A model generated the notes under the pieces. That model ran no database searches, was not told where the DNA came from, and saw nothing but the letters and a program-made list of their open reading frames with translations. 47,530 bases of DNA from Pleurocapsales cyanobacterium LEGE 10410 (GTDB taxonomy: Bacteria > Cyanobacteriota > Cyanobacteriia > Cyanobacteriales > Xenococcaceae): positions 1 through 47,530 of the forward strand of contig JADEXJ010000034.1 of the NCBI GenBank assembly GCA_015207195.1. The letters are read 5' to 3'. Within the stretch, counting starts at the first letter, position 1. Every line of letters begins with the position of its first letter. Below, piece after piece: positions 1 through 47,530 of this stretch. The translations under genes were made by a program, and so were the position numbers.

Positions 1-64
1 TCTAAAAGAAAGTTGGTTAGATTTATATAGTAATGAAGAAAAAGTTGGTCATCGGGTTGAATAA
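1..64 (+). CDS. C-terminal end of an unidentified protein (partial)
   Basis: An open frame enters from the left edge in the frame that begins at base 2 and ends at a TAA at 62-64. It encodes about 20 residues rich in charged side chains, ending in GHRVE. The codons look like ordinary coding sequence, and no other gene covers the stretch. It is too short to assign a family. It runs toward the amidase, so the two genes converge. Confidence 0.4.
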   Translation, partial: LKESWLDLYSNEEKVGHRVE

Positions 65-238
65 ATTATTTCTACCCACAGATTTCTCGTAACAATTAAA
101 ATAAGTTCTACTTACTTGATAGAGAACTAGTCACAATCCCCTATTCATAATCACTTTAGCCATAACTCAACACATCAATTTTTCTTGGTGCAAGATCTGA
201 GACTACGGAACTTGCTATAGGTGAACTTAGTTTTATTC

Positions 239-1651
239 TCAAGCGAATTTATCGGGGCGAAGTTTATACCAAGATTGGGCTTGTTCCAATTGAGCAGCAA
301 GAGCAATAATTGTTGCCTCGCAACCAGGTTTTCCTACCAACTGAACTCCCAAAGGAACATTATTGTCGTCAAATCCCGCTGGAATATTGACTACGGGTTG
401 TCCCGTAACGTTGAACGGTGGACAGGGAAAGATCCAGTTGACAATACGCTCAAAGGTTTCTTCTGGAGATAAATTTGCCCACTCACCTACTTTGATTGCT
501 GGGTGCATATAGGTAGGAGCAACCAAGACATCGATTGAGGTAAACATCTCGATCAACTGACGAGCAAATAGCTGCATTTGAGTTACCGCCTGTAAATATT
601 CTCCCGCAGTACCAGATTGAGCCAGCACCCATCGATTCATCGGGGTTAAGAGTTCTGGGGGGACTTCAGAGGCAGCCACCGCCGTTGACCAAACGGTTTT
701 GAAAGGTTCGATCAAAGAAGATAGATCGATCGCCTGAGGAATTGTCTGATGACCCATGCTTTCTAGTTGTTGAACTACATTGAATACACTTTGCTGACAT
801 AGAGGTGCTGGTTCACCTACAGGTAATAAAGAAGTGATGTAGCCAATTTTTAATGGTGGTAATGACTGTTGAGTAGCTGCCAAAAATGGTGTTTCGGGCT
901 GGGGCAGCCAATAAGGATCGCCAGCTATATAGCCAGAAGCAATATCTAAAAATGCAGCAGCATCGGCTACGGTGCGAGTTAAAATTCCATGAGTTCCCAA
1001 TCCGCTTAGGCGATCGCCCACAGGTGCCAGCGAAATTCGACCTCGACTGGGCTTAATTCCCACTAAACCACAACAGGCAGCAGGACCTCTAATCGATCCT
1101 CCTGCATCCCCTCCCAAAGCCATCGAACACAGTCCTCCAGCCAGGGCAGCAGCAGCACCACCACTCGAACCACCAGGAGTATAGTCTAGATTCCATGGGT
1201 TACGAGTCGGGGCAAAATGTTCTGGTTCGGTATAGGGAAAAGAACCTAATTGAGAAGTAGCAGTCTTGCCCAGAATGATAAATCCTGCCTGTCTGATTTT
1301 AGCTACCACTCCTTCATCGGATTGGGATATTTTCTCTTTGAGAGCAGAAATCCCGTAGGTAATTGGCATATCCGCCACTGATTTGAGATCTTTAATACTA
1401 ATAGGTACGCCAAAGAAAGGAGGCAGATGACTGGGATCTGTTTGGGTTAGTCTGGCGGTTTTTTGTTTGGCATCGGCGATCGCGCTTTCTTGGGCTACAT
1501 AATAAAAGCTGCCCAACTGAGGGTCATACTGGTGGTCAATTCTGGATAAATATAGTTCGGTTAACTCTAAAGGTGTAATTTGACGCTCTCTAATTAATCG
1601 AGCTTGTTCCAATGCCGAAGTAAAAGCTATTGTGGAATTTTTTGAAGGCAT
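239..1651 (-). CDS. Amidase signature family hydrolase
   Basis: This 470-residue enzyme probably hydrolyses a carboxamide to acid and ammonia in the cytoplasm. It carries the Ser-cisSer-Lys triad of the amidase signature family: Lys87 in PISIKDLK, the cis-Ser in GGSSGGAAAA (about residues 161-164) and the nucleophile Ser186 in GDAGGSIRGP. Length fits stand-alone amidases of this family, which includes GatA, AtzF-type and indoleacetamide-type enzymes. It is not next to gatB or gatC, so a GatA role is not supported by context. The substrate cannot be read from the sequence. The start at 1651 gives a complete N-terminal helix before the signature region. It is transcribed toward the left edge and appears monocistronic, with a palindromic repeat about 50 bp upstream. 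A link to the distant allophanate-hydrolase-related gene at 34547 is possible but unsupported. Confidence 0.85.
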   Translation of the reverse strand: MPSKNSTIAFTSALEQARLIRERQITPLELTELYLSRIDHQYDPQLGSFYYVAQESAIADAKQKTARLTQTDPSHLPPFFGVPISIKDLKSVADMPITYGISALKEKISQSDEGVVAKIRQAGFIILGKTATSQLGSFPYTEPEHFAPTRNPWNLDYTPGGSSGGAAAALAGGLCSMALGGDAGGSIRGPAACCGLVGIKPSRGRISLAPVGDRLSGLGTHGILTRTVADAAAFLDIASGYIAGDPYWLPQPETPFLAATQQSLPPLKIGYITSLLPVGEPAPLCQQSVFNVVQQLESMGHQTIPQAIDLSSLIEPFKTVWSTAVAASEVPPELLTPMNRWVLAQSGTAGEYLQAVTQMQLFARQLIEMFTSIDVLVAPTYMHPAIKVGEWANLSPEETFERIVNWIFPCPPFNVTGQPVVNIPAGFDDNNVPLGVQLVGKPGCEATIIALAAQLEQAQSWYKLRPDKFA

Positions 1652-1697
1652 ATAAGTTAAGTTAGGACGGTCGAGATCGATAAAGTTAGGAGTTCGG

Positions 1698-1725
1698 GTA
1701 GAGACGTTCCATGGAACGTCTGTAC
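1698..1725. repeat. 28-bp near-perfect palindrome, probable dispersed repeat
   Basis: The core AGACGTTCCATGGAACGTCT at 1702-1721 is a perfect 20-bp palindrome. The arms extend to 28 bp with one G/G mismatch. It lies in the intergenic space upstream of the amidase. Palindromes around the sequence GTTCCATGGAAC recur in intergenic DNA of many cyanobacteria, so a dispersed repeat is more likely than a dedicated operator. Confidence 0.55.
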
Positions 1726-1878
1726 GGGAGTTTGGAGTTATAGTAGTTCGCTTATCCTCGAATAGGAGAAGTTCGGAAATATACTAGACACGATAATATC
1801 GAATATCGAACCAAAAAATTATTAATAGGATCTAGTTGTTAGTTAAATCTGGCTCGTGACCGCGATTTCTGTTCTTGG

Positions 1879-2970
1879 CTATAGAGCCATGCCACTATTG
1901 GAATCGAAAATAAATAGTTTTTCTGGGTCGAATCTTACGGTAAGACGATCGCCTTTTTTACCCTGCCAATAAGCGTCTGTCAGGAGATTGAGCCTCAAGT
2001 TAGATTCAGGAGCGATCGCCTTAATCAAAGTCTCTCTTCCCAATGGCTCTAGCAAATCAACCTCTAAAATTAGGCAGTTGTCACCATCTTCTAACTGCGA
2101 TCGCTCAAGGGTAATGTGTTCGGGACGGATCCCCAGCTCGAACTTTTTGCCCTGAATCTGTTGTAGCCTGTGCTTGAGGGTAGAATTTAAAGGTATTGAC
2201 TGATTTTTACCCAAAATTGCCCTGCCATCATCATAGGTAGCGGGTAAAATATTCATCGGTGGATTACCGAGAAAGCCTGCCACCATCATATTGAGCGGAT
2301 TGGCATAAATTGCTTGAGGAGTGCCAATTTGCTGCACTCTGCCATTATTTAACACTACGATCCGATCGGCTAAGGTCATTGCTTCTACCTGATCGTGAGT
2401 CACGTAAATTGTAGTTATGCCAACCCGTTGATGAAGCTGTTTTAATTCCGCTCTCGTATCGTCTCGCAGTTGAGTATCTAAATTAGACAAGGGTTCATCC
2501 AATAAAAACACCTGAGGTTGACGAGCGATCGCCCGACCTAATGCTACCCGCTGCTGTTGTCCTCCCGATAGCTGTTTCGGCTTGCGGAGGAGTAGATGTT
2601 CGATATCTAGAGAGCGAGCTACTTCTCTAACTCTTGAGGCAATCTGACTACGATTCTCTCGACGCATTTTTAAGCCAAAAGCTAAATTATCAGCCACGCT
2701 CAGGTGAGGATAGAGAGCGTAATTTTGGAACACCATCGCCACGTCTCTTTGTCTTGCAGGTACGTCGTTGACTAATTTGTTACCGATATAAAGTTCTCCC
2801 CTAGTAATAGTTTCCAATCCTGCGATCGTCCTGAGTAAGGTTGATTTACCACAGCCAGAGGGTCCCACCAAAACCCAAAAAGCGCGATCGGGAACTTCAA
2901 AGGTAACATTTTCAACTGCCGAAACATTACCGAATTGACGAGTGATTTTCTGTAGACTAACCTGAGCCAT
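1879..2970 (-). CDS. Sugar-type ABC transporter ATP-binding protein (MalK/UgpC family)
   Basis: This is the ATPase subunit of an importer of the MalK/UgpC group. It acts at the inner face of the plasma membrane and couples ATP hydrolysis to uptake of a sugar, polyol or glycerol phosphate. Visible motifs are Walker A GPSGCGKST (residues 36-44), Q-loop Gln82, signature LSGGQ (134-138), Walker B VFLLDEP (154-160) and the switch His192 in VTHDQ. A C-terminal TOBE-like region (about 235-363) contains the typical GIRPEH motif. The 363-residue length is normal for the family. No permease or binding-protein gene is adjacent, so it is an orphan ATPase that may serve several importers; that is common in cyanobacteria. 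The start at 2970 gives the usual short lead-in to the first strand. Confidence 0.9.
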   Translation of the reverse strand: MAQVSLQKITRQFGNVSAVENVTFEVPDRAFWVLVGPSGCGKSTLLRTIAGLETITRGELYIGNKLVNDVPARQRDVAMVFQNYALYPHLSVADNLAFGLKMRRENRSQIASRVREVARSLDIEHLLLRKPKQLSGGQQQRVALGRAIARQPQVFLLDEPLSNLDTQLRDDTRAELKQLHQRVGITTIYVTHDQVEAMTLADRIVVLNNGRVQQIGTPQAIYANPLNMMVAGFLGNPPMNILPATYDDGRAILGKNQSIPLNSTLKHRLQQIQGKKFELGIRPEHITLERSQLEDGDNCLILEVDLLEPLGRETLIKAIAPESNLRLNLLTDAYWQGKKGDRLTVRFDPEKLFIFDSNSGMAL

Positions 2971-3244
2971 ACTGCTGCTGTTTTAAAAACTTGTTATTGA
3001 TAGCTTTAGCAGTCCTAAATCATTCATCAAAACAACAAATGACCAAGGACTAATGATAAATGACATTCAAGACTAATAATTTTCACAACTCAAATAGGAT
3101 TGCTATACAAGCTATAACTCTAGGCTACAGGCTTTCCCTCAACTAACAATTTATAACTAATGATTAGTTTTAACTCAATAAACTTTCGATCTTGAAAAAC
3201 CACTGTTAGAATAGCCTTATTTTCGAGCAATATAAAATCTAGTC

Positions 3245-4627
3245 ATGTCTAGAACCTCTGCTTCTGTCTTGCGAGATGGAATTATTTTAAATAATCGCTA
3301 TCGAATCGTTAAGCAGATAGGTCAAGGCGGTTTTGGTAGAGCCTACTTAGCCGAGGATACTCATCGCTATCGGGAATTATGCGTCCTCAAAGAATTCGCT
3401 CCTCAAGTAGAAAGCGATCGCGATTTACGTAAGGCAGAAGATTTATTTGAACGGGAAGCGGGAATATTATATAAATTACGTCACAAGCAAATTCCTCAGT
3501 TTGAAGCCTTACTGCGGACTCGCGTAGACGGCAGGCGATCGCTTTTTTTGGTTCAAGAATATATCGAAGGGGAAAGTTATTGGGAACTATTAAAACGCAA
3601 GGGTAAGTTAACCGAGGCTGAGGTAGTAAACATGATCTGGGAATTACTGCCCGTTTTAGACTATATTCATGCTGCGGAATTGATTCATCGTGATATTTCT
3701 CCCGATAATTTAATTTGTCGAGAACTCGATGGCAAGACTGCCTTAATTGATTTTGGCTGTGTCAAAATTGCTGCTAATGCTGTTTCTCAAGCGAGAGGAA
3801 ATTCGGTTACTTTAATTGGTAAACAAGGTTATTCTCCTCACGAACAGATTCGTCATGGTCAAGCCTTTCCCTGTAGCGACTTGTATTCTCTAGCAGCCAC
3901 CGCCATAGTTTTGTTGACGGGAAAACAAGTAGACGAACTGTATGATAGCCACGAGGGAAGATGGGACTGGGAATCTGAGGTTAAAGTTAGTTCGAGTTTG
4001 AGAAAAGTCTTAAACAAAATGCTGGCAGACAAGCCAAGCGATCGCTATGCTTCAGCTGAGGAAGTACGCCAGGCATTAGCCAAAGAAAACAATTCAATTA
4101 TCAACAGCTTTATCTCTCGAATTTGTACCCTAATAGTCGCTCCAGGAAATCGAGATTCTAGCGACTCTAGTAATTTTAATTCTCAGACACATAGCAAGAT
4201 TTCTCATCTCAGCACTAAAGCCCGAAATATTTCTCGACAAATTACCCGTATTCCCTCCAAAAGCGATTTTAAAAAAGTCAAACCCTGGCAATGGGGCATG
4301 ATCACCGCAGGAGTCTTGTTAGTTCCAGGTTTGATTAGCTTTGCTGTAATTAGAAACCGAATTTCTCCGCCAATTGCTTTCAAGCGAGATGCAGCTGTTT
4401 CTTTGAGTAAAACCGAGCAAAATTTACAACAGCAAATCTATCAGCGGGTTGAATCCTTAAATCTCGATGCTGGTGCTTTTTACGATCGAGTAGATTCGGT
4501 TTTTCACGATCGCTACCCCGAATTAAAGGGAATACAGCTAACCGAGCAACCCGAACATCAAAATTATCGGCAGATTTGGTACGAAATAGCTACTAGTTTA
4601 TTGAATCAGCAAGAAACAAGAGATTAG
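3245..4627 (+). CDS. Serine/threonine protein kinase with C-terminal membrane anchor
   Basis: The protein is a 460-residue Hanks-type kinase. The catalytic domain spans about residues 18-285 and has the glycine loop GQGGFG, Lys49, the catalytic loop HRDISPDN (148-155, with Asp150 and Asn155) and the magnesium-binding DFG at 169-171. The catalytic loop has Ser where many kinases have Lys (HRDIKPEN); this variant is frequent in cyanobacterial SPKs. A Ser-rich linker leads to one transmembrane helix at about 347-368. A 75-residue C-terminal domain then contains FYDRVDSVFHDRYP and is shared with other cyanobacterial kinases; its role is unknown. The kinase domain would be cytoplasmic and the small domain on the other side of the membrane. 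Phosphorylation targets cannot be inferred. The gene is divergent from the ABC ATPase. Confidence 0.9.
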   Translation: MSRTSASVLRDGIILNNRYRIVKQIGQGGFGRAYLAEDTHRYRELCVLKEFAPQVESDRDLRKAEDLFEREAGILYKLRHKQIPQFEALLRTRVDGRRSLFLVQEYIEGESYWELLKRKGKLTEAEVVNMIWELLPVLDYIHAAELIHRDISPDNLICRELDGKTALIDFGCVKIAANAVSQARGNSVTLIGKQGYSPHEQIRHGQAFPCSDLYSLAATAIVLLTGKQVDELYDSHEGRWDWESEVKVSSSLRKVLNKMLADKPSDRYASAEEVRQALAKENNSIINSFISRICTLIVAPGNRDSSDSSNFNSQTHSKISHLSTKARNISRQITRIPSKSDFKKVKPWQWGMITAGVLLVPGLISFAVIRNRISPPIAFKRDAAVSLSKTEQNLQQQIYQRVESLNLDAGAFYDRVDSVFHDRYPELKGIQLTEQPEHQNYRQIWYEIATSLLNQQETRD

Positions 4628-4773
4628 CTGGTAAAAAGCTTCAAAAACAATAGTTACAGTTGTATTGTCTTACGATTGATTGTTTTTTGTAATTTGCTGG
4701 CAACAAAATATGTTACGATGATTGTATTAAAATAAGCTTTTAAAAGCTGTTCTATTAAAATCTTTGATGTCAA

Positions 4774-7056
4774 TTGTTTGAGCTAGATTTTGCCGATCAA
4801 TATCTGTTGAACCTGGAGCAACTACCTTTAATTATTGCAGGACCAATTCTACGCCACACTCAAGGGGATGAAGTTACTGTTTGGTTAGCCTTAAAAAAGC
4901 CTGGGGCGATCGCTTTAAAAGTATACGAAACAGAGGATGGTCGGGGTTCTATCTTGGGACAAGTCCTGCTGCAAGGGCAGCGTCAGACAGTTGCTTTGAG
5001 CCAAAATTTACATGTAGTAGCGGTTACCGCCACGCCTTTAGGCGATCGATTACTAGAACCCGACCAGGTATACGCTTACGATCTCTACTTTCAACAAGAG
5101 CAAGCAAGCTTAATTTCGGCAATTCAAGCCGAAAATCCAGATTGCAGCTTAAGCTATTTTCCTCACCAGTTACCGACCTTTGCTCTACCGCCAACTAATA
5201 TTGACTACTTGAAAATTGTTCACGGTTCTTGTCGTAAGCCCCACGGCGGAGGCAGAGATACTTTATCTTGTTTGGATAATTTAATTCAAGACTCCGCATC
5301 TCTAGCCAGCGGAAGACCCCATCAGCTATTTTTGACGGGGGATCAAATTTATGGTGATGATGTTGCCGATCCGATGCTGTGGTTGATTCAAGGAGTAAAT
5401 CGACTTTTATTTGGCTGGACAGAAGAACTACCCCTTCAGCAGGGAACGATTTTCAGCGATATACCTCCTGGAAAACGTACGGAAATTTCTCATCTTGAAG
5501 GGGGAATGACCGCTATGTTGCAAGGGAAAGAAGAGAAAGCCAAAAGTCATCTATTTAGCTTTGGAGAATATGCTAGCGCTTATTTATTAGCCTGGTCGCC
5601 AGTACTAGTTCCCGCTCGCATCCCCTCTGGTAAGAGTTTAAAATTAGGTCGCCAACAAGCAAAAACCTGGGATCAAGAGTCAAGAGAGATAGAAAGCTTT
5701 ATCCGCGATTCAAGCTCGGTAAGACGGGCATTAGCCAATGTTTCCGTGTATACCATCTGTGACGACCACGATATTAGCGATGATTGGTATCTTAATCGTG
5801 AATGGTGCGATCGCGTTTTAGGGAAGCCTTTGGGTAAAAGAATCGTGCAGAATGGTTTATTAGCCTATGCTATCTTTCAGGCTTGGGGTAATACCCCTCA
5901 GCATTTTGCCTCAGGAACGGGGGGCGAACGGCTACTACAGCTAGCTTCTGAGTGGTTACAGTCAGAAGGAAAAGATTTGTCTGCCAAGGCTCAGTGCGAT
6001 CGCTATCTAGGCATTCCTGCCACTGACACCGCAACGGGATTACCTCAGCTACAGCAAGATCAAGACGTAATGATTCTCGCTCGCGACAAGCAGGCTATTC
6101 CCTGGCATTATCAAGTTTATGGAACTAACCATGAAGTGATTGTCCTCGATACTCGTAGCTGGCGGGGGTATCCTCCAGGGGCAGATAACAAACTCGCTCC
6201 ACCAATGTTATTATCTCCTCTGGCATTTCAACAGCAGCTACGAACGCCTTTAGAGAGTCAACCATCTCATATTGAGGCTACCGTGGTGGTTTTGCCTACC
6301 AATCTGGTGGCGTTAGGCATTATCGATCGCATCCAGCAGTTTGAGTTGAGTCGCGATCGTGTCTTTAGTACCGACGTGGGGGATTCCTGGAATTTTCATC
6401 AAGAAGCTTTTGCCACCTTGCTACTTAATTTATGCCGAGAACGCGATCGCGTGATCATCCTTTCAGGAGATATTCACTATAGTTGTGCGGTTCGTCTGGT
6501 TCATTGGGATTACGATTCTTGTTCAACCTCAATTTTAGTTCAGCTAACCTCTAGCGCGATTAAAAACTCGGAGTTAGTCACCCGTATCATCCATACCAAA
6601 CTAAAATCTTTGTTGCCTGAAAAAACCGAACGCTGGCTAGGTTGGAACAAATCTTATCAACAAGTCAAGCTGCCTCAGCCAGGCTGGTGGCGTAAAAAAC
6701 CCCTTAAACAACTTTCTACTCCCGATTGGCAATATCGCGTTGAGTGGTGCAAACGACAACCCGCCCAATCTTTACCCTGGAAAACCCAGCCAACCAGCAA
6801 AAAATCCAATCTATGGAGTAGGCTAATCAACCGACTCGTCACACTGTTATGGCGTAATCCCTGGTTGCAAGAAGGTTCGGAAGTAGTTGGTAGAAACAAT
6901 CTTAGCCTGGTTAAATTTCGGTGGACGACTACTAAAGCTGTAGTTCAAGAAACCTATTGGCATCCTCCTTGGAATGATAGGGGTACGGTTAAAAGCAGCT
7001 ATGAGGTTTCTTTGGAAGCCGATTTTCAGGATTTAGAACAAACTACCAACTACTAA
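4774..7056 (+). CDS. PhoD-like metallophosphatase family protein, non-ATG start
   Basis: The 760-residue product looks like a PhoD-type calcineurin-like metallophosphatase. It has an N-terminal beta domain (about 15-120, with PLIIAGPILRHT), then the metal-site motifs GSCRKPHGGG (about 151), LTGDQIYGDD (about 188-197), CDDHDISDDW (about 329) and a later SGDIHYS (about 565). The C-terminal 130 residues are basic and aromatic and unlike PhoD itself. There is no signal peptide, so it may be cytoplasmic, unlike classical secreted PhoD; substrate unknown. Start choice: an in-frame stop lies at 4765-4767 and no in-frame ATG precedes the conserved region, so TTG at 4774 is the first possible start, with a second TTG at 4807. 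A nearby ATG at 4767 is one frame off and stops after four codons, so a one-base error or frameshift is possible. Confidence 0.75.
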   Translation: MFELDFADQYLLNLEQLPLIIAGPILRHTQGDEVTVWLALKKPGAIALKVYETEDGRGSILGQVLLQGQRQTVALSQNLHVVAVTATPLGDRLLEPDQVYAYDLYFQQEQASLISAIQAENPDCSLSYFPHQLPTFALPPTNIDYLKIVHGSCRKPHGGGRDTLSCLDNLIQDSASLASGRPHQLFLTGDQIYGDDVADPMLWLIQGVNRLLFGWTEELPLQQGTIFSDIPPGKRTEISHLEGGMTAMLQGKEEKAKSHLFSFGEYASAYLLAWSPVLVPARIPSGKSLKLGRQQAKTWDQESREIESFIRDSSSVRRALANVSVYTICDDHDISDDWYLNREWCDRVLGKPLGKRIVQNGLLAYAIFQAWGNTPQHFASGTGGERLLQLASEWLQSEGKDLSAKAQCDRYLGIPATDTATGLPQLQQDQDVMILARDKQAIPWHYQVYGTNHEVIVLDTRSWRGYPPGADNKLAPPMLLSPLAFQQQLRTPLESQPSHIEATVVVLPTNLVALGIIDRIQQFELSRDRVFSTDVGDSWNFHQEAFATLLLNLCRERDRVIILSGDIHYSCAVRLVHWDYDSCSTSILVQLTSSAIKNSELVTRIIHTKLKSLLPEKTERWLGWNKSYQQVKLPQPGWWRKKPLKQLSTPDWQYRVEWCKRQPAQSLPWKTQPTSKKSNLWSRLINRLVTLLWRNPWLQEGSEVVGRNNLSLVKFRWTTTKAVVQETYWHPPWNDRGTVKSSYEVSLEADFQDLEQTTNY

Positions 7057-7080
7057 CTCCGAACTACTAACTCCGAACTT
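7048..7080. repeat. Heptad-phased direct repeat at the 3' end of the phosphatase gene
   Basis: The 14-mer AACTACTAACTCCG occurs twice in tandem and is followed by a partial third copy. Each 14-mer can be read as two heptads. The first copy overlaps the stop codon of the phosphatase gene. This resembles the short tandemly repeated heptanucleotide elements of cyanobacteria. Confidence 0.5.
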
Positions 7081-7082
7081 AT

Positions 7083-7112
7083 AAAAAAAGGATCTAGCAA
7101 CGCTAGACCCTT
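7083..7112 (-). terminator. Rho-independent terminator of the sigma factor gene
   Basis: On the minus strand a hairpin with arms GGGTCTAGC and GCTAGATCC (one mismatch, 3-nt loop) is followed directly by seven T. It begins about 33 bp beyond the sigma factor stop codon. The hairpin could also slow transcripts coming from the phosphatase gene on the other strand. Confidence 0.8.
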
Positions 7113-7144
7113 GAATCACTCAAATCGATTGATTTTACGTTAAT

Positions 7145-8401
7145 TTAGCTAAGAGACTCTAAATAATCTCTAATTAAGTTTCTACGTTTGGGTTGACGTA
7201 GTTTTTGCAACGCTTTAGCTTCAATTTGGCGTACTCGTTCGCGAGATAACTCCAAACAGCGACCAATTTCAGCTAAGGAAAAAGGTTTTTCTCCGCCAAA
7301 ACCAAAGCGCATCTGAATAACTTCTCGTTCGCGACTGGTTAGTTCTGATAGAAGATAGTGCAAGTCTTTTTGCAGCGACTCGCGCATTAGGGTTTCTTCT
7401 GGGGAAGCACTTTCAGTTTCTAGTAAATCTCCTAACTCCGTGTCTTTTTCTTTACCAACTTTGATTTCTAAAGATACGGAACGAGGTACGCGTAACAAAA
7501 CCTCGCGAATTTGAGCAGCAGTCATATCAAGCTCTTTAGCCAAATCTTCAATCTTCGGTGTACGTCCCATTTCCTGAGAGATTTTGCGTTGAGCTTTTTT
7601 AATTTTGTTGAGCTTCTCGGTGATGTGAACGGGAAGACGAATTGTTCTACTTTGAGTGGCGATCGCTCTAGTAATGCCCTGACGAATCCACCAGTAAGCA
7701 TAGGTACTAAAACGATAGCCTTTGGTTGGGTCAAATTTTTCTACTGCTCTTTCTAAACCCAGAGTTCCTTCCTGAATCAGATCGAGTAATTCTAAACCGC
7801 GATTTTGATATTTCTTGGCGACAGAAACTACTAGGCGTAAATTCGCCTTAATCATGTGTTCTTTGGCGCGAATACCACTTTTTTGGACTCTATCCAATTC
7901 CTTGACTTCACAACCGACGACTTCTGCCCAAGCCTGTTTACCTTTGGTCAAATTTTCTTTTAATAGAGGAATTTCCATACCCACTGCCATAGCCCACCTT
8001 TTGATCGACGGACGATGGCTAAGTTGAGTTACAAGACGGTCATGTACGTCAACCAGCTTAATAAATTCTTGCAGAGTTGTGTTACCAGCCTCCGCAGCTT
8101 GAGCGCGTTGCTCCAAAATGTTGATGTGGCGTTGAACTTTTTGAGCCTCTGAAACTTCTTCATCTCTTTCTAACAGAGGAACTCTACCAATTTCCTGTAG
8201 ATATAATCTAACTAGGTCGGTGGTGGTACGGCTGGCTCTGCGAGAAATGGTATCTGGATCAGTACTATCTAAATCGAGTTCCACAAGCTCTTCTGGCAGC
8301 TTATCAGAACCGTCTTTGTTGATTTCTAGATCCAAATTGGCATCTAAGTTTGGTGAAGAATTGTCTCCTTTGGTTTCAACGTATGAAGAATTAGCAAGCA
8401 T
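7145..8401 (-). CDS. RNA polymerase sigma-70 factor, group 2 (SigC-like)
   Basis: This is a 418-residue sigma-70 factor that directs RNA polymerase to promoters. The N-terminal 55 residues are acidic and variable. Region 1.2 reads TTDLVRLYLQEIGRVPLL. Regions 2.1-2.4 include NLRLVVSVAKKYQNRGLELL and FSTYAYWWIRQGI. Region 3 follows, and region 4 ends with a helix-turn-helix (SREREVIQMRFGF, then LELSRERVRQIEAKAL). Lack of the long region 1.1 and the TTDLVRLYLQEIG form of region 1.2 point to the non-essential group 2 factors, not the principal SigA. I lean toward SigC on length and the EVSEAQKVQR segment, but SigB, SigD and SigE are close relatives. The gene has its own terminator and a long upstream region, so it is probably a single-gene unit. 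Confidence 0.88.
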   Translation of the reverse strand: MLANSSYVETKGDNSSPNLDANLDLEINKDGSDKLPEELVELDLDSTDPDTISRRASRTTTDLVRLYLQEIGRVPLLERDEEVSEAQKVQRHINILEQRAQAAEAGNTTLQEFIKLVDVHDRLVTQLSHRPSIKRWAMAVGMEIPLLKENLTKGKQAWAEVVGCEVKELDRVQKSGIRAKEHMIKANLRLVVSVAKKYQNRGLELLDLIQEGTLGLERAVEKFDPTKGYRFSTYAYWWIRQGITRAIATQSRTIRLPVHITEKLNKIKKAQRKISQEMGRTPKIEDLAKELDMTAAQIREVLLRVPRSVSLEIKVGKEKDTELGDLLETESASPEETLMRESLQKDLHYLLSELTSREREVIQMRFGFGGEKPFSLAEIGRCLELSRERVRQIEAKALQKLRQPKRRNLIRDYLESLS

Positions 8402-8774
8402 AGCGATCTCTTAGTTACGACTCCAGTGAAGGTTGTAGGTATGACTTCCCCCTCTGAAAATAGATTGCCCAATTAGCTACTAAAAAGAACATAGCTCAGG
8501 TTTTTTCCGCTATTTTCTAGTTTCCTTGGTACATTTTCAGTAATAACACGGTTGGCTGATTGTTATTTAAATCACGAAGATTAGGAGGAAGCCATTAAAT
8601 ATTGCTTTCTGGTGTGAGGAAGTATCGAGTCAACCTAAAGTTCCCTGAAACATTTTTTTGTTACATTTCTTAACATTTATCGGGAATAATTTCTTATTTA
8701 AATTAGAAATAGCAATCTCTACAATTACCTTCAGCTAACGAATACAGGAGTTATTACTCTTAGTTCCCTAAAAT
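8402..8774. other. Intergenic region upstream of the sigma factor gene
   Basis: This roughly 370-bp stretch lies between the sigma factor start and the lipA terminator. It is AT-rich and has no credible ORF. It must hold the minus-strand promoter of the sigma gene. A TTGACT hexamer is present on the minus strand near 8629-8634, but I could not find a matching -10 box at normal spacing, so I call no promoter. On the plus strand a purine-rich AGGAGGAAG near 8582 looks like a ribosome site but leads to no usable ORF. Confidence 0.4.
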
Positions 8775-8780
8775 TAGTCA

Positions 8781-8812
8781 AAAAAAAGAAACCGTAAATA
8801 TTTAACGGTTTC
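8781..8812 (-). terminator. Rho-independent terminator of lipA
   Basis: On the minus strand the perfect 8-bp stem GAAACCGT/ACGGTTTC encloses a 9-nt AT loop and is followed by seven T. It lies about 33 bp downstream of the lipA stop codon. This is a textbook intrinsic terminator for the minus-strand transcript. Confidence 0.85.
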
Positions 8813-8844
8813 ATAATCAAGTAAAACGAGTATTTATTCAGTGA

Positions 8845-9738
8845 TTACACGGGAGAAATATCTGGTTTTTGACGGGGGTAAAGCTGCATTAAAGCCCTAA
8901 CCTGTTCCGCATGATAGGAACTACGAGTTAGGGGGCTAGAAACTACCTGTAAAAAACCAATTGATTCGCCATACTCCTGCCACGCCTTAAACTGTTCGGG
9001 AGTAACAAAATCTTTGACCCCTAAATGCTTCTGGGAAGGCTGGAGATATTGTCCGATGGTTAAGATGTCACAGTCTACCTTCCGTAAGCCTCGAATCACT
9101 TCCCTCACTTCTGTGTCGGTTTCTCCCAAGCCTGCCATAATGCCAGATTTGGTATATACCCAAGGCGCAATCTCGCGGGTACGCTGTAACAATTCGAGCG
9201 ATCGCTGATAATCTCCCTGGGGACGGACTCTTTTATAGAGGCGGGGAATAGTTTCGGTGTTGTGATTTAACACGTCAGGTTGAGCGGATAAAATAACTTC
9301 TAGGGCATCCCAGTTACCGCATAAATCGGGAATCAGTAACTCAATTGTAGTTTGAGGCGAAACTTTTCTTACTTCTTCAATACAGCGCACAAACTGCGAT
9401 GCACCCCCATCGGGCAGATCGTCACGGTTTACCGAAGTAATTACTACATGATTGAGCTTGAGACGGCGTACAGCTTCCGCTAGCTGTAACGGCTCATTCG
9501 GATCTAAAGCCTGAGGTTTTTTTTCAAAGTCAATATCACAGTAAGGACAGGCGCGAGTACAGGCGGGTCCCATAATTAAGAAAGTTGCCGTACCGACGCT
9601 AAAGCACTCCCCAATATTAGGACAGGATGCCTCTTCGCAGACAGTATTTAACGATAGATCCCGTAATATTTCCTTGACGCTACCCACCCGCTCAAACTGC
9701 GGTGCTTTTACTCTCAACCACTCTGGCTTTACGACCAC
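8845..9738 (-). CDS. lipA: Lipoyl synthase
   Basis: LipA is a radical SAM enzyme that inserts two sulfur atoms into the protein-bound octanoyl group to form lipoate, the cofactor of pyruvate dehydrogenase and the glycine cleavage system. The 297-residue protein shows both iron-sulfur sites: the auxiliary cluster cysteines Cys34, Cys39 and Cys45 ([12 protein letters not shown]) and the radical SAM cluster Cys60, Cys64 and Cys67 (CTRACPYC). The C-terminal RSSYHAEQ contains the conserved Arg-Ser-Ser-Tyr that ligates the auxiliary cluster. The size is normal. Cyanobacteria often carry two lipA paralogues, and I cannot tell which this is. It is transcribed alone, ends in a strong terminator and has no lipB nearby. 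Confidence 0.97.
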
Positions 9739-9936
9739 TCTCTAATTGCTCCGACTTTAGTAACATTTCCTGTTATTTTATCTCGATCTGAAAATGCTGG
9801 TGTTGATTACGGTGAAGTGCGATCGCCTTATTACTAAAAAATCAGCCAAAAGTGAGCATATTTACCAAATTACAATGATATATTCTTTTTTCTCCTGGGA
9901 ATTATAAGGAAGCAAACCATTAAGAGTATGTTTTAG

Positions 9937-10710
9937 ATGTTATTCAAAAACAGTTGTATCGCTTCATTAGCTGCTATCTCAGGACTATTAACAATGCCTA
10001 ACGTGGCTCAAGCACGAGATGTTGAAAATTACCAAGATTATCGAGAATATTGCAGTCCCGCAGCCCATTAGTATGGTATACAAAGTCCAGATTGTGAAAG
10101 GTTTAAAGATGTTTACGGCGATCGCCTTCAACAACAGTCACAACAAAGACAAATGAGAAGGCGAAATACACCAAAAAAAAGTGAGACAAATCAAAATAAT
10201 CGTGTAAAAGGTTATGTAGGTGGTTCATTAGGCTTATTTTTTCCAGATACAGATCTAAGCTTGTTTGATATTAATACTGGTTTGGAAACAGCTTCTATTG
10301 ATATCAATACTGGATTCGGAGTTAGTGTTTACGGTGGTGCAAAATTCAACAAATACTTTGCAACAGATATAGAAATTGCTTTATTAGGTGGTGGAACAGA
10401 TTTATCTGACATAAATTATGGAATATTTGCAGCGTTTATCAATCCTAGATTTATAATTCCTTTAACAGATCGTAATAATGGTGTCTCTTTATTTTTGAGT
10501 CCTGGTATTGGAATATCGCAGGCGAGTATTGGTGATTCAGATGTGATATTTCTAGATGATTACCGCTTTACTTGGCAAGCCAAAGCAGGTGTATCCATAC
10601 CCGTCAGTAAAAGACTAAGTACTTTTGGACAATTGAGGTATGCCAGTCAAACTGAGGAAGATACAATAAATTTCTTTGGTACAGAAATAGGACTTAATTT
10701 CGAGTTTTAG
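9937..10710 (+). pseudogene. Outer-membrane beta-barrel protein interrupted by an in-frame TAG
   Basis: Two open segments lie in the same frame and are separated by one amber codon at 10069-10071. The first (from ATG 9937) encodes a clean signal peptide, with a hydrophobic core and a TMPNVAQA cleavage region, plus a short Cys-containing segment. The second runs to 10710 and encodes a glycine-rich, alternating-hydrophobic domain ending in GLNFEF, with the terminal Phe typical of outer-membrane barrels (OmpA-like or porin_OmpL type, probably eight strands). No stop other than the TAG breaks the frame. The only internal ATG (10153) would yield a protein with no signal peptide, so export would fail. 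The likely state is a recent nonsense mutation; readthrough or a sequence error are alternatives. A two-codon ORF (ATG TTT TAG at 9928) sits immediately before the start. Confidence 0.65.
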
Positions 10711-10808
10711 TCAAACTTTTATTTATTGAAGTGAGCTAAATTTATTGAAGACCGAGTAATATTAATAGCTCACTTTCCTACGGCTAGATTGCTACTATAT
10801 TCTATTGT

Positions 10809-11333
10809 TTATTTTTTCTCTGGAATAACAGATATTATGGCACGTAAAGCTTTATTTACTTCATCAGAAGTTTGAAAAACTTTAGCAACATCTGGTTCTA
10901 ACTTAACTGTTATATTTTTATCATTAGATGTTGCGAAACGATTAGAATGGGGTTTACTATAATCAAAATTGTATTCTGGAAGTAAATCTTCTTCAAACTC
11001 TCGGCCGCTATTAAAATTTTGTGTGTTGCTTATATTGTCAATAACCATTTTTTCGAGCCATTCATTTTCACTCGTTCCCGAATTAGCAATCACTTCAGCT
11101 AGTTTATCATCCCATACCTGAGGAAGACTAAAGGATCTGGCTTTTGCTCTACCAGTATTGACAAATAAACCATTTTCTCTCTTCTTGTTGCCAGTTTTGC
11201 GAGTAGGTTTGGTAATCGCCTCTTCTATATTCCAACCCGCTTTAATTCGTTTGTAAACAGTGACTATAGGAATCTTGTTTTTATCAGCGATTGCTTTTTG
11301 TTCTTGTGTAAATAACTTACTAGCTCTAGGCAT
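10809..11333 (-). CDS. Hypothetical protein with a phage-like helix-turn-helix motif
   Basis: This 174-residue protein has no assigned function that I recognise. The first 45 residues are lysine-rich and contain IPIVTVYKRIKAGWNIEEAI. That matches the pattern (R)-I-x-x-GW-s-i-e-e-A found as a DNA-binding segment in phage and homing-endonuclease proteins. The middle is polar. The end has NITVKLEPDVAKVFQTSDEVN, a short module seen at the C terminus of many small cyanobacterial proteins. Together these suggest a DNA-binding or antitoxin-like regulator, but this is inference. It is the sole gene between the broken barrel gene and the GH10-like gene, with AT-rich flanks. Confidence 0.6.
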   Translation of the reverse strand: MPRASKLFTQEQKAIADKNKIPIVTVYKRIKAGWNIEEAITKPTRKTGNKKRENGLFVNTGRAKARSFSLPQVWDDKLAEVIANSGTSENEWLEKMVIDNISNTQNFNSGREFEEDLLPEYNFDYSKPHSNRFATSNDKNITVKLEPDVAKVFQTSDEVNKALRAIISVIPEKK

Positions 11334-11453
11334 TTTGCTACTTAAATAATATAAATATAATTTAACTATAATACAGAAAAAGAAATTAGCTATATGTCAT
11401 ATCGTTGATCGCTAAAACGCAAAACCATAAAAGTAAAAGTTAATCTGAGTTTT

Positions 11454-12527
11454 CTAACCGAAGCATTCTGGTAAGGTAGCTACTCGGTCGTAACCAGCCG
11501 ATTTCAACAGTACGATCGCGACTGCATCGTGATTTTTTCGCAACCCTTCATAGTGGAAAAATACCTGTCCGCACAAATGGCGATCGCGGTTGGTTTTAAT
11601 ATATTTAATTAGGTCTTTGGTGGTGAGATCTTGACCGTTGGCAGTTAGAGCAATTCCTGGGGCAAACTTAGATAAGGAATGGCGTTCAAAAGTTTTTATT
11701 AGCTGCTTTACTTCTCGGTTATAGCCAAAGAAACTGGGGCGATATAGCTGGGGATGGATTAGATCGCAGAGTCTTTTTTCTATCCAAGTTAAGGAATCTT
11801 GTAGCAGGTTGTTTAAACAGAAGGGATATACCGCAGGAGACAGGGAAACAACTGCTTGGGGGTTAATGGCTTTTACTTCTCGATACATTCTGCCTAAGAA
11901 GTCCGTTAACAAATCGGCGCGCCACTGTGTCCATTGTTTGTCATGGTGATTATTAGGAGGTTGTTTGCTGTAGGCAGTTTGATATTGCTGAGTAGTGTAG
12001 CTATCATATCCTGCGGTAACGGGAAGGGCAGGAAGGCGATCGCAACCTTGAATTCCATCTACATCATACGTGCTAATAATTTCGGTAATGATTGCCAGCA
12101 TAAACTGCTGTACTTGAGGATGGAAAGCGTTCATCCAGGTTAAGCCCCCGTGTCTGACTGTTGCACCATCTTTATTTATTGCTTGCCAATGGGGATACTG
12201 TTTTAAGATATGTCCGCCACTGAGAAGATGAGAAGTCGCAAAGCCGTATTCCAGCCAGGGAATAACTTTGATCTCGCGCTGATGGGCTGCGGTAATTATT
12301 TCAGCTAAAGGATCGCGTTGTTGGTAGTAAGGTTCGATGATAGGTAGATTATATTTGCTCATTACCCGACTGAGATAAAGAGTATAACCTCGATTCCAAA
12401 CTACGGGAAAGATGACATTAAAGCCATAGGATTGTAAAAAATCCATCGCTTCAATAATGTTATCTTGTGACTCTAATACCCGACTGTGGGGACGGTTGGC
12501 GATCCAAACTCCGCGTATTTCTGACAT
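11454..12527 (-). CDS. Glycoside hydrolase-like GH10/DUF187 family protein
   Basis: The 357-residue protein begins directly with the family motif EIRGVWIANRPHSRVL and folds as a TIM barrel of the glycosyl-hydrolase-like 10 family (GHL10, YngK-type). Later blocks typical of the family are NVIFPVVWNRGYTLY (about 37-51), HGGLTWMNAFHPQVQQF (about 126-142), the strand VDGIQGCDRLP, and AVVSLSPAVYPF. There is no signal peptide, whereas many relatives are secreted lipoproteins, so this one may act in the cytoplasm or depend on the small ORF upstream. The substrate is unknown, probably a polysaccharide or glycan. Its ATG overlaps the stop of a possible 28-codon membrane ORF (TAATG), which would give translational coupling. 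Confidence 0.75.
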   Translation of the reverse strand: MSEIRGVWIANRPHSRVLESQDNIIEAMDFLQSYGFNVIFPVVWNRGYTLYLSRVMSKYNLPIIEPYYQQRDPLAEIITAAHQREIKVIPWLEYGFATSHLLSGGHILKQYPHWQAINKDGATVRHGGLTWMNAFHPQVQQFMLAIITEIISTYDVDGIQGCDRLPALPVTAGYDSYTTQQYQTAYSKQPPNNHHDKQWTQWRADLLTDFLGRMYREVKAINPQAVVSLSPAVYPFCLNNLLQDSLTWIEKRLCDLIHPQLYRPSFFGYNREVKQLIKTFERHSLSKFAPGIALTANGQDLTTKDLIKYIKTNRDRHLCGQVFFHYEGLRKNHDAVAIVLLKSAGYDRVATLPECFG

Positions 12528-12613
12528 TAAGCTTGGTTATAAAAAAAAATAGCTGCTATTACTATTAAACCCAACAAAAACAACGGCACTAAAAGATTAA
12601 TCGGTTCAATCAT
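12527..12613 (-). CDS. Possible 28-residue single-span membrane peptide
   Basis: A short minus-strand ORF starts at ATG 12611-12613 and stops with TAA at 12527-12529. Its stop overlaps the ATG of the GH10-like gene in the arrangement TAATG. The peptide begins MIEPINLL and is almost entirely hydrophobic from residue 6 to 25, ending in YNQA: a single transmembrane helix with almost no tails. No good Shine-Dalgarno sequence precedes it. Stop/start overlap and composition favour a real micro-protein, but an AT-rich leader of this composition can arise by chance. The N-terminal MIEP recalls PetG, yet the conserved PetG glycines and basic tail are missing. Confidence 0.35.
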   Translation of the reverse strand: MIEPINLLVPLFLLGLIVIAAIFFYNQA

Positions 12614-12754
12614 GATTGAGGTTCGAGCGATCGCCTAAATAAATTTATCGCTAAAAAACTTAGGAAAGAATCGTAAAAACTATCTTACGAAAGAATAAAA
12701 AAACTATCGACAGTAGTAAAAATAAGCAGTAAGCAAGAAAATTTTTTTAAAGCT

Positions 12755-13837
12755 ATGACTACCACTTTCTCTCCTTCTAGCTCTCTTGAATCATTGTTAG
12801 GTAACGAAGCAGACAACCTGTTAACTTATAAAGCTAAAGTATCCCAAGATCTACTGCACTTACCTGGGAGCGATTTTATCGAGCGTATCTTCAGTCACAG
12901 CGATCGCAACCCACAAGTGCTGCGGAGTTTGCAGCAGATCTATTCTACAGGCAGACTGGCTAATACTGGCTATGTTTCTATTTTGCCCGTAGACCAGGGT
13001 ATCGAACATTCTGGGGCAGCTTCGTTTGCGCCCAACCCGATATATTTTGACCCCGAAAACATTATCAAACTGGCTTTGGAAGGTGGCTGTAATGCCGTGG
13101 CTACCACTTTGGGAGTGCTGGGTATGATGTCGCGCAAATATGCCCATCGTATTCCCTTTATTGTCAAATTAAATCATAATGAATTGCTGACCTATCCCAA
13201 TCCTCGCGATGAAATCATGTTTGGTAGCGTCGAACAAGCGTGGAATCTAGGGGCGGTAGCTGTAGGGGCGACGATTTATTTCGGTTCGGAAGAATCATCG
13301 CGTCAGATCCAAGAAGTTAGCCAAGCCTTTGCCAAAGCCCACGAGTTGGGTATGGTAACTATTTTGTGGTGTTATCTCCGTAATAGTGTTTTTAAACAAG
13401 ATCAAGATTACCATTTAGCAGCAGACTTAACAGGACAAGCCAATCACCTGGGGGTAACTATCGAAGCGGATATTATCAAACAAAAGCTACCTGAATGTAA
13501 TGGCGGTTACGCAGCAGTTGCTAAAGCCACAGGAGAGAAATACGGTCGTACTGACGATCGCGTTTATAGCGAACTATCTAGCGATCATCCCATCGATCTA
13601 ACTCGCTATCAGGTACTCAACTGTTATGCGGGGCGTAGTGGTTTGATCAATTCTGGTGGTTCTTCTGGGGATAATGATTTTGCCCAGGCGGTACGTACTG
13701 CGGTAATTAACAAGCGGGCTGGCGGTTGTGGTTTAATTTCAGGCAGAAAGACTTTTCAGCGTCCGATGGATGAAGGAGTAAAGCTATTCCATGCCATCCA
13801 GGATGTCTATTTATCCGATGAGGTAACGATCGCCTAG
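12755..13837 (+). CDS. fbaB: Fructose-bisphosphate aldolase, class I (DhnA/FbaB type)
   Basis: This 360-residue protein belongs to the DeoC/FbaB aldolase superfamily. It should cleave fructose 1,6-bisphosphate to glyceraldehyde 3-phosphate and dihydroxyacetone phosphate through a Schiff-base lysine. Recognisable segments are the N-terminal [17 protein letters not shown], the strand with [14 protein letters not shown] (about 77-90), the family block [24 protein letters not shown] with a candidate active-site Lys, and the phosphate-binding SGRKTFQRP near the C terminus. This archaeal-type class I enzyme often coexists in cyanobacteria with a class II aldolase used in the Calvin cycle. ATG 12755 follows an A/T-rich leader with no strong ribosome site. 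The gene is divergent from the GH10-like gene and appears monocistronic. Confidence 0.88.
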
Positions 13838-13870
13838 AACAGTTGACAATTGAATAGCAAAATTTGATTT

Positions 13871-13930
13871 GGTGGGCATTGTAGGGAAACGACGATTTTT
13901 CAATCCAATTTGTGTTCTCTGCCCACCCTA
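13871..13930. repeat. Inverted repeat of the GTAGGGTGGGCA family downstream of fbaB
   Basis: GGTGGGCA at 13871-13878 is inverted as TGCCCACC at 13920-13927, with about 41 bp between. The right arm, read on the minus strand, extends to GTAGGGTGGGCAGA. The same word occurs in a shorter hairpin at 35167-35199. Sequences of this kind are widespread intergenic repeats in cyanobacteria. It could weakly terminate fbaB transcription but has no T-tract. Confidence 0.55.
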
Positions 13931-13968
13931 CTATCTTTTACCCAGCAAAACAGCTCTTCTACAATTCG

Positions 13969-14100
13969 ATGATTAATGATTTGCCAGCAGATTCTTGGGG
14001 TAATGGCTATTTTTGGTTAGAAGTACCTGAAGGAATAGATGTAATCGATATTGTCATCCCCGAAACAGCGATTTTCAACAATGTTCCGATTAGTGGTTAA
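13969..14100 (+). CDS. Small hypothetical protein or gene remnant (43 residues)
   Basis: From ATG 13969 the frame encodes a short protein containing LPADSWGNGYFWLEVPEGID and ending in NVPISG. The composition is protein-like and unlike random AT-rich sequence. An upstream GTG at 13912 would extend it by 19 residues, but that part lies in a dispersed repeat and is not credible. I do not recognise the family. It reads like the C-terminal third of a larger protein whose start has been lost, so a remnant is as likely as a functional small gene. Confidence 0.4.
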   Translation: MINDLPADSWGNGYFWLEVPEGIDVIDIVIPETAIFNNVPISG

Positions 14101-14168
14101 AGCCATCTAACAGCATTCTCTAGATTAAGGCACAAAGATTTTAGGATTAATAGATAGCCGTAAATATA

Positions 14169-15152
14169 TTAAAAGGTTGATTTCTTAGCTGACTTTGATT
14201 CTTGCTTGTTATATATTTTTCCCAGAGTGCGATCGCCTTTTATTTCTACTACCAAATCGGCTGTATCTATAAGAGGCTTGATAAACAGTTCGGGATGCAG
14301 TGATTTCCAAAAATATTCCACAAAGCGATCGATCTCCTCGTCGCTCATCCCCGTTCTTCCAGTAGCAATCATTTTCTGTTCCGCTTCCTTGCGCCACTGT
14401 TGAGAGAGACGATAATCTTCGGGATATAAAACAATTAGGCTGTCTAGTTTATCCCATAGGGGTAGATAAGCCCGCAAACGCCGATTACTATCCTTGGCAA
14501 ACTGGATGTCTTCAGGGGTAGTAATTGGTGCTGGAGGACGCTCAAAGCAATTTTCCGAGACTGGTCTAACTCCGACGAACCAGCCTTCAAACAACAAAAT
14601 ATCTGGCTTAGTGATAATTTCTGGAACATCGCGATCGCCCGCACCGCCGAACGCTGATTTATCAAAACGCGGTAGTAAAATCTTAGCAGTACCATCCATA
14701 TGTAAGCACCGCTCGATTACCCGCATTCCTAGTTCAAGGTCGTGTGTACCAGGAGGACCACGCCAAATTAGGCGAGGATCTTGCTGTTGTAAAGCCTGTC
14801 TTTCGGCGTAGGTAAGATACAGGTCATCAATTGACAGAGTAGCGACAGAAAAATCTAAAGCATTGAGAATAGACTTTAACACCAGGCATAAAGTGCTTTT
14901 ACCCGTTCCTTGTCCCCCTAAAACTCCTTGAATTGGAGTTCTATTTAGCTTCCTTCTTTTCGTCGCTAAATCTAGAGCAGTTGGTAACCAGAGCTGTTCT
15001 AGATTGTTTAAAATTCTTTGACGATCCTCTATGCCCAAACTCTGACATAAAGCAATTACCTGAGAGGACAAATACGAGAACAATGGTGATTTTGTTCCCT
15101 GAAGAAGTAAATCATCCAATAACTCACTATTACTCAACTTCTCCTTGCTCAT
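14169..15152 (-). CDS. D-glycerate 3-kinase (GLYK, plant/cyanobacterial type)
   Basis: This 327-residue P-loop kinase is likely glycerate 3-kinase, the last step of photorespiration, which converts D-glycerate to 3-phosphoglycerate for return to the Calvin cycle. It has the P-loop GGQGTGKST (about 79-87), then SIDDLYLTYAERQAL with the paired Asp residues, the phosphoribulokinase/uridine-kinase-like block WRGPPGTHDLELG, LPRFDKSAFGGAGDR, and LLFEGWFVGVRP with the conserved Glu and Gly. This domain order matches plant chloroplast GLYK. The overlapping genetic spacing to Ycf20 (9 bp between stop of ycf20 and this start, same strand) suggests one transcript through DUF3611-ycf20-glyK. Confidence 0.88.
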   Translation of the reverse strand: MSKEKLSNSELLDDLLLQGTKSPLFSYLSSQVIALCQSLGIEDRQRILNNLEQLWLPTALDLATKRRKLNRTPIQGVLGGQGTGKSTLCLVLKSILNALDFSVATLSIDDLYLTYAERQALQQQDPRLIWRGPPGTHDLELGMRVIERCLHMDGTAKILLPRFDKSAFGGAGDRDVPEIITKPDILLFEGWFVGVRPVSENCFERPPAPITTPEDIQFAKDSNRRLRAYLPLWDKLDSLIVLYPEDYRLSQQWRKEAEQKMIATGRTGMSDEEIDRFVEYFWKSLHPELFIKPLIDTADLVVEIKGDRTLGKIYNKQESKSAKKSTF

Positions 15153-15161
15153 GCTTTTATT

Positions 15162-15515
15162 TTATGAACCTAATTTGAAGGCTTCCAAAAACAAACTATA
15201 GGTTAGACCAATTTTAAACAAGTTGAACACATCCAGATAAAGCGATCGCCTTACTGGTAATGAGGTGGCTGACTGACGATTGCGACGACTATAAACAAAT
15301 TTGCTAGCCAATTCGGTACAAGTCAATAACACAATCGCTGCGGGAACATCCCAGACTGCGTCCTGTCCAGCAGTGGTTACAATTGCCGAACCCATAAAAA
15401 ACCCTAGCAGGATACTGATTAAGCTCAGGGCAATGCGTCGCCAGGGATTACTAAACAATATTTCCAGGCGCGCACCTGTATTATCAGCCAGACTGTTGAG
15501 GCGAGTACGTTGCAT
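15162..15515 (-). CDS. ycf20: Ycf20-like membrane protein (DUF565)
   Basis: The protein is 117 residues long and starts MQRTRLNSL, the usual beginning of cyanobacterial and plastid Ycf20 proteins. It has the block NPWRRIALSLISILLGFFMG followed by a second and third hydrophobic segment (about 60-75 and 95-112). Three or so membrane spans are expected. Function is not established; a plant homologue is linked to non-photochemical quenching. The gene sits between the DUF3611 gene and glycerate kinase on the minus strand with short spacers (15 and 9 bp), consistent with co-transcription. Confidence 0.8.
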   Translation of the reverse strand: MQRTRLNSLADNTGARLEILFSNPWRRIALSLISILLGFFMGSAIVTTAGQDAVWDVPAAIVLLTCTELASKFVYSRRNRQSATSLPVRRSLYLDVFNLFKIGLTYSLFLEAFKLGS

Positions 15516-15530
15516 AATTTAATTGATCAA

Positions 15531-16133
15531 CTACTTATCAATTTGACTTAAAATCCACAGTGAACTAACTATCCCGACAAAATGAGCTGCAATAATGTTG
15601 ATGCAGGCTTGAATTATAAAAACATCTAGAGAATTTACAAATTCGGTATTAGTCCGACTGTTAAAAATTTTGGTGGGGTCAAGAGAAAGGGTTTTAGATA
15701 GGACAATCCCCGCGATAGTTTCTGCACCCAGAATACTGATCAGCGTACCAGCCAAACTAGTAATGATAGCAATTTTAACTATCTTAATCGTAGTAGATTT
15801 CTTGGGTGGTGTAATACCAGGGGTAGCAAACTTACTTGCCATTTTGCCATAGCGAAAAGAAATACAAATTCCCACTATTAGACAAATTAGACCGCATACG
15901 GCACAAAATAAACTAAATCCTACCCCTGGACTGCCTCTCTCATTTTCATTGACGATCGCCAAAGCTAGAGTGACTGAAGAAACTACTCCCAAAACAACCT
16001 GAATCCAAAAACCAGCTAAACCAGCCCATTTGAGAGCATTGGCTACTTTGCGTAAGCGGGAGGATCTAGCAACAGGACGAGAAGTAGAACTAGTATTGTC
16101 GGAAAAAGGGGTAATTTCAGATTCCTTGCTCAT
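15531..16133 (-). CDS. DUF3611 family membrane protein
   Basis: This 200-residue integral membrane protein matches the cyanobacterial DUF3611 family, related to the plastid protein Tic21. The N-terminal 25 residues are polar. Hydrophobic spans follow at about 33-58 (containing GFWIQVVLGVVSSV), 72-93, 118-142 and 170-195. The sequence GSPGVGFSLFCAVCGLICL is characteristic of the family. Proposed roles of Tic21-like proteins are metal or protein transport at chloroplast envelopes, but none can be assigned here. It is the first gene of a likely three-gene minus-strand unit with ycf20 and glycerate kinase. Confidence 0.78.
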   Translation of the reverse strand: MSKESEITPFSDNTSSTSRPVARSSRLRKVANALKWAGLAGFWIQVVLGVVSSVTLALAIVNENERGSPGVGFSLFCAVCGLICLIVGICISFRYGKMASKFATPGITPPKKSTTIKIVKIAIITSLAGTLISILGAETIAGIVLSKTLSLDPTKIFNSRTNTEFVNSLDVFIIQACINIIAAHFVGIVSSLWILSQIDK

Positions 16134-16339
16134 GATGTTAAGAGTTGGTATTACCTAATTTTAAATAACGTTTAGAGAAGTTGGAGATAAAAGTGCGATC
16201 GCTAGTTATCAATAAACTTAATGGCTAATAATTGATTAGGGATTGTTAATAAATTTAGTCAGTTTAATCTTTAAATAACAAGCAACGAAAATAATTTAAT
16301 TTGAAGTTCCCTCTCAATCAATAATAAACTAGATAGATG

Positions 16340-16704
16340 AGAGAGTTGGCGAGGTAGTTGCAAATTTGTTCTTAGAGACAAGTTTGAGGAAAGTCTGGAC
16401 TCCCGAAAGACCATACTTGCTGGGTAATTCCCAGTGCGAGCGATCGCGAGGATAGTGCCACAGAAAAATACCGCCAAGAATATTGGTAAGGGTGCAAAGG
16501 TGCGGTAAGAGCGCACCAGCAGTATCGAGAGGTACTGGCTCGGTAAACCCCGGTAGGGAGCAAGGTCGGAGGGATTATGGTTGGTCTTTTTCCCATCCCA
16601 ATGTTGGCGGTGAGGGATGCTGCTCAAGCAGTTTGTTCAATCACCGCCTTGGTGAACCGCAAGAGATGTTTGGCAACAAACACCCTAGATAGATAACTAC
16701 CCTC
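16340..16704 (+). ncRNA. rnpB: RNase P RNA, cyanobacterial type A
   Basis: The stretch contains the universally conserved RNase P RNA core. Near the 5' end is GAGGAAAGTCTGGACTCCC (16387-16405), a one-base variant of the usual GAAAGTCCGGACTCC. Then come AGTGCCACAGAAA (about 16456) and GGGTGCAAAGGTGCGGTAAG (about 16489), GGTAAACCCCGG (about 16541), and at the 3' end the ACAN/A motif followed by AGATAGATAACTACCC (16687-16702). The outer helix P1 is visible as GGTAGTT near the 5' end pairing with AACTACC near the 3' end. The RNA cleaves tRNA 5' leaders with the RnpA protein. Exact ends are set from P1 pairing and may be off by a few bases. rnc follows 94 bp downstream. Confidence 0.95.
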
Positions 16705-16797
16705 GAATCAAAATTACTTGTCAAAGTTATTCAAGTTCGAGAACAGAATCCAGCTTACGTTCTAACTCTCTCTCTCTCCTGAAGCGTTTAAAGCTAA

Positions 16798-17541
16798 ATG
16801 TTTGAAGACCCCAGACGACAAAAACAACTACAAATTTTGATTCAAAAGTTAGGTTTACCCCCTACTGCGCCAGTTGACTGGCAGTTGCTTGATTTGGCAC
16901 TAACTCACCCCAGTATTTCTAGTACCCACAATTACGAGCAGCTAGAGTTTGTCGGTGATTCTGTGGTACGTTTGCTCTCGGCTGAATTATTATTGGAAAA
17001 TTATGCTCATGAGTCAGTAGGAGAATTTGCTGCAATTCGTTCCATTTTGGTCAGCGATCGCGTTTTGGCTCAGTTAGCCGAAAGTTATGGCATCGAACCC
17101 TATTTATTAATCGGTACTAATGCTACGGGCAACCCCATAGGCAGACAGTCCTGGCTAGCAGATGCCTTTGAGGCGGTGTTGGGTGCGCTGTACCTCAGTA
17201 CTCATAATATGGATCTGATTCGTCCGTGGTTAGATTCAGCGTTAAAAACTCAAGCAGCAGTAGTGCGTAACGACCCCGCTCGCTTCAACTATAAAGATGC
17301 TCTACAGGAATGGACTCAAAGAAAATTTAAAATTTTGCCAGAGTATCGAGTAACAGAAAACAAGCGGTTTAGCTCCTTAGCTGCTATGGGAACAGAAGAT
17401 AGAAAGTTAGCACAAGCTCATCGTTTCTTGGCAGAGGTCTGGCTTAAAGAGCGGTTTTTAGGCAAAGGGTCTGGACGTTCCAAAAAAGCCTCAGAACAGG
17501 CTGCTGCTAAAGAAGCTTGGTTAGCGGTACGGGATCTTTGA
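16798..17541 (+). CDS. rnc: Ribonuclease III
   Basis: RNase III cuts double-stranded RNA, including rRNA precursors and antisense duplexes. The 247-residue protein has the catalytic signature YEQLEFVGDSVVRLL (about 46-60, with Glu50 and Asp54) and the second acidic pair in WLADAFEAVLGAL (Asp122, Glu125). A double-stranded RNA-binding domain follows (about 155-247), with the C-terminal GSGRSKKASEQAAAKEAW. The signature has VVRLLSAE where bacteria such as E. coli have VLxLVVSE, which is normal for cyanobacteria. It lies directly downstream of rnpB, so two RNA-processing enzymes are neighbours and may share transcription. Cyanobacteria may have additional RNase III or mini-III genes elsewhere. 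Confidence 0.93.
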   Translation: MFEDPRRQKQLQILIQKLGLPPTAPVDWQLLDLALTHPSISSTHNYEQLEFVGDSVVRLLSAELLLENYAHESVGEFAAIRSILVSDRVLAQLAESYGIEPYLLIGTNATGNPIGRQSWLADAFEAVLGALYLSTHNMDLIRPWLDSALKTQAAVVRNDPARFNYKDALQEWTQRKFKILPEYRVTENKRFSSLAAMGTEDRKLAQAHRFLAEVWLKERFLGKGSGRSKKASEQAAAKEAWLAVRDL

Positions 17542-17750
17542 CTTGAAATTGGATATATTTAAGGCGTAATCCGCGCACCTTTGCTAGCTTGATGTGTTTA
17601 CTTGATTTATTTAAGAACCAGCATAATCAAAAAACTAAATCCTCAGGGGGGTGTTCCGACTTTGCGTCGATGCGATCGAATAGTAGGATGAGAAAATGAA
17701 CGTTTTGATGACCTGCTTAGAATCAGATAACCATAGAGCGACCAAAAGCG

Positions 17751-18503
17751 ATGACGAAAAATGACGAATTAGGTATGATAGAAGCTGAATTCAGCAGTCC
17801 TCTAGATCAAATTGATTCAGTAGAGTCAGAATCTCACATACCACCTCCAGATCCAGAGCGAATGCTAGAATTGCTAGAATCCGATCAGGCTTCCGATAGG
17901 ATGTTGGCAGCAAGGGCGTTTTGTGAACTCAAAGAGCGACGCTCTATCCCCTTACTGATCGAACTATTGAACGATGTTTGTCCTTTGGTTAGGGTTAGCA
18001 CTACCTATGCTTTGGGGCGCAACACCGATCCTAGTGCGGTCGAGCCATTGATTGGATTGTTAGCCACAGATTTCAATGGTTATGTACGTAAGGGCATAGT
18101 TTGGGCATTAGGTAACAGTAAAGACCGTCGCGCCCTTCGACCCTTAATTCACGCTCTCAAAACTGACATCTCGGCAGTAAGACTTTGGGCAGCTAGTGGT
18201 TTGGCGCAGATTGCTCCCATAAATTATGAAGATATCATTGCTGCTATTCCCCCTTTGATTCAAGGTTTAAGAAGGGATGAAATTGCAGCAGTACGGAGTA
18301 ACTGTGCCTGGGCGATTGGACAGCTGTGTCGCGAGCTACCTTCAAATGTTATTTATGCCACTGCGATCGATGCTTTGATCGAATCTTTGGTAGAGGATGA
18401 TGATTTTGGTGTTAAGGACGATGCCAGAAGTGCTATTCTCAAAGTTGGCGATCCTCGTGGTTTACAGATGATCGAAGAATTGGAATTTGAAGGATTGATC
18501 TAG
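17751..18503 (+). CDS. HEAT-repeat protein, IaiH-like
   Basis: The 250-residue protein consists of an acidic 35-residue leader and five to six HEAT repeats of the phycobilisome-lyase type. Examples are DRMLAARAFCELKERRSIPL, VRVSTTYALGRNTDPSAVEP, VRKGIVWALGNSKDRRALRP and VRSNCAWAIGQLCRELPS. Domain layout and length match cyanobacterial IaiH (IscA-interacting HEAT protein), which binds the iron-sulfur scaffold IscA. The older annotation of such genes is phycocyanobilin lyase-related (CpcE-like), but CpcE normally sits with cpcF and phycocyanin genes, which are absent here. The identification rests on recalled overall similarity and is moderate. ATG 17751 overlaps a short 22-codon leader ORF starting at 17696. 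Confidence 0.72.
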   Translation: MTKNDELGMIEAEFSSPLDQIDSVESESHIPPPDPERMLELLESDQASDRMLAARAFCELKERRSIPLLIELLNDVCPLVRVSTTYALGRNTDPSAVEPLIGLLATDFNGYVRKGIVWALGNSKDRRALRPLIHALKTDISAVRLWAASGLAQIAPINYEDIIAAIPPLIQGLRRDEIAAVRSNCAWAIGQLCRELPSNVIYATAIDALIESLVEDDDFGVKDDARSAILKVGDPRGLQMIEELEFEGLI

Positions 18504-18883
18504 CTCTTTTAATCAATGTATCAGCTTAACGCTCAGCTTTTGACTAAAATATCTTTGATTTTGATGGCGACATAATTTATATTGTTTTGCTTTTTTGTTA
18601 GGACAGATAATTAAAAGCGTCTGAGGCGTGCTGAGGTTTCCTGTAAATGGTCGCACGGCGTACGGCTTGAGGTTGCCTCAAGTCCTCGTGGCAACTCAGC
18701 TTGCGTAATCACATAATATGAAATCTAAAAAAAACTGAAATAATACTGAAATAATATTAATCGTCAAACATCAACAAGAAATGCCAGATAATTTTTGATT
18801 AAAGCGGTAATTGCTGTTGATTAGCTGTTTCTTCTTACCACTTCATACTATCCACATTAAAAAAATAATTAAGTAACCATAAT
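18504..18883. other. Intergenic region with a repeat-like hairpin cluster
   Basis: This roughly 380-bp gap has no credible ORF. At 18620-18705 it is locally GC-rich compared with its flanks and contains CTTGAGGTTGCCTCAAG (a hairpin) near 18664-18680, the word GGTCGCACGGCGTACGGC just before it, and related AACCTCA/TGAGGTT words around it. This resembles a decayed mobile or REP-like repeat. The rest is AT-rich and must include the promoter of the ubiX-like gene. Confidence 0.4.
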
Positions 18884-19489
18884 ATGACCAAACCCCTGAC
18901 TGTTGGCGTGAGCGGTGCTTCAGGATTGATTTATGCTGTACGCGCTTTGAAATATTTATTGGCTGCCGAATATACAGTTGAGTTAGTTGCTTCCCGCGCC
19001 ACATATATGGTGTGGCAAGCAGAGGAAAATATTCGGATGCCCGCAGAACCAGAACAACAAGAACTTTTTTGGCGAGAGAAAGCTGGAATTAAAACGGCAG
19101 GAACTCTCAACTGCCATCGCTGGGGAGATGTGGGTGATAATATCGCTAGTGGTTCTTTTCGTACTTTGGGAATGGTGATTATTCCCTGTAGCATGAGTAC
19201 AGTAGCTAAAATCGCTACGGGCTTAAGCTCGGATTTATTAGAAAGAGCAGCGGATGTGCAAATTAAAGAGGGCAAGCCTTTAGTTGTCGTTCCCAGAGAA
19301 ACGCCGTTTAGTTTAATTCATCTACGCAACCTGACTACTTTGGCCGAAGCTGGGGTAAAAATCGTTCCTGCAATTCCCGCTTGGTATCATCATCCTAAAA
19401 CTATTGAAGACTTGGTAGATTTTGTAGTCGCTCGTGCTTTGGATACTTTGGATATTGATTGCATTCCTTTAAAACGTTGGCAAGGATAA
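18884..19489 (+). CDS. ubiX: Flavin prenyltransferase UbiX-like
   Basis: This 201-residue protein belongs to the UbiX/Pad1 flavoprotein family, which attaches a dimethylallyl group to FMN and so makes prenylated FMN for UbiD-type decarboxylases. It begins with the Rossmann-like flavin motif VGVSGASGLIYAVRALKYL (about 7-25). It also has the conserved IIPCSMSTVAKIATGLSSDL (about 99-118), RAADVQIKEGKPLVVVPRET, and the C-terminal IPAWYHHPKTIEDLVDF. In cyanobacteria the partner UbiD is thought to serve plastoquinone or another quinone pathway. No ubiD gene is in this window. The start at 18884 places the flavin motif at the normal distance from the N terminus. Confidence 0.92.
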   Translation: MTKPLTVGVSGASGLIYAVRALKYLLAAEYTVELVASRATYMVWQAEENIRMPAEPEQQELFWREKAGIKTAGTLNCHRWGDVGDNIASGSFRTLGMVIIPCSMSTVAKIATGLSSDLLERAADVQIKEGKPLVVVPRETPFSLIHLRNLTTLAEAGVKIVPAIPAWYHHPKTIEDLVDFVVARALDTLDIDCIPLKRWQG

Positions 19490-19516
19490 AGCAAAGCGTG
19501 ACCTAAGGAATGAGAA

Positions 19517-20065
19517 TTAGTTAGTCACTGGGGTGGCTTTAGTTACAGAACCGTTATTTACTCCCATGACAAAAGTTAGGGGAGTATCTGGATAGTTTCT
19601 CGCTACCTGCCGATAGACTGAATAGTTGGTAGGCAAATTGAGTCTTTCGCCCTCTCGATCAAATTTGACTCGATATTCTACTTCGCGTAATAGTTCGGGC
19701 TTGCCAATTTCTTCATAGGGACGTTTTTTGATTGCCTCTATTTCCTCAATAGTGGGCTTTGGAGGATTTTTGGGCCACCAAATTCCTTTGTCATCCTGAT
19801 ATACTGCCCCTTCTGGTTTTTCTCCATTGCGATTAACCAAAGAAGCTGACTCAAATTTTTCGTATTTTGGTCGTTTATCTCCTTGAAGATCGTTGCCGTA
19901 GGGAACGCGCCAGGTAAGAGTAGTTTTGGCGGTGGCTTCATATTGTCCTGCACCTGATTCTGATGTACCACAGCTATTGAGAGCGATCGCCAGAATCAGA
20001 CTACCCGTAGCTGAGAAGATTTGCTTAAATTTCCGTTGAGAAAAAAATTTGGAAGTTTGCATCAT
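19517..20065 (-). CDS. Hypothetical lipoprotein
   Basis: The 182-residue product carries a lipoprotein signal: a basic N terminus (QRKFKQ), a hydrophobic core and the lipobox ALNSC with the modified Cys at about residue 32. The mature part is rich in Pro, Glu and Lys and contains GIWWPKNPPKPTIEEIEAIK, YRVKFDREGERL, and near the end FVMGVNNGSV. I do not recognise the family. It is probably anchored in the outer membrane or the plasma membrane, facing the periplasm. It converges with ubiX (27 bp between stops) and is divergent from the M23 peptidase gene. Confidence 0.65.
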   Translation of the reverse strand: MMQTSKFFSQRKFKQIFSATGSLILAIALNSCGTSESGAGQYEATAKTTLTWRVPYGNDLQGDKRPKYEKFESASLVNRNGEKPEGAVYQDDKGIWWPKNPPKPTIEEIEAIKKRPYEEIGKPELLREVEYRVKFDREGERLNLPTNYSVYRQVARNYPDTPLTFVMGVNNGSVTKATPVTN

Positions 20066-20191
20066 AAGTATTTTTAATGAATATTAAATTTGGTGTAAAA
20101 CAAAATTAAATTATGTAAATATATGTAGTGGTTATATTTAATACATAAAGAAATATTACCAAAGTTGTAAATTAATAAGATTAGTTAAAAA

Positions 20192-21253
20192 ATGGTGAGG
20201 AATATATTATTTGGATTAATGATAGCAGGAGTAATGCCCCCTATTCCCACCAGCCCTAGAGTACCAAGTGAGAAGAAAGCTGTTGCAGCATCACTAATTA
20301 CTAATAATAGTTTAACTTCACCCTGTGTCTCATCAAATTCATCAATTAATTGTTCCGATCAAACTGTCCCTGTCATAGAAACTCCCAACCTACGGCAAAT
20401 AGCTAACGTCTTGTTATCAGGCTCGATTGCCAGTTGTGAAGAGCGATCGCTTAATAGAAAATACGATCACCAGCTACTTCAGGCTCAAAATCGCCAGAGC
20501 CAAAACTTAGACTCTTCTACTCACGACGAAATTGCTCTTACTTCGGTTGCAAATATTGAAAAACCTCTTCGCATAACCGATGCTCTAATATCATTGGGCA
20601 AATCAATTACGCTAGAATGCGCTCGTTTCTGGCACAGCCCACTCGATCGCAAGCCAGCCATCTCTGCATCTGTGCCAATTTCCAACTCTACCAATCAAAA
20701 TACTTCTACTACAATAGTTCCTTTATCAAAGTTTCCCAAATTATCCCGCAGTAGTCTGATTGTCTCTTTTCCTCAAGAAAATAGTTCTTTCGTTCCTCAA
20801 AACACTAAGCTTGCCAACCCCGCACCAGAGAGCAAGCGAATTGCCAGTCCCTTTGGCTGGCGTAAAAGACCCTATAGCAATCAGCAACAATTTCATCAGG
20901 GGATTGACTATGGTGCGCCCTATGGTTCACCTGTAGTTGCCATAGGTAACGGAATTGTGACTAAAGTTGTTTCTGGCTGTGCCGATTTTGGCAGTTTGTT
21001 CTGTGGGGGACAGTTGGGCAACTGGATTGAAATCGATCACGGTGATGGAGTGATTGGTACTTATGGTCACTTAAAAAATAGTTCAATTATGGTTGAAGCA
21101 GGAATGAAAGTGCGGAAAAATCAGAACATTGCTCAGGTAGGTAGTTCTGGTTGGTCAACAGGAGCGCATTTGGATTTCCGCCTCAAAGTTGATGGCGAAC
21201 ACGAAGATCCAGCCAAGCACGTGATGGCGATCAAGCGAACCGACAAGGACTGA
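20192..21253 (+). CDS. M23 family metallopeptidase (LytM/NlpD-like)
   Basis: This 353-residue protein has a hydrophobic N-terminal segment (a signal peptide or short anchor), a long low-complexity Ser/Asn-rich spacer, and a C-terminal peptidase domain at about 220-350. The domain shows the M23 zinc motif: HQGIDYGAPYGSPVVAIGNG (first ligand His and Asp), GNWIEIDHGDGVIGTYGHLK, and the catalytic GAHLDFRL near the end, where the usual HxH appears as HLD. The Asp in place of the second His should be checked; several M23 homologues with such changes are non-catalytic activators of amidases. Two extra cysteines (CADFGSLFC) form an insertion typical of cyanobacterial members. Likely role: peptidoglycan remodelling in the periplasm. 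Confidence 0.82.
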   Translation: MVRNILFGLMIAGVMPPIPTSPRVPSEKKAVAASLITNNSLTSPCVSSNSSINCSDQTVPVIETPNLRQIANVLLSGSIASCEERSLNRKYDHQLLQAQNRQSQNLDSSTHDEIALTSVANIEKPLRITDALISLGKSITLECARFWHSPLDRKPAISASVPISNSTNQNTSTTIVPLSKFPKLSRSSLIVSFPQENSSFVPQNTKLANPAPESKRIASPFGWRKRPYSNQQQFHQGIDYGAPYGSPVVAIGNGIVTKVVSGCADFGSLFCGGQLGNWIEIDHGDGVIGTYGHLKNSSIMVEAGMKVRKNQNIAQVGSSGWSTGAHLDFRLKVDGEHEDPAKHVMAIKRTDKD

Positions 21254-21324
21254 TTGAGTGGGTAAAGACAGTGAGTATTAGAGCCTGGTTGTTAAATAAA
21301 TCTTGAATCCATTAAAAAAACTTT

Positions 21325-21410
21325 CTACTCTCTACTTCCTACTCCCTACTCCGATGGCGAAGCCGAGTCCTTTAGGGCTACTCCCTACTTTAAAAAACTC
21401 CCTACTTCCT
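21325..21410. repeat. Heptanucleotide repeats (CTACTCC type) between the M23 and cupin genes
   Basis: Four heptads in phase (CTACTCT, CTACTTC, CTACTCC, CTACTCC) lie at 21325-21352. A 25-bp interruption follows, then further CTACTCC and CTACTTT units to about 21391 and a partial copy at 21398-21410. The units are the reverse complement of the GGAGTAG heptads found at 25851. This is the short tandemly repeated repetitive (STRR) type of element. Confidence 0.65.
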
Positions 21411-21462
21411 CAAGAAAATTGCTTTGCAGTATCTGCAATGTTCGACAGCCGACAAACAAGCA

Positions 21463-21951
21463 TTAATGATGAATATAGGGGGCAAGTTCTGTCCATAGAT
21501 CGGGAAATGATGTTTGAAAATAACTAGCTTGAGCGATTTCTAAATCGCGGTAGTCAAAGCCTGGTGCCACAGATTCTCCCAGCAGCCCAAATTCTCCAGC
21601 TTCCAATACCGCAGCTTTCCAACATCCCCCAGGAACTAGCAGCTGAGCAACTTCTCCAAGAGCAAAATTGAGTCCTAACTTGACCTTGCTTAGTTCACCC
21701 GCAGGACTAATCATAAAATAGGTGATAGGCGAACCAGCGTGGAAATAGTGCAGAATATCTGACTGGTTCTTGTGTAAATAATCAATCGGACGGTCATCGG
21801 TAAGCAGGTAGTAGATCGAGGTAAGTATACTGCGATCGCTGCCTACTCTTGCAGTAGTCACATTAAAATTCGAGCGATAGCTCTCGCTAAAGTATCCTCC
21901 TTCGATGTGTTCTGTCAGAGATAGCTGTTGAATCAGATCGTGTTTGTTCAT
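21463..21951 (-). CDS. Cupin domain protein, DUF985 family
   Basis: This 162-residue protein matches the DUF985 cupin family. Diagnostic blocks are LTEHIEGGYFSESYRS (about 12-27), SILTSIYYLLTDDRPI, LHYFHAGSPITYFMISP with a possible metal or ligand His, and LLVPGGCWKAAVLEAGEFGL followed by GESVAPGFDY. The fold is a beta barrel. A few family members have been connected to sugar or nucleotide epimerase-like activity, but the biochemical role is not settled. The stop region lies about 60 bp from the heptad-repeat tract. The gene may be co-transcribed with the unknown gene upstream at 22518, with a 96-bp gap. Confidence 0.85.
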   Translation of the reverse strand: MNKHDLIQQLSLTEHIEGGYFSESYRSNFNVTTARVGSDRSILTSIYYLLTDDRPIDYLHKNQSDILHYFHAGSPITYFMISPAGELSKVKLGLNFALGEVAQLLVPGGCWKAAVLEAGEFGLLGESVAPGFDYRDLEIAQASYFQTSFPDLWTELAPYIHH

Positions 21952-21979
21952 TGAATCATCCTCAATTGTAGTGTTTAAA

Positions 21980-22020
21980 TTGGTAAAAACAAGATTAGTT
22001 AACTGCTTGTAAGTAGTAGG
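21980..22020. repeat. Dispersed repeat, copy 1
   Basis: The segment TTGGTAAAAACAAGATTAGT and the following bases (TAACTGCTTGTAAGTAG) closely match the segment at 25819-25860, which carries TTGGTTAGGACAAGATTAGT and TAATTGCTCGGAAGTAG. Both copies lie in intergenic space. Copy 2 runs directly into a heptad repeat, while copy 1 ends in a degenerate GTAG-rich tail. Confidence 0.6.
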
Positions 22021-22047
22021 TGGTGTAGGAGAAAAGTTCTTTTGCTC

Positions 22048-22518
22048 TCAACCGTCAGCCATAACATCAAGTTCAATTTCTTGGGGATTGATTCCTAAGA
22101 TTAGGCGATCGCCATAATCAAGATGGGGGATTTTGGGAGCGATCGCTTCTAAAATGGAATCGTCTTGAAAATGTCCGATTTTGGTTTCGGGATGGGGATA
22201 ATAAATCCATCCTTCATAAATAATCTTGCGGTGCATAATCTTGCAGGGAGAAAAAGAAAAGGTTTCGGGAGCATAATTAGGATGCCACTTTACCCGCTTG
22301 AAGGTATATTTCGGCTGAATAACTCTAAAAACATGTGGTGCAATTGAAATATTTAACGTTCCTAAGAAAAAACCACTAAGATCGAGTCCTAATTGCTGAA
22401 AAAAAGGTAGCTGCATCTCCAATGTACCTCGTTCATAAGGACTATCCTCAGCATTACCTGAGGCAACCTGATGACCTGGTTTTACTATACCCGCAAGAGT
22501 AGTTAAGTTGGATTCCAT
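22048..22518 (-). CDS. Hypothetical protein, possible riboflavin-kinase-like barrel
   Basis: The 156-residue protein has no family that I can name with certainty. Its layout is an N-terminal TLAGIVKPGHQVASGN, a middle block FFLGTLNISIAPHVFRV, then HRKIIYEGWIYYPHPETKIG, and a C-terminal YGDRLILGINPQEIELDV. The order G-x-V-x-x-G-x-x-x-A-S, then GTLN(V/I)x(I/L), then a Tyr-Pro strand and a GD-x-(L/V)-x-(L/I) ending resembles archaeal CTP-dependent riboflavin kinases (DUF120). The similarity is weak and untested. It starts in an AT-rich region and may be upstream partner of the DUF985 cupin gene. Confidence 0.5.
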   Translation of the reverse strand: MESNLTTLAGIVKPGHQVASGNAEDSPYERGTLEMQLPFFQQLGLDLSGFFLGTLNISIAPHVFRVIQPKYTFKRVKWHPNYAPETFSFSPCKIMHRKIIYEGWIYYPHPETKIGHFQDDSILEAIAPKIPHLDYGDRLILGINPQEIELDVMADG

Positions 22519-22695
22519 TTAATTTGCCGTAGAGCTTAGATATCTTGGTTGGGATTACCGCTTCAAATATTGTGTCAGAAAATTAATGCAAGTTTTGAGA
22601 CTAAAAATTCTCAAGCTTTAAAAAAGTAAAGATATTTAGCAATTGACTGGGACATCGATCGCTAAAATAAAATTAATTTCTTTCAGTAATTATTA

Positions 22696-23439
22696 ATGAG
22701 TACTTTTCCCGAAACTTTGGACGCAGCAGTCGAACAAGCAAAAGAAGCTACCCTATCAGCGATCGCCGATGGCTATAAACTGATTCAGGTTGAATTAGTC
22801 ATCCCCGAAATTGCTCTTAAGTCTGAAGCCCTAGCCTTAGAATTTGCCAATTTATTTGCTAGTCGTGGTTCGGGGGTTAAGGTAATGTTTCCCGATACGG
22901 GTGCATCCGCCTTAGCCAAACGCAACTGGGGAGAACAAGCGTTTCAGGTGACAGATTTGGGTAGTCGCTTTACTTCTATTGAAACAAAAATTGCCCCCGA
23001 AGATGAAATTTTTATTGTTGCCTGTCCTTCGGCGGTAGAGGTGGAACGGGTGGAGAAATTGAGCAATCTAGCAGGCGATCGACCTGTAATTTTTCTGATT
23101 CCCCAATTAGAAGATGTCGCCGTAGTTGGTATTGGTTTGGCTGCACGACAGTTGAGAGAACGCTTTATTAAAAATATTTATTCTTGTTACTATTTACGTC
23201 CCATTGAAGAAGGCGCAGTCTTGCGTTGTCATCCCTCTCCTTGGCAAATATGGTTAGAGCAGGAATCGAGCTATAAATTGGCGACAGAACTATCTGCTAA
23301 GCCAATGGGAGAAGATTTGGAAAGATTGATGATCCGCTTGACTAATCCCGAAACAGAGAGTGGGGATAGTCCCCAGCCTAGGAAAAGAACTAATTTACTG
23401 GGCAATTTACAGAAATTTCTCAAGGCTCTTAGTCAATAG
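22696..23439 (+). CDS. DUF1995 family protein
   Basis: The 247-residue protein matches the DUF1995 family of cyanobacteria and chloroplasts. It opens with FPETLDAAVEQAKEATLSAI and contains the typical VELVIPEIALKSEALALEFA, the central EDEIFIVACPSAVEVERVEK, RPVIFLIPQLEDVAVVGIGL and a C-terminal GAVLRCHPSPWQIW. Plant homologues (LPA3-like) have been connected to photosystem II assembly, which is a possible but unproven role here. It is soluble, with no signal peptide. The C-terminal 25 residues are basic and variable. It converges with the lipoprotein gene downstream. Confidence 0.8.
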   Translation: MSTFPETLDAAVEQAKEATLSAIADGYKLIQVELVIPEIALKSEALALEFANLFASRGSGVKVMFPDTGASALAKRNWGEQAFQVTDLGSRFTSIETKIAPEDEIFIVACPSAVEVERVEKLSNLAGDRPVIFLIPQLEDVAVVGIGLAARQLRERFIKNIYSCYYLRPIEEGAVLRCHPSPWQIWLEQESSYKLATELSAKPMGEDLERLMIRLTNPETESGDSPQPRKRTNLLGNLQKFLKALSQ

Positions 23440-23468
23440 TTTGACTGTTGGCAGTAGTTAAAGATTCA

Positions 23469-23975
23469 CTAATCATCCTTTGTCACGTTACGATTGATAA
23501 TCAAGATTTTCCACTGTCCCAATTGGCTGGCTTGAAAGGCTATTTGACTGCCATCACCGCTGATTGTAGGATGCCTAACAGAACCTCTGACATTGACGGT
23601 TAAAAGTTCCGATTTTTGAGTTTGACGATTGTAGACAAAAATATCTGTTTTGCCTCTTTCGGTGGAGACATAGGCAATATATCGCCCATTAGAACTTAAT
23701 GCTGGCTGATCTTGAGCAGAATCTCGACGATTGAGATTAGGTAGAGACACCAATCGTTTTGACTCTAAATCGTAAAGAAAAATGTCTCTTCGCCCACGAC
23801 GATCTGAAGCAAAAGCAAGATAGCGTCCATTAGGACTGTAGGCGGGATGTTCTTCGGCAGAGTTGCTGTTAATGCCTCCAGGAATAATTTCGGGTTGTGT
23901 CAACAAGTTGCTGCTACAACCGCTAATCAAAGCTAGGGCAATCAACCACAGTTTGAAAATCATAGTCAGCCTCAC
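23469..23975 (-). CDS. TolB-like beta-propeller lipoprotein
   Basis: This 168-residue protein has a lipoprotein signal peptide with lipobox ALISGC (Cys about 20) and then three WD40-like PD40 repeats: EHPAYSPNGRYLAFASDRRG, QDQPALSSNGRYIAYVSTER and RHPTISGDGSQIAFQASQLG, each followed by an (I/L)-F-(V/L)-Y type strand. These repeats are typical of the TolB propeller, but TolB has about six and an N-terminal domain, so this is a short relative, probably a periplasmic binding or assembly module. No tol-pal genes are adjacent. Its 3' end is 30 bp from the end of the DUF1995 gene. Confidence 0.8.
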   Translation of the reverse strand: MRLTMIFKLWLIALALISGCSSNLLTQPEIIPGGINSNSAEEHPAYSPNGRYLAFASDRRGRRDIFLYDLESKRLVSLPNLNRRDSAQDQPALSSNGRYIAYVSTERGKTDIFVYNRQTQKSELLTVNVRGSVRHPTISGDGSQIAFQASQLGQWKILIINRNVTKDD

Positions 23976-24361
23976 GTTGTTTTGCAGCAGGCGATCGCCA
24001 TTAGATTAACACGACTCAATTCAACAGCAGTTTTAATTAAGAAAATCTGTGTACTGGCAATCGGCTTTTTCTCTACTAATATTTCTAACTCGATTGCCCA
24101 ATTCATTTGATTTTCTCGTTTGTATGTAGCTTAGGTACTGCTTTGATGCTATCTTTTTCTAGATTAAATCTTAATTTAAATATTTTCTTAGATATTTTTG
24201 TAGATCACTTAGCAATAAAATTGGCAATTTATTACAGCAGTAAAATTACGGTTATTTTAATAGTAAAAAAACTCAATACTTACTCAGTATATTTACGATT
24301 TCTCCTGTAAAATTATGCTTAATTATTAAAATCCCATGAACCTAAATATCTCCTGAGGAAA
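23976..24361. other. AT-rich intergenic region upstream of the sugar transferase
   Basis: This roughly 385-bp stretch lies between two divergent genes. It carries a 67-codon open frame (24107-24310) whose product is an AT-driven run of Leu, Ile, Phe and Lys with no ribosome site; I do not regard it as a gene. A good ribosome-binding site TGAGGAAA lies just before the ATG at 24362. Promoters for both genes must be here, but none is clear by eye. Confidence 0.4.
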
Positions 24362-25801
24362 ATGTTCTATAGTAAACAACGGTCGAAATATTTATCGACT
24401 TTGCTGATGTATAGTCGTACTTCTCGCATGATCATTGTATGCCTGCTAGTTGTCGGGGATGTTATTGGTCTGCTAGTATGCTTCAATTTAGCTCTTCAAA
24501 TACGTGTATCTGAAACTTTGGATTTGAGAACTCCAATTTTATACGGTTTGATTGCAATGTATTTGTTTGGACTATACCTTACGGACACGTACAAGCTAAA
24601 CAGGGAAGTTTCTGGAGTTAGACTTTCAGAAAGAGCGGTGATTGGTATTTTAGTAACCATTGTTGGTGTTACCTGTGGTATTTATTTTACGGGATTGTGG
24701 GGTAGCGAACCAATTGTCGGAAGAAGCGTCTTGCTAATTAGCGTATGTCCGTTCTCTATCTGGGCAGTCAGCAGCAGGATGATTGTCGATCGCTGGCTTA
24801 GAGCCAATCAGCAGATCGGTCGATTTCTAGTTTTAGGGAACTATCAAAAAGTTGTAGATTTTAGAAGAGAACACCGCAGATTAAATTTCCGTACTGAATT
24901 TGTCCCCTTCTTCGATTATTTTGCGGAAGATACTAGTGTCGAGCGCAATCTGGAAATTGGTGGTAACACCTTGTTAGATACTGTAGATAATTTTGACTCG
25001 ACCTGGAAACAGCAGTACTGGTCGGGAATTTTAATTGACGGGGCAGAACGTAATCTATCCGAGCAGATGATCCGAGAGCTAATGGATATGAGGCTCAAAG
25101 GAGTATACGTCTATAGCATAGCCGACTTTTGCGAACAGTTTTGGCAAAAGATTCCTCCCAAATATATACAGGACGATTGGTTTGCTTTCACTTCTGGGTT
25201 CAACATTCTACACAATCGGATCAAGGTGAAATTGAAACAGGCGATCGACCTAGTGGTAGCAGGTGTAATGCTGATCGTGACCTTGCCGATTACAATCCCA
25301 GTGGCGATCGCCATTAAGCTAAATAGCAAAGGACCGATCTTTTATTCTCAGGTCAGAACTGGGCTGAATGGTAAGAAGTTTCGCGTGCATAAGTTTCGTT
25401 CTATGTATCAAAACGCCGAAGCCAGAGGAATCCAGTGGGCAACCGAAAAAGACCCGCGCATTACTCCCGTTGGCTCGTTTATTCGCTTAACCAGAATTGA
25501 TGAACTTCCTCAACTTTGGAACGTGTTTAAAGGAGAAATGAGCCTGATTGGACCTCGCCCCGAACGACCAGAATTTGACCTCCAGCTGAGAGAAGAAATT
25601 CCCTATTACGACGTGCGATATTTGGTCAAACCAGGTATCACTGGTTGGGCGCAGGTTTGTTATCCTTATGGTGCTTCGGTGGAAGATGCTTATCAAAAGG
25701 TAGCCTACGACCTTTACTACATCAAAAACTATTCAATCTTTCTAGATCTGGCAATCGCGATTAAAACCTTGAGAGTTGTAGTTTTGGGGAAAGGTAGGTA
25801 G
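24362..25801 (+). CDS. Polyprenyl-phosphate sugar-phosphate transferase (exopolysaccharide initiation)
   Basis: This 479-residue protein is a polyisoprenyl-phosphate hexose-1-phosphate transferase of the WcaJ/WbaP group. It should place the first sugar of an exopolysaccharide, capsule or sheath unit onto undecaprenyl phosphate in the plasma membrane. Four N-terminal membrane helices (about 20-145) precede a soluble Rossmann-like domain (about 150-275). The catalytic bacterial sugar transferase domain (about 285-479) starts with a fifth hydrophobic segment (LVVAGVMLIVTLPITIPVAI), then GPIFYSQVRTGLNGKKFRVH, the catalytic Asp-Glu in TRIDELPQLWNVFKGEMSLI, GPRPERPEFD and VKPGITGWAQVCYPYG. No other glycosyltransferase genes are adjacent. 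The Shine-Dalgarno sequence TGAGGAAA supports the start. Confidence 0.92.
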   Translation: MFYSKQRSKYLSTLLMYSRTSRMIIVCLLVVGDVIGLLVCFNLALQIRVSETLDLRTPILYGLIAMYLFGLYLTDTYKLNREVSGVRLSERAVIGILVTIVGVTCGIYFTGLWGSEPIVGRSVLLISVCPFSIWAVSSRMIVDRWLRANQQIGRFLVLGNYQKVVDFRREHRRLNFRTEFVPFFDYFAEDTSVERNLEIGGNTLLDTVDNFDSTWKQQYWSGILIDGAERNLSEQMIRELMDMRLKGVYVYSIADFCEQFWQKIPPKYIQDDWFAFTSGFNILHNRIKVKLKQAIDLVVAGVMLIVTLPITIPVAIAIKLNSKGPIFYSQVRTGLNGKKFRVHKFRSMYQNAEARGIQWATEKDPRITPVGSFIRLTRIDELPQLWNVFKGEMSLIGPRPERPEFDLQLREEIPYYDVRYLVKPGITGWAQVCYPYGASVEDAYQKVAYDLYYIKNYSIFLDLAIAIKTLRVVVLGKGR

Positions 25802-25818
25802 ATATCGCAGTAGGTTAA

Positions 25819-25860
25819 TTGGTTAGGACAAGATTAGTTAATTGCTCGGAAGTAGGAAGT
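25819..25860. repeat. Dispersed repeat, copy 2
   Basis: The segment contains ACAAGATTAGTTAATTGCTC followed by GGAAGTAG, nearly the same as the copy at 21980-22020. It directly precedes the heptad tract, so the two together may form one repeat unit. Confidence 0.6.
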
Positions 25861-25950
25861 AGGGAGTAGGGAGTAGAGAGTAATAAGTAATAAGTAATAA
25901 GTAATAAGTAATAAGTAATAAGTAATAAGTAATAAGTAATAAGTAATAAG
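25851..25950. repeat. Heptanucleotide tandem repeat with ten identical TAATAAG units
   Basis: From 25881 to 25950 the 7-mer TAATAAG is repeated exactly ten times. The four preceding heptads (25851-25878) are AGTAGGA, AGTAGGG, AGTAGGG and AGTAGAG, in the same phase as the AGTAATA reading of the array. The tract lies between the convergent 3' ends of the sugar transferase gene and mnmE, and its end is 7 bp from the mnmE stop. Translation of the tract on the minus strand gives Leu-Leu-Ile-Thr-Tyr-Tyr repeats that are not a gene. This is an STRR-type element. Confidence 0.9.
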
Positions 25951-25957
25951 TGATTGT

Positions 25958-27331
25958 TTACTTGCCGATACAAAAACGGCTGAAGATGCGGTCTAAAACT
26001 GATTCGGTGACTTCTTCTCCCGTAATTTCTCCCAAGGCTTGAATTGCCCCGCGAAGATCGATCGTCCAAAAGTCTAAAGGCAACTGGTTAGCAATGGTTG
26101 AGTGTACCTGTTCTAAAGCCACTCTAGCTTTGGTTAGTGCAGAGGCTTGTCTTTGATTAACTGCAACCTCCGAGTTTTGAGCAGAGATCGCACCTTGGTT
26201 GACCAACGCTAGAATTGCGGTTTCTAAGTCGTCGATTCCCCGATGGTTAGCAGCACTAGTAGAGACTACCTGCTTAATTTCTTGGGGATAATCAATTGTT
26301 TGAGGAGAAGCCAGATCGGTTTTATTGATTACTAAAATTAACAGTCGGTTTTTTACTCGTTCGTAGATTTCTCGATCCGCTTTTGTCCACCCCAAGGCAG
26401 CATCAATGGTTAACAAGACTAGATCTGCTGCTGCTGCTGCATTGCGCGATCGCTCTACGCCAATTTTTTCGACAGTATCTATAGTGTCTCTAATTCCTGC
26501 GGTGTCCAGCACTTTTACGGGAATCCCGCCTACAACTAAAGTAGACTCGATCGTGTCGCGAGTTGTTCCAGGGAGATCGGTAACGATCGCGCGATCGCTT
26601 TTACTCCAGGCGTTGAGTAAACTAGATTTACCCACGTTAGGGCAGCCGACAATGGCGACTTTTAAACCGCTTCTCAACAATTCTCCTTGTTCTGCTGTCG
26701 CCAAGATATTCTGTACCTGAGTCAGAACATTCTTTAGCTGCTGCTGTATCTGGACTTCATCTAGGGGGGGGAGATCGTCGGCAAAATCTATCCTGGCTTC
26801 TACTTCGGCTAAGATATCCAGACAGGTAGTTCTAAGTTCCCGAATCGGACTACCTAACTTACCCTGCAATCCTGCCAAAGCTACTTGAGAAGCTGCTTTG
26901 GATTGGGCAGAGACGAGTTCAGCAACACTTTCGGCTTGGGTCAAGTCAATTCTGCCATTGAGAAAAGCTCTCAGGGTAAATTCTCCTGGTTGCGCCAATC
27001 TTGCTCCTTGTGCCACACATAGCTGTAGCACTTCCTGGACGGCAATAATACCGCCGTGGCAGTGAAACTCCACCACGTCTTCACGGGTAAAAGAACGGGG
27101 TTGCAACATCAATAGTAATAAAGCCTCGTCTACTACCTGTTTGGTTTGGGGATGGCGAATGTAACCATAAAGAATCCGATGGGTTAACCATTCTTGCTTA
27201 CCAGGAGTATGAAATAAATCTTGGGCAATTTTGAGGGCTGTTTCTCCCGATAAGCGAACTATACCCACGCTACCCTGCTGCGGTACAACGGCGGTGGCGA
27301 TCGCAACTATGGTTTCTCCCTGTGATGACAT
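25958..27331 (-). CDS. mnmE: tRNA uridine-34 modification GTPase MnmE (TrmE)
   Basis: MnmE works with MnmG (GidA) to add carboxymethylaminomethyl groups to wobble uridine 34 of several tRNAs. The 457-residue protein has the N-terminal formyl-THF-binding domain, starting [20 protein letters not shown], a helical domain, and an inserted GTPase domain with G1 [14 protein letters not shown] (about 229-242), G3 DTAGIRDT, and G4 NKTD. It ends with FCIGK, whose Cys is the conserved C-terminal tetrahydrofolate-dependent motif. The length is normal and no residue is missing. The gene is divergent from queC, another wobble-modification gene, with 94 bp between the starts. Confidence 0.97.
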
Positions 27332-27373
27332 TTAAGCTACTTACTGTATAGGCTTTGTTTATCTTAACTTGTA

Positions 27374-27401
27374 GCTATAAGCTATAAGCTATAAGCCATA
27401 A
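27374..27401. repeat. Short heptad repeat between mnmE and queC
   Basis: Three GCTATAA units and one GCCATAA unit lie in tandem in the 94-bp space between two divergent genes. A tract here could affect promoter spacing for either gene. It is short enough to have arisen by slippage. Confidence 0.6.
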
Positions 27402-27425
27402 ATCAGTTAGCCGAAAATATGAATT

Positions 27426-28109
27426 ATGAATCAAGTAGTTGTTTTACTTTCTGGAGGTTTAGATTCCGCTACTACCGCAGCGATCGCTATTGCCGACGGG
27501 TATGAAGCGATCGCCCTGTCTTTTCGCTATGGTCAACGTCACCAAAAAGAATTAGAGGCTGCCAAGAAGATTGCTAAAGCACTGGGAATTGAACAACACT
27601 TTATCATTGAAGTGAATTTATCTCAGTGGGGAGGTTCTTCACTGACAGATGAATCGATGACTATTCCCCAAGAAGGGGTACAGCCTGATGTGATTCCTTC
27701 AACCTATGTACCAGGACGCAATACGGTGTTTATCGCGATCGCTCTTTCTCTCGCCGAAGCCAAACACGCCCAGGCGATCTACCTCGGTATTAATGCGGTA
27801 GATTATTCTGGCTATCCCGATTGTCGTCCCGAATATCTCGCAGCCTATCAACAGTTAGCCAATCTCTCTTCTAAAGCAGGAGTTGAGGGGAACGCGCCCA
27901 AGTTAATTGCGCCTCTAGTAAAAGATTCCAAAGCAGATATTGTCCGTCGTGCTTTGCAGTTGAACGTTCCCATTGCCGATACTTGGTCTTGTTATCAGGG
28001 TGGAGATACTCCCTGTGGTGTATGTGATTCCTGTCGGATACGCGATCGCGCCTTGGTTGAAGTTGGGCGGGAAGATTTGACTAGTAAAGCTATTAGAGGT
28101 TCGATATAA
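27426..28109 (+). CDS. queC: 7-cyano-7-deazaguanine synthase QueC
   Basis: QueC converts 7-carboxy-7-deazaguanine to preQ0, the precursor of queuosine, using ATP and ammonia. The 227-residue protein has the PP-loop [15 protein letters not shown] (about 8-22), the segment [36 protein letters not shown], and [15 protein letters not shown]. At the C terminus are the four zinc-binding cysteines in [20 protein letters not shown]. All features of the family are intact. No other queuosine gene (queD, queE, queF) is in this window. The gene is separated from recQ by 87 bp. Confidence 0.97.
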
Positions 28110-28196
28110 CCTTCAAAAGAAAAAAAACTTTGTACTTCAACAATTTGAGAAGAGCTATACAATAATTCCTAGAGAAAAGTATTCCGCTAGTAAATT

Positions 28197-30341
28197 ATGA
28201 CAACTTTTGCCTCCTTAGAGGATGCTTTAAAACATTTTTTCGGTTACGATACTTTTCGTCCTGGACAAAAGAAAATTATTGAAGCAGCATTACAAAATAA
28301 AGATTTATTGACGATCATGCCGACAGGGGGCGGTAAGTCTCTTTGTTTTCAGCTGCCAGCTTTGCTGAGAAAAGGCATTACTATTGTTGTCTCGCCGTTG
28401 ATTGCCCTGATGCAGGATCAGGTCGATGCTTTACAGGATAATGGGATCTCTGCGACTTATCTTAATAGTACCCTGGAGTATGAAGCAAGACGATCGCGCC
28501 AGATTGCCATTCTTAAAAATCAGGTTAAGCTACTCTATGTTGCCCCCGAACGGCTTTTGAATGAAAGATTTAGTCTGTTTCTAGATCGAGTACATCGGGA
28601 TGTGGGTATCAGTACGATCGCCATCGATGAGGCACACTGCGTTTCGGAATGGGGACATGATTTTCGCCCCGAATATAGAAAACTAAAACTATTACGCCAA
28701 CGCTACCCCAAGATTCCTCTTCAGGCACTCACCGCCACCGCTACCAAAAGAGTACAGCAGGATATTGTTCGCCAGTTAGATTTGCGATCGCCCGATATTC
28801 ATCTGGCTAGCTTCGATCGCCCCAATCTTCACTACGAAGTACAGCCCAAAGATCGTCATGTCTATCATAAATTACTGCGAGCGATTCGTGCCGAAACAGG
28901 AGCGGGTATTGTTTATTGTCTCAGTCGTCGCAGCGTAGAAGAGGTTGCCACGAGATTGTGCCATGATGGAATCGATGCCCTACCCTATCATGCGGGGTTG
29001 TCGGATCGAGAACGCAGCAGCAATCAAACGAGTTTTTTGCGAGATGACGTTCGGGTAATTGTAGCGACGATCGCTTTTGGCATGGGAATCAACAAGCCCG
29101 ATGTCCGTTTTGTGTTTCATTATGATTTACCCCGCAGTCTGGAAAGCTTCTATCAAGAATCGGGTAGGGCGGGAAGAGATGGCGAACCTTCTAAGTCGAT
29201 TTTGTTTTTTGGTTTGGGCGATCGCCGAAAAATTGAGTTCTTAATCGAGCAAAAGTCGAATCAAGATGAACGAAAGATTGCCCTACAACAACTACGGCAG
29301 GTGATTGACTATGGTTCGGGAAATGATTGCCGTCGTAAAATAATTCTCAGTTATTTTGGGGAAAGATATCGGGGTAACTGCGGAAAGTGTGATAATTGTC
29401 TCAATCCCAAACCGATTGAAGATTGGACGATAGAAGCGCAAAAGTTTCTTTCCTGTGTTGCTCGTTGTCAGGAAAAGTTTGGCATCAATCATATTGTAGA
29501 TGTCCTGATTGGTTCGCGAAAACAAAAAATTTATCAATACGGACATCATCTGTTGTCCACCTATGGTATTGGCAAAGGAAGAACTGCCGACGAGTGGAGA
29601 ATGCTGGGGCGAAGTCTGGTACATCAAGGATTAGTAGGACAAACCACCGATGGCTACTCTATTCTTAAATTAAACAAACACAGTTGGGAAATTTTTCGTA
29701 ACCAACAAAGAGTTGAAATAGCAGTCGATAAACATCAAACCAAAACCACGGCTAACTATAATCCCCGTAAGGCGGAAGCAGAACTATTATTTGAGAAACT
29801 ACGCAAGCTACGTAAACAAATTGCCGATGCTAATTCCCTTGCCCCCTACATGATTTTTGCCGATTCCAGTCTCAGGCTAATGGCACAGGTACGCCCCAAA
29901 ACTCTAGCTGATTTTGCCAATCTTTCGGGAGTCAATGAGTATAAGGCACAGCAGTATGGCGATCGCTTTATCTCGGCAATTTTAGAATTTGGCGAACAGC
30001 ATAAATTACCAATTAGCATTCCTTCCAAAAGCCAAATGGCAACTCTCCAGTTACACCAACAGGGCTTAAGTGTGGTCGAAATAGCCCAAAAACGTGGCTT
30101 TGCCGTCGGTACAATTAATAGTCATCTAAGCCAATTGATTGAAATGAATCAGCCAGTTGCTCTTAATAAGTTAGTCAAAGCAGATAAGCAACAGGCAATT
30201 ATTCAGACTATAGAACAGGTGGGAGATCTTCCCCTCAAAACTATCAAAGATGCTTTGGGAGAAGACTATAGCTACGATGAAATTAGACTAGTTCGAGGTT
30301 GGTGGCGGAGTCAGAGACAATCTGTTTTAGATTCTCAATAA
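28197..30341 (+). CDS. recQ: ATP-dependent DNA helicase RecQ
   Basis: RecQ unwinds DNA in the 3' to 5' direction during recombination and fork repair. The 714-residue protein contains the helicase core with Walker A PTGGGKS (about residues 42-48), DEAH (about 143-146), the aromatic loop, LTATAT, and motif VI ESGRAGRDGEPS. The zinc-binding RQC part shows Cys residues in CRRKI, CGKCDNCLNP. The winged-helix follows (about 420-490), then an HRDC domain (about 520-600: LFEKLRKLRKQIADANSLAP), and a 100-residue C-terminal helical extension with another HTH-like segment (GLSVVEIAQKRGFAVGTINS), as in many RecQ homologues with HRDC and helix-turn-helix. Length is typical of the longer bacterial RecQ. 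Confidence 0.96.
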   Translation: MTTFASLEDALKHFFGYDTFRPGQKKIIEAALQNKDLLTIMPTGGGKSLCFQLPALLRKGITIVVSPLIALMQDQVDALQDNGISATYLNSTLEYEARRSRQIAILKNQVKLLYVAPERLLNERFSLFLDRVHRDVGISTIAIDEAHCVSEWGHDFRPEYRKLKLLRQRYPKIPLQALTATATKRVQQDIVRQLDLRSPDIHLASFDRPNLHYEVQPKDRHVYHKLLRAIRAETGAGIVYCLSRRSVEEVATRLCHDGIDALPYHAGLSDRERSSNQTSFLRDDVRVIVATIAFGMGINKPDVRFVFHYDLPRSLESFYQESGRAGRDGEPSKSILFFGLGDRRKIEFLIEQKSNQDERKIALQQLRQVIDYGSGNDCRRKIILSYFGERYRGNCGKCDNCLNPKPIEDWTIEAQKFLSCVARCQEKFGINHIVDVLIGSRKQKIYQYGHHLLSTYGIGKGRTADEWRMLGRSLVHQGLVGQTTDGYSILKLNKHSWEIFRNQQRVEIAVDKHQTKTTANYNPRKAEAELLFEKLRKLRKQIADANSLAPYMIFADSSLRLMAQVRPKTLADFANLSGVNEYKAQQYGDRFISAILEFGEQHKLPISIPSKSQMATLQLHQQGLSVVEIAQKRGFAVGTINSHLSQLIEMNQPVALNKLVKADKQQAIIQTIEQVGDLPLKTIKDALGEDYSYDEIRLVRGWWRSQRQSVLDSQ

Positions 30342-30364
30342 GCTGATTGTTAATCACTAATCAA

Positions 30365-30466
30365 TTACTTTCTCCAATAGCCAAACTCAGGTTCGTAGCA
30401 AGTATCACCGAGAGCGAAAACCCGCTCGTTTATGTAAGATTGTGCATCGTTGTTGCAGAATAACAT
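30365..30466 (-). pseudogene. Possible remnant or micro-ORF of a secreted Cys-containing protein
   Basis: On the minus strand, from ATG 30466, a 33-codon frame encodes LFCNNDAQSYINERVFALGD followed by a Cys-Tyr-Glu-Pro stretch and ends in GYWRK. The composition and two cysteines look like the C terminus of a mature secreted protein. The frame continues upstream without an ATG to about 30509, where a stop closes it. It has no signal peptide. This fits a decayed gene upstream of the secreted-protein gene at 30601, or a chance ORF. Confidence 0.35.
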
Positions 30467-30600
30467 TAACTGCGCGTTGTTTTGAGGCGATCGCCCGTTT
30501 CTGTTGCATTACTGGATCAAAGAGTAAGCGATCGCCATCTTCTCAAAGCTAGATAGACTTACAGCTTAAATGTATGCACTATCGAAAAAATGAGACATGA

Positions 30601-31143
30601 TCATTTTTGATAGCGATAAACAATAAAAGGGATCCTGCTTTGCCCTCGTCTCAGAATTGACGTTGGACTATTGCGATAGTGGTCAAATCCAAACACTTGG
30701 TCTTTGAGTGTTGGTCGCACCAGGAAAGTAGGAGGAACTTTATAGCGTCTTATATACGCAGTATAGTCTACACCTATTTCGTTATCAATGTAGTAGGAAC
30801 TGTCGATAAAACTTGAACCAGAATCAAAGGAAAAATCATCTCCCCCCAAAATGTAGGTGCTACTACCTTCAGAAAGCCCTCTAGTTGAAGGTTCGGAGTA
30901 GATAGTATTGTTATTATTGTTAATAATATTTAGACCATCATTAGTAGCAGTGTCGGTAGTAGCAGTCTCGGTGTCAGGTGACTGCTTCTGACTGACATCG
31001 CAAATATCACTTAAATCGGTCAGTTGCCCAGAGGGGTCGATTATATAGCATTTCGGGCGTTCTTGGGCGACAGCTATGGGCGCAAGCGCACCAAGAGAAC
31101 CCAGGCTAGTTAAAAATACTGTTAGTAGAAACTTATAGGACAT
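30601..31143 (-). CDS. Hypothetical secreted protein
   Basis: This 180-residue protein has a clear signal peptide: a short basic start, a hydrophobic core and a cleavage region PIAVA-QE near residue 26. The mature part starts with RPKCYIIDPSGQLTDLSDIC, a two-Cys segment seen in several cyanobacterial exported proteins. It continues with an Asn/Thr/Ser-rich linker (residues 50-110) and ends with a more ordered Tyr/Pro/Arg-rich region (VPPTFLVRPTLKDQVF). The function is unknown. The linker and cysteine pair suggest a periplasmic or outer-membrane attached protein. It is divergent from acs with a 263-bp gap. Confidence 0.65.
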   Translation of the reverse strand: MSYKFLLTVFLTSLGSLGALAPIAVAQERPKCYIIDPSGQLTDLSDICDVSQKQSPDTETATTDTATNDGLNIINNNNNTIYSEPSTRGLSEGSSTYILGGDDFSFDSGSSFIDSSYYIDNEIGVDYTAYIRRYKVPPTFLVRPTLKDQVFGFDHYRNSPTSILRRGQSRIPFIVYRYQK

Positions 31144-31406
31144 CTTTTTGTTTTATTACAAACAACAATAGTATATTTACTGATGTCTTTATTGTCGCTC
31201 AAAAGTGGAACATTGTAGTACTAGTTAAAAGAATTTACATTGTCAACAGTAAGCTAAAATGGCGATCGCCAAGATCTATTGGAAACTAGTAGCGATTAAC
31301 TTTGGCAATAGTTAAAGAATATTTACCAACTTCGTAAATATTAAACTCACTCTGACAAGATTGGCGTTACAAATAACTGTATACAGCCTTATAGTCAAGA
31401 GTAGCT

Positions 31407-33368
31407 ATGTCAGAAGCAACTATAGAATCGATTTTACAAGAGAAAAGAGTTTTTAATCCCCCCACAGAATTTGCTCAAAAAGCTGCTATTAAAAGCATGG
31501 AGGAGTATCAAAAGCTTTGTGCTTCAGCAGAACAAGATCTGAGTGGCTTTTGGTCGAAGCTAGCCGAACAAGAATTACACTGGTTTAAAAAATGGGATGA
31601 GACATTAGATTGGCAGCCACCCTTTGCTAAATGGTTTGTTAACGGCAAAATTAATATTTCTTACAACTGTCTAGATCGACATCTCACTACCGATCGCCGA
31701 GACAAACCAGCCTTAATTTGGGAAGGTGAACCAGGAGATTCACGAACTTTAACCTATGCCCAACTCCATCGAGAAGTCTGTCAGATGGCAAACGTAATTA
31801 AGCAGTTAGGAGTAACCAAAGGCGATCGCGTGGGAATTTATATGCCGATGATCCCCGAAGCAGCCATTGCCATGTTAGCCTGTGCCAGAATTGGGGCAGC
31901 CCATAGCGTTGTTTTCGGCGGGTTTAGTGCCGAAGCCTTAAAAGCCCGTCTCCAGGATGCAGAAGCAAAATTAGTAATTACTGCCGATGGTGGCTGGCGC
32001 AAAGACAAAATTGTTCCCCTCAAAGATGCGGTAGATCAAGCGATCGCTGCCGATGTTCCTAACGTAAAAAATGTTTTGGTGGTGCAGCGCACCAAGCAAG
32101 ATATCTCGATGCAGTCAGGAAGAGATCATTGGTGGCATGAACTTAAGACCGATGCCAGCGATGATTGTCCAGCAGAACAAATGGATAGCGAAGATTTACT
32201 ATTCATTCTCTATACCAGCGGGACTACAGGTCAGCCCAAGGGGGTAGTTCACACTACGGGGGGTTATAACCTCTACACCCACATGACCTTTAAATGGACG
32301 TTTGATATTAAGGAAGATGATATCTATTGGTGTACCGCCGATGTCGGCTGGATTACGGGACATAGCTATATTGTCTACGGTCCACTATCTAACGGGGCAA
32401 CTACGGTAATGTATGAAGGCGCACCCCGCCCCTCTAATCCTGGCTGTTTTTGGGATGTGGTGGAAAAATATGGCGTAACGATCTTTTATACTGCCCCTAC
32501 TGCAATACGGGCGTTTATCAAAATGGGTGAGGAACACCCTAACCGTCGGGATCTTTCTTCCCTACGCATTCTCGGTACGGTAGGCGAACCGATTAACCCC
32601 GAAGCCTGGATCTGGTATCACAGAGTAATTGGTGGCGATCGCTGTCCGATTGTAGATACTTGGTGGCAAACGGAAACGGGGGGCTTTATGCTAACTCCCT
32701 TACCTGGGGCAACTCCTACCAAACCTGGATCGGCTACTTTTCCTTTTCCTGGGATTATTGCCGACGTAGTGGATTTGTCAGGCAATCCCGTGAAAGAAAA
32801 CGAGGGGGGTTATTTAGTTATTAAACAACCTTGGCCAAGTATGATGCGTACCGTTTACAAAAATGACGATCGCTTTCGCCGTACCTATTGGGAACATATT
32901 CCCCCCAAAGACGGTAAGTATCTATATTTTGCAGGGGATGGCGCTCGTAAAGACGAAGATGGTTACTTTTGGGTAATGGGTCGGGTTGACGACGTAATGA
33001 ACATTGCAGGACATCGTTTAGGTACGATGGAAGTCGAATCAGCCTTGGTATCCCATCCTGCGGTTGCCGAAGCTGCGGTAGTGTCTCGCCCCGATGAGGT
33101 CAAAGGTGAAGATGTCTATGCTTTTGTAATCCTCGAAGGTTCTTATAGTGCCAGTGACGAACTACAGCAAGAGTTGAAGCAGCACGTAGTCAAAGAAATT
33201 GGCGCGATCGCCCGTCCTGGAGAAATTCGCTTTACCGATGCCCTCCCCAAAACGCGTTCGGGTAAGATTATTCGTCGTTTCTTACGCAATATAGCTGCGG
33301 AGGAGGAGTTAGTTGGAGATGTCTCCACGATGGAAGATCTCAGCGTTTTAGATAAGCTACGAGGTTAG
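31407..33368 (+). CDS. acs: Acetyl-CoA synthetase (AMP-forming)
   Basis: Acs makes acetyl-CoA from acetate, ATP and CoA in the cytoplasm. At 653 residues it is full length. Visible motifs are [20 protein letters not shown] (A3, P-loop-like), [28 protein letters not shown] (A5-like), [38 protein letters not shown], and the C-terminal [11 protein letters not shown] with the Lys that is regulated by acetylation in other bacteria. The 5' region contains a CTGTATACAG palindrome near 31377, a single half-site of the GntR operator described for 33767, but the match is short. It ends in a strong intrinsic terminator. Confidence 0.96.
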
Positions 33369-33381
33369 TTGTCTTAAATTT

Positions 33382-33420
33382 ATTGGAAGATGGGTGCAAT
33401 GCTCGTCTTCCAATTTTTTA
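33382..33420 (+). terminator. Rho-independent terminator of acs
   Basis: A perfect 9-bp stem ATTGGAAGA/TCTTCCAAT encloses a 15-nt loop and runs into a T6 tract (ATTTTTTA). It begins 14 bp after the acs stop codon. Confidence 0.88.
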
Positions 33421-33502
33421 TCATAGTAAAATAGTAAAACTGCCTATCAATGCTAAGAATAGAGGCGATACGCGAATCAGAGTAAGACTAGCTCTTGCGC
33501 AA

Positions 33503-33576
33503 CAGGCCATTCAGGACTCGAACCTGAAACCTACGCCTTAGAAGGGCGGTGCTCTATCCAATTGAGCTAATGACCC
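33503..33576 (-). tRNA. tRNA-Arg (anticodon UCU)
   Basis: Read on the minus strand, the sequence folds into a cloverleaf. The acceptor pairs GGGTCAT with ATGGCCT (with G-T pairs). The D arm contains GCTCAATTGGATAGAGC, the anticodon arm CGCCCTTCTAAGGCG, and the T arm CAGGTTCGAGTCCTG with the invariant TTCGA. The anticodon TCT reads AGA and AGG (arginine). The 3' CCA is not encoded. It is transcribed toward acs, which ends about 135 bp away. Confidence 0.95.
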
Positions 33577-33766
33577 AGATTTGCCAAATTATCCTAACAC
33601 ATAGTTATACTATGTTGTCAAAAGTTGCCAAAAAATAGTTATCAAGGCAAAAATACCAAAACATAGCTAGAGATCGATTTGTTTGATCTAAGATTACTGC
33701 TCAAGCATCGCTGTTGGTCTGATTCAGTTTTTTGAACAACACCTACCAACTCAAATTACTATGTAT

Positions 33767-33779
33767 GTATACTGTATAC
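33767..33779. promoter_or_regulatory. Candidate GntR/FCD operator upstream of the gntR gene
   Basis: GTATACTGTATAC is an inverted repeat with two GTATAC half-sites and one central base. It lies 70 bp before the ATG of the GntR regulator. An identical 13-mer occurs at 37487-37499, 18 bp before the start of the M20 hydrolase. Operators of GntR/FCD regulators are commonly short inverted repeats of this size near their own promoters. Confidence 0.65.
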
Positions 33780-33849
33780 TTGAGCCGAATAATAACAGAT
33801 ATAATTCACAACAACATTTAGTAGCCTTCACTGAGTCCAAACTCAAGCT

Positions 33850-34527
33850 ATGATTGCTATTCAACGCAGCCAGTCTCTTCGAGAACAAGTATACCAAGCC
33901 CTAAGAAAAATTATTTTGTCAGGAGATTTAGCTTCTGGCGATCGCATAGTCGAAACTAAATTAGCCAAGCGGTTAAACGTCAGTCGCACGCCAATTCGTG
34001 AAGCGATCGGGCAACTGCATCGGGAAAAATTAGTAGTATCCCACCCCAATGGTGGTTTTCGAGTTACTACTCTGTCGCTCCAGGATGCGATGCAGCTTTA
34101 TGATTGTCGTATAGCCTTAGAACAGCTTTCGGTAGCGAGTGCCTGCGAACTAATCACTCCCCAGCAATTAGAGCAGTTAGAAAAATTGGTGCTATTGGCA
34201 GAAGCCACAGAATCGGAATCGAAGCAAACCGATAGCCAGAAACTATTAGACCTAGATTGTCAATTTCATTATCTCATAGCGGAGAGTTCGGCTAATCAAT
34301 GGTTATTAGCTTTGCTCAAGCAAATTTTTGACAAGATGGCATTATTACGAGTGCAAACTACGAAACACAATCCTCAAGTCTTAGAAATCCGTCTAGAACA
34401 TCGGCAGGTATACGAAGCGATCGCCGAACGAAACGTCGAGTTAGCTCAAAAAATGGTTAAAGAACATTTAATCGCCAGCAAAGCCAGAGTCGCACGAGAA
34501 CTAAAAATTATCAATAATTCCAAATAA
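33850..34527 (+). CDS. GntR family transcriptional regulator (FCD domain)
   Basis: This 225-residue regulator has an N-terminal winged helix-turn-helix (about 8-70: SLREQVYQALRKIILSGDLA, GDRIVETKLAKRLNVSRTPI, REAIGQLHREKLV) and a C-terminal FCD ligand-binding domain (about 78-218). Typical FCD residues that bind metal and carboxylate ligands are present (Asp in LLDLDCQFHYLI, and His in EIRLEHRQVYEAI and MVKEHLIASK). It is probably a repressor that responds to an organic acid or amino-acid-like molecule. It is followed 19 bp later by the allophanate-hydrolase-related gene in the same direction. The identical 13-bp operator found before itself and before the M20 hydrolase at 37469 points to autoregulation and a small regulon. 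Confidence 0.9.
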   Translation: MIAIQRSQSLREQVYQALRKIILSGDLASGDRIVETKLAKRLNVSRTPIREAIGQLHREKLVVSHPNGGFRVTTLSLQDAMQLYDCRIALEQLSVASACELITPQQLEQLEKLVLLAEATESESKQTDSQKLLDLDCQFHYLIAESSANQWLLALLKQIFDKMALLRVQTTKHNPQVLEIRLEHRQVYEAIAERNVELAQKMVKEHLIASKARVARELKIINNSK

Positions 34528-34546
34528 CCTACATCCAAATAGCACT

Positions 34547-34942
34547 ATGACAACAGCAACTAATATCAAACATATTTTTATCTGTGGTTCGGCTTTGAGA
34601 GGACAGCCAGACCATCAAAATCTGACCAACGCTAAGTTTATTAAAACCACCCAAACTCTGCCCCAATATCGCCTTCATGCAGCAGAAAACGGTTGGCATC
34701 CCGCCATTTATGCTGTAGAAACTGGAGGAATTAGTATTCCTGGGGAAGTTTATGAGATGACCAACGAACAGTATGAATACTTGCTGGCTAACGAACCACC
34801 TCACATGTATCCAGCTACGGTAAAATTGGAAGAAGGGGAAGCGATCGCCATGCTGTATCCGAAAGAACTGGTAGAACAGCATAATTGGCCCGATATTTCT
34901 CACTTGGGAGGCTGGGCTGCTTATAAATCAGCTAGTAGTTAG
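34547..34942 (+). CDS. Allophanate-hydrolase-related / gamma-glutamylcyclotransferase-like protein
   Basis: This 131-residue protein has the fold signature of the gamma-glutamylcyclotransferase-like / allophanate hydrolase C-terminal family. It starts IFICGSALRGQPDHQNL and contains PQYRLHAAENGWHPAIYAVE, GGISIPGEVYEMTNEQYEYL, and ends with PDISHLGGWAAYKSASS. In complete allophanate hydrolase (AtzF) this C-terminal domain assists decarboxylation after amidase attack. Here it is a stand-alone gene, and no matching amidase is adjacent. The 19-bp spacing and shared direction with the GntR gene suggest a common operon, and the GntR operator pair ties it to the M20 hydrolase. A role in ureide or N-carbamoyl compound use is inference. 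Confidence 0.75.
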   Translation: MTTATNIKHIFICGSALRGQPDHQNLTNAKFIKTTQTLPQYRLHAAENGWHPAIYAVETGGISIPGEVYEMTNEQYEYLLANEPPHMYPATVKLEEGEAIAMLYPKELVEQHNWPDISHLGGWAAYKSASS

Positions 34943-35003
34943 GGGAGCGCAGGCGTAAGCACGACGTTGTTATATGTCAGAAGATAAGGAGGAGTATAGG
35001 AGT

Positions 35004-35162
35004 ATGATGAACAGATTTCTAAGGCTTATTACTATCTATACCAAGCTGGAGATAGTTGGTAGTTTGATTCTGGTGGGTTGGCTTTTTGGCTACACTGTAT
35101 GCAGCTTAAATTCCCCAGAGCGATCGCCTAGTGGAACGAGAGTTACGAACCTTCAAAAGTAG
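35004..35162 (+). CDS. Small membrane protein (52 residues)
   Basis: The Shine-Dalgarno sequence AAGGAGGAG at 34986-34994 lies 9 bp before ATG 35004, which decides this start over the upstream ATG at 34974. The protein has a hydrophobic segment LEIVGSLILVGWLFGYTVCS (about 16-35), which would form one transmembrane helix, and a polar C terminus. I do not recognise the family. It follows the allophanate-hydrolase-related gene by 61 bp and may belong to the same transcript. The strong ribosome site makes it more credible than most ORFs of this size. Confidence 0.5.
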   Translation: MMNRFLRLITIYTKLEIVGSLILVGWLFGYTVCSLNSPERSPSGTRVTNLQK

Positions 35163-35166
35163 TTGT

Positions 35167-35199
35167 AGGGTGGGCAGAAAAAAACATCAAATGCCCACT
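35167..35199. terminator. Hairpin of the GTAGGGTGGGCA repeat family, possible terminator
   Basis: GTGGGCA (35170-35176) and TGCCCAC (35192-35198) form a 7-bp stem with a 15-nt A-rich loop. The word GTAGGGTGGGCAGA also occurs at 13919-13931 on the other strand. It lies immediately after the small membrane protein gene and before the convergent membrane-protein gene at 35250, so it could terminate either, but no T-tract follows. Confidence 0.5.
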
Positions 35200-35249
35200 A
35201 AAATTATTAGGCACTTTTAACTGTTCTTAAGGCAGTGTTGAAATAAGAT

Positions 35250-35984
35250 CTAAAGATTGCTATTAGTTCCAGATGCTCTATCAATTAAATGTTGTCTAAA
35301 AGTAAATTCAAACTGATAAAGGTAAGCTGCCGTGATAGTCCACAATATCAAACGCATCAAAGGGCGATAGATTGGTTGTCTTAGAATCATCAATGCAACC
35401 TGCACCCAAAAATCGATCCGATTGCTGATATAAAACCCCGCCTCTGAAGTTTCTAAACCGCAGTCAACCAGATTAAAATTCAATCCTGGCAAAATTGACA
35501 ATACCGAATCGCTAACAAGCATTGCCAGTATAGTTACAAGCAGAGCATATAAACCATACCACCAACTGACAATGCCAGGATAATATCCCCTTATTCTGCC
35601 TCTTTCTGTCGGATTGAGGTCTGGATAATATCGGTCTAGTAGTAAATATAAATAATGGTGGGCGAAGGCAACAATCGGAATTGGCAGCAATAAAGCTAAC
35701 GGAGAAATCAAAGCAATCAAACCGCCAACTATCGCCGAAATAAAGTTAACTATTCCAATCACGATCGCCTGAATTATTTGAGGCAGCAAATTGATTATCC
35801 AAGCCAAAAAAATGGCTGCAAAATAAAATAGCCAGGCGAAAAATATATAGATAACTGCAAACAGCTCGTGAATCGCGGGAATTAATAAAGTTGCTATTAT
35901 CAAAAGGGTTGCTAATAAAAAAGCATTAATCCAAGAGCTTAGGTTGGGGATTAGAACAGACCAGTTTCTCATTGTAGTACACAA
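35250..35984 (-). CDS. Hypothetical multi-pass membrane protein
   Basis: The 244-residue protein is strongly hydrophobic. Four or five spans lie within the first 115 residues (for example FLLATLLIIATLLIPAI and IALISPLALLLPIPIVAFAH) and at least two more after residue 145. A short polar loop in the middle, HHYLYLLLDRYYPDLNPTER, and an ending in RQHLIDRASGTNSNL complete it. I do not recognise the family. It is transcribed toward the GntR group. A possible role in transport connected with the group is suggested only by position. Confidence 0.65.
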   Translation of the reverse strand: MCTTMRNWSVLIPNLSSWINAFLLATLLIIATLLIPAIHELFAVIYIFFAWLFYFAAIFLAWIINLLPQIIQAIVIGIVNFISAIVGGLIALISPLALLLPIPIVAFAHHYLYLLLDRYYPDLNPTERGRIRGYYPGIVSWWYGLYALLVTILAMLVSDSVLSILPGLNFNLVDCGLETSEAGFYISNRIDFWVQVALMILRQPIYRPLMRLILWTITAAYLYQFEFTFRQHLIDRASGTNSNL

Positions 35985-36221
35985 ACTTTTGTCCTATTAT
36001 ATATTTTCCCAAGGCTAAATAAATGTAGTTTTCAATTCTTCAATTTAAAGTTAATGTATTCGTGTAATAAAAGTATTTACATTACGAGTTTCCTTACTCA
36101 AATAATTGCGAGCGACTAAGTTTGCTGCTCAATTTTTGCCAAATCGCTAATTACAAATTGCTTCGATATGGCTCGTATTTAAGGAACATCGGTCTGCCGA
36201 TTTCTCAGAAGACATAAAAAC

Positions 36222-37469
36222 TTATTTAGAGAGTTCTGAATCTAACTCGATTAAGGTTTGCAGCAACACGTTAGCACCGCGAACGCACTGTTCGGGAGAA
36301 GTATATTCGCTAGCATCGTGTGAGACTCCCATTTCACTAGGTACAAAAATCATCCCCATATCGGTGACTTGTGCCATTTCCTGAGCATCATGGCTGGCGC
36401 GACTGGGTAGATAAGTGTAACTAAGATTGAGCTTTTTACAGCAACGAGCGATCGCACTTTGAATTTGAGGTTCGGCTAAGGCGGGTTCGTTATGCAAACA
36501 GGGATTTAAACGTATTTGGGTATTGGTAGCAACGGCTATTTCTTCTAGATAAGTACGCAATTGTTCTAATAAGCTATCAATATGCAAACTGGAAAGATCG
36601 CGGATATCTAAGCTCATCTCTACCCAACCAGGAACGACGTTAGCAGCGTTGGGTAGAACCTGCATTTTACCCACCGTAGCTACCTGTTGTCCAGGAGTGT
36701 TACCGATTTTATTTACGGCTAAAATTACTCTTGCAGCAGCAACCAAGGCATCATGACGCATCGACATCGGAGTCGTACCTGCATGGTTGGCACTACCTTT
36801 AACTGTAATATTAAACCGCCTTTGCCCGACTATGCCCTCAACTACGCCAATTTGTTTGTTCATAGATTCTAAAATAGGTCCTTGTTCGACATGAAGTTCG
36901 ACAAAAGCAGCTATATCTTGAGAACTACGACGCGCAGTAGCAAGACTATCCCAATTTCCACCTATTGCTTTTAAACAAGAATATATATCCGTACCGTCGG
37001 GACGACGATAATAACCTGGATCATTAATAACTCTACCTGATATGGCTTTAGATCCAATCATGCTGCCTTCTTCATCGGTAAAGACAATTACTTCAACCGA
37101 GCGATTTAGCTGAAGCTGATGTTCTTTAAGGACTTGCACCGCTTCTAATCCCGCTAAGACTCCATAAGCACCGTCATAATGTCCGCCACAGGGAACAGTA
37201 TCAATGTGCGAACCCGTTGCTAAAGCTGGTGCAGCGGCATGTTTACCAGGATACTTACCAATAATATTGCCAGCAGCATCAATCCTTACCTCCATTTCTA
37301 TTTCTCTCATCCACTGTTGGACTAAATTACGCGCCTGGAGGTCTTCGTGGCTATAAGCAATCCGTTTAACGCCACCATTGGGTAGTGCGCCAATTGTAGC
37401 CAAACGAGCAATATTTTGATTTAGGCGATCGCCATTGACTAGCGGTTGAGTCGTAATTGTAGGTTTCAT
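36222..37469 (-). CDS. M20 family N-carbamoyl-L-amino-acid hydrolase / allantoate amidohydrolase
   Basis: This 415-residue enzyme belongs to the M20 amidase/hydantoinase-carbamylase family and should cleave N-carbamoyl amino acids or allantoate, releasing ammonia and carbon dioxide. Two-metal-site motifs are visible: GSHIDTVPCGGHYDGAYGVL (His85 and Asp96 region), FTDEEGSMIG (catalytic Glu and metal Glu pair), ELHVEQGPILE (metal His) and, near the end, LPSRASHDAQEMAQ with the metal-ligand His. The dimerisation domain lies between about 210 and 325. It cannot be decided between ureidoglycolate/allantoate and carbamoyl-amino-acid substrates. The operator GTATACTGTATAC lies 18 bp upstream, identical to that before gntR, so expression is probably under that regulator. 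Confidence 0.87.
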   Translation of the reverse strand: MKPTITTQPLVNGDRLNQNIARLATIGALPNGGVKRIAYSHEDLQARNLVQQWMREIEMEVRIDAAGNIIGKYPGKHAAAPALATGSHIDTVPCGGHYDGAYGVLAGLEAVQVLKEHQLQLNRSVEVIVFTDEEGSMIGSKAISGRVINDPGYYRRPDGTDIYSCLKAIGGNWDSLATARRSSQDIAAFVELHVEQGPILESMNKQIGVVEGIVGQRRFNITVKGSANHAGTTPMSMRHDALVAAARVILAVNKIGNTPGQQVATVGKMQVLPNAANVVPGWVEMSLDIRDLSSLHIDSLLEQLRTYLEEIAVATNTQIRLNPCLHNEPALAEPQIQSAIARCCKKLNLSYTYLPSRASHDAQEMAQVTDMGMIFVPSEMGVSHDASEYTSPEQCVRGANVLLQTLIELDSELSK

Positions 37470-37486
37470 CGATCTAACAGCTATAA

Positions 37487-37499
37487 GTATACTGTATAC
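37487..37499. promoter_or_regulatory. Candidate GntR/FCD operator upstream of the M20 hydrolase
   Basis: GTATACTGTATAC is identical to the 13-mer at 33767-33779 and ends 18 bp before the ATG of the minus-strand hydrolase gene. It would overlap the leader or start region of that transcript, a position suited to repression. Confidence 0.65.
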
Positions 37500-37604
37500 A
37501 GTTGTTCCAACCTATCACATTATTTTGTAGCAATTGGATAGTTGGTATACCGCTCCAACAGTGAGTCAGAATATAGCTGATTTAAGTTACCAAGAAGACT
37601 TGGA

Positions 37605-37724
37605 ATGCCGTTTGGTTATCCGACTAAATCGGGTACAGTAACAGTATCGGGAAAACTCAGCAAAGAAATTCCGATTGGCACTTTAAAGAATATTTGGAAG
37701 CAAGCACAGATAGAAGAGGATTGA
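37605..37724 (+). pseudogene. hicA: Truncated hicA toxin (N-terminal part lost)
   Basis: From ATG 37605 the frame encodes PTKSGTVTVSGKLSKEIPIG and TLKNIWKQAQIEED, the C-terminal half of a HicA mRNA interferase. In family members this is preceded by a DGW..(V/L)R..GSH..(Y/F) region with the catalytic His. Here that part is missing. The upstream sequence in another frame reads QEDLECRLVI, which vaguely resembles the family start and suggests an internal deletion and frameshift. The toxin should therefore be inactive. It is directly followed by hicB (4 bp between stop and start), preserving the original operon order. Confidence 0.7.
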
Positions 37725-37728
37725 GATA

Positions 37729-37947
37729 ATGCGCTATGCAGTGATAATCGAACAAGGTGAACATAGCTATGGTGCTTATGTTCCTGACTTACCAGGTTGT
37801 ATTGCGGTAGGAGATACTCCAGAAGAAGTCAGAATTTTAATTCAAGAAGCAATTGAATTTCACTTAGAAAGCTTGCGAGAAGATGGGGAATCTATCCCAC
37901 AACCCAATAGTTCTATTGAATATATTGAAGCAAAGATATCAGCGTAA
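37729..37947 (+). CDS. hicB: HicB family antitoxin
   Basis: The 72-residue protein is a HicB-like (UPF0150) domain: YAVIIEQGEHSYGAYVPDLP, GCIAVGDTPEEV, then EAIEFHLESLREDGESIPQP. It normally binds HicA and, through a C-terminal DNA-binding domain, its own promoter. This protein ends soon after the core domain and has only a short tail, so it lacks an obvious helix-turn-helix or ribbon-helix-helix part. With its partner hicA degraded, it may be an orphan antitoxin or may protect against a HicA elsewhere. The start at 37729 is 4 bp after the hicA stop. Confidence 0.88.
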   Translation: MRYAVIIEQGEHSYGAYVPDLPGCIAVGDTPEEVRILIQEAIEFHLESLREDGESIPQPNSSIEYIEAKISA

Positions 37948-37952
37948 TTATA

Positions 37953-38060
37953 TTATTTAGTATCTTCTTCATAAACTGAACCGTCAGGCATAATCGCACC
38001 TTTGAACATTCTCGCCTTGTTGTATTTTCTTCTTAAATATAGCTTTACAAGAATAATCAT
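37953..38060 (-). CDS. Possible 35-residue hypothetical protein
   Basis: A minus-strand frame from ATG 38060 to TAA 37953-37955 encodes a short basic peptide starting MIILVKLYLRRKYNKA and continuing into FKGAIMPDGSVYEEDTK. The C-terminal half has a normal protein composition and looks like coding sequence. It ends 6 bp from the stop of hicB, convergently. There is no recognised family and no strong ribosome site. It could be the tail of a decayed gene. Confidence 0.35.
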   Translation of the reverse strand: MIILVKLYLRRKYNKARMFKGAIMPDGSVYEEDTK

Positions 38061-38136
38061 CAATACTTAATTTTTTCTTTTATAACATTCCTTATAAGCA
38101 ATTAATCTCTCTGCGACTCTGCGTCTTTGCGCGAGA

Positions 38137-40536
38137 TTACTCCCAACCAGTCAACACACCATAAATCCCCCAAATAGCCATCGCCCTTAAATAATGACTA
38201 GCTCTAAAAGTCCCCACTGCGGTAATTGCTTCAGGTGTTCTAAACTGTAAGCCATTTTCATAGACTTGCTTGACTACGGTTTCGGCTAGCCTAAACGCCT
38301 CTTCCTTCATTCCCATTTGCACCATAAAGGCAGCTAAACCAAAGTTGATTCCCGTCCAGACTTCTAGGGGGTGGGTGTCGTCGGGGTTGACAGGACTACC
38401 ATCGGGTAATACGCCGTTAGCTGCGCCATATTTACCCTTGTGGAATTTGAGGAAACAGGCATCGTAGATCTTATTTAGAGTAGATTTGGTGTATTGTTCT
38501 TCTACTACGTCAGGTAAACCTAACAAACGGGCGTAGAATTGACCGCAAAGCTGATCTGCCATCACTGCATTAGATCCGCTTTCCGTATCGAGACGATAAT
38601 ATTCGCCATTCCAGAGAACATCGTGATAGAGCGATCGCGCCTGATGCAACCAGCTATTGTAAGTATTAATCTTATTTTCGATACCTGTAGGAAAGTCGTC
38701 AGGTTGCAGGTTAGGATTCATCGGCGGATTAGCAATTAAGATTTCGCCAATTTTAACTGCTGCTTCCAAGGCTGCGATCCATAGTCCGCCACAGTAGGTA
38801 CTAATACCTCTTAACCTCCAGTCGTCGAAGGTTTGATCGGGTGCGCCAGAGTTTTCGGGGATGCCATCGTTATCGCGGTCAAATTTCTTTAGGTATGCCA
38901 GAGTCAAAGTGATGCTGTCCCAGCACTCCCAAAGAAAATTCGTGTCTTCTCCAGGTGTAAGTAAATAATCGCGGTATACCTGTAAGACAAAATCGCTGGG
39001 TAAGTCTTTCCACTGGTTGCAGTCTTGATAGGAAGTATAGTTAGTTTCTTCCCAGGGGTGTTCGTTGGGTGCGCCGAGGTCATGGGGAGTTGCGCCAGCT
39101 TCTTTTCTAATGGCACTAGAGCCATCATAACCAACTATACGAGGTGTATCATCGTGGTGGGGTATAGCACGGGCAAAGGCTTCCAAGACGGATTTGTCTA
39201 GACGTGACCATAGCATCATTAAACCAAATGAACCGTAGAGGCGCACGTCTAGGCTTTCATACCAACGATAGTCCATGCATTCCAACACGCCAAATTGTCC
39301 TACGGGGTCGTTTTCGGTGGCTGCTGTCCACAGAGTACAACCATCAGCCAGTAGATACAGCTCATTAAACAGTGCCATCTTAAACCAGTCGGGTAGATCT
39401 TCTCGTTGTAGAATTGGCTGTTGCCAAGCCACTATTTTCTCTCGCCACCAGTCACCATGCTTGAGAGAAGTTCTCACCATACTCCAGGCATTTTTACCGT
39501 TGCGTCCAAAAAAATCGGTATAGCGACGATAGCAGTTAATTCCCTGCTTAAATTCCGTTACGGGTAAGTCCCAAGCCAGAGTGAAGGGTATTTGCTTAGT
39601 TTTACCTGGCTTGATTGTAAAACGGATCGCGATCGCACAGGCAATTTGTTCTCCAGGATCGGCGGGGGTTTCATCCTGCAAGTCAGGCAATGAACCATCT
39701 GCTGCAAAGTAGTCCCAAACTTCTCCACCATCCCCATCAGGATTCCAGCGACTGAGATAAAATACTTCGACACTGGGATTATATACTGAGGCGATCGCAA
39801 TTTGTCCGTCTCCTTCCTGCACTTGCTCGTGAGGCTGCACCCGATTCATCAAACAGCCAACTCGATAGTTATCCTGAATCCACTCGTTATAGTTCCCCGT
39901 ACTATCTCGCCATTGGGGTTGATATTCGTATTCGGGACTACCATCATCCCGCACTTTTACCGTAGGAGATTTAATCGCGTTGGTAAACCAGCCGACAGTG
40001 TTTTGCCATGTCAGCATGATGCTCAAAGTTATGGGCTTATCGGTAGGGTTGTGTACCGTCCAGTCAAAATTAACTATCGGGTAGCTAGATTCCTGATAAC
40101 TTTCTGACCAAATTGGTGAAGACTGTTCGCAAGTGAGATCCGCAGCAAACACACCTCGATATTCAAACCAACTGCGAGGATACAATGCGCTATAGGTTCC
40201 TTTCTCTGACGGATACCAAGACCAACGAGACAGCGTATTGTCAGGTGCTTCAGTACACAAAGCATATGCCTGGGTATCAGATTCCGTCTGTTCAAAAATA
40301 CTAAACTGACAGGCGGGAAGGGACTTGAAAATATGTTCTCCGCCATCCAAATGCCACAGGTTAAAATCTCCCTTCGTCGATCTGCCAATACACCCCGCAC
40401 CCATACCACCCAGAGGCATTCCATGCCAAGGACCATCATCTAAATTGCTAGCGTAGCGAACCGTATAGGGCTTTTTCCATCCTTTACCGATAGGGCGTTG
40501 CCAAGCACAATGAGGAATTTGCGGGTTAAGTGTCAT
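38137..40536 (-). CDS. GH116 family beta-glucosidase (GBA2-like)
   Basis: This 799-residue protein resembles the GH116 family of non-lysosomal glucosylceramidases and bacterial or archaeal beta-glucosidases (DUF608 proteins). The N-terminal beta-sandwich domain (about 25-330) starts with MPLGGMGAGCIGRSTKGDFN. The (alpha/alpha)6 catalytic domain (about 375-799) contains GVLECMDYRWYESLDVRLYG with the candidate nucleophile Glu and Asp, and FDRDNDGIPENSGAPDQTFD with the acid/base Asp, as in characterised members. It ends HYLRAMAIWGIYG. There is no signal peptide, so it is probably cytoplasmic. The natural substrate in cyanobacteria is unknown; glucolipids or glucosides are candidates. It is transcribed alone with no sugar-related neighbours. 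Confidence 0.88.
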   Translation of the reverse strand: MTLNPQIPHCAWQRPIGKGWKKPYTVRYASNLDDGPWHGMPLGGMGAGCIGRSTKGDFNLWHLDGGEHIFKSLPACQFSIFEQTESDTQAYALCTEAPDNTLSRWSWYPSEKGTYSALYPRSWFEYRGVFAADLTCEQSSPIWSESYQESSYPIVNFDWTVHNPTDKPITLSIMLTWQNTVGWFTNAIKSPTVKVRDDGSPEYEYQPQWRDSTGNYNEWIQDNYRVGCLMNRVQPHEQVQEGDGQIAIASVYNPSVEVFYLSRWNPDGDGGEVWDYFAADGSLPDLQDETPADPGEQIACAIAIRFTIKPGKTKQIPFTLAWDLPVTEFKQGINCYRRYTDFFGRNGKNAWSMVRTSLKHGDWWREKIVAWQQPILQREDLPDWFKMALFNELYLLADGCTLWTAATENDPVGQFGVLECMDYRWYESLDVRLYGSFGLMMLWSRLDKSVLEAFARAIPHHDDTPRIVGYDGSSAIRKEAGATPHDLGAPNEHPWEETNYTSYQDCNQWKDLPSDFVLQVYRDYLLTPGEDTNFLWECWDSITLTLAYLKKFDRDNDGIPENSGAPDQTFDDWRLRGISTYCGGLWIAALEAAVKIGEILIANPPMNPNLQPDDFPTGIENKINTYNSWLHQARSLYHDVLWNGEYYRLDTESGSNAVMADQLCGQFYARLLGLPDVVEEQYTKSTLNKIYDACFLKFHKGKYGAANGVLPDGSPVNPDDTHPLEVWTGINFGLAAFMVQMGMKEEAFRLAETVVKQVYENGLQFRTPEAITAVGTFRASHYLRAMAIWGIYGVLTGWE

Positions 40537-40692
40537 TTACTTTAATTGAGCGATCGAGCAGCATTCAGGATAACAGCAAAATTAGCGATGTACCAGGACT
40601 CATTTAAGAGATTTTATTTTTGGAACGTGACTTAACAACAACTGCGTTTTCTATGATTCTTTTCGTGTTACAAAAGAGTTATTGAATCTATA

Positions 40693-41013
40693 TTGATGAA
40701 TATGGAAGATACCGAACAAAATAAACCAAAGCAGATCTCGGAGTTAGAAAGAGCTAAAGCTGTGATTGTAACTCTGGTTTTAGCGATCGCGGTTTGTCTG
40801 GGATTGATTATTTATACTCTAACTACTTATAATCCAGCTATTGATTTTTTGGATAGTTCTCTTTTCAAACCTGGGGTTGTGTGGTTAGGATTTATTGGAT
40901 TGGGATTATTATTTATAAGTTTTTTGTTGTTTGGTATTGCTAATAGCGTTTTTAGATTCTTACCAGATAAGAAACCTTTGGATAATGTTACAGCTATTCG
41001 CTCCGATTGTTGA
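40693..41013 (+). CDS. Small membrane protein, two predicted spans (106 residues)
   Basis: The protein has a polar N terminus of 20 residues, then two hydrophobic spans: AVIVTLVLAIAVCLGLIIYT (about 24-43) and VVWLGFIGLGLLFISFLLFG (about 63-82). The loop between contains YNPAIDFLDSSLFKPG. The end is FRFLPDKKPLDNVTAIRSDC. I do not know the family. Start: ATG 40696 or 40702 are also possible (the sequence opens MMNMEDTE). It is flanked by intergenic DNA on both sides and by a convergent GNAT gene. Confidence 0.6.
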   Translation: MMNMEDTEQNKPKQISELERAKAVIVTLVLAIAVCLGLIIYTLTTYNPAIDFLDSSLFKPGVVWLGFIGLGLLFISFLLFGIANSVFRFLPDKKPLDNVTAIRSDC

Positions 41014-41068
41014 GATCGAGAAGCTTACTATGAGCGATCGCATTGTCACAATCGTTCAAAGTGCAGGT

Positions 41069-41548
41069 TTATTTGTTTTTATCTAGAGATTTGCGGAAGA
41101 TAATTTTGTCCTCTCCTGCTTGATAAAATTCGCGAATTCTCGCTTCTAGTTCGTAACCACACTTTTGATAAAACTGGCGCGTGCCTTCAAAGCTAGATAG
41201 ACTCGAAGTCTCTACCAACAGTATTCTTGCTCCACGGGCAGCTAATAATTGTTCGATATACTGCATCATCTCAGTACCTATCCCTTTACCTTGTAGATCG
41301 CGATGGACGGCAATTAGGTATAGATTCCAAGTTCCCTCCGTCATTCGCTCTGGCGCACAATAGGCGATCGCTATTGGTTTGTCATCCGCATAGGTAAACC
41401 AGATATCGCTAGTATTTTCATTATTGAAATAGTCAGACATCATATCGTCCAGCATATCGGAAGGAAATAAGCCGTTAGAGTCAATTATACTTTTTAAAGC
41501 TGTCAAATCTTCAGGTAAGATTGGTCTAATGTTGCTCTGGATTGACAT
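41069..41548 (-). CDS. GNAT family N-acetyltransferase
   Basis: The 159-residue protein is a single-domain Gcn5-related acetyltransferase. It contains the acetyl-CoA-binding motif A as YLIAVHRDLQGKGIGTEMMQ (residues about 82-101, with Q/R-x-x-G-x-G/A), preceded by a strand with IWFTYADDKPIAIAYCAPER, and followed by RGARILLVETSSLSSFEGTR and FYQKCGYELEARI, the typical motif B. The substrate cannot be deduced. It is transcribed from right to left and convergent with the small membrane protein gene. It is divergent from ocp, with about 245 bp between them. Confidence 0.88.
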   Translation of the reverse strand: MSIQSNIRPILPEDLTALKSIIDSNGLFPSDMLDDMMSDYFNNENTSDIWFTYADDKPIAIAYCAPERMTEGTWNLYLIAVHRDLQGKGIGTEMMQYIEQLLAARGARILLVETSSLSSFEGTRQFYQKCGYELEARIREFYQAGEDKIIFRKSLDKNK

Positions 41549-41702
41549 GCTTTGATTTCCTTTTTTTAGTTTGCTGAAACTAGGCGATCGCTCTTGAAAC
41601 CGATTGACGTTTGTTTGAGATTTTTAACAAACAGAAAGACTTTGCTGATAACGTGCAATGCTTATCTTATATCTAACAAAAGTTATATTTAACTTAACAA
41701 TT

Positions 41703-41731
41703 TTTAACTTTTGTCAATATTTGTTTACAAT
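41703..41731 (+). promoter_or_regulatory. Possible sigma-70-type promoter of ocp
   Basis: TTTAAC at 41703-41708 and TACAAT at 41726-41731 are separated by 17 bp, a normal spacing for -35 and -10 boxes. Transcription would start about 41738, leaving a leader of about 55 bp before the ATG at 41795. The match is moderate and other AT-rich hexamers are present. Confidence 0.35.
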
Positions 41732-41794
41732 ATAGCCAGTGATTTTAGTCAAAGACGTTTTGGCTGTCACGATAATCAACATGGAGAAATATCT

Positions 41795-42754
41795 ATGCCA
41801 TTCACTATAGATTCAGCTCGTAACATATTTCCTGATACCTTGTCTGCTGATGCGGTTCCCGCGCTAACAGCTCGATTCAATCAGCTAAGTGCCGAAGATC
41901 AGTTAGCCTGGATTTGGTTTTCCTATTTGGAAATGGGTAAAACTATTACAGTTGCTGCTCCAGGAGCTGCTAATATGCAGTTTGCCGAACCAACTCTAGA
42001 CAAAATCAAGGCAATGAACTTCCAACAGCAATCCCAAGTGATGTGCGACCTAGCTAATCGTGCCGATACTCCAATTTGCCGTACTTATGCTACTTGGACT
42101 CCCAATATCAAGCTGGGTTTTTGGTATCGACTGGGAGAATGGATGGAACAAGGTATCGTCGCTCCCATTCCCGAGGGATACAAACTGTCTGCTAATGCTA
42201 GTGCTGTCTTGAAATCACTCCAAGAATTAGATTCGGGTCAACAAATTACTGTATTGAGAAATACGGTGTTGGATATGGGGTTCGATCCTGCGAAAATGAG
42301 CAACTTTAAAAGAGTTAGCGAGCCAGTTGCTCCTCCTGTAGAAATGTCTAAAAGAACCAAAGTTGACATTGCAGGAGTGACTAATCCTACCATACTGAGT
42401 TACATGAACCTCTTAAATGCCAACGACTTTGATGAGTTAATTAAATTGTTTACTCCCGACGGCGCGCTGCAACCTCCTTTTAAAAGACCAATCGTAGGTA
42501 AAGATGCAGTACTGGGATTTTTCAAAGAAGAATGTCCCAATCTTAAATTAGCTCCAGAACGTGGTATTTCCGAACCCGCCGAAGATGGCTATACCCAAAT
42601 CAAGGTAACAGGAAAAGTTCAGACTCCCTGGTTTGGTGCTAGCGTGGGCATGAATATGTCCTGGAGATTTTTGCTTAATTCGGAAAACAAAATTTTCTTT
42701 GTGGCGATCGATCTATTAGCATCTCCTAGAGAACTACTCAACTTGGCTGGCTAA
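41795..42754 (+). CDS. ocp: Orange carotenoid protein (OCP1 type)
   Basis: OCP is a blue-green-light sensor that binds one ketocarotenoid and, once active, quenches phycobilisome excitation. The 319-residue protein begins MPFTIDSARNIFPDTLSADA, matching OCP1 from other cyanobacteria. The N-terminal domain (about 1-165) has Trp41 and Tyr44 in AWIWFSYLE, the CRTYATWTPNIKLGFWYRLG block, and Arg155 in ITVLRNTVLD, which forms the inter-domain salt bridge. The linker and C-terminal NTF2-like domain (about 195-319) have the Tyr in ILSYMNLLNANDFDEL and the Trp in GMNMSWRFLL. The start at 41795 is supported by GGAGAA 9 bp upstream. An upstream in-frame start at 41711 lies in the promoter. FRP follows on the same strand. 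Confidence 0.97.
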   Translation: MPFTIDSARNIFPDTLSADAVPALTARFNQLSAEDQLAWIWFSYLEMGKTITVAAPGAANMQFAEPTLDKIKAMNFQQQSQVMCDLANRADTPICRTYATWTPNIKLGFWYRLGEWMEQGIVAPIPEGYKLSANASAVLKSLQELDSGQQITVLRNTVLDMGFDPAKMSNFKRVSEPVAPPVEMSKRTKVDIAGVTNPTILSYMNLLNANDFDELIKLFTPDGALQPPFKRPIVGKDAVLGFFKEECPNLKLAPERGISEPAEDGYTQIKVTGKVQTPWFGASVGMNMSWRFLLNSENKIFFVAIDLLASPRELLNLAG

Positions 42755-42842
42755 AAAAAACTTTCAATCTCTAGCTGGACGAAAAAAAGTTCGGACAATT
42801 TTTTGATTTACTAAAGAAAGTGTTTTAATCAAACAAACTTGG

Positions 42843-42874
42843 AGCCGATCGCTGATAGTTATTAGCGATCGGCT
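42843..42874 (+). terminator. Strong hairpin between ocp and frp, probable terminator
   Basis: A perfect 11-bp stem AGCCGATCGCT/AGCGATCGGCT encloses a 10-nt loop and is followed by TATTTGTT. It lies about 90 bp after the ocp stop and about 100 bp before frp. It probably ends most ocp transcripts, which would let frp be expressed separately. The stem also includes most of a HIP1 octamer. Confidence 0.65.
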
Positions 42875-42972
42875 TATTTGTTGGCAATTATCTGTTAAAT
42901 CGAGCTATAATTGGAGGTTTTCTTGATATTATTAATATAGAACAATCATATTAGGTCAAAATATAATCTTAA

Positions 42973-43302
42973 ATGTTACAACAAAACAATAATAAAGTGC
43001 TGGAAACGGAGGAAAAAATAGCAAGAGAAGCTTTAAAAAAAGCCTATGAACGTGAAACTTCCGCTTTGATCGCCAGTGTACGAGATCGCGCTGGTGCGAT
43101 CGCCGAGCTTCAAGATCTGTGGTATTTACACGATTTACTCAGTACCAAAAGATATGAAATAGACGGAAAGTATGAGTATAATCCTTCCACTTTCATGTTC
43201 GATTTTGCCCAGCTAGTGAAAGAAGGTTGGCTACACCTTGATGAGCTAGAGGGTCTAAAACCAGAAATCCAATCTAAAATATCGGCACTAGCAAGGATGT
43301 AG
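42973..43302 (+). CDS. frp: Fluorescence recovery protein
   Basis: FRP binds active OCP and speeds its detachment from the phycobilisome and its return to the orange form. The 109-residue protein has the helical family signature DLWYLHDLLSTKRYEIDGKY with Trp50, His53, Asp54 and Arg60. These match residues known to be essential for activity and dimer formation in Synechocystis FRP. The C terminus, LEGLKPEIQSKISALARM, also matches the family. FRP exists only alongside OCP1-type proteins, which agrees with the ocp call. A hairpin separates it from ocp, so it may have its own promoter, as reported in Synechocystis. Confidence 0.95.
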   Translation: MLQQNNNKVLETEEKIAREALKKAYERETSALIASVRDRAGAIAELQDLWYLHDLLSTKRYEIDGKYEYNPSTFMFDFAQLVKEGWLHLDELEGLKPEIQSKISALARM

Positions 43303-43688
43303 ATTTCAGGGTAATTTAACGAATAAAGTTGTTAGCTGCTCATCGGCTCGAACCAAAATGAGTCAATCAGCGATCGCCGTCGTTCTTTTTTCTATAACTT
43401 TAGATAGATATTTATTGTTCTGGTATTGCTTTTATCTCAGAAAAATGAAGTCACCAACTAGACTTTTTAGCAGATATCGGTAGATTTAGTTTTGCTTAAT
43501 AATCTTCTAAGAGTTAGTAATCACAAGTATTTTAGTAAAGTTATTACAGAAAAAATTTACATTATTCATAGCAAACGTAATATTTTTTTACGTCATAGCT
43601 CTTTAATCGAGTCTTTTGTAAAGTAATGGCAACAAAAATATATGTTACTTATAATAGTAAGTACAAATTCTTAGTGAGGTTAAAACTG
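43303..43688. other. Intergenic region between frp and hli
   Basis: This roughly 385-bp region is AT-rich and has no credible ORF. It must include the stress-responsive promoter of the hli gene. TTACA words occur at 43544 and 43557, but at a 13-bp period instead of the roughly 10-11-bp period of the HLR1 motif bound by RpaB, so HLR1 is not called. An ORF beginning at 43626 is an N-terminal extension of hli without a ribosome site. Confidence 0.4.
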
Positions 43689-43832
43689 ATGGAAAACCCA
43701 GAAAACAAATTCGGCTTTACTCGATTTTCAGAAGTATGGAATGGTCGTTTGGCTATGATCGGCTTTGTTGCAGCTATGGCTGTTGAGTACTTCACAGGTC
43801 AAGGTATTCTAGGTCAGCTAGGAATCATGTAA
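43689..43832 (+). CDS. hli: High-light-inducible chlorophyll-binding protein (Hli/SCP)
   Basis: This short protein (47 residues from ATG 43689) is a one-helix light-harvesting-like protein of the thylakoid membrane. It binds chlorophyll and carotenoid and helps protect or assemble photosystems. It carries FTRFSEVWNGRLAMIGFVAA, the classical chlorophyll-binding helix ExxNGRxAMIGF, and continues AMAVEYFTGQGILGQLGIM. The start is decided by GTGAGG located 9 bp upstream. An upstream in-frame ATG at 43626 adds 21 residues with no family similarity. It lies in the same direction after ocp and frp, which creates a photoprotection cluster, probably induced by high light. Confidence 0.95.
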   Translation: MENPENKFGFTRFSEVWNGRLAMIGFVAAMAVEYFTGQGILGQLGIM

Positions 43833-43891
43833 TCGAGATCGTCCGATCTGTAAAATCGACATTGCACTAATAAATTAAATACATTCTTAAC

Positions 43892-43935
43892 AGAGAGTTT
43901 GTGTAGCAAGTAATTGTTTACCAAGCTCTCTATTT
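43892..43935 (+). terminator. Possible terminator downstream of hli
   Basis: AGAGAGTTTG (43892-43901) and CAAGCTCTCT (43922-43931) form a 10-bp stem with one G-T pair. The 20-nt loop is AT-rich. It is followed by ATTTGTTTAAAC. This would end hli transcription about 60 bp after the stop codon and 70 bp before the riboswitch. Confidence 0.5.
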
Positions 43936-44003
43936 GTTTAAACTTAAGCTTAATTTTCGGTCAAAATGCCTCTAATTAAAGATAGAATCGATTGACTACA
44001 GAA

Positions 44004-44212
44004 TGTTCGGTTCTAATAAGGAGCAGTTATTAGAAGCAATGGGGAAAGTTTGGTGCAAGTCCAACGCTGTCCCGCAACTGTGATGAGATATAGCGTTTCT
44101 TTGGCGAGATACACTTTGGTTGTGTCTGGTACAAGGGAAAGGATTAGCCAACTACCTCATTGATTTGAGAATGGCTATAGTACCAAGATCTCTCAGTCAG
44201 GATGCCCGCCGA
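44004..44212 (+). promoter_or_regulatory. Cobalamin (B12) riboswitch
   Basis: The leader before the CbiX gene contains the conserved parts of the cobalamin aptamer: the word GCAATGGGGAAAGTTTGGTGC (44036 onward, core of the P3-P6 region, given here as its first 20 bases GCAATGGGGAAAGTTTGGTG), then CAAGTCC, GTCCCGCAACTGTGA (about 44068-44083), and the 3' B12 box AGTCAGGATGCCCGCC (44195-44210). The region between contains stems with variable arms. It lies about 45 bp before the ATG at 44257, so it probably blocks ribosome access or elongation when adenosylcobalamin is plentiful. Control of a CbiX-type gene fits with B12 feedback. Confidence 0.93.
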
Positions 44213-44256
44213 TCGCTATAGTTTGCCCAATCAACTAATCTGCGAGGTACAGACAC

Positions 44257-45237
44257 ATGGTCAACTCTTTGACTCGACCGAATTTTGATTCTTTTCAACT
44301 ACCCCCACTGCCTTACAAAAGACCCTTGTTGGCAATCGGTCATGGTACAAGAAATGAAAGAGGCAGACAAACCCTAATCGATTTTGTAGAAACTTACCAA
44401 AAGTTAGATACTTCTCGCCCTGTAATTCCTTGTTTTTTAGAACTAACTGAGCCAACGATTCAGCAAGGAGTAGAAGCTTGCATCAAACGAGGGTATACAG
44501 AAATTACTGCTTTACCGATCTTATTATTTGCAGCCAGACACAACAAATTTGACGTTACCAACGAACTAGACCGATCGCGATCGCTCTATCCCCAGTTAAA
44601 TTTTAGCTATGGTCGTCACTTAGGAATTACACCCAAAATCGTTGAACTATGGCGCGATCGCCTGGCACAATTAGATCGACCAGAACACAATCCCCACAAC
44701 GTTTCTCGCGAAGATACGGTACTATTGTTCGTCGGCAGGGGTTCGAGCGATCCCGATGCCAATGGAGATGTCTGCAAACTAGCGCGAATTATTTGGGAGG
44801 GCAGTGGCTACAAAACAGTAGAAACCTGTTTTATTGGAATTACCCATCCTCGGCTGTTGGAAGGCTTTCGGCGGGCATATATGTATCAGGCTAAACGAAT
44901 TATCGTACTGCCCTATTTCTTGTTTACAGGCACGTTAATGGAAAAAATCAATCATCTTACTGCCCAGCAAGAAGAACAGCATCCCGATATTGATTTTGCC
45001 TGCTTGCCAGAAATGGGTGTTGCCTCCCAGTTGTTACAGGTGTTTCGAGCAAGAGAAATCGAGGCGCAGTTGGGTCAGGTGGCGATGAACTGCGAAATGT
45101 GTAAGTTTAGACTGGCAGCAGTAGACGAACACGGTCACGGTCATAGTCACGGTCACGGACATCACCATCACCACGAGCCTAGCGATCCTTATGCCGAATT
45201 GGAAGATTATCATCAGCGTATTTGGAAAACGCCTTAA
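44257..45237 (+). CDS. cbiX: CbiX-type sirohydrochlorin cobaltochelatase
   Basis: CbiX inserts cobalt into sirohydrochlorin on the early cobalamin pathway (a related form, SirB, inserts iron for siroheme). The 326-residue protein has two tandem CbiX half-domains. The first (about 21-150) starts [20 protein letters not shown] with the metal-binding His29 and contains [20 protein letters not shown] with another metal His. The second (about 165-290) contains [20 protein letters not shown], where the usual His is replaced, and [17 protein letters not shown]. It ends with a histidine tail [17 protein letters not shown], which may store or deliver metal. GCGAGG lies 14 bp before the ATG. A B12 riboswitch directly upstream supports the cobalt role over siroheme. 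Confidence 0.9.
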
Positions 45238-45540
45238 TCATTTTAGTTAAATCAGTTGAGGCGATCGCTCGATCGCCTGAGCGTGTTGCTATTGAATTCA
45301 ATTTGATTTTAAGGGGGATCTCAAGTAAAGCTTAAAAATATTGCGGAAAAAATAGTTGAAACCAGGCAGAAATTTTTCCAGGTGATGTATTTTACCAAAT
45401 GCTAACCCTCTTTGTGTTAAATCTGAGAGCGATCGCAGTATATCCTTTAGGACTAACAACAAGCTGGTTAACCACAAGGAAATTAATTGGAATGACTATA
45501 TGTTTAAATCATTCGTTCAATAACGCAGTTATCTAATTTT
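45238..45540. other. Intergenic region between cbiX and bicA-like gene
   Basis: This roughly 300-bp region carries a HIP1-type inverted repeat AGGCGATCG/CGATCGCCT at 45259-45278, about 22 bp after the cbiX stop, which could fold into a hairpin. The rest is AT-rich and has no ORF. It must include the promoter for the transporter gene. I cannot identify a specific regulator site such as a CmpR or NdhR motif. Confidence 0.4.
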
Positions 45541-47250
45541 ATGCAACTGGTTAACGGTCTACACTTCAAAAACGTACGAGGCGATCTGTTTGGTGGAATG
45601 ACGGCAGCAGTAGTTGCTCTACCTTTAGCCCTGGCTTTCGGCGTATCCTCTGGAGCTGGAGCGATCGCTGGTCTTTATGGCGCAATCATAGTAGGCTTTT
45701 TTGCTGCCCTGTTTGGTGGGACTCCTTCGCAAATTTCTGGACCTACAGGACCAATGACTGTAGTAATTGCCACAGTCTTTTCTGGGGTGGCTGCCAGCAA
45801 CACGGAAAATAGTATTGAGCTTGCCTTTACGGTAATCATGCTAGGGGGCATATTTCAAATTCTCTTTGGCATACTACGGTTGGGCAAATACATTACCTTA
45901 ATGCCTTATACAGTAATTTCGGGCTTTATGTCGGGAATCGGCGTAATTATTATCCTGTTACAGATCGGTCCTTTTCTAGGACATCCTGCTTCGGCAGACG
46001 TGATTGAGTCGGTTAGTAAGTTTCCTGCATTTATCGCCACTGCTAACCCTGCTGCGGTGAGCTTAGGTACTTTGACTTTGGCGATCGTTTTTCTCTGTCC
46101 TGCTAAAATAACGCGGATTGTCCCCTCTCCCTTGTTGGCGTTAATTATTGGAACTTCTGTGGCAGTAGCCATCGGCAGCAATAATCCCGAAAACGGACTG
46201 CGCTTAATCGGCGATATACCAAGCGGACTACCTAGCCTGCATTTGCCTGCCTTAAATATTAGTCAGCTTCGTTCGATACTTGGATATAGTTTGATGTTAG
46301 CGGTTTTGGGATCGATTGATTCGTTGCTGACTTCTTTAGTAGCAGACAACATTACTCATACTCAACACGATAGCGATCGCGAACTAGTCGGTCAAGGAAT
46401 CGGCAATCTAATTTCTGGCTTAGCTGGCGGGCTTCCTGGAGCGGGGGCAACCATGCGAACGGTGATCAACGTCAAATCGGGTGGCAAAACTCCTATTTCG
46501 GGTATAGTTCATGCTCTGGTTTTGCTGATTATTGTCTTAAAGGCGGGGGATTTGACATCTAATATCCCCCATGCGGTTTTGGCAGGAATTTTGATTAAGG
46601 TTGGAATCGATATTATCGACTGGAGCTTTTTGAGACGAGCGCATCGAATTTCTCTCAAGGCAACAGGATTGATGTATATAGTTTTGTTCCTAACCGTGTT
46701 TGTCGATCTGATCACGGCGGTAGGGGTAGGAGTATTTTTTGCTAATCTGCTAACGGTTAAGAATTTGAGTGATATTCAAAGCAACAAAGTCAAAGCGATT
46801 ACTAATCCTGATGATGATACAGATCTGACCATTGGCGAAAAACACCTTTTGAAATTAGCAAAAGGCAAAATTTTGTTGTTTAATCTCAGCGGTCCGATGA
46901 GCTTTGGTGCTGCCAAAACTATTTCTCAGAGAATGGGCATTGTCCACAAGTATGAGGTATTAATTTTAGATTTGAGCGATGTCCCTTTGTTGGGGGTAAC
47001 TGCTTCCCTGGCAATTGAAAACATGGTTAAAGATGCTTGCCAAAACAATCGCCAAGTATTTCTGGTAGGTGCTAAAGGAAAAGTCAGACAAAGACTCAAA
47101 AATTTGAAGTTACTTAGTTTGTTACCACCCGAACATTGTTTTGATGAGAGACTCTTTGCCCTTCAAAAAGCAGTTGCCCATATTGAATCTACTCAAATTC
47201 GAGTTCAGAACAAAAACCGAGAAGAGCGCGAAAAATCCAATACTAATTAA
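45541..47250 (+). CDS. bicA: SulP family anion transporter, BicA-like bicarbonate transporter
   Basis: This 569-residue membrane protein is a SulP transporter very like the Na+-dependent bicarbonate importer BicA, part of the carbon-concentrating mechanism at the plasma membrane. It starts NGLHFKNVRGDLFGGMTAAV and has the SulP signature GGTPSQISGPTGPMTVVIAT (residues about 59-78), a region of about 10-14 membrane helices, and DSLLTSLVADNITHTQHDSD near residue 260 where BicA keeps Asp and Thr residues in the transport site. The C-terminal cytoplasmic STAS domain (about 440-545) contains ILDLSDVPLLGVTASLAIEN. I am confident of the family and moderately confident of BicA function, since SulP relatives also carry sulfate or other anions. 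It is transcribed alone after cbiX. Confidence 0.8.
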   Translation: MQLVNGLHFKNVRGDLFGGMTAAVVALPLALAFGVSSGAGAIAGLYGAIIVGFFAALFGGTPSQISGPTGPMTVVIATVFSGVAASNTENSIELAFTVIMLGGIFQILFGILRLGKYITLMPYTVISGFMSGIGVIIILLQIGPFLGHPASADVIESVSKFPAFIATANPAAVSLGTLTLAIVFLCPAKITRIVPSPLLALIIGTSVAVAIGSNNPENGLRLIGDIPSGLPSLHLPALNISQLRSILGYSLMLAVLGSIDSLLTSLVADNITHTQHDSDRELVGQGIGNLISGLAGGLPGAGATMRTVINVKSGGKTPISGIVHALVLLIIVLKAGDLTSNIPHAVLAGILIKVGIDIIDWSFLRRAHRISLKATGLMYIVLFLTVFVDLITAVGVGVFFANLLTVKNLSDIQSNKVKAITNPDDDTDLTIGEKHLLKLAKGKILLFNLSGPMSFGAAKTISQRMGIVHKYEVLILDLSDVPLLGVTASLAIENMVKDACQNNRQVFLVGAKGKVRQRLKNLKLLSLLPPEHCFDERLFALQKAVAHIESTQIRVQNKNREEREKSNTN

Positions 47251-47404
47251 AGAAACCAAATCAACTGGAACGACTATACCGCCCTTTGCTCGACCATTTA
47301 ATACACATCAGGCGATTGATTTATGGAAAAGCAGATCAACCTATCTGCGTTTATCTGTGGACGTTATATTAATTGGTTGTCTCAGATTGAAATGACAACC
47401 GCTT

Positions 47405-47530
47405 TGACACTCCACACGGTTAGAAACCGTGGGATTCTTGGTTCGCAGAAGAAACTTACCAAGACAAGCTAACGCTGTGCCCCGACAGCGGTTTCGTCTC
47501 CCCAAGCTTTAGATCCCGTATGCCCTACGG
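47405..47530 (-). mobile_element. End of an IS200/IS605-type element (tnpB 3' end / guide-RNA region), cut by the window edge
   Basis: The minus strand from the right edge carries AAGCTTGGGGAGACGAAAC, CGGGGCACAGCGTTAGCTTG, CGAACCAAGAATCCCACGG and then a short hairpin (CACGGTT/AACCGTG at 47415-47431) before TGTCAA. This order matches the 3' end of tnpB and its overlapping reRNA (omegaRNA) as seen in many cyanobacterial IS605 elements: conserved scaffold, AACCAAGAATCCC, a terminal hairpin, and the element end. The transposase-associated gene itself would lie beyond the window. I cannot confirm an intact element, because nothing to the right is visible. Confidence 0.6.

Follow-up and report, generated by a model that had tools for sequence, protein, structure and literature searches.

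A 13-bp near palindrome, GTATACWGTATAC, present ahead of a gntR gene and ahead of an M20-family hydrolase gene in a 47,530-nucleotide stretch of the Pleurocapsales cyanobacterium LEGE 10410 genome (the window), is very probably the operator of a self-regulated GntR/FCD regulator of purine and ureide use, most likely a repressor acting at its own gene and at scattered pathway genes. The sites, their exact conservation, the genes they adjoin, and their link to the presence of the regulator are direct observations. From these we infer a switch in which GntR would bind GTATACWGTATAC before its own gene and the same word before scattered purine uptake and breakdown genes, namely, those for a porin, NCS2 permeases, xanthine dehydrogenase, urate hydroxylase, the allantoin-step operons, and allantoate amidohydrolase. 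As a repressor, it would lie over the promoters or adjacent to them and would be released by a late-pathway carboxylate (allantoate or a ureidoglycolate-like acid) at the metal site of its FCD domain. The regulon most likely covers the uptake and breakdown of xanthine, urate, and allantoin as a nitrogen source.

A word scan of the full window confirmed that the exact 13-mer (GTATACTGTATAC/GTATACNGTATAC) occurs exactly twice, at the two positions given in the preliminary description; no copies with one or two mismatches were found in the window. The spacing of 70 bp between the first site and gntR also held, whereas that of the second site from the M20 gene, put earlier at 18 bp, is 17 bp on recounting (Table 1). 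With up to three mismatches allowed, the window contains 10 matches against 14.3 expected; as this is no excess, the signal resides in the exact copies, and a degenerate motif inside the window was rejected. The word consists of two GTATAC words one base apart and is palindromic save for its center base, so its strand has no meaning. The entire genome (6,644,688 bp) has four exact sites and one with a single mismatch; Markov models of orders 0, 1, 2, and 3, trained on ~97 kb of the same genome, predict 0.64, 0.16, 0.22, and 0.12 exact sites, respectively. A reversed control word yielded five matches with up to one mismatch in this genome, equal to the five of the 13-mer, with none of them exact; it occurs once each in 5 of 100 genomes (own included). 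The form of the word with a 2-bp spacer is present in only 3 of the 100 genomes, one of them GntR positive, which suggests that the spacing is specific.

Table 1. Genes and predicted regulatory elements in the window
Feature	Coordinates	Strand	Remarks
Operator copy 1, GTATACTGTATAC	33767..33779	.	70 bp before the gntR ATG (33850); predicted autoregulatory site
gntR, predicted repressor of the GntR family, with an FCD ligand domain at the C terminus	33850..34527	+	Pfam GntR, 1.4e-18; FCD, 1.7e-24
Stand-alone AH_C protein, 131 aa	34547..34942	+	Pfam AH_C, 6e-29; codirectional with gntR
M20-family amidohydrolase, best read as allantoate amidohydrolase	36222..37469	-	NCBIfam PRK09290.1-5, 446.4 bits (cut-off, 399)
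Operator copy 2, GTATACTGTATAC	37487..37499	.	17 bp before the M20 ATG (37469, minus strand)
Possible -10 element, TGTGAT	37514..37519	-	Ends 14 nt upstream of operator 2; putative function

Profile searches recovered both modules of the regulator, an N-terminal winged helix-turn-helix (PF00392; 66.8 bits, cut-off 27) and a C-terminal FCD domain (PF07729; 87 bits, cut-off 24.3). They did not identify it as PhnR, the score against TIGR03338 being 124.3 bits against an equivalog cut-off of 271.5. Alignment with TM0439 (3sxy) places D136, H140, H184, and H206 at the FCD metal-site positions, and these residues are conserved in 23, 22, 23, and 23, respectively, of 23 GntR sequences from 22 genomes, across which the recognition segment VSRTPxREA is nearly invariant. 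The Asp and three His residues are thus all present in the FCD domain and would form a putative metal site.

All five sites in the genome adjoin gntR or purine genes. The partners other than gntR are the allantoate-amidohydrolase-like M20 gene, xanthine-dehydrogenase-like genes with a purine permease (the dehydrogenase-like subunits score below their NCBIfam cut-offs), a porin adjoining an 8-oxoguanine deaminase, and a xanthine-type permease with urate hydroxylase. Across 21 GntR-positive genomes, 50 of the 54 exact sites lie beside gntR (14 sites) or other genes of the purine/ureide set (36 sites), so the same operator stands ahead of the regulator gene and pathway genes, as in an autoregulated regulon. 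The 50 include sites counted by operon context only (those of EamA at L073 and EamA2 at L071 and two of c28/ABC at L082), one at L149 that is 205 bp from HpxO, with a DUF2808 gene only 26 bp away in the other direction, and one at L087 that is 366 bp from M20. Outside the assigned set are G005:C189, G263:C67, G263:C1, and G007:C99:22276, the last near a contig end. Four of the 54 sites fall inside called open reading frames (ORFs); those over the L062, L082, and L156 sites were taken for overlong or spurious calls and that over the L079 site for an overlong AH_C. The genes come from a simple longest-ORF script, which can make start codons too long, and the gene clusters are named from one representative each. 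In same-family genomes, the exact copy before gntR is 41 to 77 bp from the start and once 208 bp from it. L078 has a second exact copy 389 bp from the gntR start, G241 has the operator 77 bp before gntR, and in G206 the distance is ~160 bp when measured to where the gntR protein match begins, the called ORF starting 4 bp from the site.

This genome-wide and comparative placement bears out the preliminary proposals of an operator common to gntR and the M20 gene, of autoregulation, and of a nitrogen regulon of the allantoate type, and the whole-genome search did not find the 13-mer to be frequent at unrelated genes. The regulon was originally described as small; its sites are instead scattered over the genome. 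The nitrogen sources put forward were N-carbamoyl amino acids, allantoate, or a similar compound; the evidence favors purines and ureides over N-carbamoyl amino acids, and a regulon for N-carbamoyl amino acids only was rejected because the partner genes are purine genes.

The M20 protein scores 303.9 bits against the stricter AllC equivalog model TIGR03176 (cut-off, 597.75), and among solved structures, an N-carbamoyl-L-amino acid hydrolase is nearest to it in sequence; it is best read as an allantoate amidohydrolase from the regulon context, sequence not settling its substrate. The AH_C protein is a recurrent neighbor; in L057 and L148, an operator precedes its gene by 199 and 42 bp, respectively. 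Its initial description as allophanate-hydrolase-related stands for the C-terminal AH_C domain and fails for the rest of that enzyme, which is absent: the protein scores 57.2 bits against the allophanate hydrolase model (cut-off, 511.05) and covers only model positions 440 to 562. With only this domain present, an allophanate/urea-amidolyase locus was rejected.

The distribution of the word over the phylum tracks that of the regulator. In a set of 450 cyanobacterial genomes, 21 of the 31 with a GntR ortholog and 9 of the 419 without one carry the exact word (Fisher P = 8e-22, a value that overstates independence because the genomes are related). The first 100 genomes (own included) contribute 16 of 23 GntR-positive and 1 of 77 GntR-negative genomes, and the 350 further genomes contribute 5 of 8 and 8 of 342, respectively. 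Hits counted as orthologs if they had at least ~49% identity along most of the length in the 100 genomes or an E value of <=1e-30 in the 350. They include a G005 copy split over two contig ends and a G008 copy with an internal stop; weaker hits (e.g., G017, G089, and G097 at 31 to 33%), a second G091 copy (49%), and gntR fragments in G002 and G003, neither with a site, were left out. The named relatives found in the scan of genome contigs are Myxosarcina and Pleurocapsa MAGs only. Among the 34 of the 100 genomes with the M20 gene, the word is found in 15 of 20 with GntR and in none of the 14 without it, indicating that it follows the regulator and not the pathway. Similarly, among the 34 genomes with the allantoinase PuuE over its cut-off, none of the 13 lacking GntR has the word.

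The pairing of word and regulator thus largely persists in related strains that keep both gntR and M20. Three of the five such genomes without the exact word (G014, G021, and G070) have a one-mismatch copy adjoining gntR or M20. In G043, a copy of this kind precedes an ABC gene belonging to the same cluster, and the region read in G030 contains none. Altogether, 6 of the 10 GntR-positive genomes without the exact word have a one-mismatch copy, 4 of them beside gntR or M20 and the others before pbuX (G355) and the G043 ABC gene; in G008 (broken gntR), G026, G030, and G419, no copy with up to one mismatch was found in the regions read. G023 has gntR and two operators but no M20 gene, PuuE, or HpxO over the cut-off.

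That the two window sites are chance copies of a short, AT-rich palindrome is extremely improbable. Such copies would be compatible with the nine GntR-negative genomes, each of which has a single site, seven of them inside ORFs, but they would not account for the genome-wide excess, the placement beside purine genes, or the conservation across families. Scarcely more credible is that the word is a site for NtcA, the global nitrogen activator that recognizes GTAN8TAC. Purine use is a form of nitrogen scavenging, and GTA and TAC are both present in each GTATAC half; moreover, one half of the operator doubles as the beginning of a perfect GTAN8TAC in four of six porin promoters, with N22 and TAATTT following in three of the four (spacing counted by hand), an arrangement that is the canonical NtcA promoter layout (PMC3898017). 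However, the 13-mer itself is GTA-N7-TAC, one base short of the NtcA site, and only 6 of 55 sites (4 porin and 2 M20) extend to GTAN8TAC from one half. Further, NtcA is found in all 100 genomes (98 over the cut-off), only 17 of which have the word, and the word is missing from every M20-bearing genome that lacks a GntR ortholog.

The mode of action of GntR was approached through promoter geometry. In 10 same-family sequences, the exact operator lies 17 to 35 bp before the M20 start, and in 9 of the 10 promoters, T[A/G]TGNT occurs at exactly 14 nt from it; with such a -10-like element 14 nt upstream, operator 2 would fall just after the transcription start. In L150, HpxO likewise has the operator 23 bp ahead of it. 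Such positions fit a block rather than activation, and on this geometry, repression is the most likely mode. That GntR instead activates, or both activates and represses, the same purine/ureide genes is unlikely, although Klebsiella HpxS has been grouped with the GntR proteins that are activators or dual regulators (PMC4609117) and, by eye, the apparent -10 at gntR and the porin is downstream of the operator. A consensus promoter scan was uninformative, with 12 promoter-like hits against 10.2 in shuffles, one weak hit (33827-33854) between operator 1 and gntR, and none just upstream of operator 2; the geometry is therefore drawn from the same-family promoter sequences, read by eye.

Beyond repression, a two-key arrangement is conceivable, though we consider it doubtful: GntR would gate every step from a dedicated outer-membrane porin to allantoate, the porin operator would have a half-site in common with a canonical NtcA activator site, such that substrate and nitrogen hunger compete for these bases, and the stand-alone AH_C protein would catalyze a step of the ureide branch as an enzyme not yet described. 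As a type, the predicted switch is ordinary. In the open-access literature searched, we found nothing on the present operator or on a cyanobacterial purine GntR and no description of a substrate-specific regulator of cyanobacterial purine breakdown. Purine exudation is reported for Prochlorococcus and for Nostoc with peat moss. The analysis offers a testable set of regulator, operator, and genes for cyanobacterial purine and ureide use, together with functional hints for genes known by family only: an "iron uptake" porin, which may be a purine channel, the stand-alone AH_C protein, the EamA permeases, and a VanA-type Rieske oxygenase. A near-invariant 13-bp operator over several families is also a convenient model for DNA reading by GntR/FCD proteins.

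Several known systems offer comparisons. The 2015 comparative survey of the FadR subfamily (PMC4494728) resembles the present work in method, combining a common operator with gene context. Its table has 0 cyanobacterial regulators, and its consensus of TKGT/ACMA boxes 3 nt apart is unlike the 13-mer, in which no GT-N3-AC occurs about the center. The NtcA regulon shares nitrogen-scavenging genes, the half-sites GTA and TAC, and the site overlap at the porin; it differs in spacing (N8 against N7 here) and in that the distribution here follows gntR. HpxS of Klebsiella pneumoniae (PMC4609117) is a GntR-family regulator also tied to purine/ureide catabolism, and the paper cited for it refers in its title to a cluster for allantoinase and guanine deaminase; it is linked to one gene cluster, whereas the loci here are scattered. 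Atu1419 of Agrobacterium fabrum and TM0439 of Thermotoga maritima combine the GntR winged helix with an FCD domain having a metal site of three His and an Asp/Asn (PMC7797058). Atu1419 represses catabolic genes via the palindrome ATGTATACAT, which includes GTATAC, against two such words one base apart here. Its targets are hydroxycinnamic acid genes and its proposed effector is folate (PMC7797058); host, pathway, and probably ligand differ from those of the cyanobacterial regulator.

The preliminary description held that the 13-mer GTATACTGTATAC, two GTATAC words one base apart, occurs exactly twice in the window, and our scan bears this out, with no other copy even when one or two mismatches are allowed. 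The distance of 70 bp to the GntR/FCD regulator gene (gntR) stands, whereas that to the M20-family amidohydrolase gene counts as 17 bp, not 18 bp; likewise, the gene after gntR is indeed related to allophanate hydrolase but codes for only its C-terminal domain (AH_C).

Features of the window (contig C216), further sites of the host genome, and a porin locus used for comparison
Feature	Contig or locus	Position	Remarks
tRNA-Arg, anticodon tct	C216	33502-33577, minus strand	between gntR and a gene that we take to be acetyl-CoA-synthetase-like
Predicted operator copy 1, GTATACTGTATAC	C216	33767-33779	exact; 70 bp before gntR
gntR	C216	33850-34527, plus strand	225-aa GntR/FCD regulator
AH_C gene	C216	34547-34942, plus strand	131 aa; Pfam/NCBIfam; between gntR and M20 gene
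244-aa protein	C216		between gntR and M20 gene; no family match in Pfam or NCBIfam
M20 gene	C216	36222-37469, minus strand	415-aa M20 hydrolase
Predicted operator copy 2, GTATACTGTATAC	C216	37487-37499	exact; 17 bp before start codon of M20 gene (opposite strand)
Weaker GTA-N7-TAY word, GTATACCAACTAT	C216	37538-37550, minus strand	upstream of M20 gene
Site 3, exact	C194		flanked by NCS2-type purine permease (Xan_ur_permease) and xanthine-dehydrogenase-like operon, with start codons at 70 and 53 bp
Site 4, exact	C233		54 bp before porin (por_somb, 349.7 bits, cut-off 100)
Site 5, one mismatch	C63		185 bp before permease gene of xanthine-permease cluster
Porin with operator	L053	5297-7111	typed "iron uptake porin" by NCBIfam

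The host genome (6.64 Mb, 392 contigs), whose NtcA scores above the cyanobacterial cut-off and thus marks it as cyanobacterial, contains four exact copies of the word, against 0.12 to 0.64 expected under Markov models of order 0 to 3, and one single-mismatch copy. The reversed 13-mer has no exact copy there and equals the word when up to one mismatch is allowed (five each). All five sites lie at gntR or purine genes. The dehydrogenase subunits on C194 are best matched by the XdhB and XdhA models, at scores below the curated cut-offs (68.1 versus 310 and 654.7 versus 780 bits). The porin on C233 adjoins an 8-oxoguanine deaminase (663.6 bits, cut-off 532), and the permease gene on C63 is followed by the FAD-dependent urate hydroxylase HpxO (611.9 bits, cut-off 500). 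The allantoinase PuuE is found above its cut-off on C85.

The scan recovered two named relatives, a Myxosarcina MAG and a Pleurocapsa MAG, which also point to a cyanobacterial host. Across a first sample of 100 genomes, the host's included, a gntR ortholog (about 49% identity or more) was counted in 23, among them G008, where it has an internal stop, and G005, where two contig ends each carry a part of it; 16 of these 23 have the exact word (43 sites) versus 1 of the 77 others. The reversed word occurs once each in 5 of the 100 genomes and a version with a 2-bp spacer in 3, one of which has the ortholog. A phylum-wide draw of 386 genomes contributed 350 new ones, where the word is found in five of the eight with an ortholog (11 sites) and in 8 of the 342 without, at one site each. 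In both samples together, 21 of 31 genomes with the regulator have the word versus 9 of 419 others (Fisher p = 8e-22, related genomes being counted as independent); the 13-mer is not frequent at unrelated genes. Seven of the nine sites in genomes lacking the regulator are inside ORFs, and none is 500 bp or less upstream of a gene that we labelled with the purine/ureide set.

For each of the 54 sites in genomes with the regulator, we retrieved the surrounding sequence, labelled the neighbors, and redid the counts, by which 50 sites are assigned to gntR or the purine/ureide set. They precede the M20 gene (16 sites, one of them common to gntR), gntR (14), a porin (6), AH_C (2), HpxO (2), or a xanthine-type permease (1), lie at a Rieske oxygenase (2), or stand between a xanthine-dehydrogenase-like operon and an NCS2 permease (3) or between an EamA permease and an Asp/Glu/hydantoin racemase (1). 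The remaining four of the 50 count by operon context only: before EamA then PuuE (1), before EamA then xdhBA (1), and before c28-gntR-PuuE genes, with an ABC gene opposite (2). Four sites have no assignment: G005:C189, G263:C67, G007:C99:22276, which is close to the end of its contig, and G263:C1, which sits at an NMT1-type transporter protein; 4 of the 54 sites are inside a called ORF. Six genomes have the operator at the "iron uptake" porin, five of them with 8-oxoguanine deaminase nearby, which suggests that the porin may be a purine channel.

The stand-alone AH_C recurs beside gntR and, elsewhere, PuuE, with the operator before it in two genomes, and may be an overlooked enzyme of the ureide branch. 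A VanA-type Rieske oxygenase also turns up in several genomes together with HpxO, permease, or UraD genes (loci L073, L082, L086, L090, L157, and L161), carrying the operator in L082 and L157.

The word tracks the regulator rather than the pathway. The M20 gene (E <= 1e-80) is present in 34 genomes: among the 20 that also keep gntR, 15 have the exact word, which speaks against its absence from relatives that keep both genes, and among the 14 without the ortholog, none has it. PuuE likewise exceeds its cut-off in 34 genomes, 21 with the ortholog and 13 without, and none of these 13 has a site. Genomes with a gntR remnant (G002 and G003) or an interrupted gntR (G008) have no site, and none of the three has an M20 gene or PuuE at these thresholds; G008 has a shorter M20-like ORF. 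Counting against a regulon for purine breakdown is G023 (locus L078), whose gntR has two exact operators in a genome with no M20 gene, PuuE, or HpxO above cut-off; it may be an orphan regulator or the sign of a pathway undergoing loss. The exact word is missing from 10 of the 31 genomes with the regulator, six of which have a one-mismatch copy: beside gntR or M20 in G014, G021, G070, and G362, before pbuX in G355, and before an ABC gene whose gene run continues to M20 in G043. The regions read of G008, G026, G030, and G419 show no such copy.

The global nitrogen activator NtcA, a rival candidate for binding the word, recognizes GTAN8TAC with its center at about -41.5, followed by a TAN3T box (PMC3898017, in part). 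We reject it as the explanation because the 13-mer has the spacing GTAN7TAC and all 100 genomes of the first sample contain NtcA (98 above cut-off). At four of six porin promoters (L053, L057, L063, and L075), the gene-proximal operator half nevertheless also forms the left half of a perfect GTAN8TAC, followed by N22 and TAATTT in three and by N22 and TAGGTT in the fourth (counted by hand), and the other two read GTAN8CAC; as the porin sequences are homologous, this overlap is close to one observation. Given the shared half, competition between an NtcA-type activator and the putative GntR purine repressor is possible there. GTAN8TAC is likewise completed at two M20 sites, but on the start-codon side, which makes activation by NtcA unlikely.

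The regulator combines a GntR winged helix with an FCD domain, in which the aspartate and three histidines of the metal site are conserved and align with those of TM0439; these residues bind metal in relatives (PMC7797058, in part). The inducer would be a ureide-branch carboxylate bound to the metal, e.g., allantoate. The distance from operator to start codon is 17 to 35 bp in ten M20 promoters of the same family, and in nine of these the operator is preceded by a T[A/G]TGNT element whose end is exactly 14 nt away; if this is the -10 box, the operator directly follows the transcription start. It is 58 to 83 bp away in the four other M20 promoters compared and, by our reading, upstream of the apparent -10 in the porin and gntR promoters. 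These mixed positions suit a repressor, and our reading of the protein as one derives from them. By eye, the weaker GTA-N7-TAY word is seen upstream of M20 in L055, L057, L065, and L067 as well as in the window; it begins five or so helical turns upstream of the operator, at 51 bp (52 in L055), and may belong to the promoter or be another site for the regulator.

We found no description of this operator, of a cyanobacterial purine GntR, or of the regulon in the open-access full texts searched, including those on HpxS and regulon surveys, and the FadR-subfamily survey table, as excerpted, has no cyanobacterial member (PMC4494728). The predicted regulon is itself of a known kind, the autoregulated GntR/FCD catabolic regulon; the FadR-subfamily consensus in that excerpt differs from the operator described here.
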